A stretch of 64,000 bases of DNA from Alphaproteobacteria bacterium (GTDB lineage Bacteria > Pseudomonadota > Alphaproteobacteria > Micavibrionales > Micavibrionaceae). The stretch is taken from assembly GCA_024275825.1 (NCBI GenBank), contig JAJRYK010000001.1, positions 1 to 64,000 of the forward strand, written 5' to 3'. The notes under the pieces were generated by a model that searched no databases, was not told the origin of the DNA, and was given only the letters and a program-made list of their open reading frames with translations. A program made the position numbers and the translations under genes. This document shows, piece after piece, positions 1 through 64,000 of this stretch; position 1 is the first letter of the stretch; the number at the start of each line of letters is the position of its first letter.

Positions 1-120
1 AAATACAACGGCATTCCTGAAAAGCAATTTTATTGGTTCTTAAAAGAAACGGAATTTAGGTTTAATTATGGGTCGCATAAAGAGCAGTTAAAAACGCTCA
101 AAAAATGGACAAATTTATAA
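1..120 (+). CDS. IS1595-family transposase, C-terminal fragment (cut by window start)
   Basis: The first 39 codons are open in frame 1 and end in TAA. The peptide includes the stretch NGIPEKQFYWFLKETEFRFN, which resembles the conserved end of ISXO2/IS1595-type DDE transposases (pattern NGIP..hF..HLKE.EFRFN). Only the last tenth or so of the protein is present, so the catalytic triad cannot be seen. An inverted-repeat-like end lies immediately downstream, as expected for a complete element whose body lies to the left. The family call rests on one motif recalled from memory. Confidence 0.7.
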   Translation, partial: KYNGIPEKQFYWFLKETEFRFNYGSHKEQLKTLKKWTNL

Positions 121-138
121 CTTATCTACGACAGCCCC
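121..138. mobile_element. Putative right terminal inverted repeat of the IS1595-like element
   Basis: The bases just after the transposase stop read, on the reverse strand, GGGGCTGTCGTAGATAAG. A GGGG-start terminal repeat right after the transposase stop is the expected architecture for an IS right end. The next 8 bases (TAATAAAT, 139-146) would be the target duplication and run up to the stop codon of the neighbouring minus-strand gene. The left end is outside the window, so neither the repeat nor the duplication can be matched. Confidence 0.5.
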
Positions 139-146
139 TAATAAAT

Positions 147-2894
147 TTATGATTGCCCCATCGGTATACCATCCGCATCCTGCGTCATAGACACCTTCAC
201 CTCAGGCTTGATAGCATCCGGCGCTGGTGGACCCATTTGGTCATGACCCAGATCCGACCCATTGCTTTTTATTTCAGCGAGTTTGCCGTACGTGCCTTTC
301 GTTGATACATCCTCAAAACCCATCGTCATTGTCACGCCGGACGGCAGAGCGTTAACCACAGGCGCCTGATCCACCGCCTTCGCAAATTGCGAAGATGGCG
401 CGCCTGGTATTTCATCAGCATCCGGAATCATCCGCATACCATATGGCAGAGACGAAACCATTTTAGACACTGGCGGTGTCGCCGTTTCGGTATTTCCACT
501 CGCCGCATTAGCAAAAGTTTCTGGCAGAGACGGCACAACCGAGCCTTCATCACCAAAGGGATTAAAAGCATGCTGTTTAAAATAGCTATCTGCAACCTGA
601 GCGTCCGACAAAGGCGCAGCCTTTTGCGCAAGAATTTCATTGGTTACTTCTGGTGCGTTGTCTTGGTCATGCCCCTTTAGCTGATCAATCAAGCCAGGCA
701 ACAAACTTTCAACACCGGCATCAAATTCTGCTGTACCGGGCTTAAGAAGTATGCCCGTTAACTCTTCCGCCAGCGCGCGGGCAATCTCCTCTACTTTTTC
801 CTCATAATCCGCAGCATCAGGGTCGAGCGCCATAACGCGTCCAAACCCTTTCTGCTCAAGCGCAATAACTTTATCAGATTCAGAAGTTGTGTTTTTAGAA
901 GCAGGTTCAGCCTTGCCTGTATTCTTCGCCTCTGATGAGGGCTGCTCTTCCTTAGGCAAAAACTGATCTAAAAGATTAAATTTACCGCCCGATATTTTTA
1001 GGACCAACCCATTCAGCGCATCCAATATCTGCCGACCAAAGGGCGTACTATACAAATATTCAATAACGCCAGACATAATCCCACCCATAGGGCCGGATAG
1101 GGCAAGTTGTGTGCCTAAATCAACCTTCTCTTCTTTTATTTTTCCTTTAGCGTGAAGAACATCAAGAGCACCCATAAACCCAGACATTTCCTCATTAAAT
1201 CCAGCAATGACATCCTCTTGCATGATGGCCCCACTGTCCAACAGCCCTTTAATTTCAGGGGCCTTTTCTATCGCCATATCTATGACGAGCTCCTTATTAT
1301 GCTCTGCCCACAACCCTAATTTTTCTTCAAGCTCAGCGCGAATCTCTGGCCTATATAAGTAAAGAGGGTCGTGCTCACCTTGACTCTTCATATCTAGAAA
1401 ATGAGGACCACGAATAACTTTCATCATGCTTTGTAGCGCGGCATCCGATGTAAACTCACCATCTGTTGAAACACCGGAGGTCAAAGCAATTTTTGATGCG
1501 CCCTGCATCAACATGCTTGCAAATGGCCCTAAACTGCCGAGCTGTTCTGAAGCCTCACCAACCCTTTGCTCAATAATCGGATTAAGCGTCTTGCCCATAG
1601 AGAGCAATGTGCTCTCGACCAAATCAGCCGCCTGCGCATATTCATCACCAAGCGCAGGGCTTGTCGAGCTTGGTGCTCTGGTCGATGCTGCTGGAGCTGC
1701 GCCAAGATCAGCATTTAAATGAGGATCAAGCTGATCTACCTCTGTTAAAAGTGCAATATCATCTAGCATTTGATCGCTATCCAGAAGAATGGCCAGTAAA
1801 TCTGTTGGGTTATTTTGAATTTCTATTGGCAAGCTTTTATAAAATGTCTTGGCTTGACCAAACTGACTTTCATCATCAGGAAGACTCTCAATCATTGCCT
1901 TTACCTGTTCATCAGTTTTGCCATTCACCATCATTTGAAATTGCCCAAACCCTTGAGATACCTTGAAGGCCTCTACATCTTGCTTAAACACTTCAAATGC
2001 CTCAACGCTCATTTCCTCAATCGGCCCCTTATCCGGCGCAATCACAGCCTGAATATCATTCACCATCCACCCTAATCTGGCATAAAAAAGTTGACCGCTT
2101 TCAGCCAATGCCTGCGCATCTTCCATTGTTGCCTCTGGTGAAAGCAGTGCAGAAAGAACGTTCTCTTGCGTAAGGTCAATGGCATTAAAATGAGCATCTA
2201 AACGCCCTACTGCATCGTTAAATGCCGCGAGTTCCTCTACAGAAATTTGCGGCTCTTGTTGCTCTATATTTGACGCCGGTTCCTGCTCTTGTATTTCCGG
2301 CTCTTGCCTCAACCCTTGCGCTGTTTCTCGTGATGCATTAAATGCTTCCACAAGCTCAGGCTGTTGTTCTGCAGCATTCTTCATATGCACAAAATCACGC
2401 AAAAGGCGATCGGCATCGCTCATGACATTCACAAATGAAGCAATATTACGCTGTATGTTTTCTGGATAAGCGGCAAAAGTTTCTTTAAGCATTGGGTTAG
2501 TCTGCCTAACCATATGTTTCATTGCATTGCTACGGCCCGAAGCATTATGACCATGATTTCCATCAATACGTTTAACAATCTCTAATTCATCTTTTGTAAT
2601 TTCAAGCCTTTCGTCATCAAACCGGCCATGGTGCAAGGCCTCTAATTGATCAAAAGCCTTATTATTTTCAACATATTCTGCAACATCTCTTCCCAATTGC
2701 TTAAATGTTTCAGAATTTACCTCTGTAATTTCAGGAAGAGGAGAAGACACAATTTCACGCATTTGGTTTAATGCAGCCAACATGCTTTCGTTATCTGTTG
2801 AAAAACCAAGCGCACCAAGGTCTCGCTCAATTCTGCCATAAATTAATCCTAAATCGCGCTCTGTAAACTTTGGTAATTTCAAATCATCTGCCAT
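147..2894 (-). CDS. Large acidic hypothetical protein (915 aa)
   Basis: I do not recognise a family. The protein starts MADDLKLPKF, has no signal peptide or transmembrane segment that I can see, and is rich in Glu, Gln, Asp, Ala and Met with low-complexity linkers (around residues 190-215, rich in QEPE, and 400-415, rich in Ala/Ser/Pro). The middle and C-terminal thirds look helical. The C-terminal 150 residues are Pro/Ser/Asp-rich and probably disordered. The size and lack of export signal would suit a scaffold or a protein substrate of a dedicated secretion route, but nothing in the sequence proves either. It stands alone, with its stop 9 bases from the IS end. The 143-bp gap upstream must hold its promoter. 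Base composition looks more AT-rich than the core genes further right, and with the adjacent IS this hints at accessory DNA. Confidence 0.75.
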   Translation of the reverse strand: MADDLKLPKFTERDLGLIYGRIERDLGALGFSTDNESMLAALNQMREIVSSPLPEITEVNSETFKQLGRDVAEYVENNKAFDQLEALHHGRFDDERLEITKDELEIVKRIDGNHGHNASGRSNAMKHMVRQTNPMLKETFAAYPENIQRNIASFVNVMSDADRLLRDFVHMKNAAEQQPELVEAFNASRETAQGLRQEPEIQEQEPASNIEQQEPQISVEELAAFNDAVGRLDAHFNAIDLTQENVLSALLSPEATMEDAQALAESGQLFYARLGWMVNDIQAVIAPDKGPIEEMSVEAFEVFKQDVEAFKVSQGFGQFQMMVNGKTDEQVKAMIESLPDDESQFGQAKTFYKSLPIEIQNNPTDLLAILLDSDQMLDDIALLTEVDQLDPHLNADLGAAPAASTRAPSSTSPALGDEYAQAADLVESTLLSMGKTLNPIIEQRVGEASEQLGSLGPFASMLMQGASKIALTSGVSTDGEFTSDAALQSMMKVIRGPHFLDMKSQGEHDPLYLYRPEIRAELEEKLGLWAEHNKELVIDMAIEKAPEIKGLLDSGAIMQEDVIAGFNEEMSGFMGALDVLHAKGKIKEEKVDLGTQLALSGPMGGIMSGVIEYLYSTPFGRQILDALNGLVLKISGGKFNLLDQFLPKEEQPSSEAKNTGKAEPASKNTTSESDKVIALEQKGFGRVMALDPDAADYEEKVEEIARALAEELTGILLKPGTAEFDAGVESLLPGLIDQLKGHDQDNAPEVTNEILAQKAAPLSDAQVADSYFKQHAFNPFGDEGSVVPSLPETFANAASGNTETATPPVSKMVSSLPYGMRMIPDADEIPGAPSSQFAKAVDQAPVVNALPSGVTMTMGFEDVSTKGTYGKLAEIKSNGSDLGHDQMGPPAPDAIKPEVKVSMTQDADGIPMGQS

Positions 2895-3037
2895 GAATAC
2901 ACTCTCTATATTTATGTTTGCGCCATTATTTTTGTTTGTTTTGTGGCGTTTACGCTTGGGTTTACCGCGTGTTACCCTTTTGCAGCGTTACTATCTTTAT
3001 AGAGTATTTCGGTTAATAAACCGTTAAATTGGAAGGG

Positions 3038-4084
3038 TTATCCAGCTATCTCATTGTAAAGATTGAGATAATTTTTGACGCTTTGGTCTTTGGTGAATTC
3101 GCTTAAGTATCGTTTATGGCCGTTTTCGATCATGGATTTTTGTAGGGATTCATCACCTAAAACACGGGAAATGGCGGATTTTAGCGCCTCTACATCATCA
3201 ATCGGCACGACCAAACCATCTTCACCATCACGCACAAATTGCTTCGGGCCATCAGCAGCGCTGACAATCACCGGCGTATTTTGTGCCCAACTTTGTACAA
3301 AGACAGTGCCAAAGCCCTCTATACGCGAGATGAATGTGCAAATATCGCACGCCTGAAACAGCGCAGCGCGATCATCCTGCCAGCCCAGCAGCTTCACCCG
3401 ATCACCCACGCCCAGATCATCAATCATCTGCTCCAATTCCGCCCGAAGGGGTCCCTCACCGGCAATCCAGCAATGCACATCCGGCAGATCCGCGACGGCG
3501 CGTATTAACACGTCGAAGGCTTTGCTTTCATGCAAGCGGCCAAGCCCGAGCAGGAGCGCCGCACCCTCTGGCGTATCAAATTCTGCGCGATCAATAATCC
3601 GCCCGGCCTGCTCCACTTCAGCAAAATTATTGATGTGACATACATGATTTTGGTCAATACCATTCTCCACCAAATACCGCCCAATATCGGGCGTGATCGG
3701 CACAAAATATTCAACCGTTTTGAAATATTTCATTTTGTAATAGCTGCCCAGCCGCGCCACATGATAATAGCGCGGCGCGGCCATTGATGCGTTCCAGCGC
3801 GACACCTTCGCCGGCGCGCGCGACATCCAGCTTTGTACAATGGCGGGCTGGAACTTCTTAATAATGCGCGTGATCGCCCAGGGCGTATAGAAATCAATAG
3901 CGCTGCCAAAAGGCAATGTATGAACCATGATTCCCGCAGCGCGCATTTTGGGCACGCGAATATCATTGGGGCGCGTGACAACCTCAATCTGCTGCCCTGC
4001 CTCATGCATCGCCAGACACATATCGACGAAGGCCGTTTCTGCGCCGCCGCGCTTTGCTCCGGCCATGACTTGGAGGATTTTCAT
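3038..4084 (-). CDS. Glycosyltransferase family 4 (GT-B fold)
   Basis: A 348-residue GT-B glycosyltransferase, probably for a cell-surface polysaccharide or lipopolysaccharide sugar. The N-terminus has the usual MKILQVMAGAKRGGAET with the Gly-rich acceptor loop. The C-terminal nucleotide-sugar domain begins near residue 180 (GLGRLHESKAFDVLI) and contains WIAGEGP, followed by SRIEGFGTVFVQSWA and the loop DGEDGLVVP. The usual EX7E motif is E-GFGTVFV-Q here, so the second acidic residue is replaced by Gln, which occurs in some members. It has no signal peptide and should act at the cytoplasmic face. It follows the 225-residue periplasmic-type gene after 12 bp, suggesting cotranscription. Donor and acceptor sugars cannot be deduced. 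Confidence 0.9.
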   Translation of the reverse strand: MKILQVMAGAKRGGAETAFVDMCLAMHEAGQQIEVVTRPNDIRVPKMRAAGIMVHTLPFGSAIDFYTPWAITRIIKKFQPAIVQSWMSRAPAKVSRWNASMAAPRYYHVARLGSYYKMKYFKTVEYFVPITPDIGRYLVENGIDQNHVCHINNFAEVEQAGRIIDRAEFDTPEGAALLLGLGRLHESKAFDVLIRAVADLPDVHCWIAGEGPLRAELEQMIDDLGVGDRVKLLGWQDDRAALFQACDICTFISRIEGFGTVFVQSWAQNTPVIVSAADGPKQFVRDGEDGLVVPIDDVEALKSAISRVLGDESLQKSMIENGHKRYLSEFTKDQSVKNYLNLYNEIAG

Positions 4085-4096
4085 ACGTGCGCTCGT

Positions 4097-4774
4097 TTAT
4101 TCTGTATCGTCTTGTTTCGTGTCCATAGGCACTTCGCCACTTTCAAGCACCTGCACCGCCTGCGGGAAAGACACCAGGGTAGAGCGCAAAAGCTTAAGCA
4201 AGTTTTCCTGCGTACCGTCCATCTTTTTGTTCAAGGCCGCGCACGCCTCTGATGAGGTCACGGGGATTTTTTGAAAGCGGGAATCGGTGGCTTCGCGAGC
4301 TTCATCCAGAGATTTAAAAATGTGCTTTATTTCTTTTTTCTTAGCATAGTCCTGCGCGATCACCAGATTATCCAGATTGTCATTGGCCTCATCCATAACG
4401 GTCTCAATCGCATCATCCCATTCATCAAAACGCTGATTAAGCTCGCCCTTCATATCGGCATTTTTATCACCGCATTGCTCAATAGCCTCTTCAACATCGC
4501 TGCGCACAACCTCAACGGTGCTGAGCAAATTGTAGGTGTTATAGATCAGGAAAAAATGTTTCTTCTCTTCGTCTTTAATGCGGTTAACCAGCGCTTCTAT
4601 CAAATCACGGCTGGCTTGCACTGCCTCTTTTTGCTCCTCAACCATGGGGTCATTGGCGATATGCTCTTGCGCCTCTTTGGTTGGTATTGTAGCGCCCTCT
4701 TGCGCCATCGCCAGCGCGGAAACCCCACCAACGAAACAAACGAAACTGAGGCCTAAGATTATATATTTGATCAT
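4097..4774 (-). CDS. Exported coiled-coil-type hypothetical protein (225 aa)
   Basis: I do not recognise the family. I chose the ATG at 4774 because it begins a clean signal peptide (MIKYIILGLSFVCFVGGVSALAMA, cleavage near residue 24). The longer reading frame, starting at 4975, adds a non-signal-like N-terminus. The mature part is highly charged, rich in Glu/Asp/Lys and helical (for example KEAVQASRDLIEALVNRIKD), so it probably forms a coiled coil or helical bundle in the periplasm. It has two cysteines (in EQCGDKN and SEACAAL) that could form a disulfide. It lies 12 bp upstream of the glycosyltransferase in the same direction. Confidence 0.75.
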   Translation of the reverse strand: MIKYIILGLSFVCFVGGVSALAMAQEGATIPTKEAQEHIANDPMVEEQKEAVQASRDLIEALVNRIKDEEKKHFFLIYNTYNLLSTVEVVRSDVEEAIEQCGDKNADMKGELNQRFDEWDDAIETVMDEANDNLDNLVIAQDYAKKKEIKHIFKSLDEAREATDSRFQKIPVTSSEACAALNKKMDGTQENLLKLLRSTLVSFPQAVQVLESGEVPMDTKQDDTE

Positions 4775-5176
4775 GAGGGATGTGCCTTTTTCTGCGTGAA
4801 TATCTATTGCTTTGTTATATCTATCAAAAAAACAGCGCGGCGCAAAGCAGACAAAAAAAGGGCCTGTATGATTTATAGTCCGGGGCGCAAACTTAGGGGC
4901 AAACGCCGCGATAAAATCATACAGGCCTATAGGCATGACATAAGGTAACAAATAAAGATTGAGCCGAGAAATCACCCAAGAAACGTTAAAGCCAACTGCG
5001 GTTTATGGTTATATTTTCTGCACCATCCCTATATGTTTAACATAACACATAAAATGTAAATATAAAGTAAATAAAATTTGTTTTAATACCGTAAAAACCC
5101 CTTTTAATTCACATTGATTTTCTTGGTTTTTTATGGCTTGCTAAGCGCTTGTTTTTAAAGGATGGTTTCAGGAAAA

Positions 5177-6328
5177 ATGAGCTTAAAATTATCACATAGA
5201 TCACAGGTTGAGCCCTTCCGCGCGCTCGCGATCCTTAATGAAGTCGCGCAACGCCGTGCAGCCGGAGAAAATATCATCAGCTTGGCCCCTGGCCAGCCCT
5301 GTTTTGGTGCGCCTGCGCCCGTCCTTGAAAAAGCGCGCCAATGCATAACGGACGACCCTATTCAGGGCTATACAGCCGCGATCGGCATGCTGCCCCTGCG
5401 AGAGCGCATTGCGCGCCATTATGCTGACCAGTACGGCGCTCAAATCAATTATGAGCGCATCGCGATCACAACAGCCTCTTCCGCCGGGTTTGTCATCGGC
5501 CTTATGAGCGCGTTTGAGGCTGGCGATACCATCGCCCTGACCACGCCAACCTATCCGGCCTATAAAAACATACTCCACGCGCTGGATATAAACATCGTTG
5601 AAATCCCGACGCGCGCAGAACACAACTATCAACCCACGGCAGAGCTACTCGAACAAAGCGGCCTTAAATTTGATGGACTGATCATCACCAATCCCGCAAA
5701 CCCCACCGGCGCAATGATTGGTGAGGGCACGCTAAAAAACATTTGCGGCTGGTGTGATAATCACGATGTGCGTTTAATTTCTGATGAGGCCTATCACGGA
5801 ATAACATACGAAGAACCTGCGCAAACAGTATTAAAATTTACTGATAATGCGCTTGTCCTGAATACCTTCTCTAAATATTTTGCGCTGACGGGCTGGCGGC
5901 TGGGCTGGGCCGTCCTACCGGAAAATATGATCGCGCGAGTGACGGCGCTCGCTGAAAATTTGATGGTCTCACCGCCAACACTTTCTCAACATATTGCGCT
6001 AGAGGTCATGGATCACACTAGTGCCTTGGATAAGTATGTTGCGCACTATAAAAAGAATCGCGATATTCTACGCGAGCGCTTGCCGCAAATCGGGCTTAAC
6101 AATTTGTCATCCGCACAGGGCGCCTTCTATTTCTACATCGACGCCCATAATCTGACCAACAACAGCGAAGAGTTTTGTCGCCGCATGCTTGATGAAGCGC
6201 GCGTCGCAATCACACCCGGCAATGATTTTGACTCTGCGCGTGGCAAGACCACTCTGCGTATTTCTTACGCGGGTTCACAAGCGGATATGATTGAGGCCTG
6301 CGACCGCCTAACACGCTGGCTCGCCTAA
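5177..6328 (+). CDS. Class I/II pyridoxal-phosphate aminotransferase
   Basis: A fold-type I PLP aminotransferase of about 383 residues, related to aspartate/aromatic aminotransferases of subgroup I-gamma. It has SLAPGQPCFGAP near the start, the substrate loop with NPANPTGA, the PLP-binding Asp/Tyr in LISDEAYHGITY, and the Schiff-base lysine in NTFSKYFALTGWRLGW. A C-terminal Arg that would bind the substrate carboxylate is in TTLRISYAG. The frame is also open from an ATG at 5162, but that codon abuts its purine run. The ATG at 5177 has AGGAAAA at a better distance and starts MSLKLSHRSQ. The substrate cannot be named. It is followed after 1 to 28 bp by the pilin-like gene, which shows no functional link. 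Confidence 0.88.
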   Translation: MSLKLSHRSQVEPFRALAILNEVAQRRAAGENIISLAPGQPCFGAPAPVLEKARQCITDDPIQGYTAAIGMLPLRERIARHYADQYGAQINYERIAITTASSAGFVIGLMSAFEAGDTIALTTPTYPAYKNILHALDINIVEIPTRAEHNYQPTAELLEQSGLKFDGLIITNPANPTGAMIGEGTLKNICGWCDNHDVRLISDEAYHGITYEEPAQTVLKFTDNALVLNTFSKYFALTGWRLGWAVLPENMIARVTALAENLMVSPPTLSQHIALEVMDHTSALDKYVAHYKKNRDILRERLPQIGLNNLSSAQGAFYFYIDAHNLTNNSEEFCRRMLDEARVAITPGNDFDSARGKTTLRISYAGSQADMIEACDRLTRWLA

Positions 6329-6356
6329 AATGCTTTCGCGCGCTATAGTGATTCGC

Positions 6357-7061
6357 ATGATAAAATTCTCCTCACATTCATCAAAAGCCCAATCCGGCAA
6401 TGTTCTATGGTTCATTCTGATTGCGGTTGTCTTGCTTGCGGCGCTGACATTAATGCTCACACGCTCGAGTTCAAGCGTTGATCAAAGCGGTAATTTTGAA
6501 CAGCAACGTGTCAAAGCATCACAACTGATGCGCTATGCTAGCGGTGTTGAGCAAGCAATTGATAAACTTCGAACGATCAATAATTGTTCAGAAAATGACA
6601 TCAGCTTCGAAAATACAATCGACTTAGATTACAACAACACAAGCAGCCCAGCCGATAACTCTTGCCATTTATTTGAACCTGAAGGCGCGGGGCTAAGCTG
6701 GCGTACATTCAGCGACAACACCTTAAATGATGCAAACAACCCGATCGCATTCGTCAATGACTTCTTGGTTAAGGGGGTTGGGCCGGATGATACAAACCGC
6801 ACCGGCAATGATCTAATTTTCGCCGCCAGAGTTTCAGAGAACCTCTGCGACCATATTAATGCACAACTCGGTATTGCCACCGCTGATGCAGGCATAACTG
6901 TTGTATATGAAGATTGGGATAACCCATATGATGGCGCTTTTATTGGAGCAACAGCTGTTGTTCCCGATAATGGTGGAACGGCCCTAGATGGTCAGGCAAC
7001 AGGGTGCCTCATCGATGTCAACGGCCACTTTGTCTTCTATCACACCGTTCTAGCGCGATAA
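6357..7061 (+). CDS. Anchored pilin-like hypothetical protein
   Basis: The protein has an N-terminal cytoplasmic stub (MIKFSSHSSKAQSG), then one hydrophobic helix (NVLWFILIAVVLLAALTLML) and a roughly 200-residue extracytoplasmic domain rich in Asn/Asp. A Gly just before the hydrophobic helix, with a long hydrophobic run, recalls type IV prepilins, but the canonical GFTLIE signature with Glu at +5 is missing, so processing by a prepilin peptidase is doubtful. The mature part has four cysteines (NNCSEN, NSCHLF, NLCDHI, TGCLID). The frame is open from an ATG at 6330; I prefer the ATG at 6357, which starts closer to the membrane segment. It may be cotranscribed with the aminotransferase. Family unknown. 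Confidence 0.7.
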   Translation: MIKFSSHSSKAQSGNVLWFILIAVVLLAALTLMLTRSSSSVDQSGNFEQQRVKASQLMRYASGVEQAIDKLRTINNCSENDISFENTIDLDYNNTSSPADNSCHLFEPEGAGLSWRTFSDNTLNDANNPIAFVNDFLVKGVGPDDTNRTGNDLIFAARVSENLCDHINAQLGIATADAGITVVYEDWDNPYDGAFIGATAVVPDNGGTALDGQATGCLIDVNGHFVFYHTVLAR

Positions 7062-7084
7062 GCCATACAGGCTATCTTTAGAAA

Positions 7085-7116
7085 AAACACCGCCTCTTAA
7101 TTAAGGGACGGTGTTT
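7085..7116. terminator. Bidirectional terminator between the pilin-like gene and rne
   Basis: Perfect 8-bp stem AAACACCG / CGGTGTTT with a further inner pairing (CTTAATTAAG) and A/T runs on both flanks. It sits between two converging genes and can stop both. Confidence 0.8.
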
Positions 7117-7164
7117 CAAAATTTCATATCTTTACTGGTATGCCAACCACATAAAGAGAGAAAG

Positions 7165-9864
7165 TTACTTCCGGTTCCACCAGCCTTTTTTCTTTTCTCC
7201 TGGCGCTTCATTGACTTTTTCGTAGTCACGTGGCGGCTCGGGATCAGCCTTCACCTTGGCCTTTGACTTTGCTTTAGTCTTCGGCTTATCGTCATTTGAA
7301 ACCTTGGCCGTGGATGCTGTCTCATCCTTATCAGAATCATCTTTCTTGGCTTTAGCAGCAGGTTTTTTCGTCGCCGCCTTCTTTGCCGGCTTTTTATCAT
7401 CCGCCTTATCGTCCACAGGTTTTTCAGATGTTTTCTCTACGGCCTCATCTGATGAGTCCTCGGTCTTTTTACGGCCACGTCCAGATGGCTTCTTGTCATC
7501 TGTTTTTTTGTCTTGATCTGACGCGCCGTCTTTAACAGAGTCTTTCTCACCCTGATCCTGAGTTTCAACGGAAGATTCACCGCCTTCACGTTGCGCATTA
7601 TTGTTACGGCGGCGACCACCGCGACGACCACGACGGCGCTTGCCTGTGCCCTCACCTTGCTCACGATTGTCGGTTTTTTGTTCAACAACGCCGCCGCTAT
7701 CGCTCTCGTCATCACTCTCACCAGATTTATCTAGCGGCTTAGAGACCTCAACACGGAATTTTCCGTTCGCCATCTCGTCATCGACACGTAGTAGAACAGT
7801 CAGATTATAACGCTTTTCGATAGAGCTGAGCAGCTCGCGCTTGTGATTAAGAACATATTGCGCCACCTCTGGTGCAACATGCGCGATCAGCTGTGCTGCG
7901 CGGCCTTTCATGCCCTCTTCTTCCAGTGCACGAAGCACCATAATAGAAGCCGCATCGGCTGTGCGTACATGGCCCGTACCCTCACAATGTGAACAGGGTT
8001 TGAATTGCGATTCACCCAAACTTGGGCTCAAACGCTGACGTGATAGCTCCATCAAGCCAAAGCTTGAAATCCGCCCCACCTGCACGCGTGCCTTATCACC
8101 GGCCAGCGCATCACGCATTTTGCGCTCCACCTTGCCGTTATTGCGGCGGTCTTCCATATCGATAAAATCAATGACAACCAGCCCACCCAAATCACGCAAG
8201 CGCAATTGACGACCAACCTCTTCGGCGGCCTCCAGATTCGTATGTAGCGCGGTCTCCTCAATATGGCGCTGCTTCGTTGCCTTACCGGAGTTCACATCAA
8301 CCGAGACCAAAGCCTCAGTCGGGTTAATCACCAAATACCCGCCGGAGGGCAGCGTGACTTCCGTCTCACCAATCTCGGCGATTTGCCCTTCAACCTGATA
8401 TTTATTGAATAGCGGGCGATCCGCGTCTTTATATTCTTTCACCTTTTTCACATGCGAAGGAATCATCATTTTCATGAAATTTTTTGCGGTCTGATAGCCC
8501 TCTTCACCGGCCACCACGATCTCATCAACATCGCGCGTGTACAAATCACGCACAGCGCGCTTGATCAAATTGGCTTCTTCATAAATCATCGAAGGCGCAG
8601 AAGACTGCATCGTTTGCTCACGAATGTCGCTCCACAGACGCGTCAGATAATCTAAGTCACGCTTGATCTCGGCCTTCGTCCGTTCCACACCCGCGGTGCG
8701 CAGAATGACGGACATGCCCTTGGGCACATCCAAGGATTTCATCACATCACGCATACGTGCACGATCTTTGTAATTAGCAATCTTACGGCTGACACCGCCG
8801 CCACGCGGGCTATTGGGCATCAAGACACAATAGCGTCCAGGCAAAGACAGATAACTGCTGACCGCTGCGCCTTTATTGCCGCGCTCTTCTTTAGAGACCT
8901 GCACCAGCATGATCTGACCGCGCTTAACGACCTCTTGGATCTTATAGCGATTACGCAGGCTTTGACGGAATTTTTGTTCCGGCGTAAAATCTTCATCAGA
9001 CCGGCCACGTCCTCTACCACCTTGGTGACGACCGCGTCCACCGCGCCCGCCATTATTGTTACGATCACGACCACCGCGCCCGCCTTGATTGCGACCACCA
9101 CGGCCACCGCGCGAATTGCGGCGGCGAGCATTGCCACCACCTTCATCTTCAAGCGGATTGGCACTAACATTCGCACCTTCGCGATTGCCCTCTACATCGT
9201 CTTCTTCTTCACTGGGCTCAGGCTGTTTTTTATTGCCGATATTTTCTTTTTCGTCATCAGCATCGTCACCAGAATCATCAACAACTTTGTCGTCCTTGTT
9301 TTCTTTTACCTTCTTCTGCGCTGTCTTTTTACGCCCGCGAGGCTTTGCTTTCGACTTTTCAGCTTTTTCTTCCGGCTCGTCTTCAGCCTCATCAGCCGCA
9401 GCATCTTGCACGCCCGTCTCTGCGTCTAGATCATCCTCGTCATCCATATCCGAAACATCATCAGCATTCGTGCCCAGATCATCAGCGTTTTCATCATCGC
9501 CTTTCTTGCCAGGTTTTGCGGCATTCTTAATATCTTCGGCCTCTTCCTCTTCCGCCTGCTTTTCCGCTTCGACAATCATTGCCTCCTGCTCAGCCATTAA
9601 AGCCTCACGATCAGCGATTGGAATACGGTAATAATCAGGGTGGATTTCAGAGAAGGGTAAAAACCCGTGACGATTGCCGCCAAAATTTACAAAAGCAGCC
9701 TGCAGCGACGGCTCAACGCGCGTCACCTTTGCCAGGAATATACTGCTTTTCATGGGTTTGCGGAATTTGCTCTCATAGTCAAATTCCTCTAGACGTTTAC
9801 CGTCCATCACCACAACCCGCGTTTCTTCCTCGTGGGTTGCGTCAATTAGCATGGTCTTGCTCAT
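7165..9864 (-). CDS. rne: Ribonuclease E/G family endoribonuclease
   Basis: RNase E, the main endonuclease for mRNA turnover and rRNA/tRNA processing. The start at 9864 (MSKTMLIDATHEEETRVVV) has a GGAG site 7 bases upstream; the frame stays open 10 codons further but without a site. The S1 domain begins near residue 40 (SIFLAKVTRVEPSLQAAFV) and is interrupted by an insertion of about 210 residues, first Asp/Glu/Lys-rich, then RGG-rich, as in other alphaproteobacterial RNase E. The S1 resumes at GQIMLVQVSKEERGNKG. The catalytic DNase-I-like part has DVNSGKAT and VVIDFIDMEDRRN (metal-binding Asp residues), and the Zn-link is CSHCEGTGH. The last 280 residues form a disordered, basic/acidic scaffold for degradosome contacts, ending GWWNRK. 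A long leader with strong secondary structure precedes it, suggesting autoregulation. Confidence 0.97.
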   Translation of the reverse strand: MSKTMLIDATHEEETRVVVMDGKRLEEFDYESKFRKPMKSSIFLAKVTRVEPSLQAAFVNFGGNRHGFLPFSEIHPDYYRIPIADREALMAEQEAMIVEAEKQAEEEEAEDIKNAAKPGKKGDDENADDLGTNADDVSDMDDEDDLDAETGVQDAAADEAEDEPEEKAEKSKAKPRGRKKTAQKKVKENKDDKVVDDSGDDADDEKENIGNKKQPEPSEEEDDVEGNREGANVSANPLEDEGGGNARRRNSRGGRGGRNQGGRGGRDRNNNGGRGGRGRHQGGRGRGRSDEDFTPEQKFRQSLRNRYKIQEVVKRGQIMLVQVSKEERGNKGAAVSSYLSLPGRYCVLMPNSPRGGGVSRKIANYKDRARMRDVMKSLDVPKGMSVILRTAGVERTKAEIKRDLDYLTRLWSDIREQTMQSSAPSMIYEEANLIKRAVRDLYTRDVDEIVVAGEEGYQTAKNFMKMMIPSHVKKVKEYKDADRPLFNKYQVEGQIAEIGETEVTLPSGGYLVINPTEALVSVDVNSGKATKQRHIEETALHTNLEAAEEVGRQLRLRDLGGLVVIDFIDMEDRRNNGKVERKMRDALAGDKARVQVGRISSFGLMELSRQRLSPSLGESQFKPCSHCEGTGHVRTADAASIMVLRALEEEGMKGRAAQLIAHVAPEVAQYVLNHKRELLSSIEKRYNLTVLLRVDDEMANGKFRVEVSKPLDKSGESDDESDSGGVVEQKTDNREQGEGTGKRRRGRRGGRRRNNNAQREGGESSVETQDQGEKDSVKDGASDQDKKTDDKKPSGRGRKKTEDSSDEAVEKTSEKPVDDKADDKKPAKKAATKKPAAKAKKDDSDKDETASTAKVSNDDKPKTKAKSKAKVKADPEPPRDYEKVNEAPGEKKKGWWNRK

Positions 9865-9963
9865 TTTAAATCTCCAATTTAGGCGCGTTCGCAAAGGCAG
9901 CTTCCCGAATCAGAAGACTCACAGGGAAACAACGCGATAAACGCGCGAATTCATTACATCAAT

Positions 9964-10041
9964 TTTTGCTATTGCAGTCCGCGAAACTTTAAAAAGACGT
10001 CGGGCAGTGCCCAATTCAGCGCTAAGTCCGCAATAGTAAAA
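9964..10041 (-). promoter_or_regulatory. Structured rne leader (candidate autoregulatory hairpin)
   Basis: The 383-bp divergent gap 9865-10247 holds no gene. On the rne-sense strand, GCAATAGTAAAA (10030-10041) pairs with TTTTGCTATTGC (9964-9975), enclosing a smaller hairpin GGGCAgTGCCC near 10003-10013. This would form a branched stem in a long 5' leader. E. coli rne is autoregulated through leader hairpins, so a similar role is plausible here. The transcription start is not known. The rest of the gap (10042-10247) must contain the amiC promoter, for which I see no convincing -35/-10 pair. Confidence 0.45.
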
Positions 10042-10247
10042 TACCAATGTGCACTCTATACCCTCTTTCCCGATTGCTCAAGATAAAAGTGATTCGAATT
10101 TGTAAGGGTTTGATTTTTAAGGCTCTTCACTGCCGCCGCTTCACTTACACCTTAAATTTCGTTAAATAGAGCTGCTCTCTTGATTTTTAGCGCTCGAAAC
10201 GCGATTGTATTATAGAAGGCTTACATATCGCCCTTCGTAGACATCTT

Positions 10248-11552
10248 ATGACAGAGTATCCACCGTTGTTCAAACACGCTGCCCCCACATTCGTCGCCTC
10301 GCTCTTTTGTGCATTTTGCCTTTTGGCAAGCGGCGCGCAGGCGCTTTCCGTCGACAAAGCCCGCGTGGGGGTGTATCCAGACAAGACGCGGCTGGTGCTT
10401 GAGCTCAGTGCGGCGAGTGATTTTCGCACCTTTACGCTCGATACGCCTTACCGCCTGGTTATCGACATGCCGCATTTTGCCTGGAATGCAGGAGATTTCG
10501 ACCGCCCGGCCGCCAGCGGGATTACAGGCCTGCGCAGCGGCGCGCTTAAGCCCGGCATTTCACGTCTTGTTCTAGATATGAGCCGCCCAACATCAGTGGA
10601 GAGCGCCTTCATCCTGCCAGAGCAAGCAGGCAAACCCAACCGGCTGGTCATTGATTACATATCCGTCTCCCCCGCCCAGTTTCAGGCTATGAAAAGCCGT
10701 GTTCAGGGCCGCTTGAATGTCGATGATCCTGCGCATGCGCGAAATGCGCCGCCAGCCCTAGCGGCGCAGACACAAGCACACGCCGCTCTAGATATTGCCA
10801 GCATCCCAAAACCCACGGCGAAGCCAGTGTCCAAGCCCCCAGCCAAACCGGCCTACAAACCCCTTATCGTTATCGATCCCGGCCATGGCGGCGCAGACCC
10901 GGGCGCCGTGGGGCATAATAATATTAAGGAGAAGAATGTCGTTCTCGCGCTCAGTAAAGAACTTAAACGCCAGCTTGAATCCTCCGGCCATTACCGCGCG
11001 ATCCTTACCCGCAAGAGCGATAAGTTCATCAAACTTAGCCAGCGCCGTAAATTTGCTCGCGATCGCGGAGCAGATTTATTTATTTCCCTTCATGCAGATT
11101 CACTGGATAAGAAAAATGTACGTGGCGCATCAGTCTATACATTGTCTGAAAAGGCATCTGATAAGCAGACGGCCCGCTTAGCGGCGCGTGAGAACAAGGC
11201 CGATCTGATCGGCGGCATTGATTTGAGCGTGGAGGATGAAGAGGTCGCCAGCATTCTGGTTGATCTCGCCATGCGCGACACCACCAACCAAGCCAAATTC
11301 TTCGCCAATAAAATCGTTGATACATTCAAGGGGCTAGGCCTACGCGTTTTGGATAACCCACACCGTTATGCGGGATTTGCCGTGCTCAAAGCCCCCGATG
11401 TGCCCTCTGTTTTGGTCGAGGCCGGATTCATGTCAAACCGCCGCGAGGCTAACTTGCTCAACACTAGCAGCCATCGCAACAAACTCGCAAAGGCCCTGCA
11501 TCGCGGTATTGATGCCTATTTTCTGCAAGTGGCGAAAAACCAACGCCTTTGA
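10248..11552 (+). CDS. amiC: N-acetylmuramoyl-L-alanine amidase with AMIN domain
   Basis: Periplasmic zinc amidase that cuts the amide bond between MurNAc and the stem peptide, used to split septal peptidoglycan at division. Residues 1-32 form a signal peptide ending at SGAQA. The AMIN domain that targets peptidoglycan spans about 35-140 (VGVYPDKTRLVLEL...YRLVIDMP). A Pro/Ala/Lys linker follows. The Amidase_3 domain starts at IVIDPGHGGADPGA, with zinc His and Glu in the IDPGHGG and IKEKNVVLAL segments, the second His in LFISLHADS, and the catalytic Glu in SVLVEAGFMSN. An inserted helix region (about residues 300-330) may act as the autoinhibitory segment that EnvC/NlpD-type activators displace. 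Length and order are typical. It is divergent from rne. Confidence 0.95.
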   Translation: MTEYPPLFKHAAPTFVASLFCAFCLLASGAQALSVDKARVGVYPDKTRLVLELSAASDFRTFTLDTPYRLVIDMPHFAWNAGDFDRPAASGITGLRSGALKPGISRLVLDMSRPTSVESAFILPEQAGKPNRLVIDYISVSPAQFQAMKSRVQGRLNVDDPAHARNAPPALAAQTQAHAALDIASIPKPTAKPVSKPPAKPAYKPLIVIDPGHGGADPGAVGHNNIKEKNVVLALSKELKRQLESSGHYRAILTRKSDKFIKLSQRRKFARDRGADLFISLHADSLDKKNVRGASVYTLSEKASDKQTARLAARENKADLIGGIDLSVEDEEVASILVDLAMRDTTNQAKFFANKIVDTFKGLGLRVLDNPHRYAGFAVLKAPDVPSVLVEAGFMSNRREANLLNTSSHRNKLAKALHRGIDAYFLQVAKNQRL

Positions 11553-11647
11553 CGCGCCACACAACGCCACCCCACGACATTACGAAAACATAAATCATGA
11601 AATTTAAGAAAACGCTTGAAAAACAGTGTTCAATACGCTTTGGTTTG

Positions 11648-11670
11648 TGTATAACAGAGTTTGTTATACA
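11648..11670. promoter_or_regulatory. Perfect 9-bp inverted repeat upstream of the small lipoprotein gene
   Basis: TGTATAACA (11648-11656) and TGTTATACA (11662-11670) are exact inverted copies separated by 5 bp. The site lies 68 bp before the ATG at 11738 in a promoter-sized gap and overlaps a possible -10 hexamer (TATACA). It has no U-tract, so it is a better operator than terminator. The protein that would bind it is unknown. Confidence 0.55.
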
Positions 11671-11737
11671 GGTTTCGCCTCTTCTTGTAGGAGGTTTACG
11701 ACTTTATTAAACACAACTATATAGACGAGGAAAAACC

Positions 11738-11926
11738 ATGAAAAAGTTAGCTGCTACATTATGCATTGCCGGAACGGCTCTTACACTTGCTGCTTGTGAT
11801 ACAACAGGAACAGGCAACGTTGACACTGCTGCGCCATACTCAGCCGAACGCACAGCCGGATACGACGACACACCAGCCGCTGCACCAGCGCAAGAGCGCG
11901 TATTCAGAGACGTACAATCTAAGTAA
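11738..11926 (+). CDS. Small lipoprotein (62 aa)
   Basis: A lipoprotein of unknown role. The signal peptide MKKLAATLCIAGTALTLAAC has a good lipobox (LAAC, Cys20). The mature part is only about 43 residues, rich in Thr/Asp/Ala/Pro and probably disordered, ending FRDVQSK. It resembles small entericidin-like or other stress-linked lipoproteins in size only. The ATG has a GAGG about 8 bases upstream. It is monocistronic, with a palindromic operator candidate before it and a strong terminator after it, which suggests independent, regulated and possibly high expression. Confidence 0.85.
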   Translation: MKKLAATLCIAGTALTLAACDTTGTGNVDTAAPYSAERTAGYDDTPAAAPAQERVFRDVQSK

Positions 11927-11951
11927 TCATCTTTGACACAATTAAAGTTTT

Positions 11952-11986
11952 AAAAGGCTGCTCTGATATTTGAGCGGCCTTTTTTC
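11952..11986 (+). terminator. Rho-independent terminator after the small lipoprotein gene
   Basis: Stem AAAAGGCTGCTC / GAGCGGCCTTTT with one G-T wobble, an 8-base loop and a following T run. It begins 26 bp after the stop codon. Confidence 0.85.
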
Positions 11987-11998
11987 TGTCCTGTTAAC

Positions 11999-13072
11999 TT
12001 AATTATTCAGTGAAAAAGTCCGGCCACTTGGCGCATCATGCTGCTCAGCAACAACCGAAACACCATCTTCGAGCAATGGGCCATAGATCTCCGTCATCGC
12101 TTCCTTGATCTGGGCCTTATCGATTTCTTCTTCAGCGGCAGCGTCACCATCTGCTGCAGCTTCAAAAGCGCTGCGCCGCGCGCGGGCGATTTCTACCGGA
12201 TAACCCTTACGCTCCCGCACCGCCGTACGCACCGCGGCCCAGCGTATGCGGTCCTTATGCACGCCGGCCACCTTCATAATGCGCTTTAAATCCTCATCAT
12301 TGAGCTTGGGCGCTTGCACAGCGCCCGTTTCCTCCATCTCAATCGTTTGTTCAATATTTACATGCGCCTCAAGATAAAGCCGGTTATCAATCCAGCCCAC
12401 CTTAATCGGCTGATCCACCACCGTAACCACCGTGCCTATATCAATCAGCCCAAACAGCTCCGTAATTTTTTCAGGATACATGCGAATGCATCCAGAACTG
12501 ATCCGTCGCCCAATACCAAATGGTCGGTTTGTACCGTGAATGGCATAGGTCGGCCAGCCCAGATAGAGCGCATGCGTGCCCAGCGGGTTATCCGGCCCCG
12601 GCGGGTAATAGGGCTTAAGCTCAGGATCTTCATCGCGCATACGCTGCGTCGGTGTCCAGGTTGGTCGCTCTTTCTTTCGCACAATTTTGGTTGTACCAAG
12701 CGGCGTGTTCAGCCCCTCTCGCCCGACACCAATCGGAAAAGTCGCGGGCGCATCATCCCCGTTCACAAAGGCATAAAGCCGCATCTCCGGCAAATTAATC
12801 ACAATCCCCTCATGCGGCGCTTCGGGCAGCAAATGCCGCGTTGGCAAAATCAGCTTCGTCCCCGCCCCCGGCACCCACGGATCAATTCCGGGATTGGCGG
12901 CCCGCATCTCCGTAAACCCCAAATTATAATCCCGCGCAAGATGCACAAACGTATCTTCATATTTAGCGCGGTACGTAATCTGTTCCCCCGTGTACGCGCC
13001 CTCATAGGCGGCGTGGGCGGGGGGCGCAGCAAGAAAAGCGATGAACAGAACTGAGAGAATAAAAAACTTCAT
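11999..13072 (-). CDS. L,D-transpeptidase (YkuD/ErfK family) with LysM-like N-terminus
   Basis: Periplasmic cysteine transpeptidase that makes 3-3 peptidoglycan cross-links or attaches proteins to the sacculus. Residues 1-22 form a signal peptide (LAAPPAHAA). Residues 30-78 look like a LysM module (TFVHLARDYNLGFTEMRAANPG...LILP). The YkuD domain starts near residue 88 (GIVINLPEMRLYAF) and has the catalytic His179 in YAIHGTN and Cys195 in ISSGCIRM; the usual SHGC appears as SSGC, which many family members share. About 130 C-terminal residues are charged, helical and unassigned. The gene starts 3 bp after the stop of icd, so the two are probably cotranscribed although unrelated in function. Confidence 0.92.
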   Translation of the reverse strand: MKFFILSVLFIAFLAAPPAHAAYEGAYTGEQITYRAKYEDTFVHLARDYNLGFTEMRAANPGIDPWVPGAGTKLILPTRHLLPEAPHEGIVINLPEMRLYAFVNGDDAPATFPIGVGREGLNTPLGTTKIVRKKERPTWTPTQRMRDEDPELKPYYPPGPDNPLGTHALYLGWPTYAIHGTNRPFGIGRRISSGCIRMYPEKITELFGLIDIGTVVTVVDQPIKVGWIDNRLYLEAHVNIEQTIEMEETGAVQAPKLNDEDLKRIMKVAGVHKDRIRWAAVRTAVRERKGYPVEIARARRSAFEAAADGDAAAEEEIDKAQIKEAMTEIYGPLLEDGVSVVAEQHDAPSGRTFSLNN

Positions 13073-13075
13073 AGA

Positions 13076-14293
13076 TTAAGAGTTTACACTAATTTCTAAA
13101 TTCTCAACCACCTTATCCAGAAACTCTTCTGTCGTGAGGTATTTTTGATCACCGCCAACCAGCAGCGCCAGATCTTTCGTCATGTGCCCAGCCTCTACCG
13201 TCTCGATGCAAACGCGCTCCAGCGTTTCGGCAAATGCCACAACCTCCGGCGTATCATCAAACCGCCCGCGATATTGCAAACCGCGCGTCCAGGCGAAGAT
13301 GCTGGCAATCGGGTTGGTGGATGTGGGGTTGCCCTTTTGATGCTCGCGGTAATGGCGCGTGACTGTGCCGTGCGCGGCCTCGGCCTCCACCGTTTTTCCA
13401 TCGGGGGTGAGCAGGACGGAGGTCATCAGGCCCAGCGAGCCAAAACCCTGCGCCACGATATCGCTTTGCACATCGCCGTCATAATTTTTACACGCCCAGA
13501 CGATCCCGCCCTTGCCCTTCAGCGCGAAGGCAACCATATCGTCGATCAGGCGATGTTCGTACCACAGACCGCGCGCCTCAAACTCACCCTTAAATTCGCC
13601 GTCATAGATATCAGCAAATATCTCGATAAACCGGCCATCATATTGCTTCAGGATAGTATTTTTGGTGCTCAGATACATCGGATAGCCCTTCGCCAGCGCA
13701 TAGTTAAAGCACGAGCGCGCAAAGCCTTCTATCGAGGCATCCAGATTATACATCCCCATCGCAACGCCGCTGGCCGGAAAATCAAAAATCTCCCACTCCT
13801 GCGCCTCGCCGCCGCCCGCTGGCTCATATTTCATGCTCAGGCGGCCGGGGCCGGGGATCTTCATATCGGTGGCCTTATATTGATCGCCAAAGGCATGGCG
13901 GCCAATCACGATCGGCGCTTCCCACCCCGGCACGTATTTCGGCACATTGCCCGTCACGATCGGCTCACGAAAAACCGTACCGTTAAGGATATTACGGATC
14001 GTCCCGTTGGGGCTGCGCCACATTTTCTTCAAGCCAAATTCCTCCACCCGCGCCTCGTCCGGCGTGATGGTCGCGCATTTAATGCCCACGCCATGCGCCT
14101 TAATCGCATTGGCCGCATCCACCGTGATCTGATCATCCGTCGCATCACGATTTTGAATCGACAAATCAAAATACTTCAAATCAATATCCAGATACGGCAA
14201 AATCAACCGCTCCCGAATAAAGCTCCAAATAATCCGCGTCATCTCATCGCCATCAATTTCAACGATGGGGTTTTTAACTTTGATTTTAGTCAT
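13076..14293 (-). CDS. icd: NADP-dependent isocitrate dehydrogenase (dimeric type)
   Basis: Oxidatively decarboxylates isocitrate to 2-oxoglutarate in the TCA cycle. The N-terminus [20 protein letters not shown] and the 405-residue length are those of the eukaryote-like homodimeric NADP class, common in alphaproteobacteria, not of the E. coli class. The isocitrate-binding segment is [19 protein letters not shown]. The metal-binding region is in [20 protein letters not shown], and [11 protein letters not shown] is the NADP-specific loop. The gene is followed by the L,D-transpeptidase after 3 bp. A diverged inverted repeat lies in the gap directly upstream. Confidence 0.97.
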
Positions 14294-14312
14294 GGGGAGT
14301 CCTTTGCTTTTT

Positions 14313-14385
14313 AACCACGAATGAACACGGATTAACTTAAATAGAAAATCCGCTCGTGTCTATCTATGTGAATCTACGGTTAAAA
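14313..14385. repeat. Diverged inverted repeat of the AACCACnGATGAACACGG type
   Basis: The left arm begins AACCACGAATGAACACGG (after 14316). The right arm, read on the reverse strand, begins AACCGTAGATTCAC. The pairing is imperfect. The left-arm wording matches the perfect repeat pair at 57623-57787, so I treat it as an older copy of the same element. The right arm runs into the stop codon region of the minus-strand gene ending at 14380. Confidence 0.6.
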
Positions 14386-14715
14386 TAAATCTTCGATCTC
14401 GGAAGAGAGCCGCTCAAATGCCCGCTCAAAAACCCCGCTTTTAGCGATGCGGCCTTTACCATGGAGGAAGACTTCGTACATCATGGTTTTGGGGCCGACT
14501 TTGCGGATGATGAATTGCAAATATGGCGCGTGGGATTCGGATTTATAATAGGTATAGCGCGCAAGCCCCTCGTCAAAATCGACCTCTACTGCGCGATAAT
14601 TCAGCGCCTTGGCCGCAGCGGCGCGCAGATACAGCCCATCCAGCCGCTTAAACTGCGCGTTCGTGAAACCGGTTTCAGGGCTATAAGATGGGTTGTTTAT
14701 CACGGTGAAACTCAT
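14380..14715 (-). CDS. Hypothetical protein (111 aa)
   Basis: A small soluble protein of unknown family. It has no signal peptide or membrane helix. It begins MSFTVINNPSYSPETGFTN and contains an alpha/beta pattern with Tyr-rich strands (ARYTYYKSESHAPYLQFII, then MMYEVFLHGKGRI) and a final amphipathic helix. Length and base composition suit a real gene. It is divergent from the thioredoxin-like gene, with 42 bp between starts, so the two probably share a promoter region. The stop codon lies within an intergenic repeat arm, so the last residues might have been altered by the repeat. Confidence 0.7.
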   Translation of the reverse strand: MSFTVINNPSYSPETGFTNAQFKRLDGLYLRAAAAKALNYRAVEVDFDEGLARYTYYKSESHAPYLQFIIRKVGPKTMMYEVFLHGKGRIAKSGVFERAFERLSSEIEDLF

Positions 14716-14757
14716 ATATACAGTATATCACACCCACCCAAGGCGGAGAAAACCATC

Positions 14758-15312
14758 ATGGCCCTTATGCACACACCCGAAAAGGATGAGGGCTTTTATG
14801 CCCCTGATTTTACACTGAAAAATATTGATGGGGCGATGGTTAGTCTGGCTGATATACGCGGGGAAAAGGGCACGCTGGTGATGTTTATCTGTAATCACTG
14901 CCCGTATGTTATTGGCATTACGGATCGTCTCGGGCCAACCATGAAACAGCTGCAGGATAACGGCATCGGTGTGGTGGCAATCATGTCGAATGATGCGGAA
15001 AATTATCCAGCAGATTCGTTTGAGAATATGAAGATTTTTGCCACCGAAAATGGCTTTACCTTTCCCTATCTGATTGATGAAAGCCAAGAGGTTGCGCGCG
15101 CCTATGGCGCAGTTTGCACGCCAGAATTTTTCGGCTTTAATGCCGAGGGGCAGCTGCAATATCGTGGTCGTTTGGATAGCGCGGGGTACAACCCTGCTGA
15201 CAGCGATACCATCCCAGAGCTGCTAAACGCCATGCTGAAAATCGCCAAAACCGGCGCAAGCCCGGCGGCGCAAACCCCGTCTATGGGATGCTCTATTAAG
15301 TGGAAGAATTAA
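14758..15312 (+). CDS. Thioredoxin-like (AhpC/TSA-type) protein
   Basis: A thioredoxin-fold protein of 184 residues. The motif VMFICNHCPYVIGI places a CxxC-type pair (CNHC) at the position of the peroxidatic/resolving cysteines, as in the widespread thioredoxin family protein class with a CNHCPY signature. Later features are AIMSNDAENYPADSF, FPYLIDESQEVARAYGAVCTPEFFGF (cis-Pro loop) and YRGRLDSA. It has no signal peptide, so it should act in the cytoplasm. The frame is open upstream to 14461, but ATG 14758 has GGCGGAG 10 bases upstream and the homology starts there. Substrate unknown. Confidence 0.88.
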   Translation: MALMHTPEKDEGFYAPDFTLKNIDGAMVSLADIRGEKGTLVMFICNHCPYVIGITDRLGPTMKQLQDNGIGVVAIMSNDAENYPADSFENMKIFATENGFTFPYLIDESQEVARAYGAVCTPEFFGFNAEGQLQYRGRLDSAGYNPADSDTIPELLNAMLKIAKTGASPAAQTPSMGCSIKWKN

Positions 15313-15375
15313 AGCACTGGAAACTCCAGTAAAAATGATTAAAATAGCTTCTTAAATATAGAGGATGCTTAACAC

Positions 15376-16029
15376 ATGTCAGATTTACTATTGGAACTTG
15401 ATGAGGCCATGCGTCAGGAGCGCGTGGAGAAATTTTTTCATGAACATGGAAAAACTGTCATCGCCTTTATCGTGGCAACGATTGTGATGACGGCGGCTGT
15501 TTCGGGCTATAAGCATTGGAACGCCGGGGCGCAGGAACGCGGCACAAGCGCGCTGATCGCGCTGCTTGATGATCCTGCCTTTCCAGACAACATCCAGACG
15601 GCTGAACTTGATATGCGCGGCGGGCTGCGCGGCATGGCGTTGCTGAGCGCGGGCGGGGCGCTGCTGGATGAAGGCAAGACCGAGGAGGCTCTGACGACCT
15701 ATAAACGCGCGATGAATGACCGCGGCGTGGCCAAAGATTTTAAACAGCTAGCGACCATCATGGTTGTACGGCTCGACCAAGACGCGGCGACGAAACCGCT
15801 ACAGCTGCTCCAGCCCATCTGGAATGATAAATCCAGCCCGTGGCGGCATTCAGCGCGGCTTGAGGCTGCGGCAATTCTGGCCAATCGCGATGCTGGTTTT
15901 GCAGGGGCACTCACCCATTTAAAGACCGTGATGCAGAGCGAAAACCTGCCCGACACAATCCTCAACCGCGCCTCTGCGCTTCACCATATCTATACGCTTA
16001 AGCAACAACAGGCCGCGCAGGATTCATGA
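15376..16029 (+). CDS. YfgM-like tetratricopeptide membrane protein
   Basis: A single-span inner-membrane protein (TM near residues 29-46, TVIAFIVATIVMTAAVSGY) with a periplasmic TPR-like domain, matching the YfgM/TPR_21 family. In E. coli YfgM works with PpiD at the Sec translocon and its gene sits next to bamB, as here. The soluble part has repeated helical hairpins (GALLDEGKTEEALTTYKRAM and later AGFAGALTHLKTVMQ). It overlaps bamB by 4 bp (ATGA), indicating translational coupling. Confidence 0.8.
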   Translation: MSDLLLELDEAMRQERVEKFFHEHGKTVIAFIVATIVMTAAVSGYKHWNAGAQERGTSALIALLDDPAFPDNIQTAELDMRGGLRGMALLSAGGALLDEGKTEEALTTYKRAMNDRGVAKDFKQLATIMVVRLDQDAATKPLQLLQPIWNDKSSPWRHSARLEAAAILANRDAGFAGALTHLKTVMQSENLPDTILNRASALHHIYTLKQQQAAQDS

Positions 16030-17381
16030 GTATCTTTACACCACAAAACCGTCATCCCCGTCGTTTTAGCTCACTCTCGTTCGCCGCGGGGATGACGGTG
16101 ATTATGATAGCGCTCTCAAGCTGCTCCGTCTTCAGCGACAAGAACGAAATTCCGCCGCTTAAAGGTGAGCGTATTTCCGTGCTTGAGCTTTCACAATCGC
16201 TTGAGCCTGATGATGCGGCGTTGCAGGCCCAAGGCCTGATCACCCCCGCCCCATGGCAAAATGCCTTCTGGCCACAATCAGGCGGCTATCCCAATCACGC
16301 TATGCAGAATCTCGCGCTGAACGAGGGCGAGCTGAAGAAGCTCTGGAGCGCTGATATCGGCGATGGCACGACGAATGATCTGCCTCTGACCGCGCAGCCC
16401 GTTCTGGTTGATGGCGTTATTTTCACCCTCGATACTGATTCAAACCTGTCCGCCTTCAACGCCGAAACCGGCAAGCAAAAATGGCGCGCCGGTGTCCGTG
16501 ACCCGGATGAAGACGACCCGGTGATCAGCGGCGGCATTTCCTATGCCGCAGGCATTCTCTACGTCACCAATGGCTATGACGAGCTGCTGGCCGTGCGCCC
16601 GCATGACGGCGCGATCATCTGGCGCAAGCAAATCCCCGAACCCTCACGCGCCGCGCCGACCATTCTTAATGGCCGCCTATTCGTGACGACACTCGATAAT
16701 CGCCTGCTAGCCCTCAACGCCACGACCGGCGCGCTCTTGTGGGAATATTCAGCGCTCAGCGAAAGTGTCAGCCTCGTCGGTGCAGCCAGCGCTGCGGCCA
16801 ACCGCGATATCGTCATTCCCGTCTTTTCCTCTGGTGAAGTCTCAGCGCTCCGCGTTGAAAATGGCTCCATCGCTTGGTCCGATAATTTATCCGGCATCCG
16901 CAAAATGGGCGGCCTCGCGGGCCTGTCCGACATTAAAGCACTTCCCATCATTGATAAGGGCCTCGTGATCGTCATGAGCTTTAACGGAAAGCTTGTCGCC
17001 ATTGATGAGCGCACAGGTGTACGTGTCTGGCAGCGCGAGATCGGCGGCTCTAACACGCCCTGGGTGGCCGGAAACCATCTGTTTGTTCTGACCTCAAACA
17101 GCGAGCTTGCCGCGCTCAGCCGCGATACAGGCGCCATAGCTTGGGTCACCACACTGGCGAAAAAAGTTGATGGTGATCCGATCTTCTATTCCGGACCCCT
17201 GATGGCTGGTGGACGCCTAATGATCATCGATACCGAAGGGATCATCAGCGAATTTAACCCAGAAAACGGAGACGTCCTGCGCCGCTGGGATACAGACAAA
17301 GAAACCGCCCTACCGCCAATCGTCGCCAATGGTGTGCTGTACGTGCTTGCGGAAGATGGCAGCTTAACGGCGTATAAATAG
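16026..17381 (+). CDS. bamB: Outer-membrane assembly factor BamB (beta-propeller lipoprotein)
   Basis: A PQQ-like eight-bladed beta-propeller lipoprotein that assists BamA in inserting outer-membrane proteins. The signal peptide ends with a lipobox at IALSSC (Cys33). Blade motifs recur: LDTDSNLSAFNAETGKQKWR, LLAVRPHDGAIIWR, LLALNATTGALLWEY, LVAIDERTGVRVWQ and LAALSRDTGAIAWV. Overall length is usual. It is coupled by a 4-bp overlap to the YfgM-like gene, and der follows, an order seen in many proteobacteria. Odd: codons 8-25, the n-region of the signal peptide, are a palindromic repeat (16048-16099). Confidence 0.95.
   Translation: MSIFTPQNRHPRRFSSLSFAAGMTVIMIALSSCSVFSDKNEIPPLKGERISVLELSQSLEPDDAALQAQGLITPAPWQNAFWPQSGGYPNHAMQNLALNEGELKKLWSADIGDGTTNDLPLTAQPVLVDGVIFTLDTDSNLSAFNAETGKQKWRAGVRDPDEDDPVISGGISYAAGILYVTNGYDELLAVRPHDGAIIWRKQIPEPSRAAPTILNGRLFVTTLDNRLLALNATTGALLWEYSALSESVSLVGAASAAANRDIVIPVFSSGEVSALRVENGSIAWSDNLSGIRKMGGLAGLSDIKALPIIDKGLVIVMSFNGKLVAIDERTGVRVWQREIGGSNTPWVAGNHLFVLTSNSELAALSRDTGAIAWVTTLAKKVDGDPIFYSGPLMAGGRLMIIDTEGIISEFNPENGDVLRRWDTDKETALPPIVANGVLYVLAEDGSLTAYK
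16048..16099. repeat. REP-like palindrome inside the bamB signal-peptide coding region
   Basis: ACCGTCATCCCCG (16048-16060) and CGGGGATGACGGT (16087-16099) are exact 13-bp inverted copies with a 26-base centre. GTCATCCC...GGGATGAC arms are typical of bacterial intergenic palindromes; another copy of the same arm type is at 24124-24209. Here the element is translated in frame as residues 8-25 of BamB (RHPRRFSSLSFAAGMTV). Confidence 0.75.
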
Positions 17382-17470
17382 CAAGCCGCAACGTTTTTCT
17401 TTCATAAATCAGTATTATATTGTATTCGTAGCACTCGCCGCGCATAGAGCGGTAAGAATGAATGAAATTA

Positions 17471-17569
17471 TAGTCGCTTGATTTTGCTTTTACAGTAGGT
17501 GCAAGTGACAACGCGTAGTTAATCTACGTTAGGAGCGCAGCAACGCCCTGCAAAAGTAAAAGAAAGTGC
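17471..17569 (-). repeat. Intergenic repeat, copy 1, with central palindrome
   Basis: The 192-bp gap before der carries a core dyad CGTAGATTAACTACG flanked on the reverse strand by GGGCGTTGCTGCGCTCC on one side and TCACTTGCACCTACTG, then AAAGCAAAATCAAGCGACTA on the other. The second copy at 31938-32033 keeps the same order of blocks. It has no coding potential that I trust. Confidence 0.5.
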
Positions 17570-17573
17570 CTAT

Positions 17574-18980
17574 ATGACCTTTACACTCGCCCTTGTTGGC
17601 CGCCCAAATGTTGGTAAATCAACGCTCTTCAACCGTTTTGCGGGGAAGAAGCTGGCGATTGTTGATGATACGCCGGGCGTGACGCGCGATTGGCGCGAAG
17701 CGCCGGGGCATCTGTTTGACCGCTCTTTTCGTATTCTGGACACAGCCGGGCTAGAGGAAAGCTTTGATGATTCCATCGAGGCCCGCATGCGCACAAAGAC
17801 CGAAGATGCGCTTGATCAGGCCGATGCTATCCTATTCATTATCGATGGGCGCACGGGCGTTACGCCGATGGACGAACATTTCGCGCAGTTCTTGCGCAAG
17901 CAAAAAAAGCCCATGATTCTGGCCGTCAACAAGGCAGAGAATGAAAAAGCCGTACAAAGCGCGATGGGCGAGGCCTACAGCCTTGGCCTGGGCGAACCGG
18001 TTGCCATTTCCGCCGAGCATAATATCGGTATGGAAGATATCTACAACGCCCTCACCCCGCACTTCCCGGAAGAGATAGATGCGCCAGTGAATGACGATGA
18101 TGAAAACGAGTTTGATGGTATTGACGAAATTGAGGGCGATGAGGATTCCGAATTCATCGAGATCGAAGACGACGAAAAATCCCTGAAAATCGCCATCGTT
18201 GGCCGTCCGAATGTCGGAAAATCAACCTTGCTCAACGCCATTGTCAATGAGGAGCGCGTCATGACCGGGCCAGAGGCCGGTATCACCCGCGATGCGATTG
18301 CGGTCGATTGGGAATATAAAGACCAGCCCTTCCGCCTGGTCGACACCGCCGGTATGCGCCGCCGCGCCAAGGTGCAGAACAATATCGAGAAAATGAGCGT
18401 CGAAGACGCCCTGCGCGCAATTCGCCTCGCCCATGTGGTCGTGCTGGTGCTGGACGGCAATGCAATTTTCGACAAACAAGATTTGCAAATCGCCCAGCAT
18501 GTGATCGAAGAGGGCCGCGCACTAATCGTTGCCGTCAATAAATGGGACATCGTTGATGACCGCAAAGACGGGCTGGAGGAGATTAAACACAAACTCACCA
18601 GCTCTCTGGCGCAAGTGCGCGACGTGCCCTTCATCACCATGTCGGCCAAAAATGGCAAGAATATCGGCAAGCTGCTGGAGGGCATTGTTAGCATTCACGC
18701 CACCTGGAACATCCGCATACCGACCGGTCAGATGAATAGATGGCTGCGAGGGATGGAGAGCAAAAACCCCGCGCCGCTTATCTCCGGCCGTCAAAACCGC
18801 CTGAAATATATCGCCCAAATCAAAAACCGCCCGCCGACCTTCGCCATGTGGGTTTCACGCCCCGGCAAAATGCCGACATCGTATAAACGATATATCATTA
18901 ACGGCCTGCGCCGCGACTTCAACATCCCCGGCGTACCGATAAGATTACTTGTCAGAGCATCCAAAAATCCGTATGCATAG
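17574..18980 (+). CDS. der: Ribosome biogenesis GTPase Der (EngA)
   Basis: A GTPase with two tandem G domains required for 50S subunit assembly. G domain 1 has GRPNVGKST (about residue 8), DTAGLEE and NKAE. G domain 2 has a second GRPNVGKST (about 212), DTAGMRRRAK and NKWD. The KH-like C-terminal domain ends with KMPTSYKRYIINGLRRDF. The linker between the G domains is unusually acidic (VNDDDENEFDGIDEIEGDED), a feature seen in many alphaproteobacterial copies. Start ATG at 17574 is close to the usual N-terminus. Confidence 0.97.
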   Translation: MTFTLALVGRPNVGKSTLFNRFAGKKLAIVDDTPGVTRDWREAPGHLFDRSFRILDTAGLEESFDDSIEARMRTKTEDALDQADAILFIIDGRTGVTPMDEHFAQFLRKQKKPMILAVNKAENEKAVQSAMGEAYSLGLGEPVAISAEHNIGMEDIYNALTPHFPEEIDAPVNDDDENEFDGIDEIEGDEDSEFIEIEDDEKSLKIAIVGRPNVGKSTLLNAIVNEERVMTGPEAGITRDAIAVDWEYKDQPFRLVDTAGMRRRAKVQNNIEKMSVEDALRAIRLAHVVVLVLDGNAIFDKQDLQIAQHVIEEGRALIVAVNKWDIVDDRKDGLEEIKHKLTSSLAQVRDVPFITMSAKNGKNIGKLLEGIVSIHATWNIRIPTGQMNRWLRGMESKNPAPLISGRQNRLKYIAQIKNRPPTFAMWVSRPGKMPTSYKRYIINGLRRDFNIPGVPIRLLVRASKNPYA

Positions 18981-19020
18981 ACCCTATTAAATTTAAATCT
19001 ATTTAAACGGAGCTGAAATC

Positions 19021-19848
19021 ATGGAAGATGTTGTCAATTCAGGGCTTTCCCTTTTTACCATTTGGGGCATGCGCGTGCTCAGCGCTGGGATGATTTTGGT
19101 TGCGGGCTGGATGATTGGGAATTATCTGCGCAAGACCATCCATAATTTCGACAAACTGGATGATACGCTCGAATCCTTCCTCGGCAATTTTGCCAAATAT
19201 ACGGTCTTTTTTGTCGCAATTATTGCCGTTCTGGGCCAGTTTGGCGTTCAGACTGCGAGCCTGCTCGCGCTGCTCGGCGCTGCGGGCTTGGCCATTGGCC
19301 TGGCCCTACAGGGGACTCTCAGCAACGTCGCCTCCGGCGTCATGCTTCTGATGTTGCGCCCGTTTAATGTCGGTGATTTTATCGAGGCCGGCAGCGTGTC
19401 GGGCACCGTCAAAGATCTGGGCCTGTTCACCACAGAATTTGCAACCAGTGATAACATCTACATCTCTGCGCCCAATTCACAAATTTGGAGCAGCGAGATC
19501 AAAAATTACAGCCGCAATAAGCAACGCCGTAAAGATCTAATCATCGGCATCAGCTACGACGATGACATCAACAAAGCCATGAAAACTATCGAAAAAGTGC
19601 TGGCCAAAGAAAAACGCATCGTGGCCACGGCAGGTAAAGAGCCGGTGGTCGCCGTGATGAATTTGGGCGATTTCTCTGTCGATATCACTGTGCGCTATTG
19701 GAGTGCATCATCTGACTTCTGGACCACGCAATGGGATCTGACCAAAGCGATCAAAGAAGCACTAGACAAAGACGGAATCTCCATCCCGTTCCCCACGACG
19801 ACGATCGAGTATGCAAAAGGCAGCGAGCCAGCGAAAAAGGCGGCTTAA
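19021..19848 (+). CDS. mscS: Small-conductance mechanosensitive channel (MscS family)
   Basis: A minimal MscS channel of 275 residues that releases solutes on hypo-osmotic shock. It has three N-terminal transmembrane helices; the pore helix is Gly/Ala-rich (LLALLGAAGLAIGLALQGTL), followed by SNVASGVMLLMLRPFNVGDFIEAG, the family hallmark. The beta domain and C-terminal alpha/beta domain follow (APNSQIWSSEIKNYSRN, then KDGISIPFPTTTIEY). The start follows a GGAGC site. It ends tail-to-tail with the SDR gene, with a 4-bp overlap. Confidence 0.94.
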   Translation: MEDVVNSGLSLFTIWGMRVLSAGMILVAGWMIGNYLRKTIHNFDKLDDTLESFLGNFAKYTVFFVAIIAVLGQFGVQTASLLALLGAAGLAIGLALQGTLSNVASGVMLLMLRPFNVGDFIEAGSVSGTVKDLGLFTTEFATSDNIYISAPNSQIWSSEIKNYSRNKQRRKDLIIGISYDDDINKAMKTIEKVLAKEKRIVATAGKEPVVAVMNLGDFSVDITVRYWSASSDFWTTQWDLTKAIKEALDKDGISIPFPTTTIEYAKGSEPAKKAA

Positions 19849-20546
19849 ACCTCAATAATCTCGCCATGATGCTCACAATCTGCGCCAATCAGAGCCATGA
19901 AGTGCGGCACGATGTCTTCGGGTTTCTTCAACTCTCCATCATACCCGCCGGGGAAAGCCTCGGTTAGCAGCGCCGTATCCACCAAGCCAGGGCGCAAGAG
20001 ATTAACCTTCATATTGGTCTGTAGCGTTTCCGCGGCGTAAATTTGCACAAAGGCATCCAGCGCTGTTTTGGTCGCCTGATACACGCTCCAATAGGCGAGC
20101 GGATCGGTAATGCTGGAGGTTGTGAAGACAGCCCGCCCCGAATCGCTGGCGCGCAGCAGCGGATCAAGCGTCCGCACTAGACGGACATTGGCCATGAAAT
20201 TCACCGCCATCGCCTTCTCCCAATTTTTCGGGGCAATCTGATGCGCAGGTGTCAGCGGCCCGAGCATCCCGGCATTGCCGACAAGAATATCCAGTCCGCC
20301 AAAGCGTTCCAAAATCGTCGGACCGAGCTTATCAACATCATCCAAACGCCGCAGATCCATTTTCATCAACGTCGCAGGTTTGCCGGTGATTTCTTGAATT
20401 TTATCATCCAGATCCTCCAGCGCGCCTTGCGTCCGCGCCAGTGCTATTACATGCGCACCGCACCGCGCCAGCTCCAACGCAACCGCCTTCCCCATCCCGC
20501 GCGATGCGCCGGTAACAAGGGCTGTTTTTCCTGAAAAATCTGACAT
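19845..20546 (-). CDS. SDR-family NAD(P)-dependent oxidoreductase
   Basis: A classical short-chain dehydrogenase of 233 residues. It has the cofactor loop VTGASRGMGKAVA, the NAG motif in ILVGNAGMLGP, a catalytic Ser in FTTSSITDPLA, and Tyr/Lys in VYQATKTALDAF. The acid after strand 2 that would favour NAD over NADP is not obvious (ALARTQGA), so NADP is more likely. Its start lies 2 bp after the purF stop on the same strand, so it is probably cotranscribed with cvpA-purF, an arrangement seen in several alphaproteobacteria. The substrate is unknown. Confidence 0.92.
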   Translation of the reverse strand: MSDFSGKTALVTGASRGMGKAVALELARCGAHVIALARTQGALEDLDDKIQEITGKPATLMKMDLRRLDDVDKLGPTILERFGGLDILVGNAGMLGPLTPAHQIAPKNWEKAMAVNFMANVRLVRTLDPLLRASDSGRAVFTTSSITDPLAYWSVYQATKTALDAFVQIYAAETLQTNMKVNLLRPGLVDTALLTEAFPGGYDGELKKPEDIVPHFMALIGADCEHHGEIIEV

Positions 20547-20548
20547 GG

Positions 20549-22039
20549 TTATGTGCTGGCCTGACTGTCCTTAAGTTTCACAACATCTACACCAGATTTC
20601 TTACGATCATGGTCAACCAGCTCAATCGCATAATCGCCAGTGAAACATGCATCGCAGAATTGCGGCGCTTTATCGTTGCGTTTTGTCTCACCGACGGCGC
20701 GGTAAAGACCCTCCAGCGAAATATAGGACAGCGAATCTGCACCCACATATTTGCAAATTTCTTCAACACTCATTTTATGCGCCAGCAATTCCTCTGTGCG
20801 CGGTGTATCAATGCCATAATAGCAACTATGCGCTGTCGGCGGGGACGAGATACGCATATGCACCTCCTTCGCCCCAGCGGCGCGCACCATCTCGACAATT
20901 TTCTTCGAGGTCGTGCCGCGTACGATGGAGTCATCAACCAATACCACCGACTTGCCCTCAATAAATTTGCGGTTTGCATTATGCTTTAGCTTCACGCCAA
21001 GGTGGCGAATCTGATCGGTCGGCTCAATAAATGTCCGGCCCACATAATGGTTACGGATGATACCCAGCTCAAACGGAATGCCCGTCGCCTGTGCGTATCC
21101 AATTGCCGACGGTGTGCCGCTATCGGGCACAGGCACAACCAAATCGGCGCCCTCAACCGGGCTTTCCTTCGCCAGCTCTATACCGATATTTTTGCGCGTT
21201 TCATAGACCGAACGCCCCTCCATCGAGCTATCGGGCCGCGCGAAATAAACATATTCGAAAATACAAAAACGGTGTGCTTTTTTCTCAAACGGGAACAGCG
21301 ATTCCACGCCATTCTTACTCAGAATCACCATCTCACCGGCTTCAATATCGCGCACATATTTTGCACCAATGATATCCAGCGCGCATGTTTCAGAAGCCAG
21401 CACATGCGACCCATGCAGCTCACCCAGCACCAACGGACGAATACCGAACTGATCACGCGCGCCAATGACCTTGTCCTCTGCGCTCGCTACAATCGAATAG
21501 CCACCCTTTACCTGACGCAGCGCATCGGTCAGCTTATCAATGATTCCCACACGCTGTGACACGGCAACCAAATGTACGATGACTTCGGTATCGCTGCTGG
21601 ATTGAAAGATCGAACCGCGCTTTACCAATTCCTCGCGCAGCATATCCGAGTTGGTCAAATTTCCATTATGCGCCAGCGTAAAGCCACCAATATTCAGATC
21701 AGCATAAAGCGGCTGCACATTACGTAGCGCCGGCTCGCCAGATGTCGAATAGCGATTATGCCCGATCGCGATATAGCCCTTGAGTTTTTCCATCACACTC
21801 ACGGCATTAAACGTCGCATCAACCAGGCCTAGCGCCTTATGCGTGACAAAATCTTGCCCGTCATAAGCCACAATCCCGCAGGCCTCTTGCCCGCGATGCT
21901 GAAGCGCATGAAGTCCCAGCGCCGTTAGCGCCGCAGCATCATCATGACCATAGACGCCAAACACGCCGCACTCATCATGGAAACCATCCTGCTCTTCTGC
22001 TTGATCCTTCATTACATCAAATTCTATTTGATTACTCAT
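20549..22039 (-). CDS. purF: Amidophosphoribosyltransferase
   Basis: First committed step of purine synthesis: transfers ammonia from glutamine to PRPP. I set the start at the ATG at 22039 (MSNQIEFDVM), overlapping cvpA by 8 bp. The longer frame to 22177 runs inside cvpA. The N-terminal 23 residues are a propeptide; the nucleophile is Cys24 in DECGVFGVYGHDDAA, as in the B. subtilis-type enzyme. The PRPP loop is VVLVDDSIVRGTTSKKI, and a cysteine-rich C-terminus (CDACFTGDYAI and an upstream ICKYVG) suggests the Fe-S cluster form. Length, about 496 residues, is usual. Confidence 0.97.
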   Translation of the reverse strand: MSNQIEFDVMKDQAEEQDGFHDECGVFGVYGHDDAAALTALGLHALQHRGQEACGIVAYDGQDFVTHKALGLVDATFNAVSVMEKLKGYIAIGHNRYSTSGEPALRNVQPLYADLNIGGFTLAHNGNLTNSDMLREELVKRGSIFQSSSDTEVIVHLVAVSQRVGIIDKLTDALRQVKGGYSIVASAEDKVIGARDQFGIRPLVLGELHGSHVLASETCALDIIGAKYVRDIEAGEMVILSKNGVESLFPFEKKAHRFCIFEYVYFARPDSSMEGRSVYETRKNIGIELAKESPVEGADLVVPVPDSGTPSAIGYAQATGIPFELGIIRNHYVGRTFIEPTDQIRHLGVKLKHNANRKFIEGKSVVLVDDSIVRGTTSKKIVEMVRAAGAKEVHMRISSPPTAHSCYYGIDTPRTEELLAHKMSVEEICKYVGADSLSYISLEGLYRAVGETKRNDKAPQFCDACFTGDYAIELVDHDRKKSGVDVVKLKDSQAST

Positions 22040-22763
22040 TAAACGCCCCTGTTTTTTCGTCATAGATTTTACCCTCAAATAGCTGATCCATCTTGTCACG
22101 AAATTGCTCGTTATACCCTTCACCACTTTTGGTGCCTGCGCCCTCTTCAGGAATTTTATCCCCTTTAAGCAAATCAATGCTCTTCAGCTTTTCGCGCGCC
22201 TCATTACCCTGCAACAACGTCTCTGGCGCGTCTTCAATTTTTTGCACAGCGCTATCTGGCAAAAAACCGTGCAGGAAGCCCGCGCTTTTTTCCAAATAAA
22301 AATGCGTCTTGCTGCCGCTAAACCACTGATCCTTGGTCTCCTGATCCACCAGCATATAAACCGGCAAATAGAGCAAGCCGAGCAACAGCGCACCGCGAAT
22401 GATCCCAAAGATTACGCCCAGCGTCCGGTCGATCGCACCAAGCCCAAGGCTCTTCGCCGATTCTGCTAAAAAGTGACTAACCAGAGACAATAAGATAACA
22501 ACGGTGATAAACACCGCGCCATGCGCCAAGATATCACCAACGATGTTATAGGGCATAATACCGAACAAACGCTCCGGCTCTACGCCTTTTTCAACACCCA
22601 GCCAGCCATGAAACAGCGGCGCAAATTTGGGGCCCAGAAAATACGCCGCGGCCAAGCCGCCAAGAACCCCGGCAATCGTCAAAACCTCACGAATAAATCC
22701 GCGCAAAAATGCAATAAAGGCAGAGATCAAAAGAACAATCAAAACAAGGATATCAACAATCAT
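22032..22763 (-). CDS. cvpA: CvpA family membrane protein
   Basis: A four-helix inner-membrane protein upstream of purF, named for a colicin V production phenotype in E. coli and linked to envelope homeostasis. The start at 22763 (MIVDILVLIVLLISAFIAFLRGFIREVL) gives the conserved first helix; an upstream extension in frame lacks homology. Further helices are near residues 30-50, 75-100 and 110-130 (GVIFGIIRGALLLGLLYLPVYML). The C-terminal 100 residues are a soluble charged tail. It overlaps purF by 8 bp, so the two are coupled. Confidence 0.93.
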   Translation of the reverse strand: MIVDILVLIVLLISAFIAFLRGFIREVLTIAGVLGGLAAAYFLGPKFAPLFHGWLGVEKGVEPERLFGIMPYNIVGDILAHGAVFITVVILLSLVSHFLAESAKSLGLGAIDRTLGVIFGIIRGALLLGLLYLPVYMLVDQETKDQWFSGSKTHFYLEKSAGFLHGFLPDSAVQKIEDAPETLLQGNEAREKLKSIDLLKGDKIPEEGAGTKSGEGYNEQFRDKMDQLFEGKIYDEKTGAFNE

Positions 22764-22850
22764 AATGGGTCCCGCATGGCTCCTCAGAAGTGAAAGAACA
22801 GTGATAGGGAAAAGTGGCGCGAAATGCAAGAGATCTCTTTATTTCCCGGA

Positions 22851-23567
22851 CTAGTCACGCTCAACCCGCCCCACCGCTATAACCTTCATGCTCTGCGGGT
22901 TTTGCACGCTCACGGCGTAGCCTTCGGCTATCATATCCACGAGATCAACACTCATGCTTTTCGCCGCGCCGTCCCAGTCTTCCAATGCTCTGAGATATGT
23001 CACGACATTCGCATACGTAATCGTTTCGCCGCGTTCTAAACCAGCGGCACCCTCAACGCTACGGCGTTTGCTATACCCAAACAGCCAAAGCTCTGCGGGC
23101 TCTTCAAGGGTGAGCGCCGGCAAATCAATCACAAGCGCATCATTAACCAAACCAAGTGCAATCGACGCCAACTGATCCTGCGCTCTGGCCTGCGTGATCG
23201 AAGGCATCAGCGCCGCCGTATCATCCTCCGGCGTTTCCAGCCAGCCATTGATGATGGTTTGCGGGGTATAGATCTGCCCATCTCTGAACGCAACGCTATA
23301 GCGCCCATGCCGCTCATCGCAAAATTCTTGCGCAAATGGATCATTATAGGTCCCCGGATTATCGGCATCGATATAGGCGTCCGGCACATCAAAATAGCTG
23401 ACATGGCAACTCAAGAAAATCAGAGATTCATCGCCCTGATCAACGATGTCCCGCACCGCTTTATCCATCGGCGCGCAATAAGGGCAGCCGCGCACGGTGA
23501 AAATCTCTGCAAGGACTAAGGTATTTTGTGCATAGGCCGGCAGCGCGCAAAGCCCAAAAAACCACAA
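22851..23567 (-). CDS. DUF1223 thioredoxin-like secreted protein (5' end probably frameshifted)
   Basis: A periplasmic protein of the DUF1223 family, recognised by LAEIFTVRGCPYCAPMDKAV (CxxC at CPYC) and later ELWLFGYSKRRSVEG. The open frame begins only at a TTG (23567), giving a very short signal peptide ending PAYAQ. On the other frame an ATG at 23595 encodes MRYVFAILSIVVF. Removing one T from the run of six (23556-23561) joins both into a normal signal peptide (MRYVFAILSIVVFGLCALPA). So either the run was misread or the gene is disrupted or phase-variable. It lies 4 bp after the SdhAF4-like gene on the same strand. Confidence 0.8.
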   Translation of the reverse strand: MWFFGLCALPAYAQNTLVLAEIFTVRGCPYCAPMDKAVRDIVDQGDESLIFLSCHVSYFDVPDAYIDADNPGTYNDPFAQEFCDERHGRYSVAFRDGQIYTPQTIINGWLETPEDDTAALMPSITQARAQDQLASIALGLVNDALVIDLPALTLEEPAELWLFGYSKRRSVEGAAGLERGETITYANVVTYLRALEDWDGAAKSMSVDLVDMIAEGYAVSVQNPQSMKVIAVGRVERD

Positions 23568-23599
23568 TACTCAGAATCGCAAAAACATATCTCATAGCA

Positions 23600-23758
23600 T
23601 TAAAAATCAGAGCAGCGCCCCTTCACTTCCCAATCACCAAAGCGCGTGGGTTCGAGCAAACCCGCATCCTTAAACCCGCCTTTTTCATCGTCCGGCGCGG
23701 TTTTTTCCGGTTTTTTTGAGATATGCTGCGTTTCTGTACTTGGTTTTTCTTTGCTCAT
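23600..23758 (-). CDS. Succinate dehydrogenase assembly factor 4-like protein (DUF1674)
   Basis: A 52-residue protein starting MSKEKPSTET and ending with TRFGDWEVKGRCSDF, the signature of DUF1674/SdhAF4, which binds flavinylated SdhA and promotes its assembly with SdhB in mitochondria and alphaproteobacteria. The N-terminal half is basic/Ser-rich and disordered. The ATG at 23758 is 17 bp from the divergent chorismate mutase ATG, so the two promoters must overlap each other's coding sequence or lie further out. No sdh genes are in the window. Confidence 0.85.
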   Translation of the reverse strand: MSKEKPSTETQHISKKPEKTAPDDEKGGFKDAGLLEPTRFGDWEVKGRCSDF

Positions 23759-23775
23759 GTCCCATATTCAACCCT

Positions 23776-24111
23776 ATGAGCAAAAAAAGCCAGAGTGAAA
23801 TTGCGGGCCTTATGAAACCTTACCGCGCGCGCATTGATGCGATTGACAGGGATATCATCGATCTGCTACGCAAACGCTATAATGTGATCGAAGAGGTCGC
23901 AGAATTTAAAGGCAGCGAAAACATCCCCCCCGTTCTGCAAGACCGCGTGGATGAAGTACGCGAAAACGCCGCCCGCATGGCCGCCGAGTGCAATTTGGAC
24001 GAAGCCTTCATCCGCGATTTATACGCGCAGCTGATCAAGCATTGCTGTGATCTGGAAGATCATTTGATGTTTGGTGATGATGCGAGTGCGGCGCAAAAGA
24101 AAGCTTCTTAG
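23776..24111 (+). CDS. Chorismate mutase (AroQ class)
   Basis: Converts chorismate to prephenate for Phe/Tyr synthesis. The 111-residue helical protein matches the monofunctional AroQ fold: RARIDAIDRDIIDLLRKRY (first helix with the catalytic Arg), VIEEVAEFK (second Arg replaced by the Lys-bearing segment), QDRVDEVRENAARMA and FIRDLYAQLIKHCCDLED. I take the ATG at 23776 (MSKKSQSEIAG); the longer frame from 23716 overlaps the divergent DUF1674 gene and adds an unconvincing hydrophobic N-terminus. Confidence 0.88.
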   Translation: MSKKSQSEIAGLMKPYRARIDAIDRDIIDLLRKRYNVIEEVAEFKGSENIPPVLQDRVDEVRENAARMAAECNLDEAFIRDLYAQLIKHCCDLEDHLMFGDDASAAQKKAS

Positions 24112-24123
24112 TTTTAGCTTCAT

Positions 24124-24209
24124 TGTCATCTTGACCGAAGCGTAGCGCAGTGGAGAGATCTGATCATGTTGCTATTGGGTCAGATCCCTCGACTTCGCTC
24201 GGGATGACA
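24124..24209. repeat. REP-like palindrome with GTCATC/GATGAC ends
   Basis: GTCATC at the left and GATGAC at the right bracket further pairings (CGAAGCG with the CTTCG region, GATCTGA with TCAGATC). The wording (TTGACCGAAGCG, CCCTCGACTTCGCTCGGGATGAC) is that of widespread bacterial intergenic palindromes. It fills most of the gap between the chorismate mutase and rsmB genes and ends 15 bp before the rsmB ATG. Confidence 0.75.
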
Positions 24210-24224
24210 TGGTAAGTATAGCGC

Positions 24225-25586
24225 ATGAATATTAACGAACATGATCTCTACGCCGATCACCAGAGCGATGAGCCTGCGCCCGCGGGTGAAATGCTGTCTG
24301 CGCGCCGCTCTGCGTTGGATCTGCTGGAAGCTGTGCTGAGCCAGAAACAAGCGCTGGATCATGCGTTGGAGCGTGATGATGGCTTTAAAGCGCTATCCAG
24401 TCGCGACAAAGCCTTTTGCCGTATGATTACCTCCACCACGCTGCGCCGTCTTGGCCAGATTGATGATTTAATTACCAGGGCCGAGAAAAAGCCGCGCGTT
24501 AAAAATTCAATCCTTCAGAATATTCTACGCATGGGCGTGGCGCAGATTTTATTCATGAATGTGCCGAACCACGCCGCCGTTGATACCTGCGTGCGCCTTG
24601 CCGATGCGTATGAAATGGACAAGCAAAAGGGCTTTGTGAACGGCCTTTTGCGCACCATCACGCGGGTGGGCAGGGAATGGCAGAGCCGTCAGGACGAGGC
24701 GCGCTTAAACACGCCCGAATGGCTGCTGAAAATCTGGATCGCCGATTATGGTCTGGGGGAGGCCGCAAATATCGCCAAGGCCAATCTATCCGAAGCGCCG
24801 CTCGATATCACGATCAAGGATGAGGCGGAGCGCAATCATTGGTCAGCAACGCTTAAAGCCACGGCGATGAGCACCGGCACGCTGCGTCTGATTTCCGGCG
24901 GCGCGGTGCATGAAATGCCGGGCTTTGATGATGGTATGTGGTGGGTGCAGGATGCGGCCGCCGCCATTCCTGCGAAACTTTTCGGCGCTGATATAAAGGG
25001 CCAGCGCGTGATTGATTTGTGCGCCGCGCCGGGTGGCAAGACGATGCAGCTGGCCGCCGCGGGGGCGCATGTCACCGCGCTTGATCGCTCCGCCCAGCGC
25101 TTGAAACGGCTGGAGCAAAATCTGGAGCGCTTGCGCCTTGGCGCAAATGTGGAAATTATCGCCGCCGATGCCGCTGCGTGGCAGCCGCAACAGCCCGTAC
25201 CCTATATATTGCTCGACGCGCCATGCAGCGCAACGGGCACAATCCGCCGCCACCCCGATGTTGCGCATCTAAAAACCCCGCGTGATGTGGAGCGCTTGAT
25301 CCACGTGCAGGCCAATATTTTAGAGAATGCCTTTAACATGCTCGCCCCCGGCGGCGTGCTGATTTATTGCACCTGCTCCATCCAAAAATCCGAAGGCGAA
25401 GACCAGATTGCGCGCCTGTTCGAGGCGCATGAGGATGCCTATAAACTCCCGATCACGGCGGAGGAATTAGGCGGCTTCGAAGAGGCCATCACCGACCACG
25501 GCGATCTGCGCATCTTGCCCTACCATCAGGCCGCGCTAGGCGGTATGGATGGATTTTTTATTAGCCGGATTACGAAGAAGGGTTAG
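24225..25586 (+). CDS. rsmB: 16S rRNA (cytosine-C5) methyltransferase, RsmB/Sun family
   Basis: An SAM-dependent m5C methyltransferase with an N-terminal NusB-like RNA-binding domain (residues about 25-150, SARRSALDLLEAVLSQKQ...AVDTCVRLAD) and a Rossmann-fold catalytic domain. The SAM loop is VIDLCAAPGGKTMQLA. The two catalytic cysteines are in LLDAPCSATGTIRRHPD and LIYCTCSIQKSEGE. Length, 453 residues, is normal. The ATG at 24225 follows a repeat with no strong ribosome site. The stop overlaps the convergent small gene by 4 bp. Confidence 0.95.
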   Translation: MNINEHDLYADHQSDEPAPAGEMLSARRSALDLLEAVLSQKQALDHALERDDGFKALSSRDKAFCRMITSTTLRRLGQIDDLITRAEKKPRVKNSILQNILRMGVAQILFMNVPNHAAVDTCVRLADAYEMDKQKGFVNGLLRTITRVGREWQSRQDEARLNTPEWLLKIWIADYGLGEAANIAKANLSEAPLDITIKDEAERNHWSATLKATAMSTGTLRLISGGAVHEMPGFDDGMWWVQDAAAAIPAKLFGADIKGQRVIDLCAAPGGKTMQLAAAGAHVTALDRSAQRLKRLEQNLERLRLGANVEIIAADAAAWQPQQPVPYILLDAPCSATGTIRRHPDVAHLKTPRDVERLIHVQANILENAFNMLAPGGVLIYCTCSIQKSEGEDQIARLFEAHEDAYKLPITAEELGGFEEAITDHGDLRILPYHQAALGGMDGFFISRITKKG

Positions 25587-25807
25587 GGTCTGAATTTCTG
25601 CCCTAATTCTAATATCGTGTTAATGTGCGCTTTAGACATCCATCTATCAGCAAATTCTGCGCCATTACCATTTTTAATGGCTTGCCTAATAGCAGCATTT
25701 TCCTCTATTTGATCTTGCCTAACATCATCCAGCGCTTCATCAAGCCGCCCCAACGCCGCTGGTAAAAACTCTTCCCGTGTGGGTATCTTTGGTGCGTTGT
25801 CGCTCAT
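25583..25807 (-). CDS. Small hypothetical protein (74 aa)
   Basis: A cytoplasmic-looking protein of unknown family starting MSDNAPKIPTREEF. It is acidic and helical (LGRLDEALDDVRQDQIEENAAIRQ) and contains no cysteines. It is convergent with rsmB, overlapping it by 4 bp, and its upstream gap of 189 bp is shared with the divergent rpe promoter. Length and a sensible composition make it a plausible gene, but there is no independent support. Confidence 0.55.
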   Translation of the reverse strand: MSDNAPKIPTREEFLPAALGRLDEALDDVRQDQIEENAAIRQAIKNGNGAEFADRWMSKAHINTILELGQKFRP

Positions 25808-25996
25808 GTGATGTTCTTATCCTCCGTTGATCCTTTATACGATAATTATATCCGTAACACAAAAACATTCTTTACGGTAAACAAAAGATGAATTTTCACA
25901 GCTTGCGCCCACACGCGTATTCGCTGTATAGTATCTGTAAATACGGTGAAGTTACCCACAATGTTATCCACCTACCCTCATTAAACGGCGTGCACG

Positions 25997-26656
25997 ATGT
26001 CTGATTCTGAAATTTTGATTGCTCCTTCTATTTTATCGGCGGATTTTGCGGCGCTGGGGGCGGAGGTTGGCGCGATTGATGCGGCGGGGGCGGATTATAT
26101 TCATATTGATGTGATGGACGGGCATTTTGTGCCGAATTTAACCTTTGGCGCGCCGGTGGTGAAGGCCATTCGCATCCATACGAAAAAGGTTTTTGATGTT
26201 CATCTGATGATCGCGCCGGTTGATCCGCTGATCGCGAATTTCGTAGATGCGGGCGCGGATATTATCACCGCGCATGTCGAGGCCGGGCCGCATCTGCACC
26301 GCACTTTGCAAAATATTAAGGCGCGCGGGGTAAAGGCCGGGGCGGCGCTAAACCCCGCAACGCCGGTTGAGGCGATCGCGCATGTGATGGATATGGTGGA
26401 TTTGATGTTGATTATGACGGTTAATCCCGGCTTTGGCGGGCAAGGCTTTATCCCGCTGCTGGACAAGATTACGCAGGCCCGCAAGATGATCGAGCGTACC
26501 GGTCGGTCTATTGATCTACAGGTCGATGGCGGGGTCAACGTTGAGACCGCTAAAGATTGCATCAACGCTGGCGCCAATGTCTTGGTGGCCGGATCATTTG
26601 TCTTCAAAGACGGGCCAGAGCATTACGCCCGCAATATCTCAGCCATTCGCGGCTAA
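25997..26656 (+). CDS. rpe: Ribulose-phosphate 3-epimerase
   Basis: Interconverts ribulose-5-P and xylulose-5-P (pentose phosphate pathway). The (beta/alpha)8 protein shows [17 protein letters not shown], the metal/active-site [21 protein letters not shown] with His, [10 protein letters not shown], and QVDGGVN with the second catalytic Asp. The phosphate loop is VAGSFVFK. Length, 219 residues, is typical. It is followed after 24 bp by the heparinase-like gene, as part of a three-gene run. Confidence 0.97.
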
Positions 26657-26680
26657 ACTTGTTTTAAAGGAAGCAGCCTT

Positions 26681-28342
26681 ATGCCGGTTCAGGTCTTTAG
26701 GCATTTGAAAGATAAGACGAGCCAGATGGCTTATAGCTCCGCGCTCTATAATTGGAGCCTGAGCGGGGACGTGCCCGACCGCCTGGTCGTGCGCCCGGTT
26801 GATCCATGGCCGGGCAAAGCCGAGCATGGGCGAATTGTGTGCGGCGAGGCCTGCGCAATTGAAGGCGACCAGCTCGATATCGAAGTGCAGGCTCGCGTTG
26901 GGGCGGATCGGAGGCTGTCTTTTAACGGAGAATATCCGGCCGCGATGCATGATTTTACGTGGCTGCGTGATTTGCGCGCGCTGGGCAATGCCGCGGCGCG
27001 CAGTCAGGCCCGCGCAATGATTGAGGAGTGGGCGCAGCACTATCACAAATGGGATGCGGTGGCCTGGAAACCCGGCGTGATGGGCGAGCGCCTGTCAATG
27101 TGGATCGCGCTTTATGAATTTTTTGGCTCTCATTTAAGTGACGCGGCGGCTGATGCGCGGTTTCAAGATGTGTTCTTTGACTCTGCCATCCGTCAGGCGC
27201 GGCATTTGGCCCGCGGCGCGGTATCTGAGGTGCATGGGCTGGATGCGCTCAAGGCACTGAAGGGTTTGCTCTATGCCGGGCTGGCTTTTGAAGGACATGA
27301 AGAATGGGTGGAGCAAGCGCTGGGCGGGCTTGAGGCTGAAATCACGCAGCAAGTTTTGGGCGATGGCGCGCATATTTCGCGCTCACCCTCGCAGCTTTTA
27401 AGCGCGCTACAGGTATTTCTGGACGTTAAAACGGCGCTGACCTCTGGCGGCTATCCGCTGCCTGAAACCATCCAGCACGCGATCGATAAGATGGGCCCGG
27501 CGCTGCGGTTCTTCCGCTATGCCGACAAGCATTTCGGGCTGTTTAACGGCGCGCAGGAGGGGGATGAGAGCTTTATTGACTGTGTGCTCGGGCAGGCAAA
27601 CGTACGAGGAAAGGGCCTGCAGAGCTTGCCTTGCGCCGGGTATGAACGCCTGAGCCAGGGCCGCACGGCCGTGCTGTTTGATGGAGGCGCCAGTCCAGCC
27701 TATCCCCATGACACGACCGCCCACGCCGCACCGCTGGCGTTCGAGATGAGCTACGGCAAGGATCGGATCTTTGTCTCCTGCGGCACGCACCCGACCTCCG
27801 CTGGCTGGCAAGACGCGCTGCGCGCCACGGCGGCGCATAGTGCCGCAACGATTGATCACCGCAATGCCTGCGAAATCCGCGAGGATGGACATTTTGCGCG
27901 CAAGGTGAAGCATGCGATCCCTGTGCGCGAAGATAGCAAAGATGCAATTTTGGTCGAAAGCAGCCATGACGGCTACGTTCCGCTCAACGGCATCACACAT
28001 GGGCGGCGATTATTCCTGAGCAATAAAGGGCATGATTTGCGCGGTGAAGATAGCTTTAGATCACAAATCCCCCTCACTGAACCAAAAGAAATCGTGATCC
28101 GTTTCCACATCCATCCGCGGGTTAATGTATCGCTGGTGAAAGATGGGCAAGAAGCGCTCTTGCGCCTGTCCAGCGGTATCGGCTGGCGTTTTAAGCAAAC
28201 CGGCGGGTATGTTTTGGCGTTGGAGGATAGTATATATCTGGGCTCTGGCATACGACCCCGCAAGACAAAACAATTGGCTATTTATGGTCAAATTACTGAT
28301 AATGAATGTAAATTCAAGTGGGCAATGCAGCATGAAGGGTAA
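26681..28342 (+). CDS. Heparinase II/III family protein
   Basis: A 553-residue polysaccharide-lyase-like protein. The N-terminal half is an alpha-toroid (ALYNWSLSGDVP...WLRDLRALGNAAAR...HYHKWDAVAWKPGVMGERLSMW split over several helices), and the C-terminal half is a beta-sandwich with the Heparinase_II_III domain (GKDRIFVSCGTHP, HRNACEIREDG, HDGYVPLNGITHGRRLFLSN). No signal peptide is visible, although homologues with this architecture are common in alphaproteobacteria next to rsmB/rpe/purH and their substrate is not established. It starts with AAAGGA 10 bases upstream. Confidence 0.88.
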   Translation: MPVQVFRHLKDKTSQMAYSSALYNWSLSGDVPDRLVVRPVDPWPGKAEHGRIVCGEACAIEGDQLDIEVQARVGADRRLSFNGEYPAAMHDFTWLRDLRALGNAAARSQARAMIEEWAQHYHKWDAVAWKPGVMGERLSMWIALYEFFGSHLSDAAADARFQDVFFDSAIRQARHLARGAVSEVHGLDALKALKGLLYAGLAFEGHEEWVEQALGGLEAEITQQVLGDGAHISRSPSQLLSALQVFLDVKTALTSGGYPLPETIQHAIDKMGPALRFFRYADKHFGLFNGAQEGDESFIDCVLGQANVRGKGLQSLPCAGYERLSQGRTAVLFDGGASPAYPHDTTAHAAPLAFEMSYGKDRIFVSCGTHPTSAGWQDALRATAAHSAATIDHRNACEIREDGHFARKVKHAIPVREDSKDAILVESSHDGYVPLNGITHGRRLFLSNKGHDLRGEDSFRSQIPLTEPKEIVIRFHIHPRVNVSLVKDGQEALLRLSSGIGWRFKQTGGYVLALEDSIYLGSGIRPRKTKQLAIYGQITDNECKFKWAMQHEG

Positions 28343-28363
28343 GTTTATGAAGGCAGGTTTATC

Positions 28364-29248
28364 ATGAGCACGACCGACATCGCCCTGCTGCAACGTATCC
28401 AAGCCCTGATCCATAAGGCGCAAGACTTCTCTGACACCGCGCAAAAGTCGCAAGCCCAAACACAAGCCACACACACCATCAAATGCATGACCGCGCTGGG
28501 CGATGCCATATTGCGCGGTAAAGCCATTTTCGGCGTAGAGCCGTGGCATGTGATTGATGCACATGCGCCACTATCCGCGCCCGGCGAGTATTTGCTGCGC
28601 CTTCAAAACGGCACAGGCACACCGCTTTCCCCCTATCCGGCGATCATGAGTTTCTACGAAAACGGCATGACGGCCGATATTGATGTGGTGCTGTTCCTCT
28701 GTGCGCTCAAACAATTTTTGGCGAGCGATGAAAGCCAAATTTCGGTCAATATCTCTGCCCGCTCGCTGTGTGATGCCGACTTCATTCGCACAGCGCTGGA
28801 GCGGCTGGAGCAGGCCAATCTAGCCGCGGCGCACAAAACCATCATTATCGAGGTCCACGAAACCACGCAAGACATCAAGATGAGCAAGGATGTACTGAAA
28901 ATGTTCCGCCGCGCTGGCGTGATGTTCGCACTAGATGATGCCGGCCTGTCGATGGGCGATGTGATGCGCATGGCGGAGTTCGAGGATATGGCCGACTTCA
29001 TCAAGCTCGACCGCCACAGCGTCTGCGCCCGCCCCGATCGCCCCGATGCGCTGGATCATTTAATCTCGCTGGTCAGCTCCCTGTTCCCCCACGCCTCAAT
29101 CGTCGCCGAAGGCGCAAAAAGCACTAGCCACGCCCGCGCCCTCAAGGCCAGCCACCCACAGCTTCACTATGTGCAGGGACTATATTTGCCAACTAACCGG
29201 TCGGTATTTGAGGCAGAATGGAGAGCGGCGGAGAAGAGAGTGGCTTAA
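28364..29248 (+). CDS. EAL-domain protein with diverged signature
   Basis: A stand-alone EAL-like domain (about residues 45-285), perhaps a cyclic-di-GMP phosphodiesterase or a c-di-GMP sensor. The opening motif EALxR is EYLLRL. Other elements are present: SVNISARSL (Asn), IIIEVHE (Glu), MFALDDAGLSMGD (the DDFG loop with Ala for Phe and Ser for the GTG part), FIKLDR (Lys), IVAEGAKS (Glu) and YVQGLYL (Gln). Metal-binding Glu/Asn/Glu/Asp/Asp/Lys/Glu seem kept, but the changed loop makes activity uncertain. The first 45 residues are helical and may dimerise. It begins 21 bp after the heparinase-like gene. Confidence 0.82.
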   Translation: MSTTDIALLQRIQALIHKAQDFSDTAQKSQAQTQATHTIKCMTALGDAILRGKAIFGVEPWHVIDAHAPLSAPGEYLLRLQNGTGTPLSPYPAIMSFYENGMTADIDVVLFLCALKQFLASDESQISVNISARSLCDADFIRTALERLEQANLAAAHKTIIIEVHETTQDIKMSKDVLKMFRRAGVMFALDDAGLSMGDVMRMAEFEDMADFIKLDRHSVCARPDRPDALDHLISLVSSLFPHASIVAEGAKSTSHARALKASHPQLHYVQGLYLPTNRSVFEAEWRAAEKRVA

Positions 29249-29332
29249 GGTCTTAGCAAGCACTCCATTTAATTTTTGTTCTTGAAATGTTCTCTTTTTG
29301 GGGGTAGAGTGATTCTCAAGGAAAGAGGGTAT

Positions 29333-30790
29333 ATGGCGATGGCTAAGCTGCAGAAAAATTATGTGTGTAATGGGTGCGGATCGAGCGCTTCGAAGTGGTC
29401 GGGCAAGTGCGAGGGGTGCGGCGCGTGGAATTCGATTGCGGAAGAAACGAGCACAATTGTCGCGGTGCCGCGCGGACTGGGCAGCGGGACGGGGGCGCGC
29501 AAACGGGGGCGCAGGATTGAGTTTGCCTCGCTCGACGGTGCGGCGGAGCAGAGCTATCCGCGTTATGTGTCCGGCATTAAGGAATTTGATCGCACGGTGG
29601 GCGGCGGGCTGGTGCCCGGCTCCGCTACGCTGATTGGCGGTGATCCGGGGATTGGGAAATCGACGCTACTGCTACAAACCGTGTGCGCGCTGGCAAAGAA
29701 GAACACGCGCTGCGTTTATGTATCGGGGGAGGAGGCCGTGGACCAGGTGCGCATGCGCGCCGTGCGTCTCGGCCTTTCCGATTCCCCGGTGGAGCTGGCC
29801 AGCGCAACGAGCGTGCGCGACATTTTGGCCTCGCTCGATCCGTCTCCGCCCGGAAAGGGGCCGGGCTCCGCCGCGACAAGTGGCGGCGAAAAACCCGTAC
29901 AATTGCTGGTAATCGATTCGATCCAGACCATGTTCGCCGATAATATAGATTCCGCGCCGGGAACGGTAACGCAGGTGCGTACATCTGCGCAAGAGATTAT
30001 CCGCCATGCCAAGGTCAAGAACATCGCGGTTATTTTCGTTGGTCATGTGACCAAAGACGGGCAAATCGCCGGACCGCGCGTACTGGAGCATATGGTCGAT
30101 ACGGTGCTGCATTTTGAAGGTGATCGCAGCCACCATTTCCGCATTTTGCGCAGCATAAAAAACCGCTTCGGCCCGACTGATGAAATTGGTGTTTTTGAAA
30201 TGGTCGGTCATGGCTTGGCCGAAGTTGAAAATCCGTCTGCGCTGTTTCTTTCACAACGTCATGAAAATGTAGCAGGCAGCGCGGTTTTGGCCGCACTAGA
30301 AGGAACGCGACCGATGTTGGTGGAGGTGCAGGCGTTGGTCGCACAATCCTCACTCGCCGCGCCTAGGCGGGCGGTATTGGGTTATGATAGTAACCGGCTG
30401 GCGATGATTATCGCGGTGCTGGAAACCAGGTGTGGTCTGAGCATTAGTGGGCAGGATATCTTTCTGAATATCGCGGGCGGTATTCGAATCAATGAACCCG
30501 CGGCCGATGTCGCGGTGGCCGCGGCCCTGATCAGCGCGATGAGCGGCGAAGCCTTACCGGCCGAGAGTGTGTTTTTCGGTGAAATTGGCCTGGCTGGTGA
30601 AATTCGCCAAGTCGCACAGCCTGACCTGCGATTGAAAGAAGCGGCGAAACTGGGCTTTAATGAAGGTGTTATCCCAACTGTGAAAAACCGAAAAGGCAGC
30701 AAACTGCCGGAGGGGATCCGCATGAGCGAGCTGAGCCACGTGCAGGACTTAGCGGATATGTTTACGGCGCAGGATGTGTACGCGGCGTAG
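29333..30790 (+). CDS. radA: DNA repair protein RadA (Sms)
   Basis: A RecA-like branch-migration ATPase in recombinational repair. The N-terminal zinc finger is YVCNGCG...GKCEGCGAW. Walker A is GGDPGIGKSTL, Walker B is near LLVIDSIQTMF, and the RadA-specific motif is KNRFGPTDEIGVFEM. The C-terminal Lon-protease-like domain (VLGYDSNRLAMIIAVLE...GGIRINEPAADVAVAAALIS) is intact. I chose the ATG at 29333 with an AGGAAAGAGG site. There is an insertion of about 25 residues rich in Pro/Gly (DPSPPGKGPGSAATSGGEK) between the walkers. Length is about 485. Confidence 0.96.
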   Translation: MAMAKLQKNYVCNGCGSSASKWSGKCEGCGAWNSIAEETSTIVAVPRGLGSGTGARKRGRRIEFASLDGAAEQSYPRYVSGIKEFDRTVGGGLVPGSATLIGGDPGIGKSTLLLQTVCALAKKNTRCVYVSGEEAVDQVRMRAVRLGLSDSPVELASATSVRDILASLDPSPPGKGPGSAATSGGEKPVQLLVIDSIQTMFADNIDSAPGTVTQVRTSAQEIIRHAKVKNIAVIFVGHVTKDGQIAGPRVLEHMVDTVLHFEGDRSHHFRILRSIKNRFGPTDEIGVFEMVGHGLAEVENPSALFLSQRHENVAGSAVLAALEGTRPMLVEVQALVAQSSLAAPRRAVLGYDSNRLAMIIAVLETRCGLSISGQDIFLNIAGGIRINEPAADVAVAAALISAMSGEALPAESVFFGEIGLAGEIRQVAQPDLRLKEAAKLGFNEGVIPTVKNRKGSKLPEGIRMSELSHVQDLADMFTAQDVYAA

Positions 30791-30804
30791 GTGCACTAGA
30801 GCGC

Positions 30805-31599
30805 CTAACTCGCCAGATCCAAATCCAAAATCACCGGCACGTGATCGGAGGGTTTTTCGACGTCACGCAGGGACGTCGGGGCACTGTAAGATTTGAGCTT
30901 GGCCTTCAAAGGCTGCGTCACCCAGATATGGTCGAGGCGGCGGCCGCGATTTGATTTTTTCCAGTCGCGGTTGCGGTACGACCACCAGCTATAGGCTTTT
31001 TCGTCTTCGGGGACGAAGTGCCGGGCGGTATCGATCCAGTCGAGCGAGCGGCGCATTGCGTCCAAGCGCTCCAGCTCCGGCGGGGTGTGAGAAACGACCT
31101 TGAGCAATTGTTTGTGCGACCACACATCATGTTCGTGCGGCGCGATGTTAAAATCACCCACGGCAATGACGGGCTTATCGGGCGTATAATGCGCGCCGAA
31201 CCAATCGGTTATTTCCTCAACGAAATCGAGCTTGTGTTTGAATTTGTCGTTGATCATCGGGTCCGGCTCATCTCCGCCGGCGGGAATATAGAGATTGTGG
31301 AGGTCGAAATGTTCGAAGCTGGCGGAAATATGACGGCAATCGGCGCGGCCCACACGGTCGTGTTTTTCAGGCGTCTCAAACGGCACACGCGCAATAATCG
31401 CCAGCCCATTATAGCTCTTCATGCCCTGAAAATGCACATGCTTATAACCAGCGGCGCGAATGGCCTCGAGCGGAAAATGTTCATCCGGTGTTTTCGTTTC
31501 CTGCAAACATAGAATGTCGGGCTGATATTCCGCCAGAACCCGCTCGACCAGGCCAATGCGCAGACGAACAGAGTTTATGTTCCAGGTGATGATGCGCAT
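30805..31599 (-). CDS. xthA: Exodeoxyribonuclease III (AP endonuclease)
   Basis: A Mg-dependent base-excision repair nuclease. All the family blocks are visible: ITWNINSVR, LCLQETKTPD, YNGLAIIAR, NLYIPAGGDE, VAVGDFNIAPHE, SWWSYRNRDW, GRRLDHIWV and SDHVPVILD. Length is 264 residues. Its ATG overlaps the ybaB stop by one base (TAATG), so the pair is translationally coupled. Confidence 0.96.
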   Translation of the reverse strand: MRIITWNINSVRLRIGLVERVLAEYQPDILCLQETKTPDEHFPLEAIRAAGYKHVHFQGMKSYNGLAIIARVPFETPEKHDRVGRADCRHISASFEHFDLHNLYIPAGGDEPDPMINDKFKHKLDFVEEITDWFGAHYTPDKPVIAVGDFNIAPHEHDVWSHKQLLKVVSHTPPELERLDAMRRSLDWIDTARHFVPEDEKAYSWWSYRNRDWKKSNRGRRLDHIWVTQPLKAKLKSYSAPTSLRDVEKPSDHVPVILDLDLAS

Positions 31600-31928
31600 T
31601 AAAATGGCAGCTTACCAGCCGCATCTGCGGGCATGCCCATGTCGGTCATGATCTTTTTGGTTTCTTCTTCGATGCGGGCGTCTTTGACTTCGCTGGCGTT
31701 GTTGACGGCGGCCATGATCAGATCTTCGGTCATGTCTTTTTCTTCCGCATCGAACAAGCTCGGAGAGATCTCCAGCGCCGTGATTGTACCCGCGCAGCTC
31801 ATCGTGACAGTCACCGCGCCGCCGCCCGATTCGCCGGTCACTTCGATGTCTTTAAATTTTTCCTGCATCTCGGCCAGTTTATTTTGCACCTGCTGGGCTT
31901 GCTGCATCATCTTCTGAATATTCATCAT
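31599..31928 (-). CDS. ybaB: YbaB/EbfC family nucleoid-associated protein
   Basis: A small DNA-binding protein (109 residues) usually encoded right after dnaX, as here. The family helix NIQKMMQQAQQVQNKLAEMQ is followed by VTGESGGGAVTVTMSC and a C-terminal helix pair. A second ATG one codon later (31925) is an equally good start. It shares a one-base overlap with xthA. The gap to dnaX holds a repeat element, so it may have its own promoter. Confidence 0.94.
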   Translation of the reverse strand: MMNIQKMMQQAQQVQNKLAEMQEKFKDIEVTGESGGGAVTVTMSCAGTITALEISPSLFDAEEKDMTEDLIMAAVNNASEVKDARIEEETKKIMTDMGMPADAAGKLPF

Positions 31929-31937
31929 TTTATTCTT

Positions 31938-32033
31938 CCTAATTTGCTTTGCTACGTCGTTGTTTCGTCACTCGCGTATTATAAATACGCTTCACTCCTC
32001 ACGCCTAGTAGAAAAACAAATTCGCTCGACTAA
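31938..32033 (+). repeat. Intergenic repeat, copy 2, with central palindrome
   Basis: Between ybaB and dnaX. The core GCGTATTATAAATACGC is a perfect 7-bp dyad. The flanks (ACGTCGTTGTTTCGTCACTC; TTCACTCCTCACGCCTAGTAG; AAACAAATTCGCTCGACTA) align block by block with the reverse strand of copy 1 at 17471-17569 although the identity is only moderate. A weak third relative may be at 45318-45400. Confidence 0.5.
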
Positions 32034-32050
32034 AAAAGCGCTAAAAAATT

Positions 32051-33841
32051 CTACTTTTCACCTTCTGTTATATCCGTCAATTGCGCATCTGGAAAGACCT
32101 CTAAAATTTCTTTCATAATCGGCATTTGAAGGATTTCATTGCGCTGCATATCCACAGCAGCGCTTGCCTGCTTCGCCAGTGTTGACTGACCGGGCGCGCT
32201 AGAGACACTGACGATCCAGCGATTGCCTGTAATTTCACTCAAGCGTTTGGTTAAATCCTGCGCCAATTTTGGTGAGGCTTGCTCACCGGGGCGAATTTCT
32301 ATGAGGCCGTCTTCGAGCTTCACAAGATGCGCATTATGATAGACCTGCCCGGCGAGAATCATCTCAGAGGCATTTTCGAGAATCTGTACAACATCATTGA
32401 GCGTTGTGATCTGTATTGCAGGCTGCGGCGCATCTTGCGCAGGCACGATGGACAGCGCGACCTCCGCACCACCAGTGCCGCGTGCTGTTGTCTCTTGCGG
32501 CATTGCAGTTTGCGGGGGAGGGACGGCAGGTGCTTGCGCCGCGGTCCTCACCGGTGCTTGTGTCCCTGCACTGTCCGCTGACACACTAGCGGATGCATTA
32601 ACGGTTTCACATCCACCAGCAGCAGGCACGCCGCCCGGTGATGGTCCAGCGCCGCCGCCGCTCGTTCCACCGTCCGGCATGTCTTTGAGCTGTTTGATCA
32701 GCGCCGCCGGGTCGGGCAAATCCGCCGCATAGGTCAGGCGGATAATCACCATCTCGGCGGCGTTTTGGGGATTGGGGGCGCTCTGCACTTCGGCAAGCCC
32801 CTTGAGCAAGAGCTGCCAGGTTTTACCCAGCGTTGGCATGGTGAGATTTTGCGCGAGGTCTGCCGCGCGCTTAACGCTATCGGCGGCCAGCGCATCTTTC
32901 ATGTCTTTGGCTTCGGGTACGGCGCGCAGCTTTGTCAGTAAGTGTGTGAGATCGAGAAGATCTTGGATGAGCACCGTCGGATCAGCGCCGGCGCGGTAAA
33001 GCTCGTTCATAATCTCTAGCGCTTCGGGCATATCGCCAGTCAAGGCACGTTCGAGCAAATCCAGCCCGCGCGCACGGTCGGCAAGGCCCAGCATTTCCTG
33101 CACCTGCGCGCCCGAAATTGCATCATCACCCAACGCCATTCCCTGATCTAGTAAACTTAGACCATCACGCACAGAACCATCAGCCGCGCGCGCGATCAGC
33201 GCAATGGCTTCATCCTCTGCCTTTACGTTTTCAGCCTCACAGATCCGCACAAAATGAGCACTAAGCGTCGGCACATCAACCCGGCGCAGATCAAAGCGCT
33301 GACAGCGCGACAGCACAGTGATGGGCACCTTACGAATTTCCGTTGTCGCGAAAATGAACTTCACATGATCGGGCGGCTCTTCCAATGTTTTGAGCAGCGC
33401 GTTAAATGCCTGCTTAGAGAGCATGTGTACCTCATCGATGATATAGACTTTATAGCGCGCCTCGGTCGGGGCGTAGCGCACACCGTCGAGGATCTCGCGG
33501 ATATCATCAATCCCAGTGCGCGTGGCGGCATCCATTTCGATGACATCGGGGTGGCGATCCTCGGAGATTGCTGTGCACAAGGCACAATCATCGGTCGGGC
33601 CGGTGGTCGGGCCTTGCTGACCATCAGCACCTTTATAGTTCAGCGCCTTGGCAATAATGCGCGCCGTTGTGGTTTTCCCCACGCCGCGCACACCCGTAAG
33701 CATAAAGGCATGCGCAACGCGCCCGGTCTCAATCGCGTTTTTCAAGGTGCGCACCAGCGCATCCTGGCCGATCAGCTCTTCAAAATTCTGGGGGCGATAT
33801 TTCCGCGCGAGAACGCGGTAGGCTTCCTGTTTTTCACTCAT
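32051..33841 (-). CDS. dnaX: DNA polymerase III subunits gamma/tau
   Basis: The clamp-loader ATPase. Walker A is TGVRGVGKTTTARI, the DEAH-like box is IIDEVHMLS, and sensor motifs are in VKFIFATTEIRKVP and LSRCQRFDLRR. Domain III follows, and a Pro/Ala/Gly-rich linker (about residues 395-470) leads to the tau-like C-terminal part. The zinc module region (residues 75-95) shows only CALC clearly, so some of the four usual cysteines are missing. I looked for, but did not find, an obvious slippery frameshift signal for making gamma. Length is 596 residues. Confidence 0.96.
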   Translation of the reverse strand: MSEKQEAYRVLARKYRPQNFEELIGQDALVRTLKNAIETGRVAHAFMLTGVRGVGKTTTARIIAKALNYKGADGQQGPTTGPTDDCALCTAISEDRHPDVIEMDAATRTGIDDIREILDGVRYAPTEARYKVYIIDEVHMLSKQAFNALLKTLEEPPDHVKFIFATTEIRKVPITVLSRCQRFDLRRVDVPTLSAHFVRICEAENVKAEDEAIALIARAADGSVRDGLSLLDQGMALGDDAISGAQVQEMLGLADRARGLDLLERALTGDMPEALEIMNELYRAGADPTVLIQDLLDLTHLLTKLRAVPEAKDMKDALAADSVKRAADLAQNLTMPTLGKTWQLLLKGLAEVQSAPNPQNAAEMVIIRLTYAADLPDPAALIKQLKDMPDGGTSGGGAGPSPGGVPAAGGCETVNASASVSADSAGTQAPVRTAAQAPAVPPPQTAMPQETTARGTGGAEVALSIVPAQDAPQPAIQITTLNDVVQILENASEMILAGQVYHNAHLVKLEDGLIEIRPGEQASPKLAQDLTKRLSEITGNRWIVSVSSAPGQSTLAKQASAAVDMQRNEILQMPIMKEILEVFPDAQLTDITEGEK

Positions 33842-33943
33842 ACTCTATATGTAGAATGATTCCCGGCGCGGGGCAAATACTCCCGCTGCGTTTTTGGCTT
33901 TAATCAAAAGAAAAGATTTAATAGCCTAACTACTATTTTAAAA

Positions 33944-34477
33944 TTACGGCCTTGGAGAAAGGTCAACCTGTCCATCAATATAAAGACCAAAGCGACTATA
34001 TGTTTCAGGATCAACAAGAACATCCATAGATTTATTATTTAGATCAAAGCTATAAGAAAGCACTGCGCCATTATAATAAAATGTACCCTGAGCAATACCA
34101 TCACCATCAGGATCTGTAAATGTCGGCAAAGTGTTCAGCAATATAGCATCACTCACCCCCTCATACTGAACAGCTCCAGAAGCACCAAAAATATCCTGAA
34201 GGCTAGTGCCTTGCGGTAATTCACCAAGAAAAACTTTATTGTAACGCGAATCGCGCTCCAGATCATGGTGATAATTATCGTTATCATAGACTGCCGCCAC
34301 ATGCGTAGGCACACCATTTTCCACCACGATATAATGGCCAGCCGCATCAGCACGATCGTAAAATTCATCAACCAAATGCCCCGCTGCCACCGGCGGTAAA
34401 TTACTAACTACAAAGCCTACAAAACCAACCATGCCTGCGCCTGCAGCCCCTAAAATAACTTTATTTCTAATATCCAT
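33944..34477 (-). CDS. Membrane-anchored hypothetical protein (177 aa)
   Basis: Family not recognised. It has an N-terminal hydrophobic helix (about 8-25, ILGAAGAGMVGFVGFVVS) that serves as an uncleaved anchor or signal peptide, followed by a beta-rich extracytoplasmic domain with many Asp/Tyr/Asn and no cysteine. The segment DPDGDGIAQG is an EF-hand-like/thrombospondin-type Ca-binding loop candidate. It stands alone between dnaX and the SRP RNA gene, with 100-bp-scale gaps on both sides. Confidence 0.68.
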   Translation of the reverse strand: MDIRNKVILGAAGAGMVGFVGFVVSNLPPVAAGHLVDEFYDRADAAGHYIVVENGVPTHVAAVYDNDNYHHDLERDSRYNKVFLGELPQGTSLQDIFGASGAVQYEGVSDAILLNTLPTFTDPDGDGIAQGTFYYNGAVLSYSFDLNNKSMDVLVDPETYSRFGLYIDGQVDLSPRP

Positions 34478-34605
34478 ATCAAATGCCTTTTTTGTAGAAA
34501 AATATTACGTAAATATACATAGTTTTCAAGTTTTATTCAAGGCGTATAATAAAAGTCCATACGGATCAATGTGTTAGACACACGCCTGGGGAGAGGGATG
34601 ATAGA

Positions 34606-34699
34606 AGTGGAAGACTGGACGACCCAGTGAAAATCGTTACGGCTGCTGCCTTTCGGCCCTGACCGGGTTGGCGATATCGCCGCCCGCCAGCCTTCCGCT
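34606..34699 (-). ncRNA. ffs: Signal recognition particle RNA (4.5S, small bacterial type)
   Basis: On the reverse strand the conserved apical region CCGGTCAGGGCCGAAAGGCAGCAGCC is present (quoted here only in parts: GGTCAGGGCC, GAAAGGCAGCAGCC), with the GRAR-like tetraloop GAAA and asymmetric internal loop that bind Ffh. The closing helix is GGAAGGCTGG (5', 34687-34696) with CCAGTCTTCC (3', 34609-34618), extended by three more pairs. That gives about 94 nt, the expected size. Ends are set by pairing and could differ by a few bases. Confidence 0.92.
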
Positions 34700-34777
34700 G
34701 ACCTATATAGCCAGTCATGGCACAAAATACAAGAATTTGTTGCAGGCTATTATCGACGACACTAAAAAGACGAAGGC

Positions 34778-37243
34778 CTAGCTCTTTTTCTTCGCACTTT
34801 TCTTCGCACTTTTCTTAGGAGCTTTCTTGCCTTTAGATTTCTCCTCGGGCAAAGCCAGTTCCGGCGCTAATTTACGGACCAATGGCTGCAAGCCCTTCTC
34901 GTATTTACGCCACTTCTCAACAGAGGTGGTGTAAACCGGCTTAGTCACCTGCGCCCGGCTTGCCGTCATAACAGCACGCTTGAGCTTATGTGGCTCAAGA
35001 CAGGCATCATTCCATTCAAGGCCGAGATAGTCGATCATTCTTCTCGCTTGCTCTTCCAGGTTGGTCACCGTGTCCTCATACTGAACCTCTAAAAACCCAC
35101 CAGGCAAGACCTCTCTCCAATGATCCATGGCTTTATCATGCTTCATATAGAACTCAGCGCAGTCCTCGAGATCATAAGACCAATAGTGCCCCATGAAGAA
35201 GTTTTGCTGATAACACGACAAACAGTTATCCATCGGATTACGGCGGCAATAAATGATCTTTGCGTTGGGCAGAATGGCCTTGATGTAACCAATGAGCATG
35301 TAATTCCCCGGCATTTTATCCGTGAAATACTTTGCCCGGTCCTCACCAATAAAGTCCTGCGCTTGAGCAATATACTCTTCTCCGGCAGCCTTTAAATCTT
35401 CCAGCGCTTCATGCGGATAAGAGGCATTAACGCTGGTGATAAAGGTTAGCTCGCCACCAGGCGTCACGTCTGGATGTGACGAAATAATTTGCTCAGTCAA
35501 GGTCGTGCCGGAACGCGGCATACCCATGATGAATATCGGCTCATCTGTGTCCAGCCCATAGCCCTTAACGCCGTCGAAAAACTCCGGCGTGTATGTTTCT
35601 TTAATACTAGCCACGGCAGCGACCTGACGCTCCAGGCTGCGCTCACCAGAAATAATCTTTTTGCGCGCATCATTTCCTTTTTTCAGATATTCAAACCCCT
35701 TATCGTATTCGCCCAGGCTATGGTAAACATGTGCAAGAGACAGATAATAGGCACTTTCAACCTGAACACCGAATGTATCAATTCTATCTTCAAATTTCAG
35801 CATCGCCTTAAAGATTGGGTCCTCTTCTGATTCATATTCCTTAAAGCCGGCCAAAATATTATAGGCTGCGGGAGAGTTTGCAGTGCTCTCAATCATAGTA
35901 TTGGCGACCTCTTCGGCCTCCTCAAACCGCCCCAATGATGCCAGTATTTCTGCCTTCTGCGTCAGCGCACCCGCCCATTTCGGCGAAAGCTTCAAGGCCT
36001 GATCAATAAACTGAAGAGCCTCATCCATTTTCTGCTGATGGAACAAGATCGTACCTTTTCGTACAAGCCCCTTCGGCATTTGCGGGCTCAGCTCAAGCGC
36101 ACGATCAATCGCACTATGCGCTTCTGGGAAGTGCCCCATATATTGACGAATCTCTGAAAGCTTAATGTAAGCGCGCGCCGATTCAGGCTGACGGTGAAGC
36201 GCCTCTTTAATAGCGGCTTCCGCATCATCATACTGATCAAGCGCCTCTAAAACCTCAGCAAGGTTAATATAAGGATATGCATCATCATCCTTTGAATATT
36301 TAACAGCGCTTTGCGCCGCTGTATGAGCTTGCGCCAACTCACCGAGATTCGACTGAGCTGTAGATAGCGCAGAATACGCCTCTGAAACACCTGACTTAAA
36401 TGCAATCGCATAGCGCGCAGCAACAGCAGCCTCCCTATAAAGGCCTTCATCATTTAAAGCCACCGCAAGGTTTGTATGTGCCTCTGGGTAATCAGGCTGT
36501 ATATCTGTTGCCTGACGATACACCTTGATCGCCTCTTCAACATTACCGCCATCTCTAATAATATTCGCATAGTTATTCAAAACAGTTGGATCTTCAGGAT
36601 CAATATCATAGGCCTTTTTACACTTTTCGTGCGCCTCGGGCATGCGGGACATCTCGCGTAGCGCATTACCCAGATTGCTGAGACACATGGCGTTCTCAGA
36701 CTCAACCTCCAAAGCTTTTTTCCAAGCATCAATGGCTTCTTCAAATCTAAACTGCTTACTCAGCGCGATTCCTAGGCTATTCAAGCCATTTATATTATCG
36801 GGCTCTATTTTCAACAAGTCTTGCGCAGTCTGCTCTGCTTCAGCAAAGCGCTTTAACTGCCACAGCGCATATGCCTTATTAGAAATTGCATCCGTATATT
36901 CAGGGGCAAGCGCAATAGCTCTGTCCAAATATTCTATAGCTTCCTCAAACGCGCCAAATTGTAAAAGCACACCTGCGTAGTTATTGACACACCTGATATC
37001 TTCCGGCTCAGCCTCTAAGGCTTCCGAAAAATATTTTTGCGATTCTTCAAAATATCCGCATTGAAATAAAAGAGCGCCCAAGAACTGGGTAGTTGGAAAA
37101 TGCTGCGGCACCGTGCGCAATATATCCCGATAAGTACGCTCGGCAAGAACCAGGTTGCCTGTTTGATGGTGACCCTTTGCTAGAGCCAAAGCATCATCTA
37201 AAGTAACCTCATGATTTTGCTGCACTAAATTATTTGTGGACAT
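34778..37243 (-). CDS. TPR-repeat sulfotransferase
   Basis: An 821-residue protein with about 13 tetratricopeptide repeats (residues 15-480; for example YFEESQKYFSEALEAEPED, FEEAIDAWKKALEVESEN) followed by a Sulfotransfer_1-type domain (about 545-790). The PAPS 5'-phosphosulfate loop is IMGMPRSGTTLTEQII and the 3'-phosphate site is in KIIYCRRNPMDNCLSCY. The C-terminal 20 residues are an almost pure Lys/Ala/Ser tail (GKKAPKKSAKKSAKKKS). No signal peptide is present, so it should be cytoplasmic. Proteins with this architecture are common in marine and environmental proteobacteria, and their substrates (glycan, lipid or protein) are generally unknown. It lies just upstream of the fibre cluster on the opposite strand. 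Confidence 0.92.
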   Translation of the reverse strand: MSTNNLVQQNHEVTLDDALALAKGHHQTGNLVLAERTYRDILRTVPQHFPTTQFLGALLFQCGYFEESQKYFSEALEAEPEDIRCVNNYAGVLLQFGAFEEAIEYLDRAIALAPEYTDAISNKAYALWQLKRFAEAEQTAQDLLKIEPDNINGLNSLGIALSKQFRFEEAIDAWKKALEVESENAMCLSNLGNALREMSRMPEAHEKCKKAYDIDPEDPTVLNNYANIIRDGGNVEEAIKVYRQATDIQPDYPEAHTNLAVALNDEGLYREAAVAARYAIAFKSGVSEAYSALSTAQSNLGELAQAHTAAQSAVKYSKDDDAYPYINLAEVLEALDQYDDAEAAIKEALHRQPESARAYIKLSEIRQYMGHFPEAHSAIDRALELSPQMPKGLVRKGTILFHQQKMDEALQFIDQALKLSPKWAGALTQKAEILASLGRFEEAEEVANTMIESTANSPAAYNILAGFKEYESEEDPIFKAMLKFEDRIDTFGVQVESAYYLSLAHVYHSLGEYDKGFEYLKKGNDARKKIISGERSLERQVAAVASIKETYTPEFFDGVKGYGLDTDEPIFIMGMPRSGTTLTEQIISSHPDVTPGGELTFITSVNASYPHEALEDLKAAGEEYIAQAQDFIGEDRAKYFTDKMPGNYMLIGYIKAILPNAKIIYCRRNPMDNCLSCYQQNFFMGHYWSYDLEDCAEFYMKHDKAMDHWREVLPGGFLEVQYEDTVTNLEEQARRMIDYLGLEWNDACLEPHKLKRAVMTASRAQVTKPVYTTSVEKWRKYEKGLQPLVRKLAPELALPEEKSKGKKAPKKSAKKSAKKKS

Positions 37244-37547
37244 TAATAGAGAACTCCTTCACCTTAGTAATACTAAAGCTATATACAATAGATTTTATAT
37301 TGATGACAACTCTTGTTAAAGAATTTTTAACCATTGAGCCTGTATATTAATATAAGGGAAACCTTATGAAATATTATTTTTATAAAAAACTATTTTATAT
37401 CGCTTCCAAATAAAATAAGAGTGTGATATCTTTGCTTCTGTGAGGTTATACATTCGATACGGCACAAAAGGATGTTTGTGCTATGCCAACTGCGTTAATT
37501 TATACTTTTAATTGATGCTACTAACTAGGAAAGGAAGGAGCTTGGCA
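37244..37547. other. AT-rich divergent promoter region
   Basis: A 304-bp gap between the TPR-sulfotransferase and the first DUF4402-like gene. It is AT-rich, with several A/T tracts (around 37370-37420) and no open frame longer than about 15 codons that has a ribosome site. It must contain divergent promoters for both flanking genes. I see no convincing -35/-10 pair or operator. Confidence 0.5.
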
Positions 37548-38210
37548 ATGTCTCAAGTTAAAAACAATTCTTCAAAAAAAGCAGGTTATATTGCCGGAGG
37601 TGCACTTGTTGCCCTTAGCAGTTTTGTTCCGCAGCCCCCGATGCTAAACGGTGTTGTGCTTCAAAATCAGGCTCATGCTGCGAAAGTGACCGTACCGGTT
37701 TCTGGTAAGGTCATATCAGGTATCACACTAACTGCCGGCGCCGGGTTCGACTTTGGTAGCTTCATTGCCACAGCAACAGCCGGTCAATACGGGGTCAAGC
37801 AAGTTGATGGCGGCGTCACAGGCGCAGCCAACGGTAAGGTTGTCGTCGCCGCAACGCGCGGGAAGTTCAAGTTTGTTGGTGCCATTCTGGCCCCCATTGA
37901 TATAAAGGCAAGCAAGATTGGTACAGACCTTGCCTTAAATTCCATCGGTGGTTTTAAACAAGGTGATGTGACACTAAAAACCCTGAGCTTCGGAAAGGTT
38001 CTCAATACCGGCGTTGATCTGGATTTAAAAACACTTGGCGCGGCGACGTTTGCCGTCAATAACGGTTTTGTAATCAACAAGGGATATAAAGCGGTAGATG
38101 CTGCCGGTAAAGTTGTCAGCTTTGGCGGCATCCTCAGATGGACTGGCGCACGGCCAATTGGCGCGATCACCAACACAGGTGGTAACATCGTTCTCACCAT
38201 CACCTATTAA
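37548..38210 (+). CDS. Secreted DUF4402-like protein, paralog A (candidate fibre subunit)
   Basis: The ATG at 37548 has a strong AGGAAGGAG site. A long signal region (KKAGYIAGGALVALSSFVPQ...NQAHA, cleavage near residue 43) leads to a beta-rich domain with VPVSGKVISGITLTAGAGFDFGSFIATA, GKFKFVGAILAPIDIKAS, SFGGILRW and a final GGNIVLTITY. The pattern (an FGxF strand near the start, a late GG-L strand, and a terminal alternating strand ending in Tyr) is that of DUF4402/Mat-type pilin-like domains, which use donor-strand exchange. There are no cysteines. Paralog B starts 26 bp downstream. Confidence 0.75.
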   Translation: MSQVKNNSSKKAGYIAGGALVALSSFVPQPPMLNGVVLQNQAHAAKVTVPVSGKVISGITLTAGAGFDFGSFIATATAGQYGVKQVDGGVTGAANGKVVVAATRGKFKFVGAILAPIDIKASKIGTDLALNSIGGFKQGDVTLKTLSFGKVLNTGVDLDLKTLGAATFAVNNGFVINKGYKAVDAAGKVVSFGGILRWTGARPIGAITNTGGNIVLTITY

Positions 38211-38235
38211 GAGACCCAAAGAAAGGAGCTCGAAC

Positions 38236-38865
38236 ATGTCTAAAAGTAAAAAAAGTTTATTATCGAAGAAGCAAGCCGCCGGAGTTTTGATGGTGAGTTT
38301 ATCTGGGTTTGTACCGCAGGCCTATATGCAAACAGTGGATGCAGCCGTGGCCAGCATCGCCCTCGCCGGAAATATCCCGAGTGGTATCACTTTAGGTAAC
38401 CCCAAGAGCATAAAATTTGGAGATCTGGTCGCCACAGCGAAAATTGGTGCATATGGCCTAAAAACCGACAATGGCACGACCAACGTTGTCGGTGCCGTGA
38501 AAGCGGCGGCCGGTGTTGCCGGTAAGTTTGATTACAAAGCGTTAGTTGCCGCAAATATTGACATCACCATCAGCAAGTTGGGCCCACTTTCTTTGGCCGC
38601 AGTGGGTGGCGCAGGTCCGTTTGGAACGGTTAAACTTAATAAAATCAGGTTTGCCACCCAATTGGGCGGCGTCGGGCTTACACTAACAGCCGTTGGTACA
38701 AAAGCATCAACAGCAAACTACGCTGCGACAAAACAAACAGGCGTGGCAAATGCTGCGACATTTGGTGGAACATTATCATGGGATGCTGCTGGTAACCCTG
38801 TTCGTCCACCGGTTGGTGCACTGTCCGTAGCAAGTGGCGGTATTGTGATTACCATTAATTACTAG
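38236..38865 (+). CDS. Secreted DUF4402-like protein, paralog B (candidate fibre subunit)
   Basis: A paralog of the preceding gene: the same layout with a Lys-rich n-region (MSKSKKSLLSKK), hydrophobic core (GVLMVSLSGFVPQ), then IPSGITLGNPKSIKFGDLVATAKIGAYG, GKFDYKALVAANIDITIS, FGGTLSWD and the terminal SGGIVITINY. The ATG at 38236 has AAAGGAG 9 bases upstream. The two proteins keep the same strand order with low identity, so the duplication is old. Expected role: structural subunit of a surface fibre or coat, exported by Sec and handled by the chaperone at 40834. The gene ends at a strong terminator. Confidence 0.75.
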   Translation: MSKSKKSLLSKKQAAGVLMVSLSGFVPQAYMQTVDAAVASIALAGNIPSGITLGNPKSIKFGDLVATAKIGAYGLKTDNGTTNVVGAVKAAAGVAGKFDYKALVAANIDITISKLGPLSLAAVGGAGPFGTVKLNKIRFATQLGGVGLTLTAVGTKASTANYAATKQTGVANAATFGGTLSWDAAGNPVRPPVGALSVASGGIVITINY

Positions 38866-38888
38866 ACTACGACGACCCTCTAATTCAT

Positions 38889-38923
38889 AAAAAACCCCTG
38901 GATATAATATCCGGGGGTTTTTT
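38889..38923 (+). terminator. Strong terminator after the DUF4402-like pair
   Basis: A near-perfect palindrome: AAAAAACCCC and GGATAT pair with ATATCC and GGGGTTTTTT around a 2-base centre. The symmetric A/T flanks also let it stop the converging SET-domain gene. Confidence 0.9.
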
Positions 38924-38964
38924 ATGACAGTGAAGAAAATTTTACCTTAACGAAAATCACATGA

Positions 38965-40233
38965 TCAGGCTGCTGCTGCAGTATCATAACTTTTAATGTT
39001 TTCCTTATAAGCTGCGATCTTTTTAAGCTGTGCCTTCGCTAGAATCCTCATCCTTAAAAGAGAATCAGACGCGCCCTTTTCTTCTACAAGCTCATCAACA
39101 TGTTTGAGCAAAGATTCATAATCTTCTGCATTAACATTCAATATTTTTTCCTCTGCCGCCAGCGCCCACTCCTGCACATCAAAAGTGATATCTTGATCAA
39201 AATTCGAATACATATGTTCTATCGTATATTTAATCACCCGCCGCATTCCAAGTGGGGCCATGCTCTCCTTGAGCGGAATAATCACAAAAGATAGCTGCAT
39301 ATCCTGCTCTTCAGGCTGCTTGCCCTCGTCTTCTGTAAATTTAAATTGTGGTGTATAATAGATCAAATCCGACAACTCCGCCGGCAAAGGCTCATGTATC
39401 TTCGGATCGTGCCCTTTATTATCAATCAGAATTTTTCGCCCATCGGGCACCTCTAACTCCAGCTTAATAGAACGTATAATCGGCGCACTCTCATCAACAA
39501 AGTTATAGCGCAACAAGCTGTCACACGCATCCAGAACTCCATAAAAAGCAAAGCATTCATTATTACCCTCGATGGGCTGACTGCTGGCAATGGTCAGATC
39601 CCCCTCCCGCACACCAGAAACAACCGAAAAATTCGCCCCGTCCCAATGGTGATTAAGAAAATCAATTATTGGCATAATTGTGCTTACATTATCCTCACGT
39701 ATAGGGTCATTATAACCCAAAGGTCGCGTCTGAATGAATGTATCAATCAAAAATTGCTTAAAGAGCACCTCATCCATGCCTTCTTGAAGGCCCTTGTACC
39801 ATTCCTGATACTTAGGATTAGTCATTCTGTTTTTACTGAATTTTTCCATCAGCGTCGGGTAATCTCTTAAGGAATATAAAAAACAAATGTCTTTATGCTC
39901 TGCAACCTTCGCTGTGAGATTATAAATCTCAAACATTTGTTCAATGATTGTTCTTTGAACCTGCGTCACTGTTGTGTTAAGAAAATAATCAACCACAAAG
40001 TTATCACCGACCAAGGCAATGGCATACTGATCACTCGGCATCAGCGCTGCGCGCGGTATTCTGATCATTTCCTTACCGCGTGACATCGCCTCTTTAGTGC
40101 TTAATGTTATATTTTTATTAACGACACTAATTTGAAGCTGTGAATGAAAGCCGGATCCGGCCTGACGTAACGTATCCAGGAGATTATTAAATGCTTTTTC
40201 TATCTGCGGACTGTCTGATGTAACGGTAACCAT
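38965..40233 (-). CDS. SET-domain (Rubisco-LSMT-like) protein
   Basis: A 422-residue protein that I read as a remote member of the SETD3/6/Rubisco large-subunit methyltransferase group of SET proteins. Residues 44-64 (LSTKEAMSRGKEMIRIPRAA) match the first SET strand pattern of a Gly turn then LxxIP. Residues 188-200 (PIIDFLNHHWDGA) match the DxxNH block; 228-246 (FAFYG...DSLLRYNFV) match the block with the catalytic Tyr, xxYG...LLxxYGF. The C-terminal 150 residues are helical, like the LSMT substrate-binding domain. If active, it would methylate protein lysines. It is on the opposite strand, inside the fibre cluster. I have no second line of evidence and the usual GRG loop is not clear. Confidence 0.6.
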   Translation of the reverse strand: MVTVTSDSPQIEKAFNNLLDTLRQAGSGFHSQLQISVVNKNITLSTKEAMSRGKEMIRIPRAALMPSDQYAIALVGDNFVVDYFLNTTVTQVQRTIIEQMFEIYNLTAKVAEHKDICFLYSLRDYPTLMEKFSKNRMTNPKYQEWYKGLQEGMDEVLFKQFLIDTFIQTRPLGYNDPIREDNVSTIMPIIDFLNHHWDGANFSVVSGVREGDLTIASSQPIEGNNECFAFYGVLDACDSLLRYNFVDESAPIIRSIKLELEVPDGRKILIDNKGHDPKIHEPLPAELSDLIYYTPQFKFTEDEGKQPEEQDMQLSFVIIPLKESMAPLGMRRVIKYTIEHMYSNFDQDITFDVQEWALAAEEKILNVNAEDYESLLKHVDELVEEKGASDSLLRMRILAKAQLKKIAAYKENIKSYDTAAAA

Positions 40234-40301
40234 GATTTATCTTGTACCCATGTTTTTAATATTTTAATATGCTCCCATATATACATCTAAAAGGCGAAGA
40301 A

Positions 40302-40805
40302 ATGAACACAAAAAACGTAACATTGATTGCCGTATCAGCGCTCGCATTATCAACAAGCTTTGCTGGGCCTGTATTTTCTCAGGTCATTATTAGCTGCCCT
40401 CAGAGACTAACCATTGGCAATATTATATTGTGCTCAACTGGCAGATTGGTCATCAACCCGGATGGCACAACAACCTCCATGACCGGATGCGCCCATGTGA
40501 CCAATACCCCAACCCCTGCTCAGTGTGTTGTTCAGACAGGTGGCATGCCAGTTGCAAGTAATGTTCGTGTAGACTTCGCGGCCTCTTCTGTTACGATCAC
40601 GAAAGCTGGAGATACCATTTTAATTGATCGACTGCGGATGACCTACACTGGCGCAACAACACCAGCCACGGCTATTACACTCACGCCGGCGCAAGTTTCT
40701 GGTGGTGTGACAGTTAACATAGGAGGGCGACTTAATATGTCCGGCACTGCACAAACGCTTGGCGTATACAGTTCTAACATCACCGTACAAGCAAACACGA
40801 TATAA
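40302..40805 (+). CDS. DUF4402 domain protein (small fibre subunit)
   Basis: A 167-residue secreted protein. The ATG at 40302 follows GGCGAAGAA; upstream frame to 40269 lacks a site. The signal peptide is LIAVSALALSTSFAGPVFSQ. The domain matches DUF4402 more closely than the two paralogs: VINPDGTTTSMTGC early, DTILIDRLRMTY in the middle and the characteristic GGVTVNIGGRLNMSG...GVYSSNITVQ at the end. It has four cysteines (ISCPQ, ILCST, TGCAH, AQCVV), so it likely has disulfides. It immediately precedes the chaperone gene and is the likeliest direct chaperone client. Confidence 0.85.
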   Translation: MNTKNVTLIAVSALALSTSFAGPVFSQVIISCPQRLTIGNIILCSTGRLVINPDGTTTSMTGCAHVTNTPTPAQCVVQTGGMPVASNVRVDFAASSVTITKAGDTILIDRLRMTYTGATTPATAITLTPAQVSGGVTVNIGGRLNMSGTAQTLGVYSSNITVQANTI

Positions 40806-40833
40806 ATACATTTTAAACTGAAAGGCGCGAAAC

Positions 40834-41673
40834 ATGAAAACACCACCATTATCGAGATATAGAAAGGCAAGGTTTTTAACCTTTTTTATAGCAGCGGCCT
40901 TTTTCACTTTAGTGCCCCATCTAGCACATAGCTCATTTATTTCGCCCATGCGCGTAGTCATTGATGCCAATAAGACAACTGCTGAAGTTGTCATCTTAAA
41001 TAGAGAAGATGTCCCCATGGTATATACCTTCGGCTGGCAGCGCCGGGCTATGGATATCAACGGGAAAATTGTTGAACTTGGTGAAGACGGTGAAATGGAA
41101 GGATACAGACCAGCAGACCCTTACCTTATATATTCCCCAAGGAAAGCTATCGTTGGACCAGGGGAAACGCAGCGTATTCGTATCCTGGCCAGGCGCACAA
41201 AAGACATGGTGGACGGGGAGTATCGCTCTCATATCCTGATCAGCCCCAAAACAACCAAAAAACCCAAACAAACAGTGGTTAAACATACTGGTGGGTCAAT
41301 TCCTGTTTCAGCGCGCGTTGGCATACCGGTCTTTTTAAGAAAAGGAAAAACAACCGCCTCTGTTGAGCCAAAGCGTATTGAAATCGGCAAAAGAGACGGA
41401 CTCGATGTTTTGTTTTTTGACTTAACAAACAACAGCACGCGCACGCTTTATCCAAAGACAGACCTATATTGCACCAGACCAGGGGAAGAAAAGCCCGAGC
41501 TCATCGAGCTAAGCGCACTACGCCTGTTCTATGAAGCTGTGAATATAAGCTATACGCTCCCCATTCCTGAAGGTGCAAACTTGGATAACTGTACATCCAT
41601 CACACTAAAGCTTGTTGATCCAAAGGACTTCGAATATTCAAAAACACCACTATTGGAAACGGTTATACGGTAG
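40834..41673 (+). CDS. Periplasmic pilus-assembly chaperone (PapD-like)
   Basis: A periplasmic chaperone of the chaperone-usher class. It has a hydrophobic signal segment (FLTFFIAAAFFTLVPHLAHS), then an Ig-like PapD domain: FISPMRVVIDANKTTAEVVILNREDVPMVYTF (two pieces), YSPRKAIVGPGETQRIRILAR and DGEYRSHILIS. The F/G-strand donor segment is near GGSIPVSARVGIPVFLR. The family's invariant Arg-Lys cleft has plausible candidates in the first strand and in FLRKGKT. Together with the following usher it defines the locus. It follows the DUF4402 gene after 28 bp. Confidence 0.85.
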   Translation: MKTPPLSRYRKARFLTFFIAAAFFTLVPHLAHSSFISPMRVVIDANKTTAEVVILNREDVPMVYTFGWQRRAMDINGKIVELGEDGEMEGYRPADPYLIYSPRKAIVGPGETQRIRILARRTKDMVDGEYRSHILISPKTTKKPKQTVVKHTGGSIPVSARVGIPVFLRKGKTTASVEPKRIEIGKRDGLDVLFFDLTNNSTRTLYPKTDLYCTRPGEEKPELIELSALRLFYEAVNISYTLPIPEGANLDNCTSITLKLVDPKDFEYSKTPLLETVIR

Positions 41674-41676
41674 TAA

Positions 41677-41695
41677 CAAAGGCATATAGCCTTTG
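41677..41695 (+). repeat. Short perfect hairpin after the chaperone gene
   Basis: CAAAGGC / GCCTTTG with a 5-base loop begins 3 bp after the chaperone stop. There is no T-run, so it is probably an mRNA-stabilising or attenuating hairpin, not a terminator. Confidence 0.4.
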
Positions 41696-41748
41696 AATGG
41701 GGCTTTGACTTCATTTTTAGTCACCCAATAAAAATATACACATATTAA

Positions 41749-41788
41749 AAGAACGGGCTGTGGATAACGCCCGCTCTTTTTTTTTGGT
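41749..41788 (+). terminator. Rho-independent terminator between the chaperone and usher genes
   Basis: GAACGGGC pairs with GCCCGCTC (one mismatch), followed by nine or so T residues. It separates the chaperone unit from the usher, so the usher may be transcribed from its own promoter within 41789-41858 or by readthrough. Confidence 0.75.
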
Positions 41789-41858
41789 GTTACCGCCACG
41801 AATCGCGTTGTGATAGAATCACTGTGGGCTATTCTATAACTACTCTCTGCTCTATTTC

Positions 41859-44800
41859 ATGAGCGATCATCATTATTGGTACGTAACTGGGCGCACGCTG
41901 CGTCTTGCATTAGTCATTGCGCTATTTGCAAGCATCAGCGTGATAAACCCGGCTTCGGCTGTTGAAGCATCTAACGAAACAGCACAAGAGACCGTCATTT
42001 CTAATGACCAGGTCACAGTACTGAGTAATGACCAATTGTTATCTACCAGTGTCGGTACCAATACCCTTTCTGATGCTCAAACCGGTGAATTAACACTGTC
42101 ATCGAACGAGGATCCAAAAGCTCAGACCGAGGATAGTGCGGTCGAGAATGTTATTTATGACCCGGGTGCGATTATAAACGCAGACGGTACTTTTTCGTTG
42201 CCGAAGACCGGAGAGCTTCTCGAAGTTGTTCTCGCCGTAAAACGCGACTCAAACTTTATTATACCTGCTATTTTTGGATATGAGCGAGATGGCGAGTACT
42301 TCATTCCTGTCAAAGGGTTCTCTGAAGAGCTCCAATTCCCCGTTACCCTAGATAAAGAAGCACAGCGCGTTGAGGGCCGTTATTTCGGGGGAAATAGCGT
42401 TTATTACGTGGACCTGATCGCCGGCACATATTCCACGTTCCAAGAAAGTATACAACTGCCAGAAGGCTCATATGTCTTTAGAAACGAAGGTGATGATCTG
42501 GATGATATTTACGTCTCTATAGACGTACTAAATGACATGTGGCCACTGGCCTTCGAATTAGAGCCCGACGAACAAGTCCTTAAAATTGGCACCGCGCGTC
42601 GATTACCTTTCGAGCTTGCAGCAGAGCGTGCGAAGCGACAGGAAGAACTAGAGCGTCGACGAGCAGACGCAGCAGAAGACCCCGACGAAAAATATATATA
42701 TGTTCCAAACGGCTTTAATTTTTTAGGGCCTCAAATTTTTACACTGAGCCAATCAGCACAATGGCGCAATGATACCAAGGCACTAAACAACAGCAGCTTT
42801 GTTTCAGGCCGGGGAGACATTCTTGGCGGCAGCGCCGATTATGCCGCCAGTTTCATCAAAAGAGGCAGTGAAGATCTTGGTCTTAACAATGCACGATTCA
42901 CATGGCGCCGCACGGATTTTGGAAACAATAAACTTCTGCCATTTGGATTAAAAGTCCTGGAGCTTGGCGACACACAAATCAGAAGCTCACAGCTCGTTTC
43001 AAACAGTATCGGCGGAAAAGGGGTATTCATCTCCTCCGATACAAAAAATATATCGCAGAACTTTGATGATGTCACAATTAGAGGGACCGCCGAACCCGGC
43101 TGGGAAGTTGAAATATATAGAGAAGGCGTATTAATTGATTTCGGCACCGTTAATGAGCTAGGAGAATACAGATTTGATAATATCCCTCTTAATTTCGGCG
43201 GCAACCGCATAAAGCTCATTTTGTATGGCCCACAAGGTCAAATAGAAGAGCGCACAGAAGAATACAATATTGGCCGCAGCCTTTTAAAACCGGGAGAGAT
43301 AAGCTACCAAGCGGGTATTGTTAAAACAGGCAACACCTTACTCAACGTTAATGATAGAAACGATGAAAATGCGAATTCTTCAAAATCTCTAAGAGTTTCT
43401 CGCGGCCTTAATCAATTCATTACCACCTACGCAAGCCTTACAGACCTTCCTGTTTTCCGCATCGGCCAACAACAATATGCCACTATCGGCGCAGATTTCA
43501 TTGCCTTTAACGGACGCGGCAAGGCCGAACTCTATAAGCAGCTGGACGGCGGTCACGCTTTAGATTTCAGATACGGGAACACATTCCTGGGCGTCAATAC
43601 ACTCCTGCGCGGTTCACTATATAGCAATTTTGAAAGTCAGCAGGCTGGTATTGGCAATAATAAACGTACAAATCAAGGTACCATTACATTTGGAAAATCC
43701 TTTACAACCAAACTGGGGGCGCTCAGCCTTGGCCTATCTACAGACTTTACCAATTTTGAAACACAAGACAGCACAGCCACAGTTTCAAATACGCAAGGCC
43801 TGACAACAAATGATTTTGGTAGCTTCAGCCACTCTTTAACCTCCCAATACACAGACGGCACACTCGACACCAGGACTGGGCAATTCTCCTTTAGTAAGGC
43901 CCTTGGCCGTAAATATAGTTTTTCCAACTTTCTATCCTACACCCTTGAACCCAAGGAACGCTTCACCACAACGGGCTTTAACTTCCGCTATGATGATAAC
44001 GACAAGCTAACAGCCAATTTTGGACTCAATCAATCTCTGGAAAAATCAAGCACTCGCAACTTTGATTTAGGCGCGTCATATAAATTTAAAAAGTTCCGGG
44101 GCAATTTCGGACTCGATTGGGACAACAAGAACGGCTTTGACGTTCGCGTTGGCGCGTCAACAACGCTGGGGCCAGAAGGTGAAAACCTAGCCTACGCCAT
44201 CACCAACGAATTCAAACAACTCAGTACAGGCCTGACGGTCAAGCTGTATCACGATATAAATGGTGACGGTGTCTTTAATGAAGGTGACCAGCCCGTACCC
44301 TACACTCGCCTTCAGCTAAGTAATGGCAGCCTCACCAGTCTCACGGATGAGAATGGCGAGGCCACATTTAGCAGAGAAGGCGGCGAAGGATTCGTCAACA
44401 TTACGCTAGATCGCGAAACACTCCACGATAACTCCTTCCTTGTTCCTGCACGCAAAAGCGGATTTTCAACCATTCTGCGCCGCGGCACAAAGCCATTTAT
44501 CAATTTCCCCTTAGTCATGTCAGGATCCATCGACGGCACACTCATCAGTGCAAATGACGAAGGGCTTGAAGGCCATGTTGTCCAACTTGTTGACGAATAT
44601 GGCGAGCTGATTGCAGAGACCAGCACAATTTCCGATGGTTTCTATGTTTTTGAATTAGTGAGGACCGGACGCTACATCGTACAGCTCCACCCCTCACACC
44701 GTATTTTCGTTCCCCCCCAAACCGTAACAGTTTCATCTGAGGATCTATTTGCCTATGGCGTAGATCTGCGGGTCCTTGAGCAGGTACCTACAGACGAAGC

Positions 44801-45254
44801 GGCTGCAGTAGAAGTAGAAAGAGATGGTAGAGTAGCCCATACTTACCATGATGCTTCTGTGGCCGGGAGGGACGAAAAACCTGCTCAATCCCAATCTGAT
44901 AGCGGGGTCCAATCCGTTATCAGAGCTGTTCGTGTCGGGGAGTATCTAGGCAAGACTCGTCTTGTTCTGGATCTCTCCGGCCCGCTCAGTTACCAAGTAT
45001 CGCGAAGCAAAAGCGGTTATGCGATTTACATCGATTTACCGAGTGCCTCCACCAGCGTAAAATCCGCTGACTGGACATCCGGCCCTCATGCGCTTTTCTC
45101 TTCTATCGAAATACACCAGCCACCCCGCGGCGGAACTGGAACGCAGATCAAACTCAATGCCCTTGCGCCGCTCGATGTGCATGAAAATGCACTCTTGCCC
45201 GCGAATAACGGCCTGGCTGATCGCATATATATCGACTTCACTAAAGCTAAATAA
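41859..45254 (+). CDS. Usher-like outer-membrane protein with C-terminal AMIN domain
   Basis: An 1131-residue secreted protein. After a signal segment ending near INPASA, residues 110-250 form an unrecognised, possibly N-terminal usher-specific domain (LPKTGELLEVVLAVKRDSNF). The beta-barrel and plug follow: LPFGLKVLELGDTQIRSSQL and GGKGVFISSDTKN correspond to the usher GDTxxR/S and RGVxxSSD blocks, then DVTIRGTAEPGWEVEIYREG and PGEISYQAGI. Residues about 790-1000 form two CarboxypepD/SdrD-like beta sandwiches, one with a Ca-loop (DINGDGVFNEGD). Residues 1020-1131 (RVGEYLGKTRLVLDLSGPL...IYIDLP...RIYIDF) look like an AMIN domain. Length is well over the usual 800-850 residues. Start ATG lacks a clear ribosome site. 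Confidence 0.8.
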   Translation: MSDHHYWYVTGRTLRLALVIALFASISVINPASAVEASNETAQETVISNDQVTVLSNDQLLSTSVGTNTLSDAQTGELTLSSNEDPKAQTEDSAVENVIYDPGAIINADGTFSLPKTGELLEVVLAVKRDSNFIIPAIFGYERDGEYFIPVKGFSEELQFPVTLDKEAQRVEGRYFGGNSVYYVDLIAGTYSTFQESIQLPEGSYVFRNEGDDLDDIYVSIDVLNDMWPLAFELEPDEQVLKIGTARRLPFELAAERAKRQEELERRRADAAEDPDEKYIYVPNGFNFLGPQIFTLSQSAQWRNDTKALNNSSFVSGRGDILGGSADYAASFIKRGSEDLGLNNARFTWRRTDFGNNKLLPFGLKVLELGDTQIRSSQLVSNSIGGKGVFISSDTKNISQNFDDVTIRGTAEPGWEVEIYREGVLIDFGTVNELGEYRFDNIPLNFGGNRIKLILYGPQGQIEERTEEYNIGRSLLKPGEISYQAGIVKTGNTLLNVNDRNDENANSSKSLRVSRGLNQFITTYASLTDLPVFRIGQQQYATIGADFIAFNGRGKAELYKQLDGGHALDFRYGNTFLGVNTLLRGSLYSNFESQQAGIGNNKRTNQGTITFGKSFTTKLGALSLGLSTDFTNFETQDSTATVSNTQGLTTNDFGSFSHSLTSQYTDGTLDTRTGQFSFSKALGRKYSFSNFLSYTLEPKERFTTTGFNFRYDDNDKLTANFGLNQSLEKSSTRNFDLGASYKFKKFRGNFGLDWDNKNGFDVRVGASTTLGPEGENLAYAITNEFKQLSTGLTVKLYHDINGDGVFNEGDQPVPYTRLQLSNGSLTSLTDENGEATFSREGGEGFVNITLDRETLHDNSFLVPARKSGFSTILRRGTKPFINFPLVMSGSIDGTLISANDEGLEGHVVQLVDEYGELIAETSTISDGFYVFELVRTGRYIVQLHPSHRIFVPPQTVTVSSEDLFAYGVDLRVLEQVPTDEAAAVEVERDGRVAHTYHDASVAGRDEKPAQSQSDSGVQSVIRAVRVGEYLGKTRLVLDLSGPLSYQVSRSKSGYAIYIDLPSASTSVKSADWTSGPHALFSSIEIHQPPRGGTGTQIKLNALAPLDVHENALLPANNGLADRIYIDFTKAK

Positions 45255-45458
45255 GACCGCTTGTTATTACACACGCGGATAAGGTGCTCACACTCATTCA
45301 TTGCGTGAACCCTTTATCTATCGCTGCGTGGAGATAGCATAACTATCTATCCCCATCGTTTACTCCTCTTGTGGCGGCCCAATATTGACGCGCTGCGCCA
45401 ATCGCCCATAGGCTAAGCAATAGATTCTCATTTATTTATTCGCTTTAGGTATTCGCCA
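45255..45458. other. Intergenic region with hairpin-rich sequence
   Basis: The 204-bp gap has a dyad GATAG CATAA CTATC (about 45332-45348) with CGCTGCGTGG before it and TTACTCCTC after it. It recalls the core-and-flank layout of the repeats at 17471 and 31938, but the match is too loose to call a copy. No open frame of note is present. Confidence 0.35.
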
Positions 45459-46409
45459 TTGTTAAACCAATTTTCGGCATTTAGGAAGACCCTAAAATCT
45501 CTTTTTTGCTCCGCGGTGCTGCTTGCGAGTGCCAGCGTGGTGTTGAGCGGGTGCGGATGGGAGTGGCCAAGCTATGAGGGGTTTCAGCGCGACCCCCTAT
45601 CCTTCCTTGGCGATAATGGCCCAGATGAAAATATCCCGCCGCCGCCCAGCGTCATCCCTAAAGATGCCCCGGACCAGAATGATCCGCATTCAACGCTGAT
45701 CCCGGCGAGCACAATGGGCCTTAATCTCAACACCTATTTCGCGCAAGACATCGATGACCCCAACACACGTATTCAGCGCCTGGAAAATGTCTTGGTGGCC
45801 GTTCACCATGATATGCAACAGATGTCTGGCGGAAAATCTCTGCCGGTTTACAAAACCCCAGAGCCCGTTGAAACGCAGACCAAACCTGTTGCGCCCGTAA
45901 GCACGGCAACGCCAGCGCCAGCACAGGAAGGCCGCACCGTCCTCGCCAGCGGCGGGCCGGAAAACCTGGTGGCTGGCGATACTGCCGCGCCAACAAAATC
46001 AGCCTCCACGCCCGTTTATGAGAAAAAGACGCCGGCCAAAGCCACGGCGCCAAAATTCACACCCAACACCTCCGGGCCAACAACCATCACTGGCCTGCGC
46101 ATTGGCGTACATAAAGATAAGGTGCGAATCGTCATGGATGTGACGCGCAAAACGCTCTATTCTGCCGATCTGGATAATGGTGAGAATCTGCTGATCGTTG
46201 AGCTGCCCGATGCAGGATGGAGCGCCGCGGCGCAAAAAAGCTTTGGCAAAACACCACTGCTAAAATCCTACCGCATTGATCCGTTCAATGACGGAAAGGG
46301 TCATATTTTAGTACTCGAACTGAAGGGCTCATCCTCCATCATCAAACAAATGCAGATCCCAGCCCTTACTGGTGGCGGGCAGAGAATTTTCATTGATTTG
46401 GCCCGGTAA
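45459..46409 (+). CDS. AMIN-domain lipoprotein
   Basis: A 316-residue lipoprotein. The start is a TTG at 45459, because no ATG lies in frame before the signal peptide (SLFCSAVLLASASVVLSGC, lipobox LSGC). A Pro/Ala/Thr-rich linker (about 45-205) includes a helical part (NTRIQRLENVLVAVHHDMQQM). Residues 210-316 form an AMIN domain: ITGLRIGVHKDKVRIVMDVT, NLLIVELPDAGW, HILVLELKG and GQRIFIDLAR. By family knowledge, AMIN domains bind peptidoglycan or mediate localisation (AmiC, PilQ). It lies next to the usher, which carries its own AMIN domain, so the two may act together; a Fim-like accessory lipoprotein is one possibility. Confidence 0.8.
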   Translation: MLNQFSAFRKTLKSLFCSAVLLASASVVLSGCGWEWPSYEGFQRDPLSFLGDNGPDENIPPPPSVIPKDAPDQNDPHSTLIPASTMGLNLNTYFAQDIDDPNTRIQRLENVLVAVHHDMQQMSGGKSLPVYKTPEPVETQTKPVAPVSTATPAPAQEGRTVLASGGPENLVAGDTAAPTKSASTPVYEKKTPAKATAPKFTPNTSGPTTITGLRIGVHKDKVRIVMDVTRKTLYSADLDNGENLLIVELPDAGWSAAAQKSFGKTPLLKSYRIDPFNDGKGHILVLELKGSSSIIKQMQIPALTGGGQRIFIDLAR

Positions 46410-46426
46410 GCGCCTTTAATCTTACT

Positions 46427-46517
46427 GTCATTGCGAGCGACCAACGGGAGCGCGGCAATCCAAAAGGTTTACTTGTCGCTCTGGATTGCCGCGTCGGCTC
46501 CGCCTCCTCGCAATGAC
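46427..46517. repeat. REP-like palindrome (GTCATTGCGAG type)
   Basis: GTCATTGCGAG (46427-46437) and CTCGCAATGAC (46507-46517) are exact inverted copies, with inner pairing GCGGCAATCCA / TGGATTGCCGC. The wording is that of the widely dispersed palindromic element found in many proteobacteria. It fills much of the gap before the ResB gene. Confidence 0.85.
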
Positions 46518-46571
46518 GAATGGTATATAAGATCTAAACTCTAGATTTCTCCACCAATCATTATATAGTCA

Positions 46572-47687
46572 GTGGCGATGAAAATGCTCCGTACATACGC
46601 TCTACGTCTTGCTCAGGCTGATATGGTCTTTTGGCTCATGCCCGCACTCATCGCACTGCTTCTTGCCGGAACAATTGCGCAGAAATGGATGGGGCTCTAC
46701 GCCGCGCACCAGATGTTTTTTAGCTCTTTTATCTTTTGGGTGGGGCCGCTCCCGCTGCCCGGGGGCTATCTTCTGCTCGGCATTCTCAGCATCAACCTGA
46801 CCCTTAAATTCCTGCTAGGCAGTGAATGGCGCTGGAGCAAAGCCGGGATTAATTTGACGCATCTGGGCGCATTAATCCTGCTCGTTGGCGGCTTACTCAC
46901 GGCCCTCACCGCGCATGAGCGCTATATGGTGATCACGGAAGGCCAGGAAACGCCCTATATGTACGACTATATAGAACGTGAGCTGAGCATTTTTGTCGAT
47001 GAGCATCTGAAATACAAAATACCCTTTGATAAGCTCCCGCGCACGCTCTCAACATTGCCCTTCACCATCGAGATCATGAGCACATGCAAAAATTGCGAAA
47101 TCACAAAACGCGCGGAAACGCAGCCTGATGAATTTGGCGACACTGCGCTGCATGGCATGGCGCAATTCATGGCGCTCGATCCAAAACCGCGCGAGAAAGA
47201 TCCAGAGGCTGATCTCTCTGGGCTCATCTTTAAAGTCGACGGACTAGATGCCACGCAAGATGGCATTTACGTCGCCATCGAAGGCATGCCCGCGCCAATC
47301 ATGCTCACCCATAATGAACAGATTTATCACATCATGCTGGGCAAAGCGCAGAGCATGCTGCCTTTCTCGCTCACCCTGCTCGATTTTGTTAAAGAGAGCT
47401 ATCCCGGCACAGATAAAGCCAAGGCCTTTAGCTCTGACATCATCATCAAGGACGGTGATCTTGAATGGCCCGCAAAGATCGAGATGAACAAGCCACTGCG
47501 CTATAAGGGCTATACCTTCTTCCAATCCTCGTTCGAGCGCGCAGGCGGGGTGGAGCGCAGCATCTTTTCCGTGGTCGAAAATAAAGGCCGCCTGCTGCCC
47601 TATATCGGCACGATCATCCTCACCGCCGGGTTATTGCTGCATATCTTTATGATTTTGCGCCGCCCGAAGAAACGGAAAGCCTCATGA
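46572..47687 (+). CDS. resB: Cytochrome c biogenesis protein ResB (System II)
   Basis: An inner-membrane partner of CcsA that keeps apocytochrome/haem ligation machinery together. It has transmembrane helices near residues 18-38, 60-75 and 90-110 (FWLMPALIALLLAGTIAQK; LGALILLVGGLLTALTA) and a last one at the C-terminus (YIGTIILTAGLLLHIFMIL), with a large periplasmic domain between. The start codon is a GTG at 46572; ATGs at 46578 and 46584 are alternatives. It overlaps the next gene by 4 bp (ATGA). At 371 residues it is of the shorter ResB form. Confidence 0.82.
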   Translation: MAMKMLRTYALRLAQADMVFWLMPALIALLLAGTIAQKWMGLYAAHQMFFSSFIFWVGPLPLPGGYLLLGILSINLTLKFLLGSEWRWSKAGINLTHLGALILLVGGLLTALTAHERYMVITEGQETPYMYDYIERELSIFVDEHLKYKIPFDKLPRTLSTLPFTIEIMSTCKNCEITKRAETQPDEFGDTALHGMAQFMALDPKPREKDPEADLSGLIFKVDGLDATQDGIYVAIEGMPAPIMLTHNEQIYHIMLGKAQSMLPFSLTLLDFVKESYPGTDKAKAFSSDIIIKDGDLEWPAKIEMNKPLRYKGYTFFQSSFERAGGVERSIFSVVENKGRLLPYIGTIILTAGLLLHIFMILRRPKKRKAS

Positions 47688-49483
47688 TTCGGCTGTTTTT
47701 CACGCTCTTACTTTTCCTTTGTGCACTGCCGCAATATGCACGCGCAGCAGATTTTGATTATAGCGCTTTCGCACAAATCCCTGTGCTACATGAAGGGCGC
47801 ATTAAACCGCTAGACAGCTTTGCACGCCTTCATCTCAAGCGCTTTTCCGGGCAAAGCCATGTCAGAGATCTGTCGCCCAGCGCATGGCTTGCACAAACGC
47901 TGTTTGACCCGGCCCGCGCCACGGAAACGAAGCTGTTTTTTGTGCAGAATAAAGATCTCAAAATGCAGCTAGGCCTTCCCCTTGATCAGAAACTATTCTC
48001 TGTCATTGAGCTACAAGGCGCGCTCGCCCCAACCCTTTCACAAATTCCGGCGCTGCTCGCAAAAGAGGACGGCGCGCTCACTCCGGCGCAAAATGAAGTG
48101 CTGCAACTTCACGACGATGTACTGCAATATTTAAGCCTGATGCGCAGCTTTTCGATGATCTTGCCGCTCAATATTGACCTGCCGGAAAAATATAGCGATA
48201 GCGCACCAAACTATCTGGCGCTCTATCCGGTGCAAGACGACATTTTGCGCGATGTGAAACGCATCATCAAAGTCAAAGGCGATAATATTGAGCGCTATAG
48301 CAAGGATGAGCAAAAGCTCGCCGCACTGTCTTATCAACTCACCATCCTTCAAAATGCTGCGCAAAATAATCAATCGCTCGCTATCTTTCCGCAAGGTGGC
48401 CCCGGAGGGTGGCGAGCACCATGGCAGGTTTTTGCGCATGAAGACTTAACGTTGTGGCAAAATTTAGCCGCAGCCTATCGCAGCAATAATGCGCAGCACT
48501 GGCGCGATATCAGCGCACAAATTACGCAGCATGCGCAGGATAATACGAGCGCAACTACGCCGCAAAAATTAAAACTCGAAATCCTGTATAACCGTTTAAA
48601 ACCCTATCATGTAGCAATGGCGCTCTACGCGCTTTCAATGCTCCTGATCTTCGCGCCCGCCCGCTTTATCTGGGCACAAGCAAGCTTTAGCTTGGCCGCT
48701 CTCGCGCACAGCGCCGCGATTACTGCGCGCATGATGATTTTAGAGCGCCCGCCCGTTGGCACGCTTTATGAATCTCTACTGTTTGTCGGCTTGATCACTG
48801 CATTAATCGCCCTATTTATCGCTCTGAAGCAGCAAAGCCGTGCCGCGCTTTTTGCGGGCGGCATGGCGACACTTCTCTTACTCAGCATCGCGCCATATTT
48901 GCTGCAAGATGGCGACAGCCTGGAAATGTTGGTCGCCGTCCTGAACACCAATTTCTGGCTGACCATCCATGTACTATGCATCACCGCGGGTTATGCCCTT
49001 TGTATTTTATCCGCCTGCCTTGCGCATGTTGCGCTCTTCTTGCGCCTGCGCGGCGGCGCGAAAGATCTTTTGCGCAAACTGCAGCAAAACATCTATCCCA
49101 TTTCCATGTTCGCCTTGCTCTTCACGGCCGTAGGCACGATTTTGGGCGGCATCTGGGCGGATCAATCATGGGGACGATTTTGGGGCTGGGACCCTAAGGA
49201 GAACGGCGCCTTGCTGATCGTCCTGTGGTTAATTTGGTTGCAACATGGACGTATCAGTGGCCATATGAAACCGTTGCACTTCCTGATCGGCAATGCGTAT
49301 TTAAATGTCATTGTTGCGCTTGCATGGTTTGGTGTAAATTTGCTGGGTGTGGGCCTGCATTCCTATGGCTTTATCAACGGCATTGCATGGAGCTTAGGTC
49401 TGTTCGTTGCGGGCGAAACCCTTCTGCTCTCAGGTCTTTGGATCATGATTCGTATACGGGAGAAAAAACCGCATGAAGCTTAA
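47684..49483 (+). CDS. ccsA: Cytochrome c biogenesis protein CcsA/CcsB-type haem channel
   Basis: The haem-handling subunit of cytochrome c maturation System II. A signal segment (LLLFLCALPQYARA) is followed by a periplasmic region with the block IPVLHEGRIKPLDSFAR, typical of fused or long CcsBA proteins of deltaproteobacteria, epsilonproteobacteria and Bacteroidetes. The C-terminal half has about eight transmembrane helices and the WWD-like haem site: WGRFWGWDPKENGALLIVLW. Conserved His residues lie in the TM loops (HVLCITAGY; GVGLHSYGFI). Length is 599 residues. It overlaps the TlpA-like gene by 11 bp. Confidence 0.88.
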   Translation: MIRLFFTLLLFLCALPQYARAADFDYSAFAQIPVLHEGRIKPLDSFARLHLKRFSGQSHVRDLSPSAWLAQTLFDPARATETKLFFVQNKDLKMQLGLPLDQKLFSVIELQGALAPTLSQIPALLAKEDGALTPAQNEVLQLHDDVLQYLSLMRSFSMILPLNIDLPEKYSDSAPNYLALYPVQDDILRDVKRIIKVKGDNIERYSKDEQKLAALSYQLTILQNAAQNNQSLAIFPQGGPGGWRAPWQVFAHEDLTLWQNLAAAYRSNNAQHWRDISAQITQHAQDNTSATTPQKLKLEILYNRLKPYHVAMALYALSMLLIFAPARFIWAQASFSLAALAHSAAITARMMILERPPVGTLYESLLFVGLITALIALFIALKQQSRAALFAGGMATLLLLSIAPYLLQDGDSLEMLVAVLNTNFWLTIHVLCITAGYALCILSACLAHVALFLRLRGGAKDLLRKLQQNIYPISMFALLFTAVGTILGGIWADQSWGRFWGWDPKENGALLIVLWLIWLQHGRISGHMKPLHFLIGNAYLNVIVALAWFGVNLLGVGLHSYGFINGIAWSLGLFVAGETLLLSGLWIMIRIREKKPHEA

Positions 49484-50033
49484 TATTATGATCGCCATTG
49501 CGATCGGTGTGCTGACCTATGGCCTAACCCTTTATTTCAACCATAATGACCGGCCCAATATGGTTGTGCAGCCAGAGGATAGCGCGCTCATCAAGCCCGT
49601 CCTCGGCAAAATAGCGCCCGATTTTTCATTTACAGACACCAAAGGCAGAGCCCGTGCTTTACGTGATTTTGGAGGTAAGATTGTCATCCTGAATTTCTGG
49701 GCCTCCTGGTGCGCACCATGCATCAAAGAATTCCCGGCGCTAATTGAGCTTGCGAGCACCAATAAGGACGTTGTGCTCATCGCGCTATCTTCAGATTTTG
49801 AATCCAGCGCGATGCACAAATTTATCGAAAAAATGAAGAAAAATCACCCGGCGATCGCGCGCAGCAATATCTACATCGCGCTGGATGAAGACAATCGTAT
49901 TACCGGGCCGCTTTATGAAACATTTAAACTGCCCGAAACCCTGATTATTGATCGCTCACAAATGCTTGCTCATAAGCTGATTGGTGCAAACTGGACAGTT
50001 CTCGGCGTCCAAAACATTCTCTCTGACCTGTGA
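49473..50033 (+). CDS. TlpA/ResA-like thiol-disulfide oxidoreductase
   Basis: A membrane-anchored thioredoxin-fold protein. The N-terminal helix (IMIAIAIGVLTYGLTLYF) faces the periplasm, followed by APDFSFTDTKGRARALRDFGGK and the active site LNFWASWCAPCIKEFPAL. The cis-Pro is in KLPETLIID. As the third gene of a System II set it would keep apocytochrome haem-binding cysteines reduced, like ResA/CcmG. Overlap with ccsA indicates translational coupling. Confidence 0.92.
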   Translation: MKLNIMIAIAIGVLTYGLTLYFNHNDRPNMVVQPEDSALIKPVLGKIAPDFSFTDTKGRARALRDFGGKIVILNFWASWCAPCIKEFPALIELASTNKDVVLIALSSDFESSAMHKFIEKMKKNHPAIARSNIYIALDEDNRITGPLYETFKLPETLIIDRSQMLAHKLIGANWTVLGVQNILSDL

Positions 50034-50144
50034 AAAAACGATAGCATCGCGTAAGTTTTATTTGAATTATTCGTCAAATTTTGTTCTAATGGAGAGATTA
50101 GTTCAAAGAATTTTGACGCAACATGAATCCAGGAGGATAACCGC

Positions 50145-51689
50145 ATGCGAAACGCTGGTGCGAAAAAAACAAAACCCTTTAATGCTGAACAAATATTAGA
50201 GCTCGTCCCGCTCAATGTTATGACCTGTGACCCCAAAAGCTTTGTGATCGATTTCGCAAACCAGTCCAGTATTGATACATTAAACAGCATTGCGCATCTT
50301 TTGCCCGATGGTGTAAGAGGCGATAATATTGTTGGGCAGTGCATTGATATCTTTCACAAAGACCCGTCCCACCAAAGAAAAATGCTAGCCGATACCAGCA
50401 TTTTTCCGTACCAAACCATTATCCGCGTGGGTCCAGAAATGCTCGATCTGCACGTTGAGGCACTCTATTCCGGCAAAAACGTGAAAAAACTGTTGCTGAG
50501 CTGGAGCGTCTGTACAGAGCGCGAGCGCCTGAAGATCATGGTCGATAACATGCCGATCAATATCATGATGGCCGATCCTGAGACACTGGAAATCACCTTC
50601 ATCAATAAAACCAGTGTTGAAACACTGCGCACCATTGAAGACCTTCTTCCAGTTAAGGCCGACGACATGCTGGGCACGTGCATTGACGTATTCCACAAAG
50701 ATCCATCACACCAACGCCGCATTCTGGGCGACGCCAATAATTTACCATGGACTGCCAAAATCAATGTTGGCGATAATATTCTGGACCTCAATGTGGCCGC
50801 TATTCTTGATCATTCCGGACATTATATCGGCCCGATGGTCAGCTGGTCTGTGATCACAGAGCAAGAAACTATGTCTAAAAATATGCTTAATATTTCAGAA
50901 GCCGTCAGCAAATCAGCGGAAGAGCTTCAGGAAACAGCGCAAACCCTCTCTGCAGCAGCAGAAGAATCATCTGTACAATCAACATCTGTGGCTGCGGCAT
51001 CAGAAGAGGCCTCTACGAATGTTCAAACAGTAGCCGCTGCGACAGAGGAAATGACCGCTTCGATCAAGGAAATCTCCGAGCAGGTTAATCGTTCAAACCA
51101 AATCGCATCCGAAGCGGTGGAAAAAGTTGAGCACACCAATAGAACTGTTGAGCAACTCAGCGAAGCCTCGCGCCAAATTGGTGATGTCGTGAGCTTGATT
51201 AACGATATTGCAGAGCAGACAAATCTTCTGGCGCTGAATGCCACGATTGAGGCTGCGCGCGCCTGCGATGCCGGTAAGGGCTTTGCCGTTGTTGCCTCTG
51301 AGGTTAAAAACCTGGCCGCCGAAACTGCCAAGGCCACAGAAGAAATCAGCGAACAAATCAATACCATGCAGACCACAACAAGATCCGCCGTTGACGCCAT
51401 GGGCGCCATTAAAGAAACCATTGAGGTGATCAGCAATGCCAGCAGCTCGATTGCCGCGGCGATTGAAGAGCAAACAGCGACAACAACGGAAATTGCACGC
51501 AACGTTCAAGAAGCCTCGAAGGCCACAGCGGAAGTGAGCAGTAATATCACGAACGTCCAAACCGCCGCCGAACAAACAGGGAAAGCTGCAACGGATCTGC
51601 TCAATCTGGCGAATGGCCTGTCTGAGCAATCTAGCGACATGAATGGACAGGTCACAACCTTCCTTGAGGGCAGCGACAAAGAAAACTAA
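50145..51689 (+). CDS. Soluble methyl-accepting chemotaxis protein with two PAS domains
   Basis: A cytoplasmic chemoreceptor of 514 residues without transmembrane segments. Two tandem PAS-like domains (about 15-125 and 135-245) are internal duplicates, each containing the block [13 protein letters not shown]. The signalling domain has the hairpin tip [37 protein letters not shown], quoted only in part, with heptad repeats on both sides. The usual A-G-E of the tip is A-C-D (Cys374). The start has an AGGAGG site 6 bases upstream. No other che genes are in the window. Confidence 0.93.
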
Positions 51690-51732
51690 GCGCTAAAAAC
51701 GACTATTTATAATCTGATCTTCATTTTAAAAC

Positions 51733-51769
51733 GGCCCCTATCATTTTAGTGATGAAGGGCCATTTTTTT
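51733..51769 (+). terminator. Terminator after the chemoreceptor gene
   Basis: GGCCC(C)TATCA pairs with TGATGAAGGGCC around a short loop, followed by ATTTTTTT. It lies 44 bp after the stop. Confidence 0.85.
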
Positions 51770-51899
51770 ATAAATCCACCACCTAAAGTACGACAAATAA
51801 AATAAAACTGTGTAATCAGCCATTTCATAACAGTGCAAAATTAGGTATAGTGTCCCGGTTATACGCATTTCGCAGCCCCCCTAATCAAGCGACAAAATC

Positions 51900-54800
51900 A
51901 TGCCAAAAAAACTAATCGCCGAAGCCTTAAAATCTCTCCCCGCCAAAGCATCAAAAGCACAAAAAAACCTTCTTGAGGGGCTGGGGCGACATGTACCATC
52001 CGCGGATGTGAAGCTGTTCGACAATGATTTATTTCTGGAGATGACCACCTCGCATTGGCAGCTTGCTAAAACACGCAAAGCACATGAGCCGAAAATTACG
52101 GTTTACTGCCCGCTCTCCCATACCGGGAAATTGCGCAAAACTGTAATCGATATCGTTAGCGATGATATGGCGTTTCTGGTAGATTCTGTTGCGGCTGAAA
52201 TTAACCGCCACGGTCTCTTAATTGATTTCCTAAGTCATCCCTTTTTCTACGCTAAATATAACAGCAAAAATCAGTTAACTGATTTCAGCATAGATCCTAA
52301 AAAGGGCTATACACGCCAGTCTCACATTCATATTCACATCAAAGACACCATTTCTGATGATATCCTGGAAGAGCTGGAGAGCGGCCTTTATAACGTCATG
52401 AAAGATGTGCAGGTGTCCAATATGGATTGGCGCAAAATGCTACACCGGCTAGAAGATGCACGCGGTGAACTGGCGAAAGCCCGCACCAAAAGAGAGCCAA
52501 AAGAAATTGAAAAATATTGTTCCTTTCTGGATTACCTGCACGACAATAACTTTACCTTGCTGGGCTACAGAGAATACGAATTCACCGAAACCAAGAACGG
52601 GCTAAAAAGCAAAATCGTAAAAGACGCAGGGCTAGGTCTGCTCAATGATGATGTTCGCCCCGTCTATGTGAATGATTTGGAAGAAGGTCTGCCCCGTAAC
52701 TTACAAGAGCTGCGCCGGAAATTACCACCAGTCTCTATCTCTAAAACCAATCGCCTGGCCACCGTTCACCGCCGCGTGCCAATGGATGCGATTGCGGTTA
52801 AAACCTATGATATTGAGGGTAATGTTAAGGGCGAGAAGCTCTTCCTCGGCCTCTTTACCTCCGTAACCTATTCCCGCAGCGTTGCCGATGTGCCATATTT
52901 GCGCGAAAAAGTTGATGCCGTCATGGCGATGTCGGATTTCCTGCCGCAATCTCACGACCGCAAGGGTTTGCGCCATATTCTCGAAAAATACCCGCGTGAT
53001 GAGCTGTTCCAGATCTCTTAAAAAGAACTGCTGGAGATTGGCCTGAACATTCTGCGCCTGCAAGAGCGTCAGCGCGTCGCGCTGTTTATGCGCCGCGATC
53101 CCTTTGGCCGCTATATATCTTGCCTGATCTATATTCCGCGCGAGCGTTTTGGCTCTACATTACGCAAACGTATGGGGGAAATCTTGAGCGAAGAACTCAA
53201 TGCCGAGATTTCCAGCTTCTTCACCAGCCTCGATGATTCCGTCTTTGCGCGCGTGATGTTTATGATGAAGGTTGAGCAGAAAAATCCACCTAAATTCGTC
53301 GCCAGAACCATCGAAGAAATGCTGCAAGAAGAGGCGCAAACCTGGCAAGAACGTCTGGGCGATGCACTGACCAAAAAATTAACCGACGAAGATAAAATTC
53401 TGGCGCTTACCTTAAAGTATGGTGAAGCATTTCCAATCAGTTACACCGTTCGTTTTAAAGCTAAGCAATCCATATTTGATATCTATAAAATTGAAGACGC
53501 GCTTGAAACAAACCGGCTTCAGCTTGACCTTTATAAGCAGGAAGATGAAAATGGCGGACAAGTCCGCCTAAAAGTCTACAACCCCGGCAGTCCAATCATT
53601 TTGTCCGAGGTCATGCCAATTTTGGGACATATGGGCGTACGCGCCATTTCAGAGCTGCCCTTTGAAATCACACCCGCCGGCGATAGCGAGCCCGTCTGGA
53701 TTCATGATTTTCATCTGGAAGTTCCGGATCGCGAAAAAGTACCTGAGTTGGAGCAAGTCAAAGAAAAATTCGAGGCAGCCTTCACCAAAATCTGGTACGG
53801 CACCATGGATAGCGATGCCCTCAACACACTGGTTATGCGCGCCGCCATGGATTGGGACGAAATTGTGACCCTACGCACCTATGTCCGTTATCTCAAACAA
53901 ATAAAATTCCCGTTTGGTCGTTTGTTCGTTGAGAAAACACTGGTCGAAAACCCCAAGATTGCCGGACTTATGACTGATCTTTTCCGCGCGCAGCTCGATC
54001 CGAAAATCAGCAGAAAACAAGCAGACGAAGACTCTGCGGCCTATGAATCTGCCTTAGAAACAGCACTGGAGAATGTCACGTCCCTGGATCAGGACCATAT
54101 TTTGCGCAGCATTACCAATCTGATCATTGCGACGCTCAGAACAAATTTCTTCCAGCTGGATGATGATGGGCAGCACAAGCCTTATCTCTCAATCAAGCTT
54201 GATTGTACGAAAATTGACGATTTACCAGCCCCCAAACCCTACCGCGAGACCTTCACCTATTCTCGCCGCGTCGAGGGTGTTCACTTGCGTGGTGATAAAA
54301 TCGCGCGGGGCGGCTTGCGCTGGTCCGACCGTCACGAGGATTACCGCACCGAAGTGCTCGGCCTGATGAAGGCGCAAATGGTCAAAAACTCCGTGATCGT
54401 TCCCGTGGGCGCAAAGGGCGGTTTTGTGGTCAAAACTGAGACAAATACACGCGATGAATTTATCGCTGAAGGCATTGAGTGCTATAAAATTTTCATCCGT
54501 GGCCTGCTCGACATTGCCGATAACCGCAAGGGTGAGAAAATCATTCCACCAAAAGACGTTGTCCGACGTGATGGAGATGATCCATATCTGGTTGTGGCTG
54601 CTGATAAGGGCACCGCGACCTTCTCTGACATCGCCAATGGCCTATCACAAGAATACGGATTCTGGCTCGATGATGCCTTCGCCTCTGGCGGCTCGGCGGG
54701 CTATGATCATAAAAAGATGGGCATTACTGCCCGCGGCGCGTGGGAATCGGTCAAGCTACATTTCCGTCACCTCAATCACAACACACAAACGCAAAATTTC

Positions 54801-56699
54801 GACGTGATCGGTGTCGGTGACATGGGCGGGGATGTCTTCGGCAATGGCATGATTCTTTCCGAGCATATACGGCTCGTCGGTGCGTTTAACCACCTGCATA
54901 TCGTCTGTGACCCAGACCCAGACCCGGCCAGTAGCTTTAAGGAGCGTAAACGCCTATTCAACAAGGTAAAAGGCTGGGACGCATATGATACATCCAAACT
55001 CTCCAAAGGCGGCCGCATTTACTCGCGCAGCGATAAAGTCCTGACCCTGACACCAGAGATCCAAAAACGCTTTGATATTGATAAGGAAAAAGTCACACCG
55101 CTGGAACTGATGAATAAAATCCTCAAGGCACGCGCGGACCTTCTCTGGTTTGGCGGTATTGGTACTTATATCAAATCTAGCGACGAGACAGACGCCGATG
55201 CGGGTGATAAGGCCAATGATGCCATCCGTATCGATGCGCTGGAACTGCGCACCAAAGTCATTGGTGAAGGCGCAAATCTGGGCATCACCCAGCGTGGCCG
55301 GATTGAGTTTTCCGCCCATGGCGGCCTGATCAACACAGACTTTGTCGATAATTCCGGCGGCGTTGATTCCTCTGACCATGAGGTAAACATCAAAATTTTA
55401 CTCACCGAGATCATGAAGAAAAAATCCAACACCATGGATTTAAAGGCGCGCAATAAACTGCTCGAAAGCATGACCGAAGAGGTCGCCGATCACGTTCTGC
55501 GCAATAACTATCAGCAAGCGCAAGCCATTAGCTTGGCTGAGTTACAAGCCGCCGATAACCTCAAAATCCAGGAAGAATTTATCCAGGATATGGAGCGCAA
55601 TCACGGGCTGGATCGTAGCGGCGAAGATTTACCCGATCAGGAAGAAATTGAAAATCGCCTGCGTATGGGCAAGGGCTTAACACGACCAGAGCTTTGTGTA
55701 CTAATTTCCTATGCCAAAATCCGTTTCACACAGGAGTTACTCGCCTCTGACATTCCGGACCGCCCGGAAATGCAGGACTGGCTGATTAAATACTTCCCCA
55801 AAGCTATTCAGGATAAATTTAGCAAAGAGCTACTAAAGCACCGTTTGGGCCGTGAAATTATTGCAACCCGCATGGCCAGTTCGATGGTCAACCGCATGGG
55901 CCCCACCTTTGTGCTCGAGCAAATGAAAAAAACCGGCGCGAGCAGCGCCGACATCGCCGAAGCTTACCTCGTCACGCGTGAGGCCTTTGGCCTGCGCCAG
56001 CTTTGGGATAATATCGAGGCGATGGATAACCAAGTTCCTGCGGAGGTGCAGCTCAAAGCGATGCGTTCACTCTCTCGCCTGACGGAACATACCGTAAATT
56101 GGTTTTTAACCCGTATGGGTCGCAAGCTAGATATGAGCCAGGACATAGAAATTTTTGGCGACAATATTGCACTCTTGCGCAAAAACATCAATAAGCTCTT
56201 AACCAAAAGCTTAAAAGAAAGCATCAAACAACGCAGTGATTCGCGTGAACGTGATGGACTTGCTCCAAAACTGGCAAAAGACATTGCCCTGCTGCCTGCC
56301 CTATCTTCAGCTTGCGATATTATCCGCATTTCTGTTGAGCATAAAACAGACCTGTTTGATACGGCGCGTGCGTATTTTGATTTGGGCGAGGCTTTCCATT
56401 TCGATTGGCTCCGTCGTCAAACCCGTTATTTGGAGGCCTATGATTACTGGCAAAGCGAAGCGAAAGAGGGGATCATCGATCAACTCTTTAGCGCGCAAGC
56501 AGGCTTAACCGTTCATATTCTAGAGGACATGAAGCGTAAAAACACCAACGGTGATTTGGTAGATCAATGGCTAACAAAGAACGAAAAACTGGTAAATCAG
56601 CACAGCACCTTCTTCGAACAAATTCGTGAGAGTGGCGCCGTTGAGCTGTCTATCCTCGTTCTGGCGGTGCAGCGTTTGCGCAATATTTATGGCGGCTAA
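51900..56699 (+). pseudogene. gdhB: NAD-specific glutamate dehydrogenase (large, GDH-180 type) interrupted by one in-frame stop
   Basis: Two open segments in the same frame, 51900-53021 (373 codons) and 53022-56699, form a 1600-codon gene of the L-GDH/Bac_GDH family that oxidatively deaminates glutamate. The region across the stop is continuous: the first part ends YPRDELFQIS, then TAA, then KELLEIGLNILRLQERQRVALF, which homologues have as one segment. Catalytic-domain blocks include GGLRWSDRHEDYRTEVLGLM, MVKNSVIVPVGAKGGFV (the catalytic Lys region), DMGGDVFGNGM and GEGANLGITQRGR. No other stop or shift is seen, so it is a very recent loss, an error or a readthrough. The second part contains no ribosome site near the ATG at 53088. 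As written, the enzyme would be inactive unless the stop is suppressed. Confidence 0.9.
53019..53021 (+). other. In-frame TAA within the glutamate dehydrogenase gene
   Basis: Context is TCT TAA AAA GAA. A single change (for example GAA to TAA, or CAA to TAA) would explain it, and many homologues have an acidic residue or Val here. Reading continues open for 1226 further codons. Confidence 0.85.
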
Positions 56700-56704
56700 C
56701 GCGC

Positions 56705-57613
56705 TTAAATAAACACCAAAAACGCGGCTGCAAGTACCAAAACGCCATAGATCGTATTTGATTTGAAAATATCGAGGCTGCTTTGCGGGCTCTCCGGTTG
56801 CCAGGCTTTGACTTGCCAGAGCATATGCACCGCAGCAGGCATCAAGAAATGTGTGTAATATACAGCATTATTGGTCATATGAAACGCCGCCCCTAGAAAC
56901 ACCAGCGCCAGCACATAAAACCCGATCACCCAGCGGCGGCTATGCGCCCCGAATTTCAATGCTGTTGATTTAATTCCCGCCAGCGCATCATCTTCTCTGT
57001 CCTGATGCGCATAAATCGTGTCATAGCCCAAGGTCCAAAATATGCCGGAGAGATATAAAAGCGCAGCAGGCCAGGCCAGCGCGCCCGTTACCGCGCTCCA
57101 CCCCATCAGCGCTCCAAAATTAAATGTGAGGCCGAGAAAAGCCTGCGGCCACCATGTGATACGCTTCATCAATGGATAGATCGCAATTAAAGGCAGGCTT
57201 GCCGCGCCCAGAATAATCGTCAACCCATTCATCTGCAGCAAAATCAACAACCCCGCCAGCAAAAGTAGCGCCAAAAATCCAAACGCAGCGCGCGGTAACA
57301 CAGCGCCAGAGGCCAGCGGGCGGGCGGATGTGCGCTCCACCTTCATATCCAGTTTCCGGTCCCATAAATCATTCATCACGCACCCGGCGGCGCGCATCAC
57401 AACTGCGCCCACACCGAACAGCACAAATATCCCCCAGCTACGCACCGTCATCCCTGCCAAACCTCCAGAGGCCAACATAATCGCCCACCAGCCCGGCAGC
57501 AAAAGCAGCCAAATCCCAATCGGCCGGTCAAGCCGTGCCAGATAAGCAAAGGGCCGAATCACCTCAGGCAGATGAGAAATCCAATTTTTTGTTTGAATAT
57601 CAGTGAAACTCAT
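56705..57613 (-). CDS. ubiA: 4-hydroxybenzoate polyprenyltransferase
   Basis: Attaches the polyprenyl chain to 4-hydroxybenzoate in ubiquinone synthesis. Multi-span membrane protein (about 9 helices) with two Asp-rich motifs: [16 protein letters not shown] and [14 protein letters not shown] chose the ATG at 57613 ([11 protein letters not shown]); the frame is open 5 codons further. Its stop is 5 bp from the end of the glutamate dehydrogenase gene, tail to tail. The start lies 9 bp from the left arm of a perfect 36-bp inverted repeat shared with rsmE. Confidence 0.93.
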
Positions 57614-57622
57614 TATTAAAAA

Positions 57623-57787
57623 AACCACAGATGAACACGGATGAACACAGATAATTTTTTAAGGCGTCATTTCGAGCAAGGTAGAGAAATCTAAGCAAAG
57701 CGCAACTGGATCAAATTTCTCCATGCGCTTCACCCTACTCAGGGTGGCCATAAAATTATCTGTGTTCATCCGTGTTCATCTGTGGTT
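57623..57787. repeat. Perfect 36-bp inverted repeat pair enclosing a REP-like core
   Basis: The arms 57623-57658 and 57752-57787 (beginning AACCACAGATGAACACGG) are exact inverted copies of 36 bp. The 93-base centre contains another palindrome-like part (GTCATTTCGAGCAAGG...GAGAAAT / ATTTCTC). The pair covers almost the whole gap between the divergent ubiA and rsmE genes, so the promoters of both must be within it. An older, diverged relative is at 14313-14385. Confidence 0.92.
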
Positions 57788-57796
57788 AAAAAAACT

Positions 57797-58522
57797 ATGA
57801 TAAAAAACGTTACAAAATTACCGCGACTTTATGTTACGGATGCTCTGCAAGGGGGGAGGCTGCTTTCTCTGGCCAGCCAGCCTATGCATTATTTTAAAAC
57901 CGTGCTGCGCCGGCAGCCCGGGGATTTCTTTCGGGTCTTTAACGGTCGTGATGGGGAATGGCTGGCGCAAATTAATGAGCTAAGCAAGCGTAATGGCTCC
58001 GCTCTTGTAACGGAGCGCATTCGAAAACAGCCACAATCGAAACCAGCCGTCCATTTATTACTTTCACCCGTGAAGAAACATCGCCTTGATATGATTATCG
58101 AGAAATCTGTGGAGCTTGGAGTCACTGATTTTCAGCCAATTTTGATGCAGCGCACGGACGTACGGAAAATAAATACGCGCCGCATCGAAATACAAATCAT
58201 TGAGGCCACCGAACAATGTGAACGCTTGACAATTCCGACCTTGCACACACTCCAGCCGATGGAGAGTATCATCGCTAAATGGGACAAAAGCATACCCCTA
58301 TATGCATGTTTGGAGCGCAGCGATTCTAAAATACTCAGCGCCTATGATGTGAAAGGCGATGCCGCATTTTTAATCGGCCCGGTCGGCGGGTTTTCGGATG
58401 ACGAATGTTCATGGCTAAACACGCAAAACCATGTGCAAGCCACATCACTCGGGGAAACGGTCTTACGGTGCGAAACGGCGGCGCTGGCGTGCCTGAGTTA
58501 TCACATGCTGACAAACAGCTGA
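57797..58522 (+). CDS. rsmE: 16S rRNA (uracil-1498-N3) methyltransferase
   Basis: An SPOUT-class (knotted) methyltransferase for U1498. The N-terminal PUA-like part starts LPRLYVTDALQGGRLLSL with HYFKTVLR. The catalytic part has LLLSPVKKHRLDMIIEKSVELGV, EATEQCERLTIP, LIGPVGGFSDDE and LGETVLRCETAALA, all standard family blocks. I chose the ATG at 57797 (MIKNVTKL); an in-frame GTG at 57782 lies inside the repeat arm. Confidence 0.94.
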   Translation: MIKNVTKLPRLYVTDALQGGRLLSLASQPMHYFKTVLRRQPGDFFRVFNGRDGEWLAQINELSKRNGSALVTERIRKQPQSKPAVHLLLSPVKKHRLDMIIEKSVELGVTDFQPILMQRTDVRKINTRRIEIQIIEATEQCERLTIPTLHTLQPMESIIAKWDKSIPLYACLERSDSKILSAYDVKGDAAFLIGPVGGFSDDECSWLNTQNHVQATSLGETVLRCETAALACLSYHMLTNS

Positions 58523-58665
58523 AAAACTTTACCCAGATTTCTCAAACGGCACTTGCATTTAGTGCACTATATTTATATCAGTAACTTAAGCACCATCACG
58601 TATAGACCATGGCCTTGAATTAGGGCATAATGTTGCCGGAGCACATCAACAAAAGATAGATTCAC

Positions 58666-59514
58666 ATGCGATTTTTTTCTTTATTCCTGAGTTTGGTTAT
58701 CACGATCATCGCCAGCCCTGCGCTGGCTGACACAATCGTCGGCGCGCCGGTTGAGTGGGGCACGAACCTCCAAGACGCAGCATCGCCGACAGCCGAGCAT
58801 ATTCGTGACTTTCATAACCTTCTGCTTTGGATCATCTCTAGCATTACGCTTTTTGTTTTACTGCTTCTGATCTATGTGGTGCTGCGCTTTAATAAAAAGG
58901 CCAACCCCAAACCTGCAAAATTCTCGCACAACATCTTGATCGAAGTCATATGGACCGTTGTGCCGATCGTTATTTTGATCATCATTGTTATCCCGTCTAT
59001 GAAGCTTTTGTATTTCACGGACCGCACTGAAAATCCAGAAATGACGCTAAAAATCACCGGATACCAATGGTATTGGGGCTATGAATATCCTGACCATGAC
59101 GACATTAACTTCCTGTCTTACATGGTGCCGGATGATGAAATCGACACAGCAAAAAACCAGACGCGCCTGCTCTCTACCGATAATGTTGTGGTTCTGCCAA
59201 TCGATACAAATATCGCGCTGCAAGTGACCGCCGCCGATGTAATACACGCCTTTGCGCTGCCAGCGCTCGGCATTAAAATCGACGCCATTCCGGGCCGTTT
59301 GAACGAAACATGGGTGCGCATTAACAAACCCGGCATCTATTACGGCCAGTGTTCAGAGCTGTGCGGGAAAGACCATTCCTATATGCCGATTGAGATTCGC
59401 GCCGTAACCAAGGAAGAGTTCGAAGCCTGGACCATCAAAGCAAAAGACGAATTTACGAGCCTGTGGCCGCAAGACAAAATCAATCTTGAATTTGCTTACT
59501 TACAAGATCAATAA
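58666..59514 (+). CDS. ctaC: Cytochrome c oxidase subunit II
   Basis: The CuA subunit of the haem-copper oxidase. Signal peptide to about residue 22 (IIASPALA), two transmembrane helices (LLLWIISSITLFVLLLLIYVVLRF split across lines; WTVVPIVILIIIVIPSM), then the cupredoxin domain. CuA ligands are the His in DVIHAFALPALGIK, and Cys, Glu, Cys, His and Met in YGQCSELCGKDHSYMPI. An aromatic stretch GYQWYWGYEYP for electron entry is present. No haem-c extension is visible. The next gene, ctaD, follows after 51 bp. Confidence 0.96.
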   Translation: MRFFSLFLSLVITIIASPALADTIVGAPVEWGTNLQDAASPTAEHIRDFHNLLLWIISSITLFVLLLLIYVVLRFNKKANPKPAKFSHNILIEVIWTVVPIVILIIIVIPSMKLLYFTDRTENPEMTLKITGYQWYWGYEYPDHDDINFLSYMVPDDEIDTAKNQTRLLSTDNVVVLPIDTNIALQVTAADVIHAFALPALGIKIDAIPGRLNETWVRINKPGIYYGQCSELCGKDHSYMPIEIRAVTKEEFEAWTIKAKDEFTSLWPQDKINLEFAYLQDQ

Positions 59515-59562
59515 AAATACTGAAATTAAAGACCATATAATTAAAGACAAAAAGGATGCTAA

Positions 59563-61152
<1,590 letters not shown>

Positions 61153-61182
61153 GCCATAAATCTCAACCACATAGACAAAATA

Positions 61183-61210
61183 AAACGGGCCCTTATGAGG
61201 CCCGTTTTTT
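61183..61210 (+). terminator. Terminator after ctaD
   Basis: AAACGGGCC / GGCCCGTTT, six-base loop and a T-run, 31 bp after the ctaD stop. Downstream ctaB must use its own promoter or readthrough. Confidence 0.9.
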
Positions 61211-61265
61211 ATATTTCAGGGGTCAGAATTTGTAAACAAACCTCATTCATGCTACAGCTGGTCCT

Positions 61266-61898
61266 ATGTCTATAAACGCCGCAGCATATGAATCACCTTC
61301 TGCACCGGCTGTAAACTTGGGGTTTACAGGGGCTTCTATGGCTTATTCACCGCCGCGCCAACAGGGGCAGATAACATCCCTCCATGAACAACAAGCGACA
61401 GAAGAAGAACAGAGTAACGTTGGAAACACTGAGACTGGCAGCCTTGACCTTCTCTACCCTTCTGAACCTGAACGCGCAATTTTAAACAAGCTGCGGTCCC
61501 TCTATAATCAATATGATGATGTTGCCGCGGCGCATTTAATCATCAAAGTTTTGCAAGAAAGCGAATATCTATCTGCAAGACTTTATGAAGAACTTTCGCT
61601 CTTCACTGAACAGCTTCAAGAGAGCAGCTACTCAATTGAAGCGCAATGTTTGTGCAATGACATACAAAACCACTTCCTCCCGGGCTTTACGCAAGGGTTG
61701 AACGTTGATTTATCATCACTCACCGCCGATGATGGACCTGTGATATCTAACAAGGAAAATGTTGGCAGCAGCCGGAATAGCGGCCTTGTTGGAAAAGTTG
61801 CAACGGCAGAAACAATGCAAGAAAACCTTGAAGCCTTAAAACGCACGAATGCTGCTCTAGCCTCCAATCTTGCGCCGCCAGGATTAAACGCCGCTTAA
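61266..61898 (+). CDS. Hypothetical protein (210 aa) inserted between ctaD and ctaB
   Basis: Unknown family. It has no signal peptide or membrane segment. The first 60 residues are Ser/Gln/Pro/Thr-rich and disordered, then a helical core (AILNKLRSLYNQYDDVAAAHLIIKVLQES, quoted in part) and a low-complexity C-terminus. Two cysteines sit in EAQCLCNDIQNH (CLC). It lies after a terminator and 43 bp before ctaB, which in most alphaproteobacteria is nearer ctaD. So it looks like an insertion into the oxidase operon. Whether it belongs to oxidase assembly is not shown. Confidence 0.65.
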   Translation: MSINAAAYESPSAPAVNLGFTGASMAYSPPRQQGQITSLHEQQATEEEQSNVGNTETGSLDLLYPSEPERAILNKLRSLYNQYDDVAAAHLIIKVLQESEYLSARLYEELSLFTEQLQESSYSIEAQCLCNDIQNHFLPGFTQGLNVDLSSLTADDGPVISNKENVGSSRNSGLVGKVATAETMQENLEALKRTNAALASNLAPPGLNAA

Positions 61899-61941
61899 AA
61901 AACCCGCTGTTTTTTTGCGCGCCATATGCTACATATGGCCT

Positions 61942-62826
61942 ATGACGCCATCGCCACTCACCATTGATCAATCCGTTAGCCGCGTTTCGGACTTTTTTGC
62001 GCTGCTCAAACCCCGCGTCATGAGCCTTGTGATCTTTTCGGGCTTTGCCGGCATGGTGGTTGCGCCGGGATTTTCTGACCTGCATCCATTTTTAGCGGTG
62101 GTCGCCATGATGTGTCTGGCCGTGGGCGCAGGCGCGGCGGGCGCGGTGAATATGTGGTATGACCGCGACATTGATGCGGTGATGAACCGCACAAAAGATC
62201 GCCCTATCCCTGCGGGCCGCGTGAATGCGGATGAGGCGCTGTCCTTTGCCATCGTGCTCAGCATCTTTTCGGTGATGATCATGGGCATGGCGCTGAACTG
62301 GCTCGCGGCCGGGCTGCTCGGCTTTGCCAGTGTCTTTTACATCGCAATCTACACCATGTGGTTAAAGCGCTCCACCCCGCAAAATATCGTCATTGGCGGC
62401 GCGGCCGGGGCATTCCCCCCAATGATTGGCTGGGCGGCAGTGACGGGCGATGTTACGCTCTACCCGATTATCTTGTTCCTGATCATCTTTATCTGGACGC
62501 CGCCGCATTTCTGGGCGCTCTCCCTGTTTGCCAACGAGGATTACAAGCGCGCCAATATTCCGATGATGCCCATTGTGGCGGGCGAGCGTTCGACAAAGAT
62601 TCAAATGCTGATCTATACGCTGATCTTGCTGCCGCTGACGCTCGCGCCGTATTTTCTGGGCTTTGCCAGTGCGCGCTATGGGGTAATCGCGGGCGTGCTA
62701 GGCGTGTTATTTGTGCTTTCTGCCGTGCGGGTGCTCATGCATCAAGACCTCAAACATGCGCGGCTGATGTTCGGCTATTCTGTCTTTTATCTTTTTGCAT
62801 TATTTTTGGCCGTGATGGCCGGATAG
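61942..62826 (+). CDS. ctaB: Protohaem IX farnesyltransferase
   Basis: Makes haem O from haem B for the oxidase. A UbiA-superfamily membrane protein with Asp-rich motifs NMWYDRDIDAVMNRT and the second loop region with FIWTPPHFWALSLF and NEDYKRANIPMMP. About nine transmembrane helices. I chose the ATG at 61942 (MTPSPLTIDQS); a 9-codon upstream extension starts with TTG. Length is about 294. Confidence 0.95.
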   Translation: MTPSPLTIDQSVSRVSDFFALLKPRVMSLVIFSGFAGMVVAPGFSDLHPFLAVVAMMCLAVGAGAAGAVNMWYDRDIDAVMNRTKDRPIPAGRVNADEALSFAIVLSIFSVMIMGMALNWLAAGLLGFASVFYIAIYTMWLKRSTPQNIVIGGAAGAFPPMIGWAAVTGDVTLYPIILFLIIFIWTPPHFWALSLFANEDYKRANIPMMPIVAGERSTKIQMLIYTLILLPLTLAPYFLGFASARYGVIAGVLGVLFVLSAVRVLMHQDLKHARLMFGYSVFYLFALFLAVMAG

Positions 62827-63059
62827 GCCACGCAGGCTAAAGCGCCAGAAACGCCGCAGCAACGGCCGCCAACGTCACGGCCGGCCCTTCACACAATAAA
62901 AAACAATGACCCAGTTGCCGCTTTTTTTGAAAAACTGCTCAAACCGGTTCGCGCCAAGGGGGCAATTTTGTGTTTTTACTTGCATTTTATCGCTCATACC
63001 TATCATTTTATACTACAAACCCTAGCGATCTCTTAATGAAACGATGGAAAGAATGAAAC
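62827..63059. other. Intergenic stretch with competing short frames, no supported gene
   Basis: Between ctaB and the CoxF-like gene. A 40-codon minus-strand frame starts at an ATG about 62997 (MSDKMQVKTQNCPLGANRF), and a plus-strand frame begins MTQLPLFLKNCSNRF near 62914. On the minus strand a run of seven A residues separates the first frame from another that ends in a hydrophobic stretch (PAVTLAAVAAAFLAL), so it could be a decayed gene. None has a ribosome site that I trust. Confidence 0.35.
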
Positions 63060-63179
63060 ATGCCTAAAGCTAAGATTCACGATAAAAAACGCAAAACCAA
63101 TCTGGCCATTTTTGCTGGCGTTATTGGGCTTTGCGCACTGATTTTTGCTATCACACTGGTTAAAATGTCAGTGCAATAG
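63060..63179 (+). CDS. CoxF-like small cytochrome oxidase assembly protein (39 aa)
   Basis: MPKAKIHDKKRKTNLA begins a 39-residue protein with a Lys-rich cytoplasmic N-terminus and one transmembrane helix (LAIFAGVIGLCALIFAITLV). Proteins of this size and shape stand between ctaB and ctaG in many alphaproteobacteria, often annotated CoxF or cytochrome c oxidase small assembly protein. Position, size, charge and helix all match. The upstream sequence has AAAGAATGAAAC before the ATG. Confidence 0.72.
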   Translation: MPKAKIHDKKRKTNLAIFAGVIGLCALIFAITLVKMSVQ

Positions 63180-63243
63180 CGCTATTCTTTTGCCAGAATC
63201 GCCGTTTTGCGCTACAATGAAAGAGCAAAAGGGGATTTCAACC

Positions 63244-63540
63244 ATGACCATACGGCTCTTCATTTTTACCATATTCATCGCAGGGCTAGCTTGCGCTGCG
63301 CCAAAGCAAGCGCAAGCCGGAATCGTATCTGCCGGCGAGCCGCCCTTTATCCGCGTCGATAGCATGCCAGACTTCGTCTATCCCGATATTTACCAGCGCC
63401 AGCTCGCCTATCGCGAAACGCTGCTCATGCTCCAGGACGATATGAAGGCCCGCCAAAAAGCCTTCATCGCGCCAAGTCTGGAGGCGCAAAGAATGTATGA
63501 GCAGGATTTAGAAGCGCTCCACACTGTAGTTAGCGAATAA
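63244..63540 (+). CDS. Exported hypothetical protein (98 aa)
   Basis: Signal peptide FIFTIFIAGLACAAPKQAQA, then a short helical domain with Arg/Gln-rich helices (PDIYQRQLAYRETLLMLQDDMKARQKAF in two pieces) and no cysteine after the signal. Family unknown. The ATG at 63244 has AAAAGGGGAT 10 bases upstream; the frame to 63145 overlaps the CoxF-like gene. It lies inside the oxidase cluster, 53 bp before ctaG, which suggests a role near the oxidase but does not prove one. Confidence 0.65.
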   Translation: MTIRLFIFTIFIAGLACAAPKQAQAGIVSAGEPPFIRVDSMPDFVYPDIYQRQLAYRETLLMLQDDMKARQKAFIAPSLEAQRMYEQDLEALHTVVSE

Positions 63541-63592
63541 TCCACCTCTACCCTCCTGACATCTCCCTGTTTTTCGTCTATATTATTAAGGT

Positions 63593-64000
63593 ATGACTAA
63601 CCACCCCACACCAGAAGAGTTGACCCGCAAAAATGCCCGCACCGGGCTGGCGGTGATTGGCATTGTGGTATTGATGATGGGCTTATCTTTCGCCGCCGTG
63701 CCACTCTATGACGCCTTTTGCCGCGTCACAGGCTTTGGCGGCACAACGCAAACGGCGGAGGCGCTGCCCGACACCATCCTCAAGCGCACCGTTACGGTCC
63801 AATTCAATGCCGACACCAGCCGCAAATTGCCATGGGTCTTCAAACCAGAACAGCGCTCAATTAAAGTAAAGCTCGGGCAGCGCGGCATAACAGCCTTTCA
63901 TGCCCGCAACCGTGAGAATCATGCCACTGTAGGCACCGCGCTCTATAACGTCACACCGCTCAAAGCCGGAAAGTATTTTCACAAAATTCAGTGCTTTTGC
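63593..64000 (+). CDS. ctaG: Cytochrome c oxidase assembly protein CtaG (Cox11 family), partial
   Basis: The CuB-inserting assembly protein. The N-terminal 136 residues are present; the rest is past the window end. One transmembrane helix (GLAVIGIVVLMMGLSFAAVPLYDAFCRVT, quoted in pieces) leads to the periplasmic domain with RTVTVQFNADTSRKLPW, ENHATVGTALYNVTP, and the copper-binding CxC at the very end of the window (FHKIQCFC). Everything expected for the family is in place so far. Confidence 0.96.
   Translation, partial: MTNHPTPEELTRKNARTGLAVIGIVVLMMGLSFAAVPLYDAFCRVTGFGGTTQTAEALPDTILKRTVTVQFNADTSRKLPWVFKPEQRSIKVKLGQRGITAFHARNRENHATVGTALYNVTPLKAGKYFHKIQCFC

Follow-up and report, generated by a model that had tools for sequence, protein, structure and literature searches.

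A predicted chaperone-usher fiber locus of the DUF4402 class in Micavibrionaceae, with AMIN domains and linked SET and sulfotransferase genes

A stretch of 64,000 nucleotides (contig JAJRYK010000001.1, hereafter the window) from a Micavibrionaceae genome of 1.92 Mb, a family that includes Micavibrio, was analyzed and found to harbor a locus which by predicted fold and gene content belongs to the chaperone-usher pathway. That the locus produces a chaperone-usher fiber is highly likely. With somewhat less assurance, we favor the reading that it encodes a pilus or coat of a distinct DUF4402 class, in which the usher would be tethered to the cell wall and enzymes would modify proteins of the locus. 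An earlier reading of the letters without database searches (sequence-only reading) had proposed such a fiber from seven genes, all of which were recovered (Table 1), and the usher fold, the chaperone family and the conserved linkage support the proposal. Its gene list was correct as far as it went: a TPR-sulfotransferase gene beside the locus had been missed, and this gene is linked more tightly to the usher clade than the SET gene is.

Table 1. Positions of the genes and domains of the fiber locus in the window and the basis on which each was assigned.
Feature	Position	Strand	Basis
TPR repeats and sulfotransferase domain (about residues 563-795)	34778..37243	-	Pfam TPR; Sulfotransfer_3 7.6e-44
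sub1, secreted DUF4402-like subunit, paralog of sub2	37548..38210	+	family profile match
sub2, secreted DUF4402-like subunit	38236..38865	+	family profile match; Lys133 at 38632-38634
SET-domain methyltransferase (putative), SETD6/SETD3/LSMT type, helical C-terminal domain	38965..40233	-	fold and motif
Four-Cys DUF4402 subunit	40302..40805	+	Pfam DUF4402 2.4e-13; open frame from 40269
PapD-like periplasmic chaperone	40834..41673	+	PapD_N 0.04 alone; relatives match PapD_N
Outer-membrane usher with C-terminal AMIN domain	41859..45254	+	1131 aa; predicted fold
Usher barrel, 6 + 18 strands, residues 289-771	42723..44171	+	model; FimD/PapC matches
Ig-like plug between barrel strands 6 and 7, residues 404-471	43068..43271	+	model; weak Caf1A match
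AMIN domain of usher, residues 1019-1129	44913..45245	+	Pfam 0.0012; AmiC fold match; family profile 6e-15
Lipoprotein (LSGC lipobox) with C-terminal AMIN domain	45459..46409	+	Pfam 0.015 (weak)

The structure of the 1131 aa protein, previously described as usher-like and over-long, was modeled with 38 sequences as input (pLDDT 79.9, the barrel mostly near or above 90). In the model, a folded domain (residues 121-243), a possible counterpart of the chaperone-binding N-terminal domain of ushers, precedes the barrel, whose first six strands (289-392) and remaining 18 (481-771) are separated by an Ig-like domain (404-471). Behind the barrel, sandwich regions at 789-873 and 880-958 lead through a disordered linker to the last domain, at 1019-1129. 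FimD and PapC are known to be built on this plan, with a plug after the sixth of 24 strands, and the predicted protein has the 24-strand barrel with its plug in the same place. In Foldseek searches with the model, FimD or PapC made up the top 18 matches (best 4.3e-27). With VIA, Z 20.0 was obtained at 10.2 Å across 546 residues, pore-only structures gave Z 19.3-19.6 at 5-6 Å, and one FimD chain aligned from residue 118 onwards (Z 17.6 over the whole; 13.7 Å). The plug region (401-471) matched the middle domain of Caf1A (3fcg) weakly (0.11).

Profile searches alone would have led elsewhere, as the 1131 aa protein did not match Pfam Usher and yielded only SdrD_B, CarboxypepD_reg, Big_6 and a sub-threshold AMIN match. 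Together with the name 'carboxypeptidase regulatory-like' carried by plasmid homologs, the SdrD_B and CarboxypepD_reg matches would fit a carboxypeptidase-regulatory-like or SdrD-like adhesin, as in the public annotation of relatives, rather than an usher. We give this alternative next to no weight: both matches are confined to the C-terminal sandwich domain (about 890-948), whereas the remainder of the protein is predicted to form the usher barrel with plug, a PapD-like chaperone gene lies close to the usher in most loci, and two relatives do match Pfam Usher (1.5e-8 and 3.2e-5). On its predicted fold the protein is an usher, and the earlier proposal, which an HMM assignment to another family was to count against, stands on that fold despite the missing Pfam Usher match.

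The two secreted paralogs sub1 and sub2 had already been regarded as DUF4402-like, and neither matched Pfam individually. Sixteen of 20 members of the sub2 family matched Pfam DUF4402, and profile-to-profile alignment of the sub1/sub2 family with the four-Cys DUF4402 family gave an hhalign value of 98.9% (E 1.3e-17). The third DUF4402 protein, which was recognized by Pfam directly, belongs to a family with three invariant Cys and has itself four Cys in its mature part. By these profile comparisons, sub1, sub2 and the four-Cys protein all fall within the DUF4402 superfamily. Short alternating hydrophobic ends were seen by eye in the subunit sequences. The PapD-like chaperone of the sequence-only reading scored weakly when taken alone, and its family bears out the assignment, with PapD_N matched by 16 of 33 members.

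A tree of the usher sequences comprised a type-A clade of 27, to which the window belongs, and a type-B clade of 19. The last domain of the window usher lies just under the Pfam cut-off for AMIN and was aligned by VIA with the AMIN part of E. coli AmiC (Z 14.2, 2.3 Å, 110 residues), so that the AMIN domain suggested for this protein was confirmed by fold; the AMIN lipoprotein was present as well, with a weak Pfam match. Fusion of AMIN to the usher was found in 19/27 type-A and 0/19 type-B sequences. In the eight type-A ushers without fusion a separate AMIN protein was encoded nearby in five cases, and the same held for 12 of the 19 type-B loci. Among the usher matches listed from a sample of 289 alphaproteobacterial genomes, no AMIN-usher fusion was found outside Micavibrionaceae, the AMIN matches there being separate proteins. 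An alphaproteobacterial usher relative (L133 1-3498) carries a C-terminal SPOR domain instead (9e-14), and alignment shows SPOR-like ends in ushers L126, L135 and L137 that Pfam does not detect. The usher gene of Pseudoalteromonas is directly followed by one for a SPOR lipoprotein (2.8e-7), mirroring the AMIN lipoprotein of the window. Since relatives elsewhere have SPOR in place of AMIN, peptidoglycan contact looks recurrent, and because two peptidoglycan-binding domains of unrelated kinds occupy equivalent positions, wall anchoring is the most economical reading. From these domain assignments, we consider contact of the fiber system with peptidoglycan through AMIN to be likely. A literature search found no report joining 'usher' and 'AMIN domain'.

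Some further features of usher relatives were observed in passing. In L133 a second SPOR-like stretch lies ahead of the C-terminal one. Two alphaproteobacterial usher-like proteins from outside the order, of 1224 and 1282 aa (L131 415-4089 and L132 235-4080), have two N-terminal ShlB-type POTRA matches (1.5e-14, 2.5e-9) ahead of the barrel, a POTRA-usher fusion, and one of them also matches Pfam Usher (3.2e-5).

The gene on the opposite strand had been read as an LSMT-type SET protein. Pfam SET did not match the window protein, one of 11 family members reaching only E 0.068, and when a profile of these 11 members was compared with solved chains, SETD6 ranked first (0.14) and PAP7 third (0.72), both weakly. 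In Foldseek (7.7e-10), the full length of the structural model (pLDDT 86.8) was covered by matches to SETD3, PAP7, SETD6 and LSMT. With VIA, alignment to SETD6 gave Z 16.5 over 313 residues at 5.2 Å, and alignment to SETD3, PAP7 and LSMT gave Z of about 12.6-14.5. The active-site residues H195, Y231, D235 and Y243 were found in 32/32 relatives and N194 in 31/32; Y231 aligns with the Tyr of the SETD6 YGQM motif, which we take to be the catalytic Tyr 285. Fold and NH/Tyr motif thus confirm the earlier assignment despite the lack of a Pfam match, and the gene, as judged from its model, encodes a putative methyltransferase, a SET enzyme of the SETD6/SETD3/LSMT type that is complete in length and whose active-site residues are conserved. 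No signal peptide was seen by inspection. A weak match to the SdpC toxin (0.0026, far under the cut-off) was set aside in view of the SET fold and motif, and a phage origin was rejected, as no match was found among 50,697 phage records. Bacterial SET proteins are described as host-directed effectors in the excerpted part of a review of bacterial methyltransferases (PMC10117894).

The sulfotransferase domain of the TPR protein is closest to TPST1/2 among solved structures (about 1e-10), and its TPR part is closest to designed TPR proteins and O-GlcNAc transferase (OGT). As no signal peptide was seen, the protein is probably cytoplasmic. In two genomes (G001 and G036) the gene lies away from the usher and still adjoins a sub2 gene (L119, L120), and from this pairing sub2 emerges as a candidate substrate. 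That the enzyme acts on a protein of the fiber system is proposed tentatively. On its other side in the window, the sulfotransferase gene adjoins an open reading frame (33944-34477) whose 177 aa product has a hydrophobic N-terminal segment and fell into no Pfam family.

Linkage of these genes to ushers was surveyed with gene lists from an in-house ORF caller. Within 10 kb of type-A ushers, a sulfotransferase gene was found in 20/27 and a SET gene in 17/27 cases, whereas type-B ushers had neither (0/19). Counted by genome, the sulfotransferase was present in 17/18 with type-A ushers versus 1/40 others, and SET in 9/18, which is why SET is considered accessory. Fisher tests over 58 genomes gave 1.6e-12 for the sulfotransferase and 4.6e-6 for SET, p-values that ignore relatedness. 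In Micavibrionales, 23/142 genomes carry SET in 27 copies, of which 22 lie in these usher loci and five outside; for L050, counted among the 22, a sulfotransferase gene near a contig end was the sole criterion. The SET gene is placed divergently from a DUF4402 gene (14 loci), in tandem with a subunit gene, or between an AMIN gene and the usher, and in L116 it lies on the same strand as the sulfotransferase gene, 4 bp apart. Since each feature of the locus is conserved across related genomes, chance does not account for them, and linkage kept through changing gene order argues for a functional tie of SET to the fiber, of which we are reasonably confident. The sequence-only reading was to fall if the SET and AMIN genes were neighbors in this genome only; genes for SET, AMIN-ushers and DUF4402 proteins do occur together in related genomes, and the neighborhood recurs across many genera.

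In the sample of 289 genomes, SET was found in other Alphaproteobacteria only in three genomes of one genus. Tandem SET-family copies occur in another alphaproteobacterial lineage (L098 1558-4326 and genomes G144 and G377), and no usher was found near those of L098. In L110 (9386-12300) SET, DUF4402 and chaperone genes are grouped with no usher gene adjoining. The source genome of the window itself harbors a second chaperone-usher locus, of the type-B clade, on contig C42 (L003 5539-11800), with three DUF4402-like genes and with neither AMIN nor SET. Downstream of the fiber locus, the window carries cytochrome c maturation genes (ResB, CcsA, thioredoxin-like; 46572-50033), as do the surroundings of the usher loci in L062, L073 and L075; as ResB/CcsA/TlpA genes are found beside only a few usher loci, they were treated as bystanders.

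The earlier suggestion that fiber subunits are methylated gained no support from their lysine content. In raw numbers, DUF4402 proteins contain 3.1% lysine in SET genomes versus 1.5%, and after control for local lysine content this enrichment was not significant (p 0.097), for which reason it was abandoned as an indicator of the substrate. Some subunits in SET-bearing loci have zero or one mature lysine, and the four-Cys subunit was rejected as a universal SET substrate, since that of L106, in a SET locus, has no mature lysine. In the SET clade nearest the window, all genomes in which sub2 could be read (9/9) share its Lys133, and the sub2 of G010 has no other lysine after residue 36; this sharing was noticed post hoc and may reflect kinship only. 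Lysine methylation of bacterial surface proteins has been described for AtaA (by KmtA), rickettsial OmpB and Salmonella (PMC11784438). Direct action of the SET protein on a fiber subunit appears possible, the balance leaning slightly against it.

Two further explanations of the linkage were weighed. If SET and its neighbors stood together merely through inherited gene order, linkage would carry no functional meaning, and indeed every linked SET copy belongs to one family, and the SET and usher trees share overlapping groups. This is very improbable, given that SET presence changes at least five times on the usher tree, that the gene takes several differing positions and orientations, and that the 22 copies remain linked with sequence identity down to 26-30%. 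Alternatively, the fiber locus may be real while SET and sulfotransferase act elsewhere, tied to it by co-regulation and not as enzyme and substrate, with a cytoplasmic regulator or, for the sulfotransferase, a surface polysaccharide as target. The predominantly divergent arrangement of SET and DUF4402 genes would fit shared regulation, the subunits lack a lysine signal, and SET relatives in other lineages show no linkage to ushers; yet linkage survives changed gene orders, including the same-strand arrangement with the sulfotransferase gene, and the sulfotransferase domain resembles protein-tyrosine sulfotransferases. On this evidence we hold co-regulation alone to be rather unlikely and prefer a locus whose enzymes modify its own proteins.

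In such a system, DUF4402 subunits would cross the inner membrane by Sec, be held after export by the PapD-like chaperone and be polymerized by the usher through donor-strand exchange. The assembly platform would be tethered to peptidoglycan by two C-terminal AMIN domains, one on the usher and one on its partner lipoprotein, a tether that may fix its position or provide mechanical anchorage. Before export, the cytoplasmic SET enzyme might methylate lysine (or histidine, as SETD3 does) in at least one protein of the system, and the TPR-sulfotransferase might sulfate tyrosine in at least one. The recurrent SET and tyrosine-sulfotransferase-like genes suggest that the surface fibers are chemically decorated. 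Attachment to prey or surfaces would be the likeliest use in a family that includes epibiotic predators; a role in prey attachment, borrowed from the predation of Micavibrio, is put forward with caution. The fully specified version, prey-attachment pili of Micavibrionaceae with subunits methylated by a bacterial SETD6-like SET enzyme and tyrosine-sulfated by an OGT-like TPR-sulfotransferase prior to secretion and with a peptidoglycan-anchored usher, seems unlikely to hold in every part.

Ushers are textbook machines, yet relatives of the window class go by 'carboxypeptidase regulatory-like' or 'hypothetical' in public records. How epibiotic predators of this family adhere is poorly understood, and the locus is a candidate for an attachment organelle. 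Type IV pili and hemolysin-like proteins are discussed in the genome paper on ARL-13, and neither 'fimbria' nor 'sulfotransferase' occurs in it. In the literature searched, chaperone-usher systems whose ushers carry AMIN or SPOR, or whose partners include SET or sulfotransferase proteins, were not found, nor was any paper containing 'DUF4402'. New relative to the chaperone-usher systems found there are the wall-binding AMIN/SPOR domains on ushers and the linked, putatively protein-modifying enzymes. If the latter are true modifiers, SET-type and sulfation-type modification would be dedicated to a chaperone-usher fiber, and SET methylation and tyrosine sulfation of a pilus would be directly testable in bacteria.

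The window locus shares with the chaperone-usher pathway (FimD/PapC; Caf1A) the predicted 24-strand barrel with plug and C-terminal sandwich domains, and a PapD-like chaperone and small secreted subunits encoded in one locus. It differs from classical systems in that its subunits are DUF4402 proteins and not classical pilins, its usher lies under Pfam Usher detection and carries AMIN, and SET and sulfotransferase genes are part of the locus. Homologous ushers of Novosphingobium, Sphingopyxis, Polaromonas and Pseudoalteromonas, named 'carboxypeptidase regulatory-like' or 'hypothetical' and not usher, come after DUF4402 and chaperone-like genes, in the same subunit-chaperone-usher order as in the window; these operons are without AMIN, have SPOR genes in Pseudoalteromonas, and show no annotated SET or TPR-sulfotransferase gene in the stretches shown. 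In AmiC the AMIN domain is fused to an amidase, whereas the same fold is joined to an usher here. KmtA, the rickettsial OM lysine methyltransferases and FliB are not known to be SET enzymes, and they act on autotransporters and flagellin rather than on subunits of chaperone-usher fibers. As proposed here, they methylate surface proteins of the same cell (PMC11784438). The window SET protein has the full-length fold of SETD6/SETD3/LSMT/PAP7 including the C-terminal helical domain and the NH and Tyr motifs, but is bacterial, about 10-14% identical over aligned parts and tied to a fiber locus. The sulfotransferase domain matches TPST1/2 by sequence, and RaxST is reported to be a bacterial enzyme that sulfates tyrosine; in contrast to both, the window enzyme is a TPR fusion in which no signal peptide was seen and which is linked to a fiber locus.
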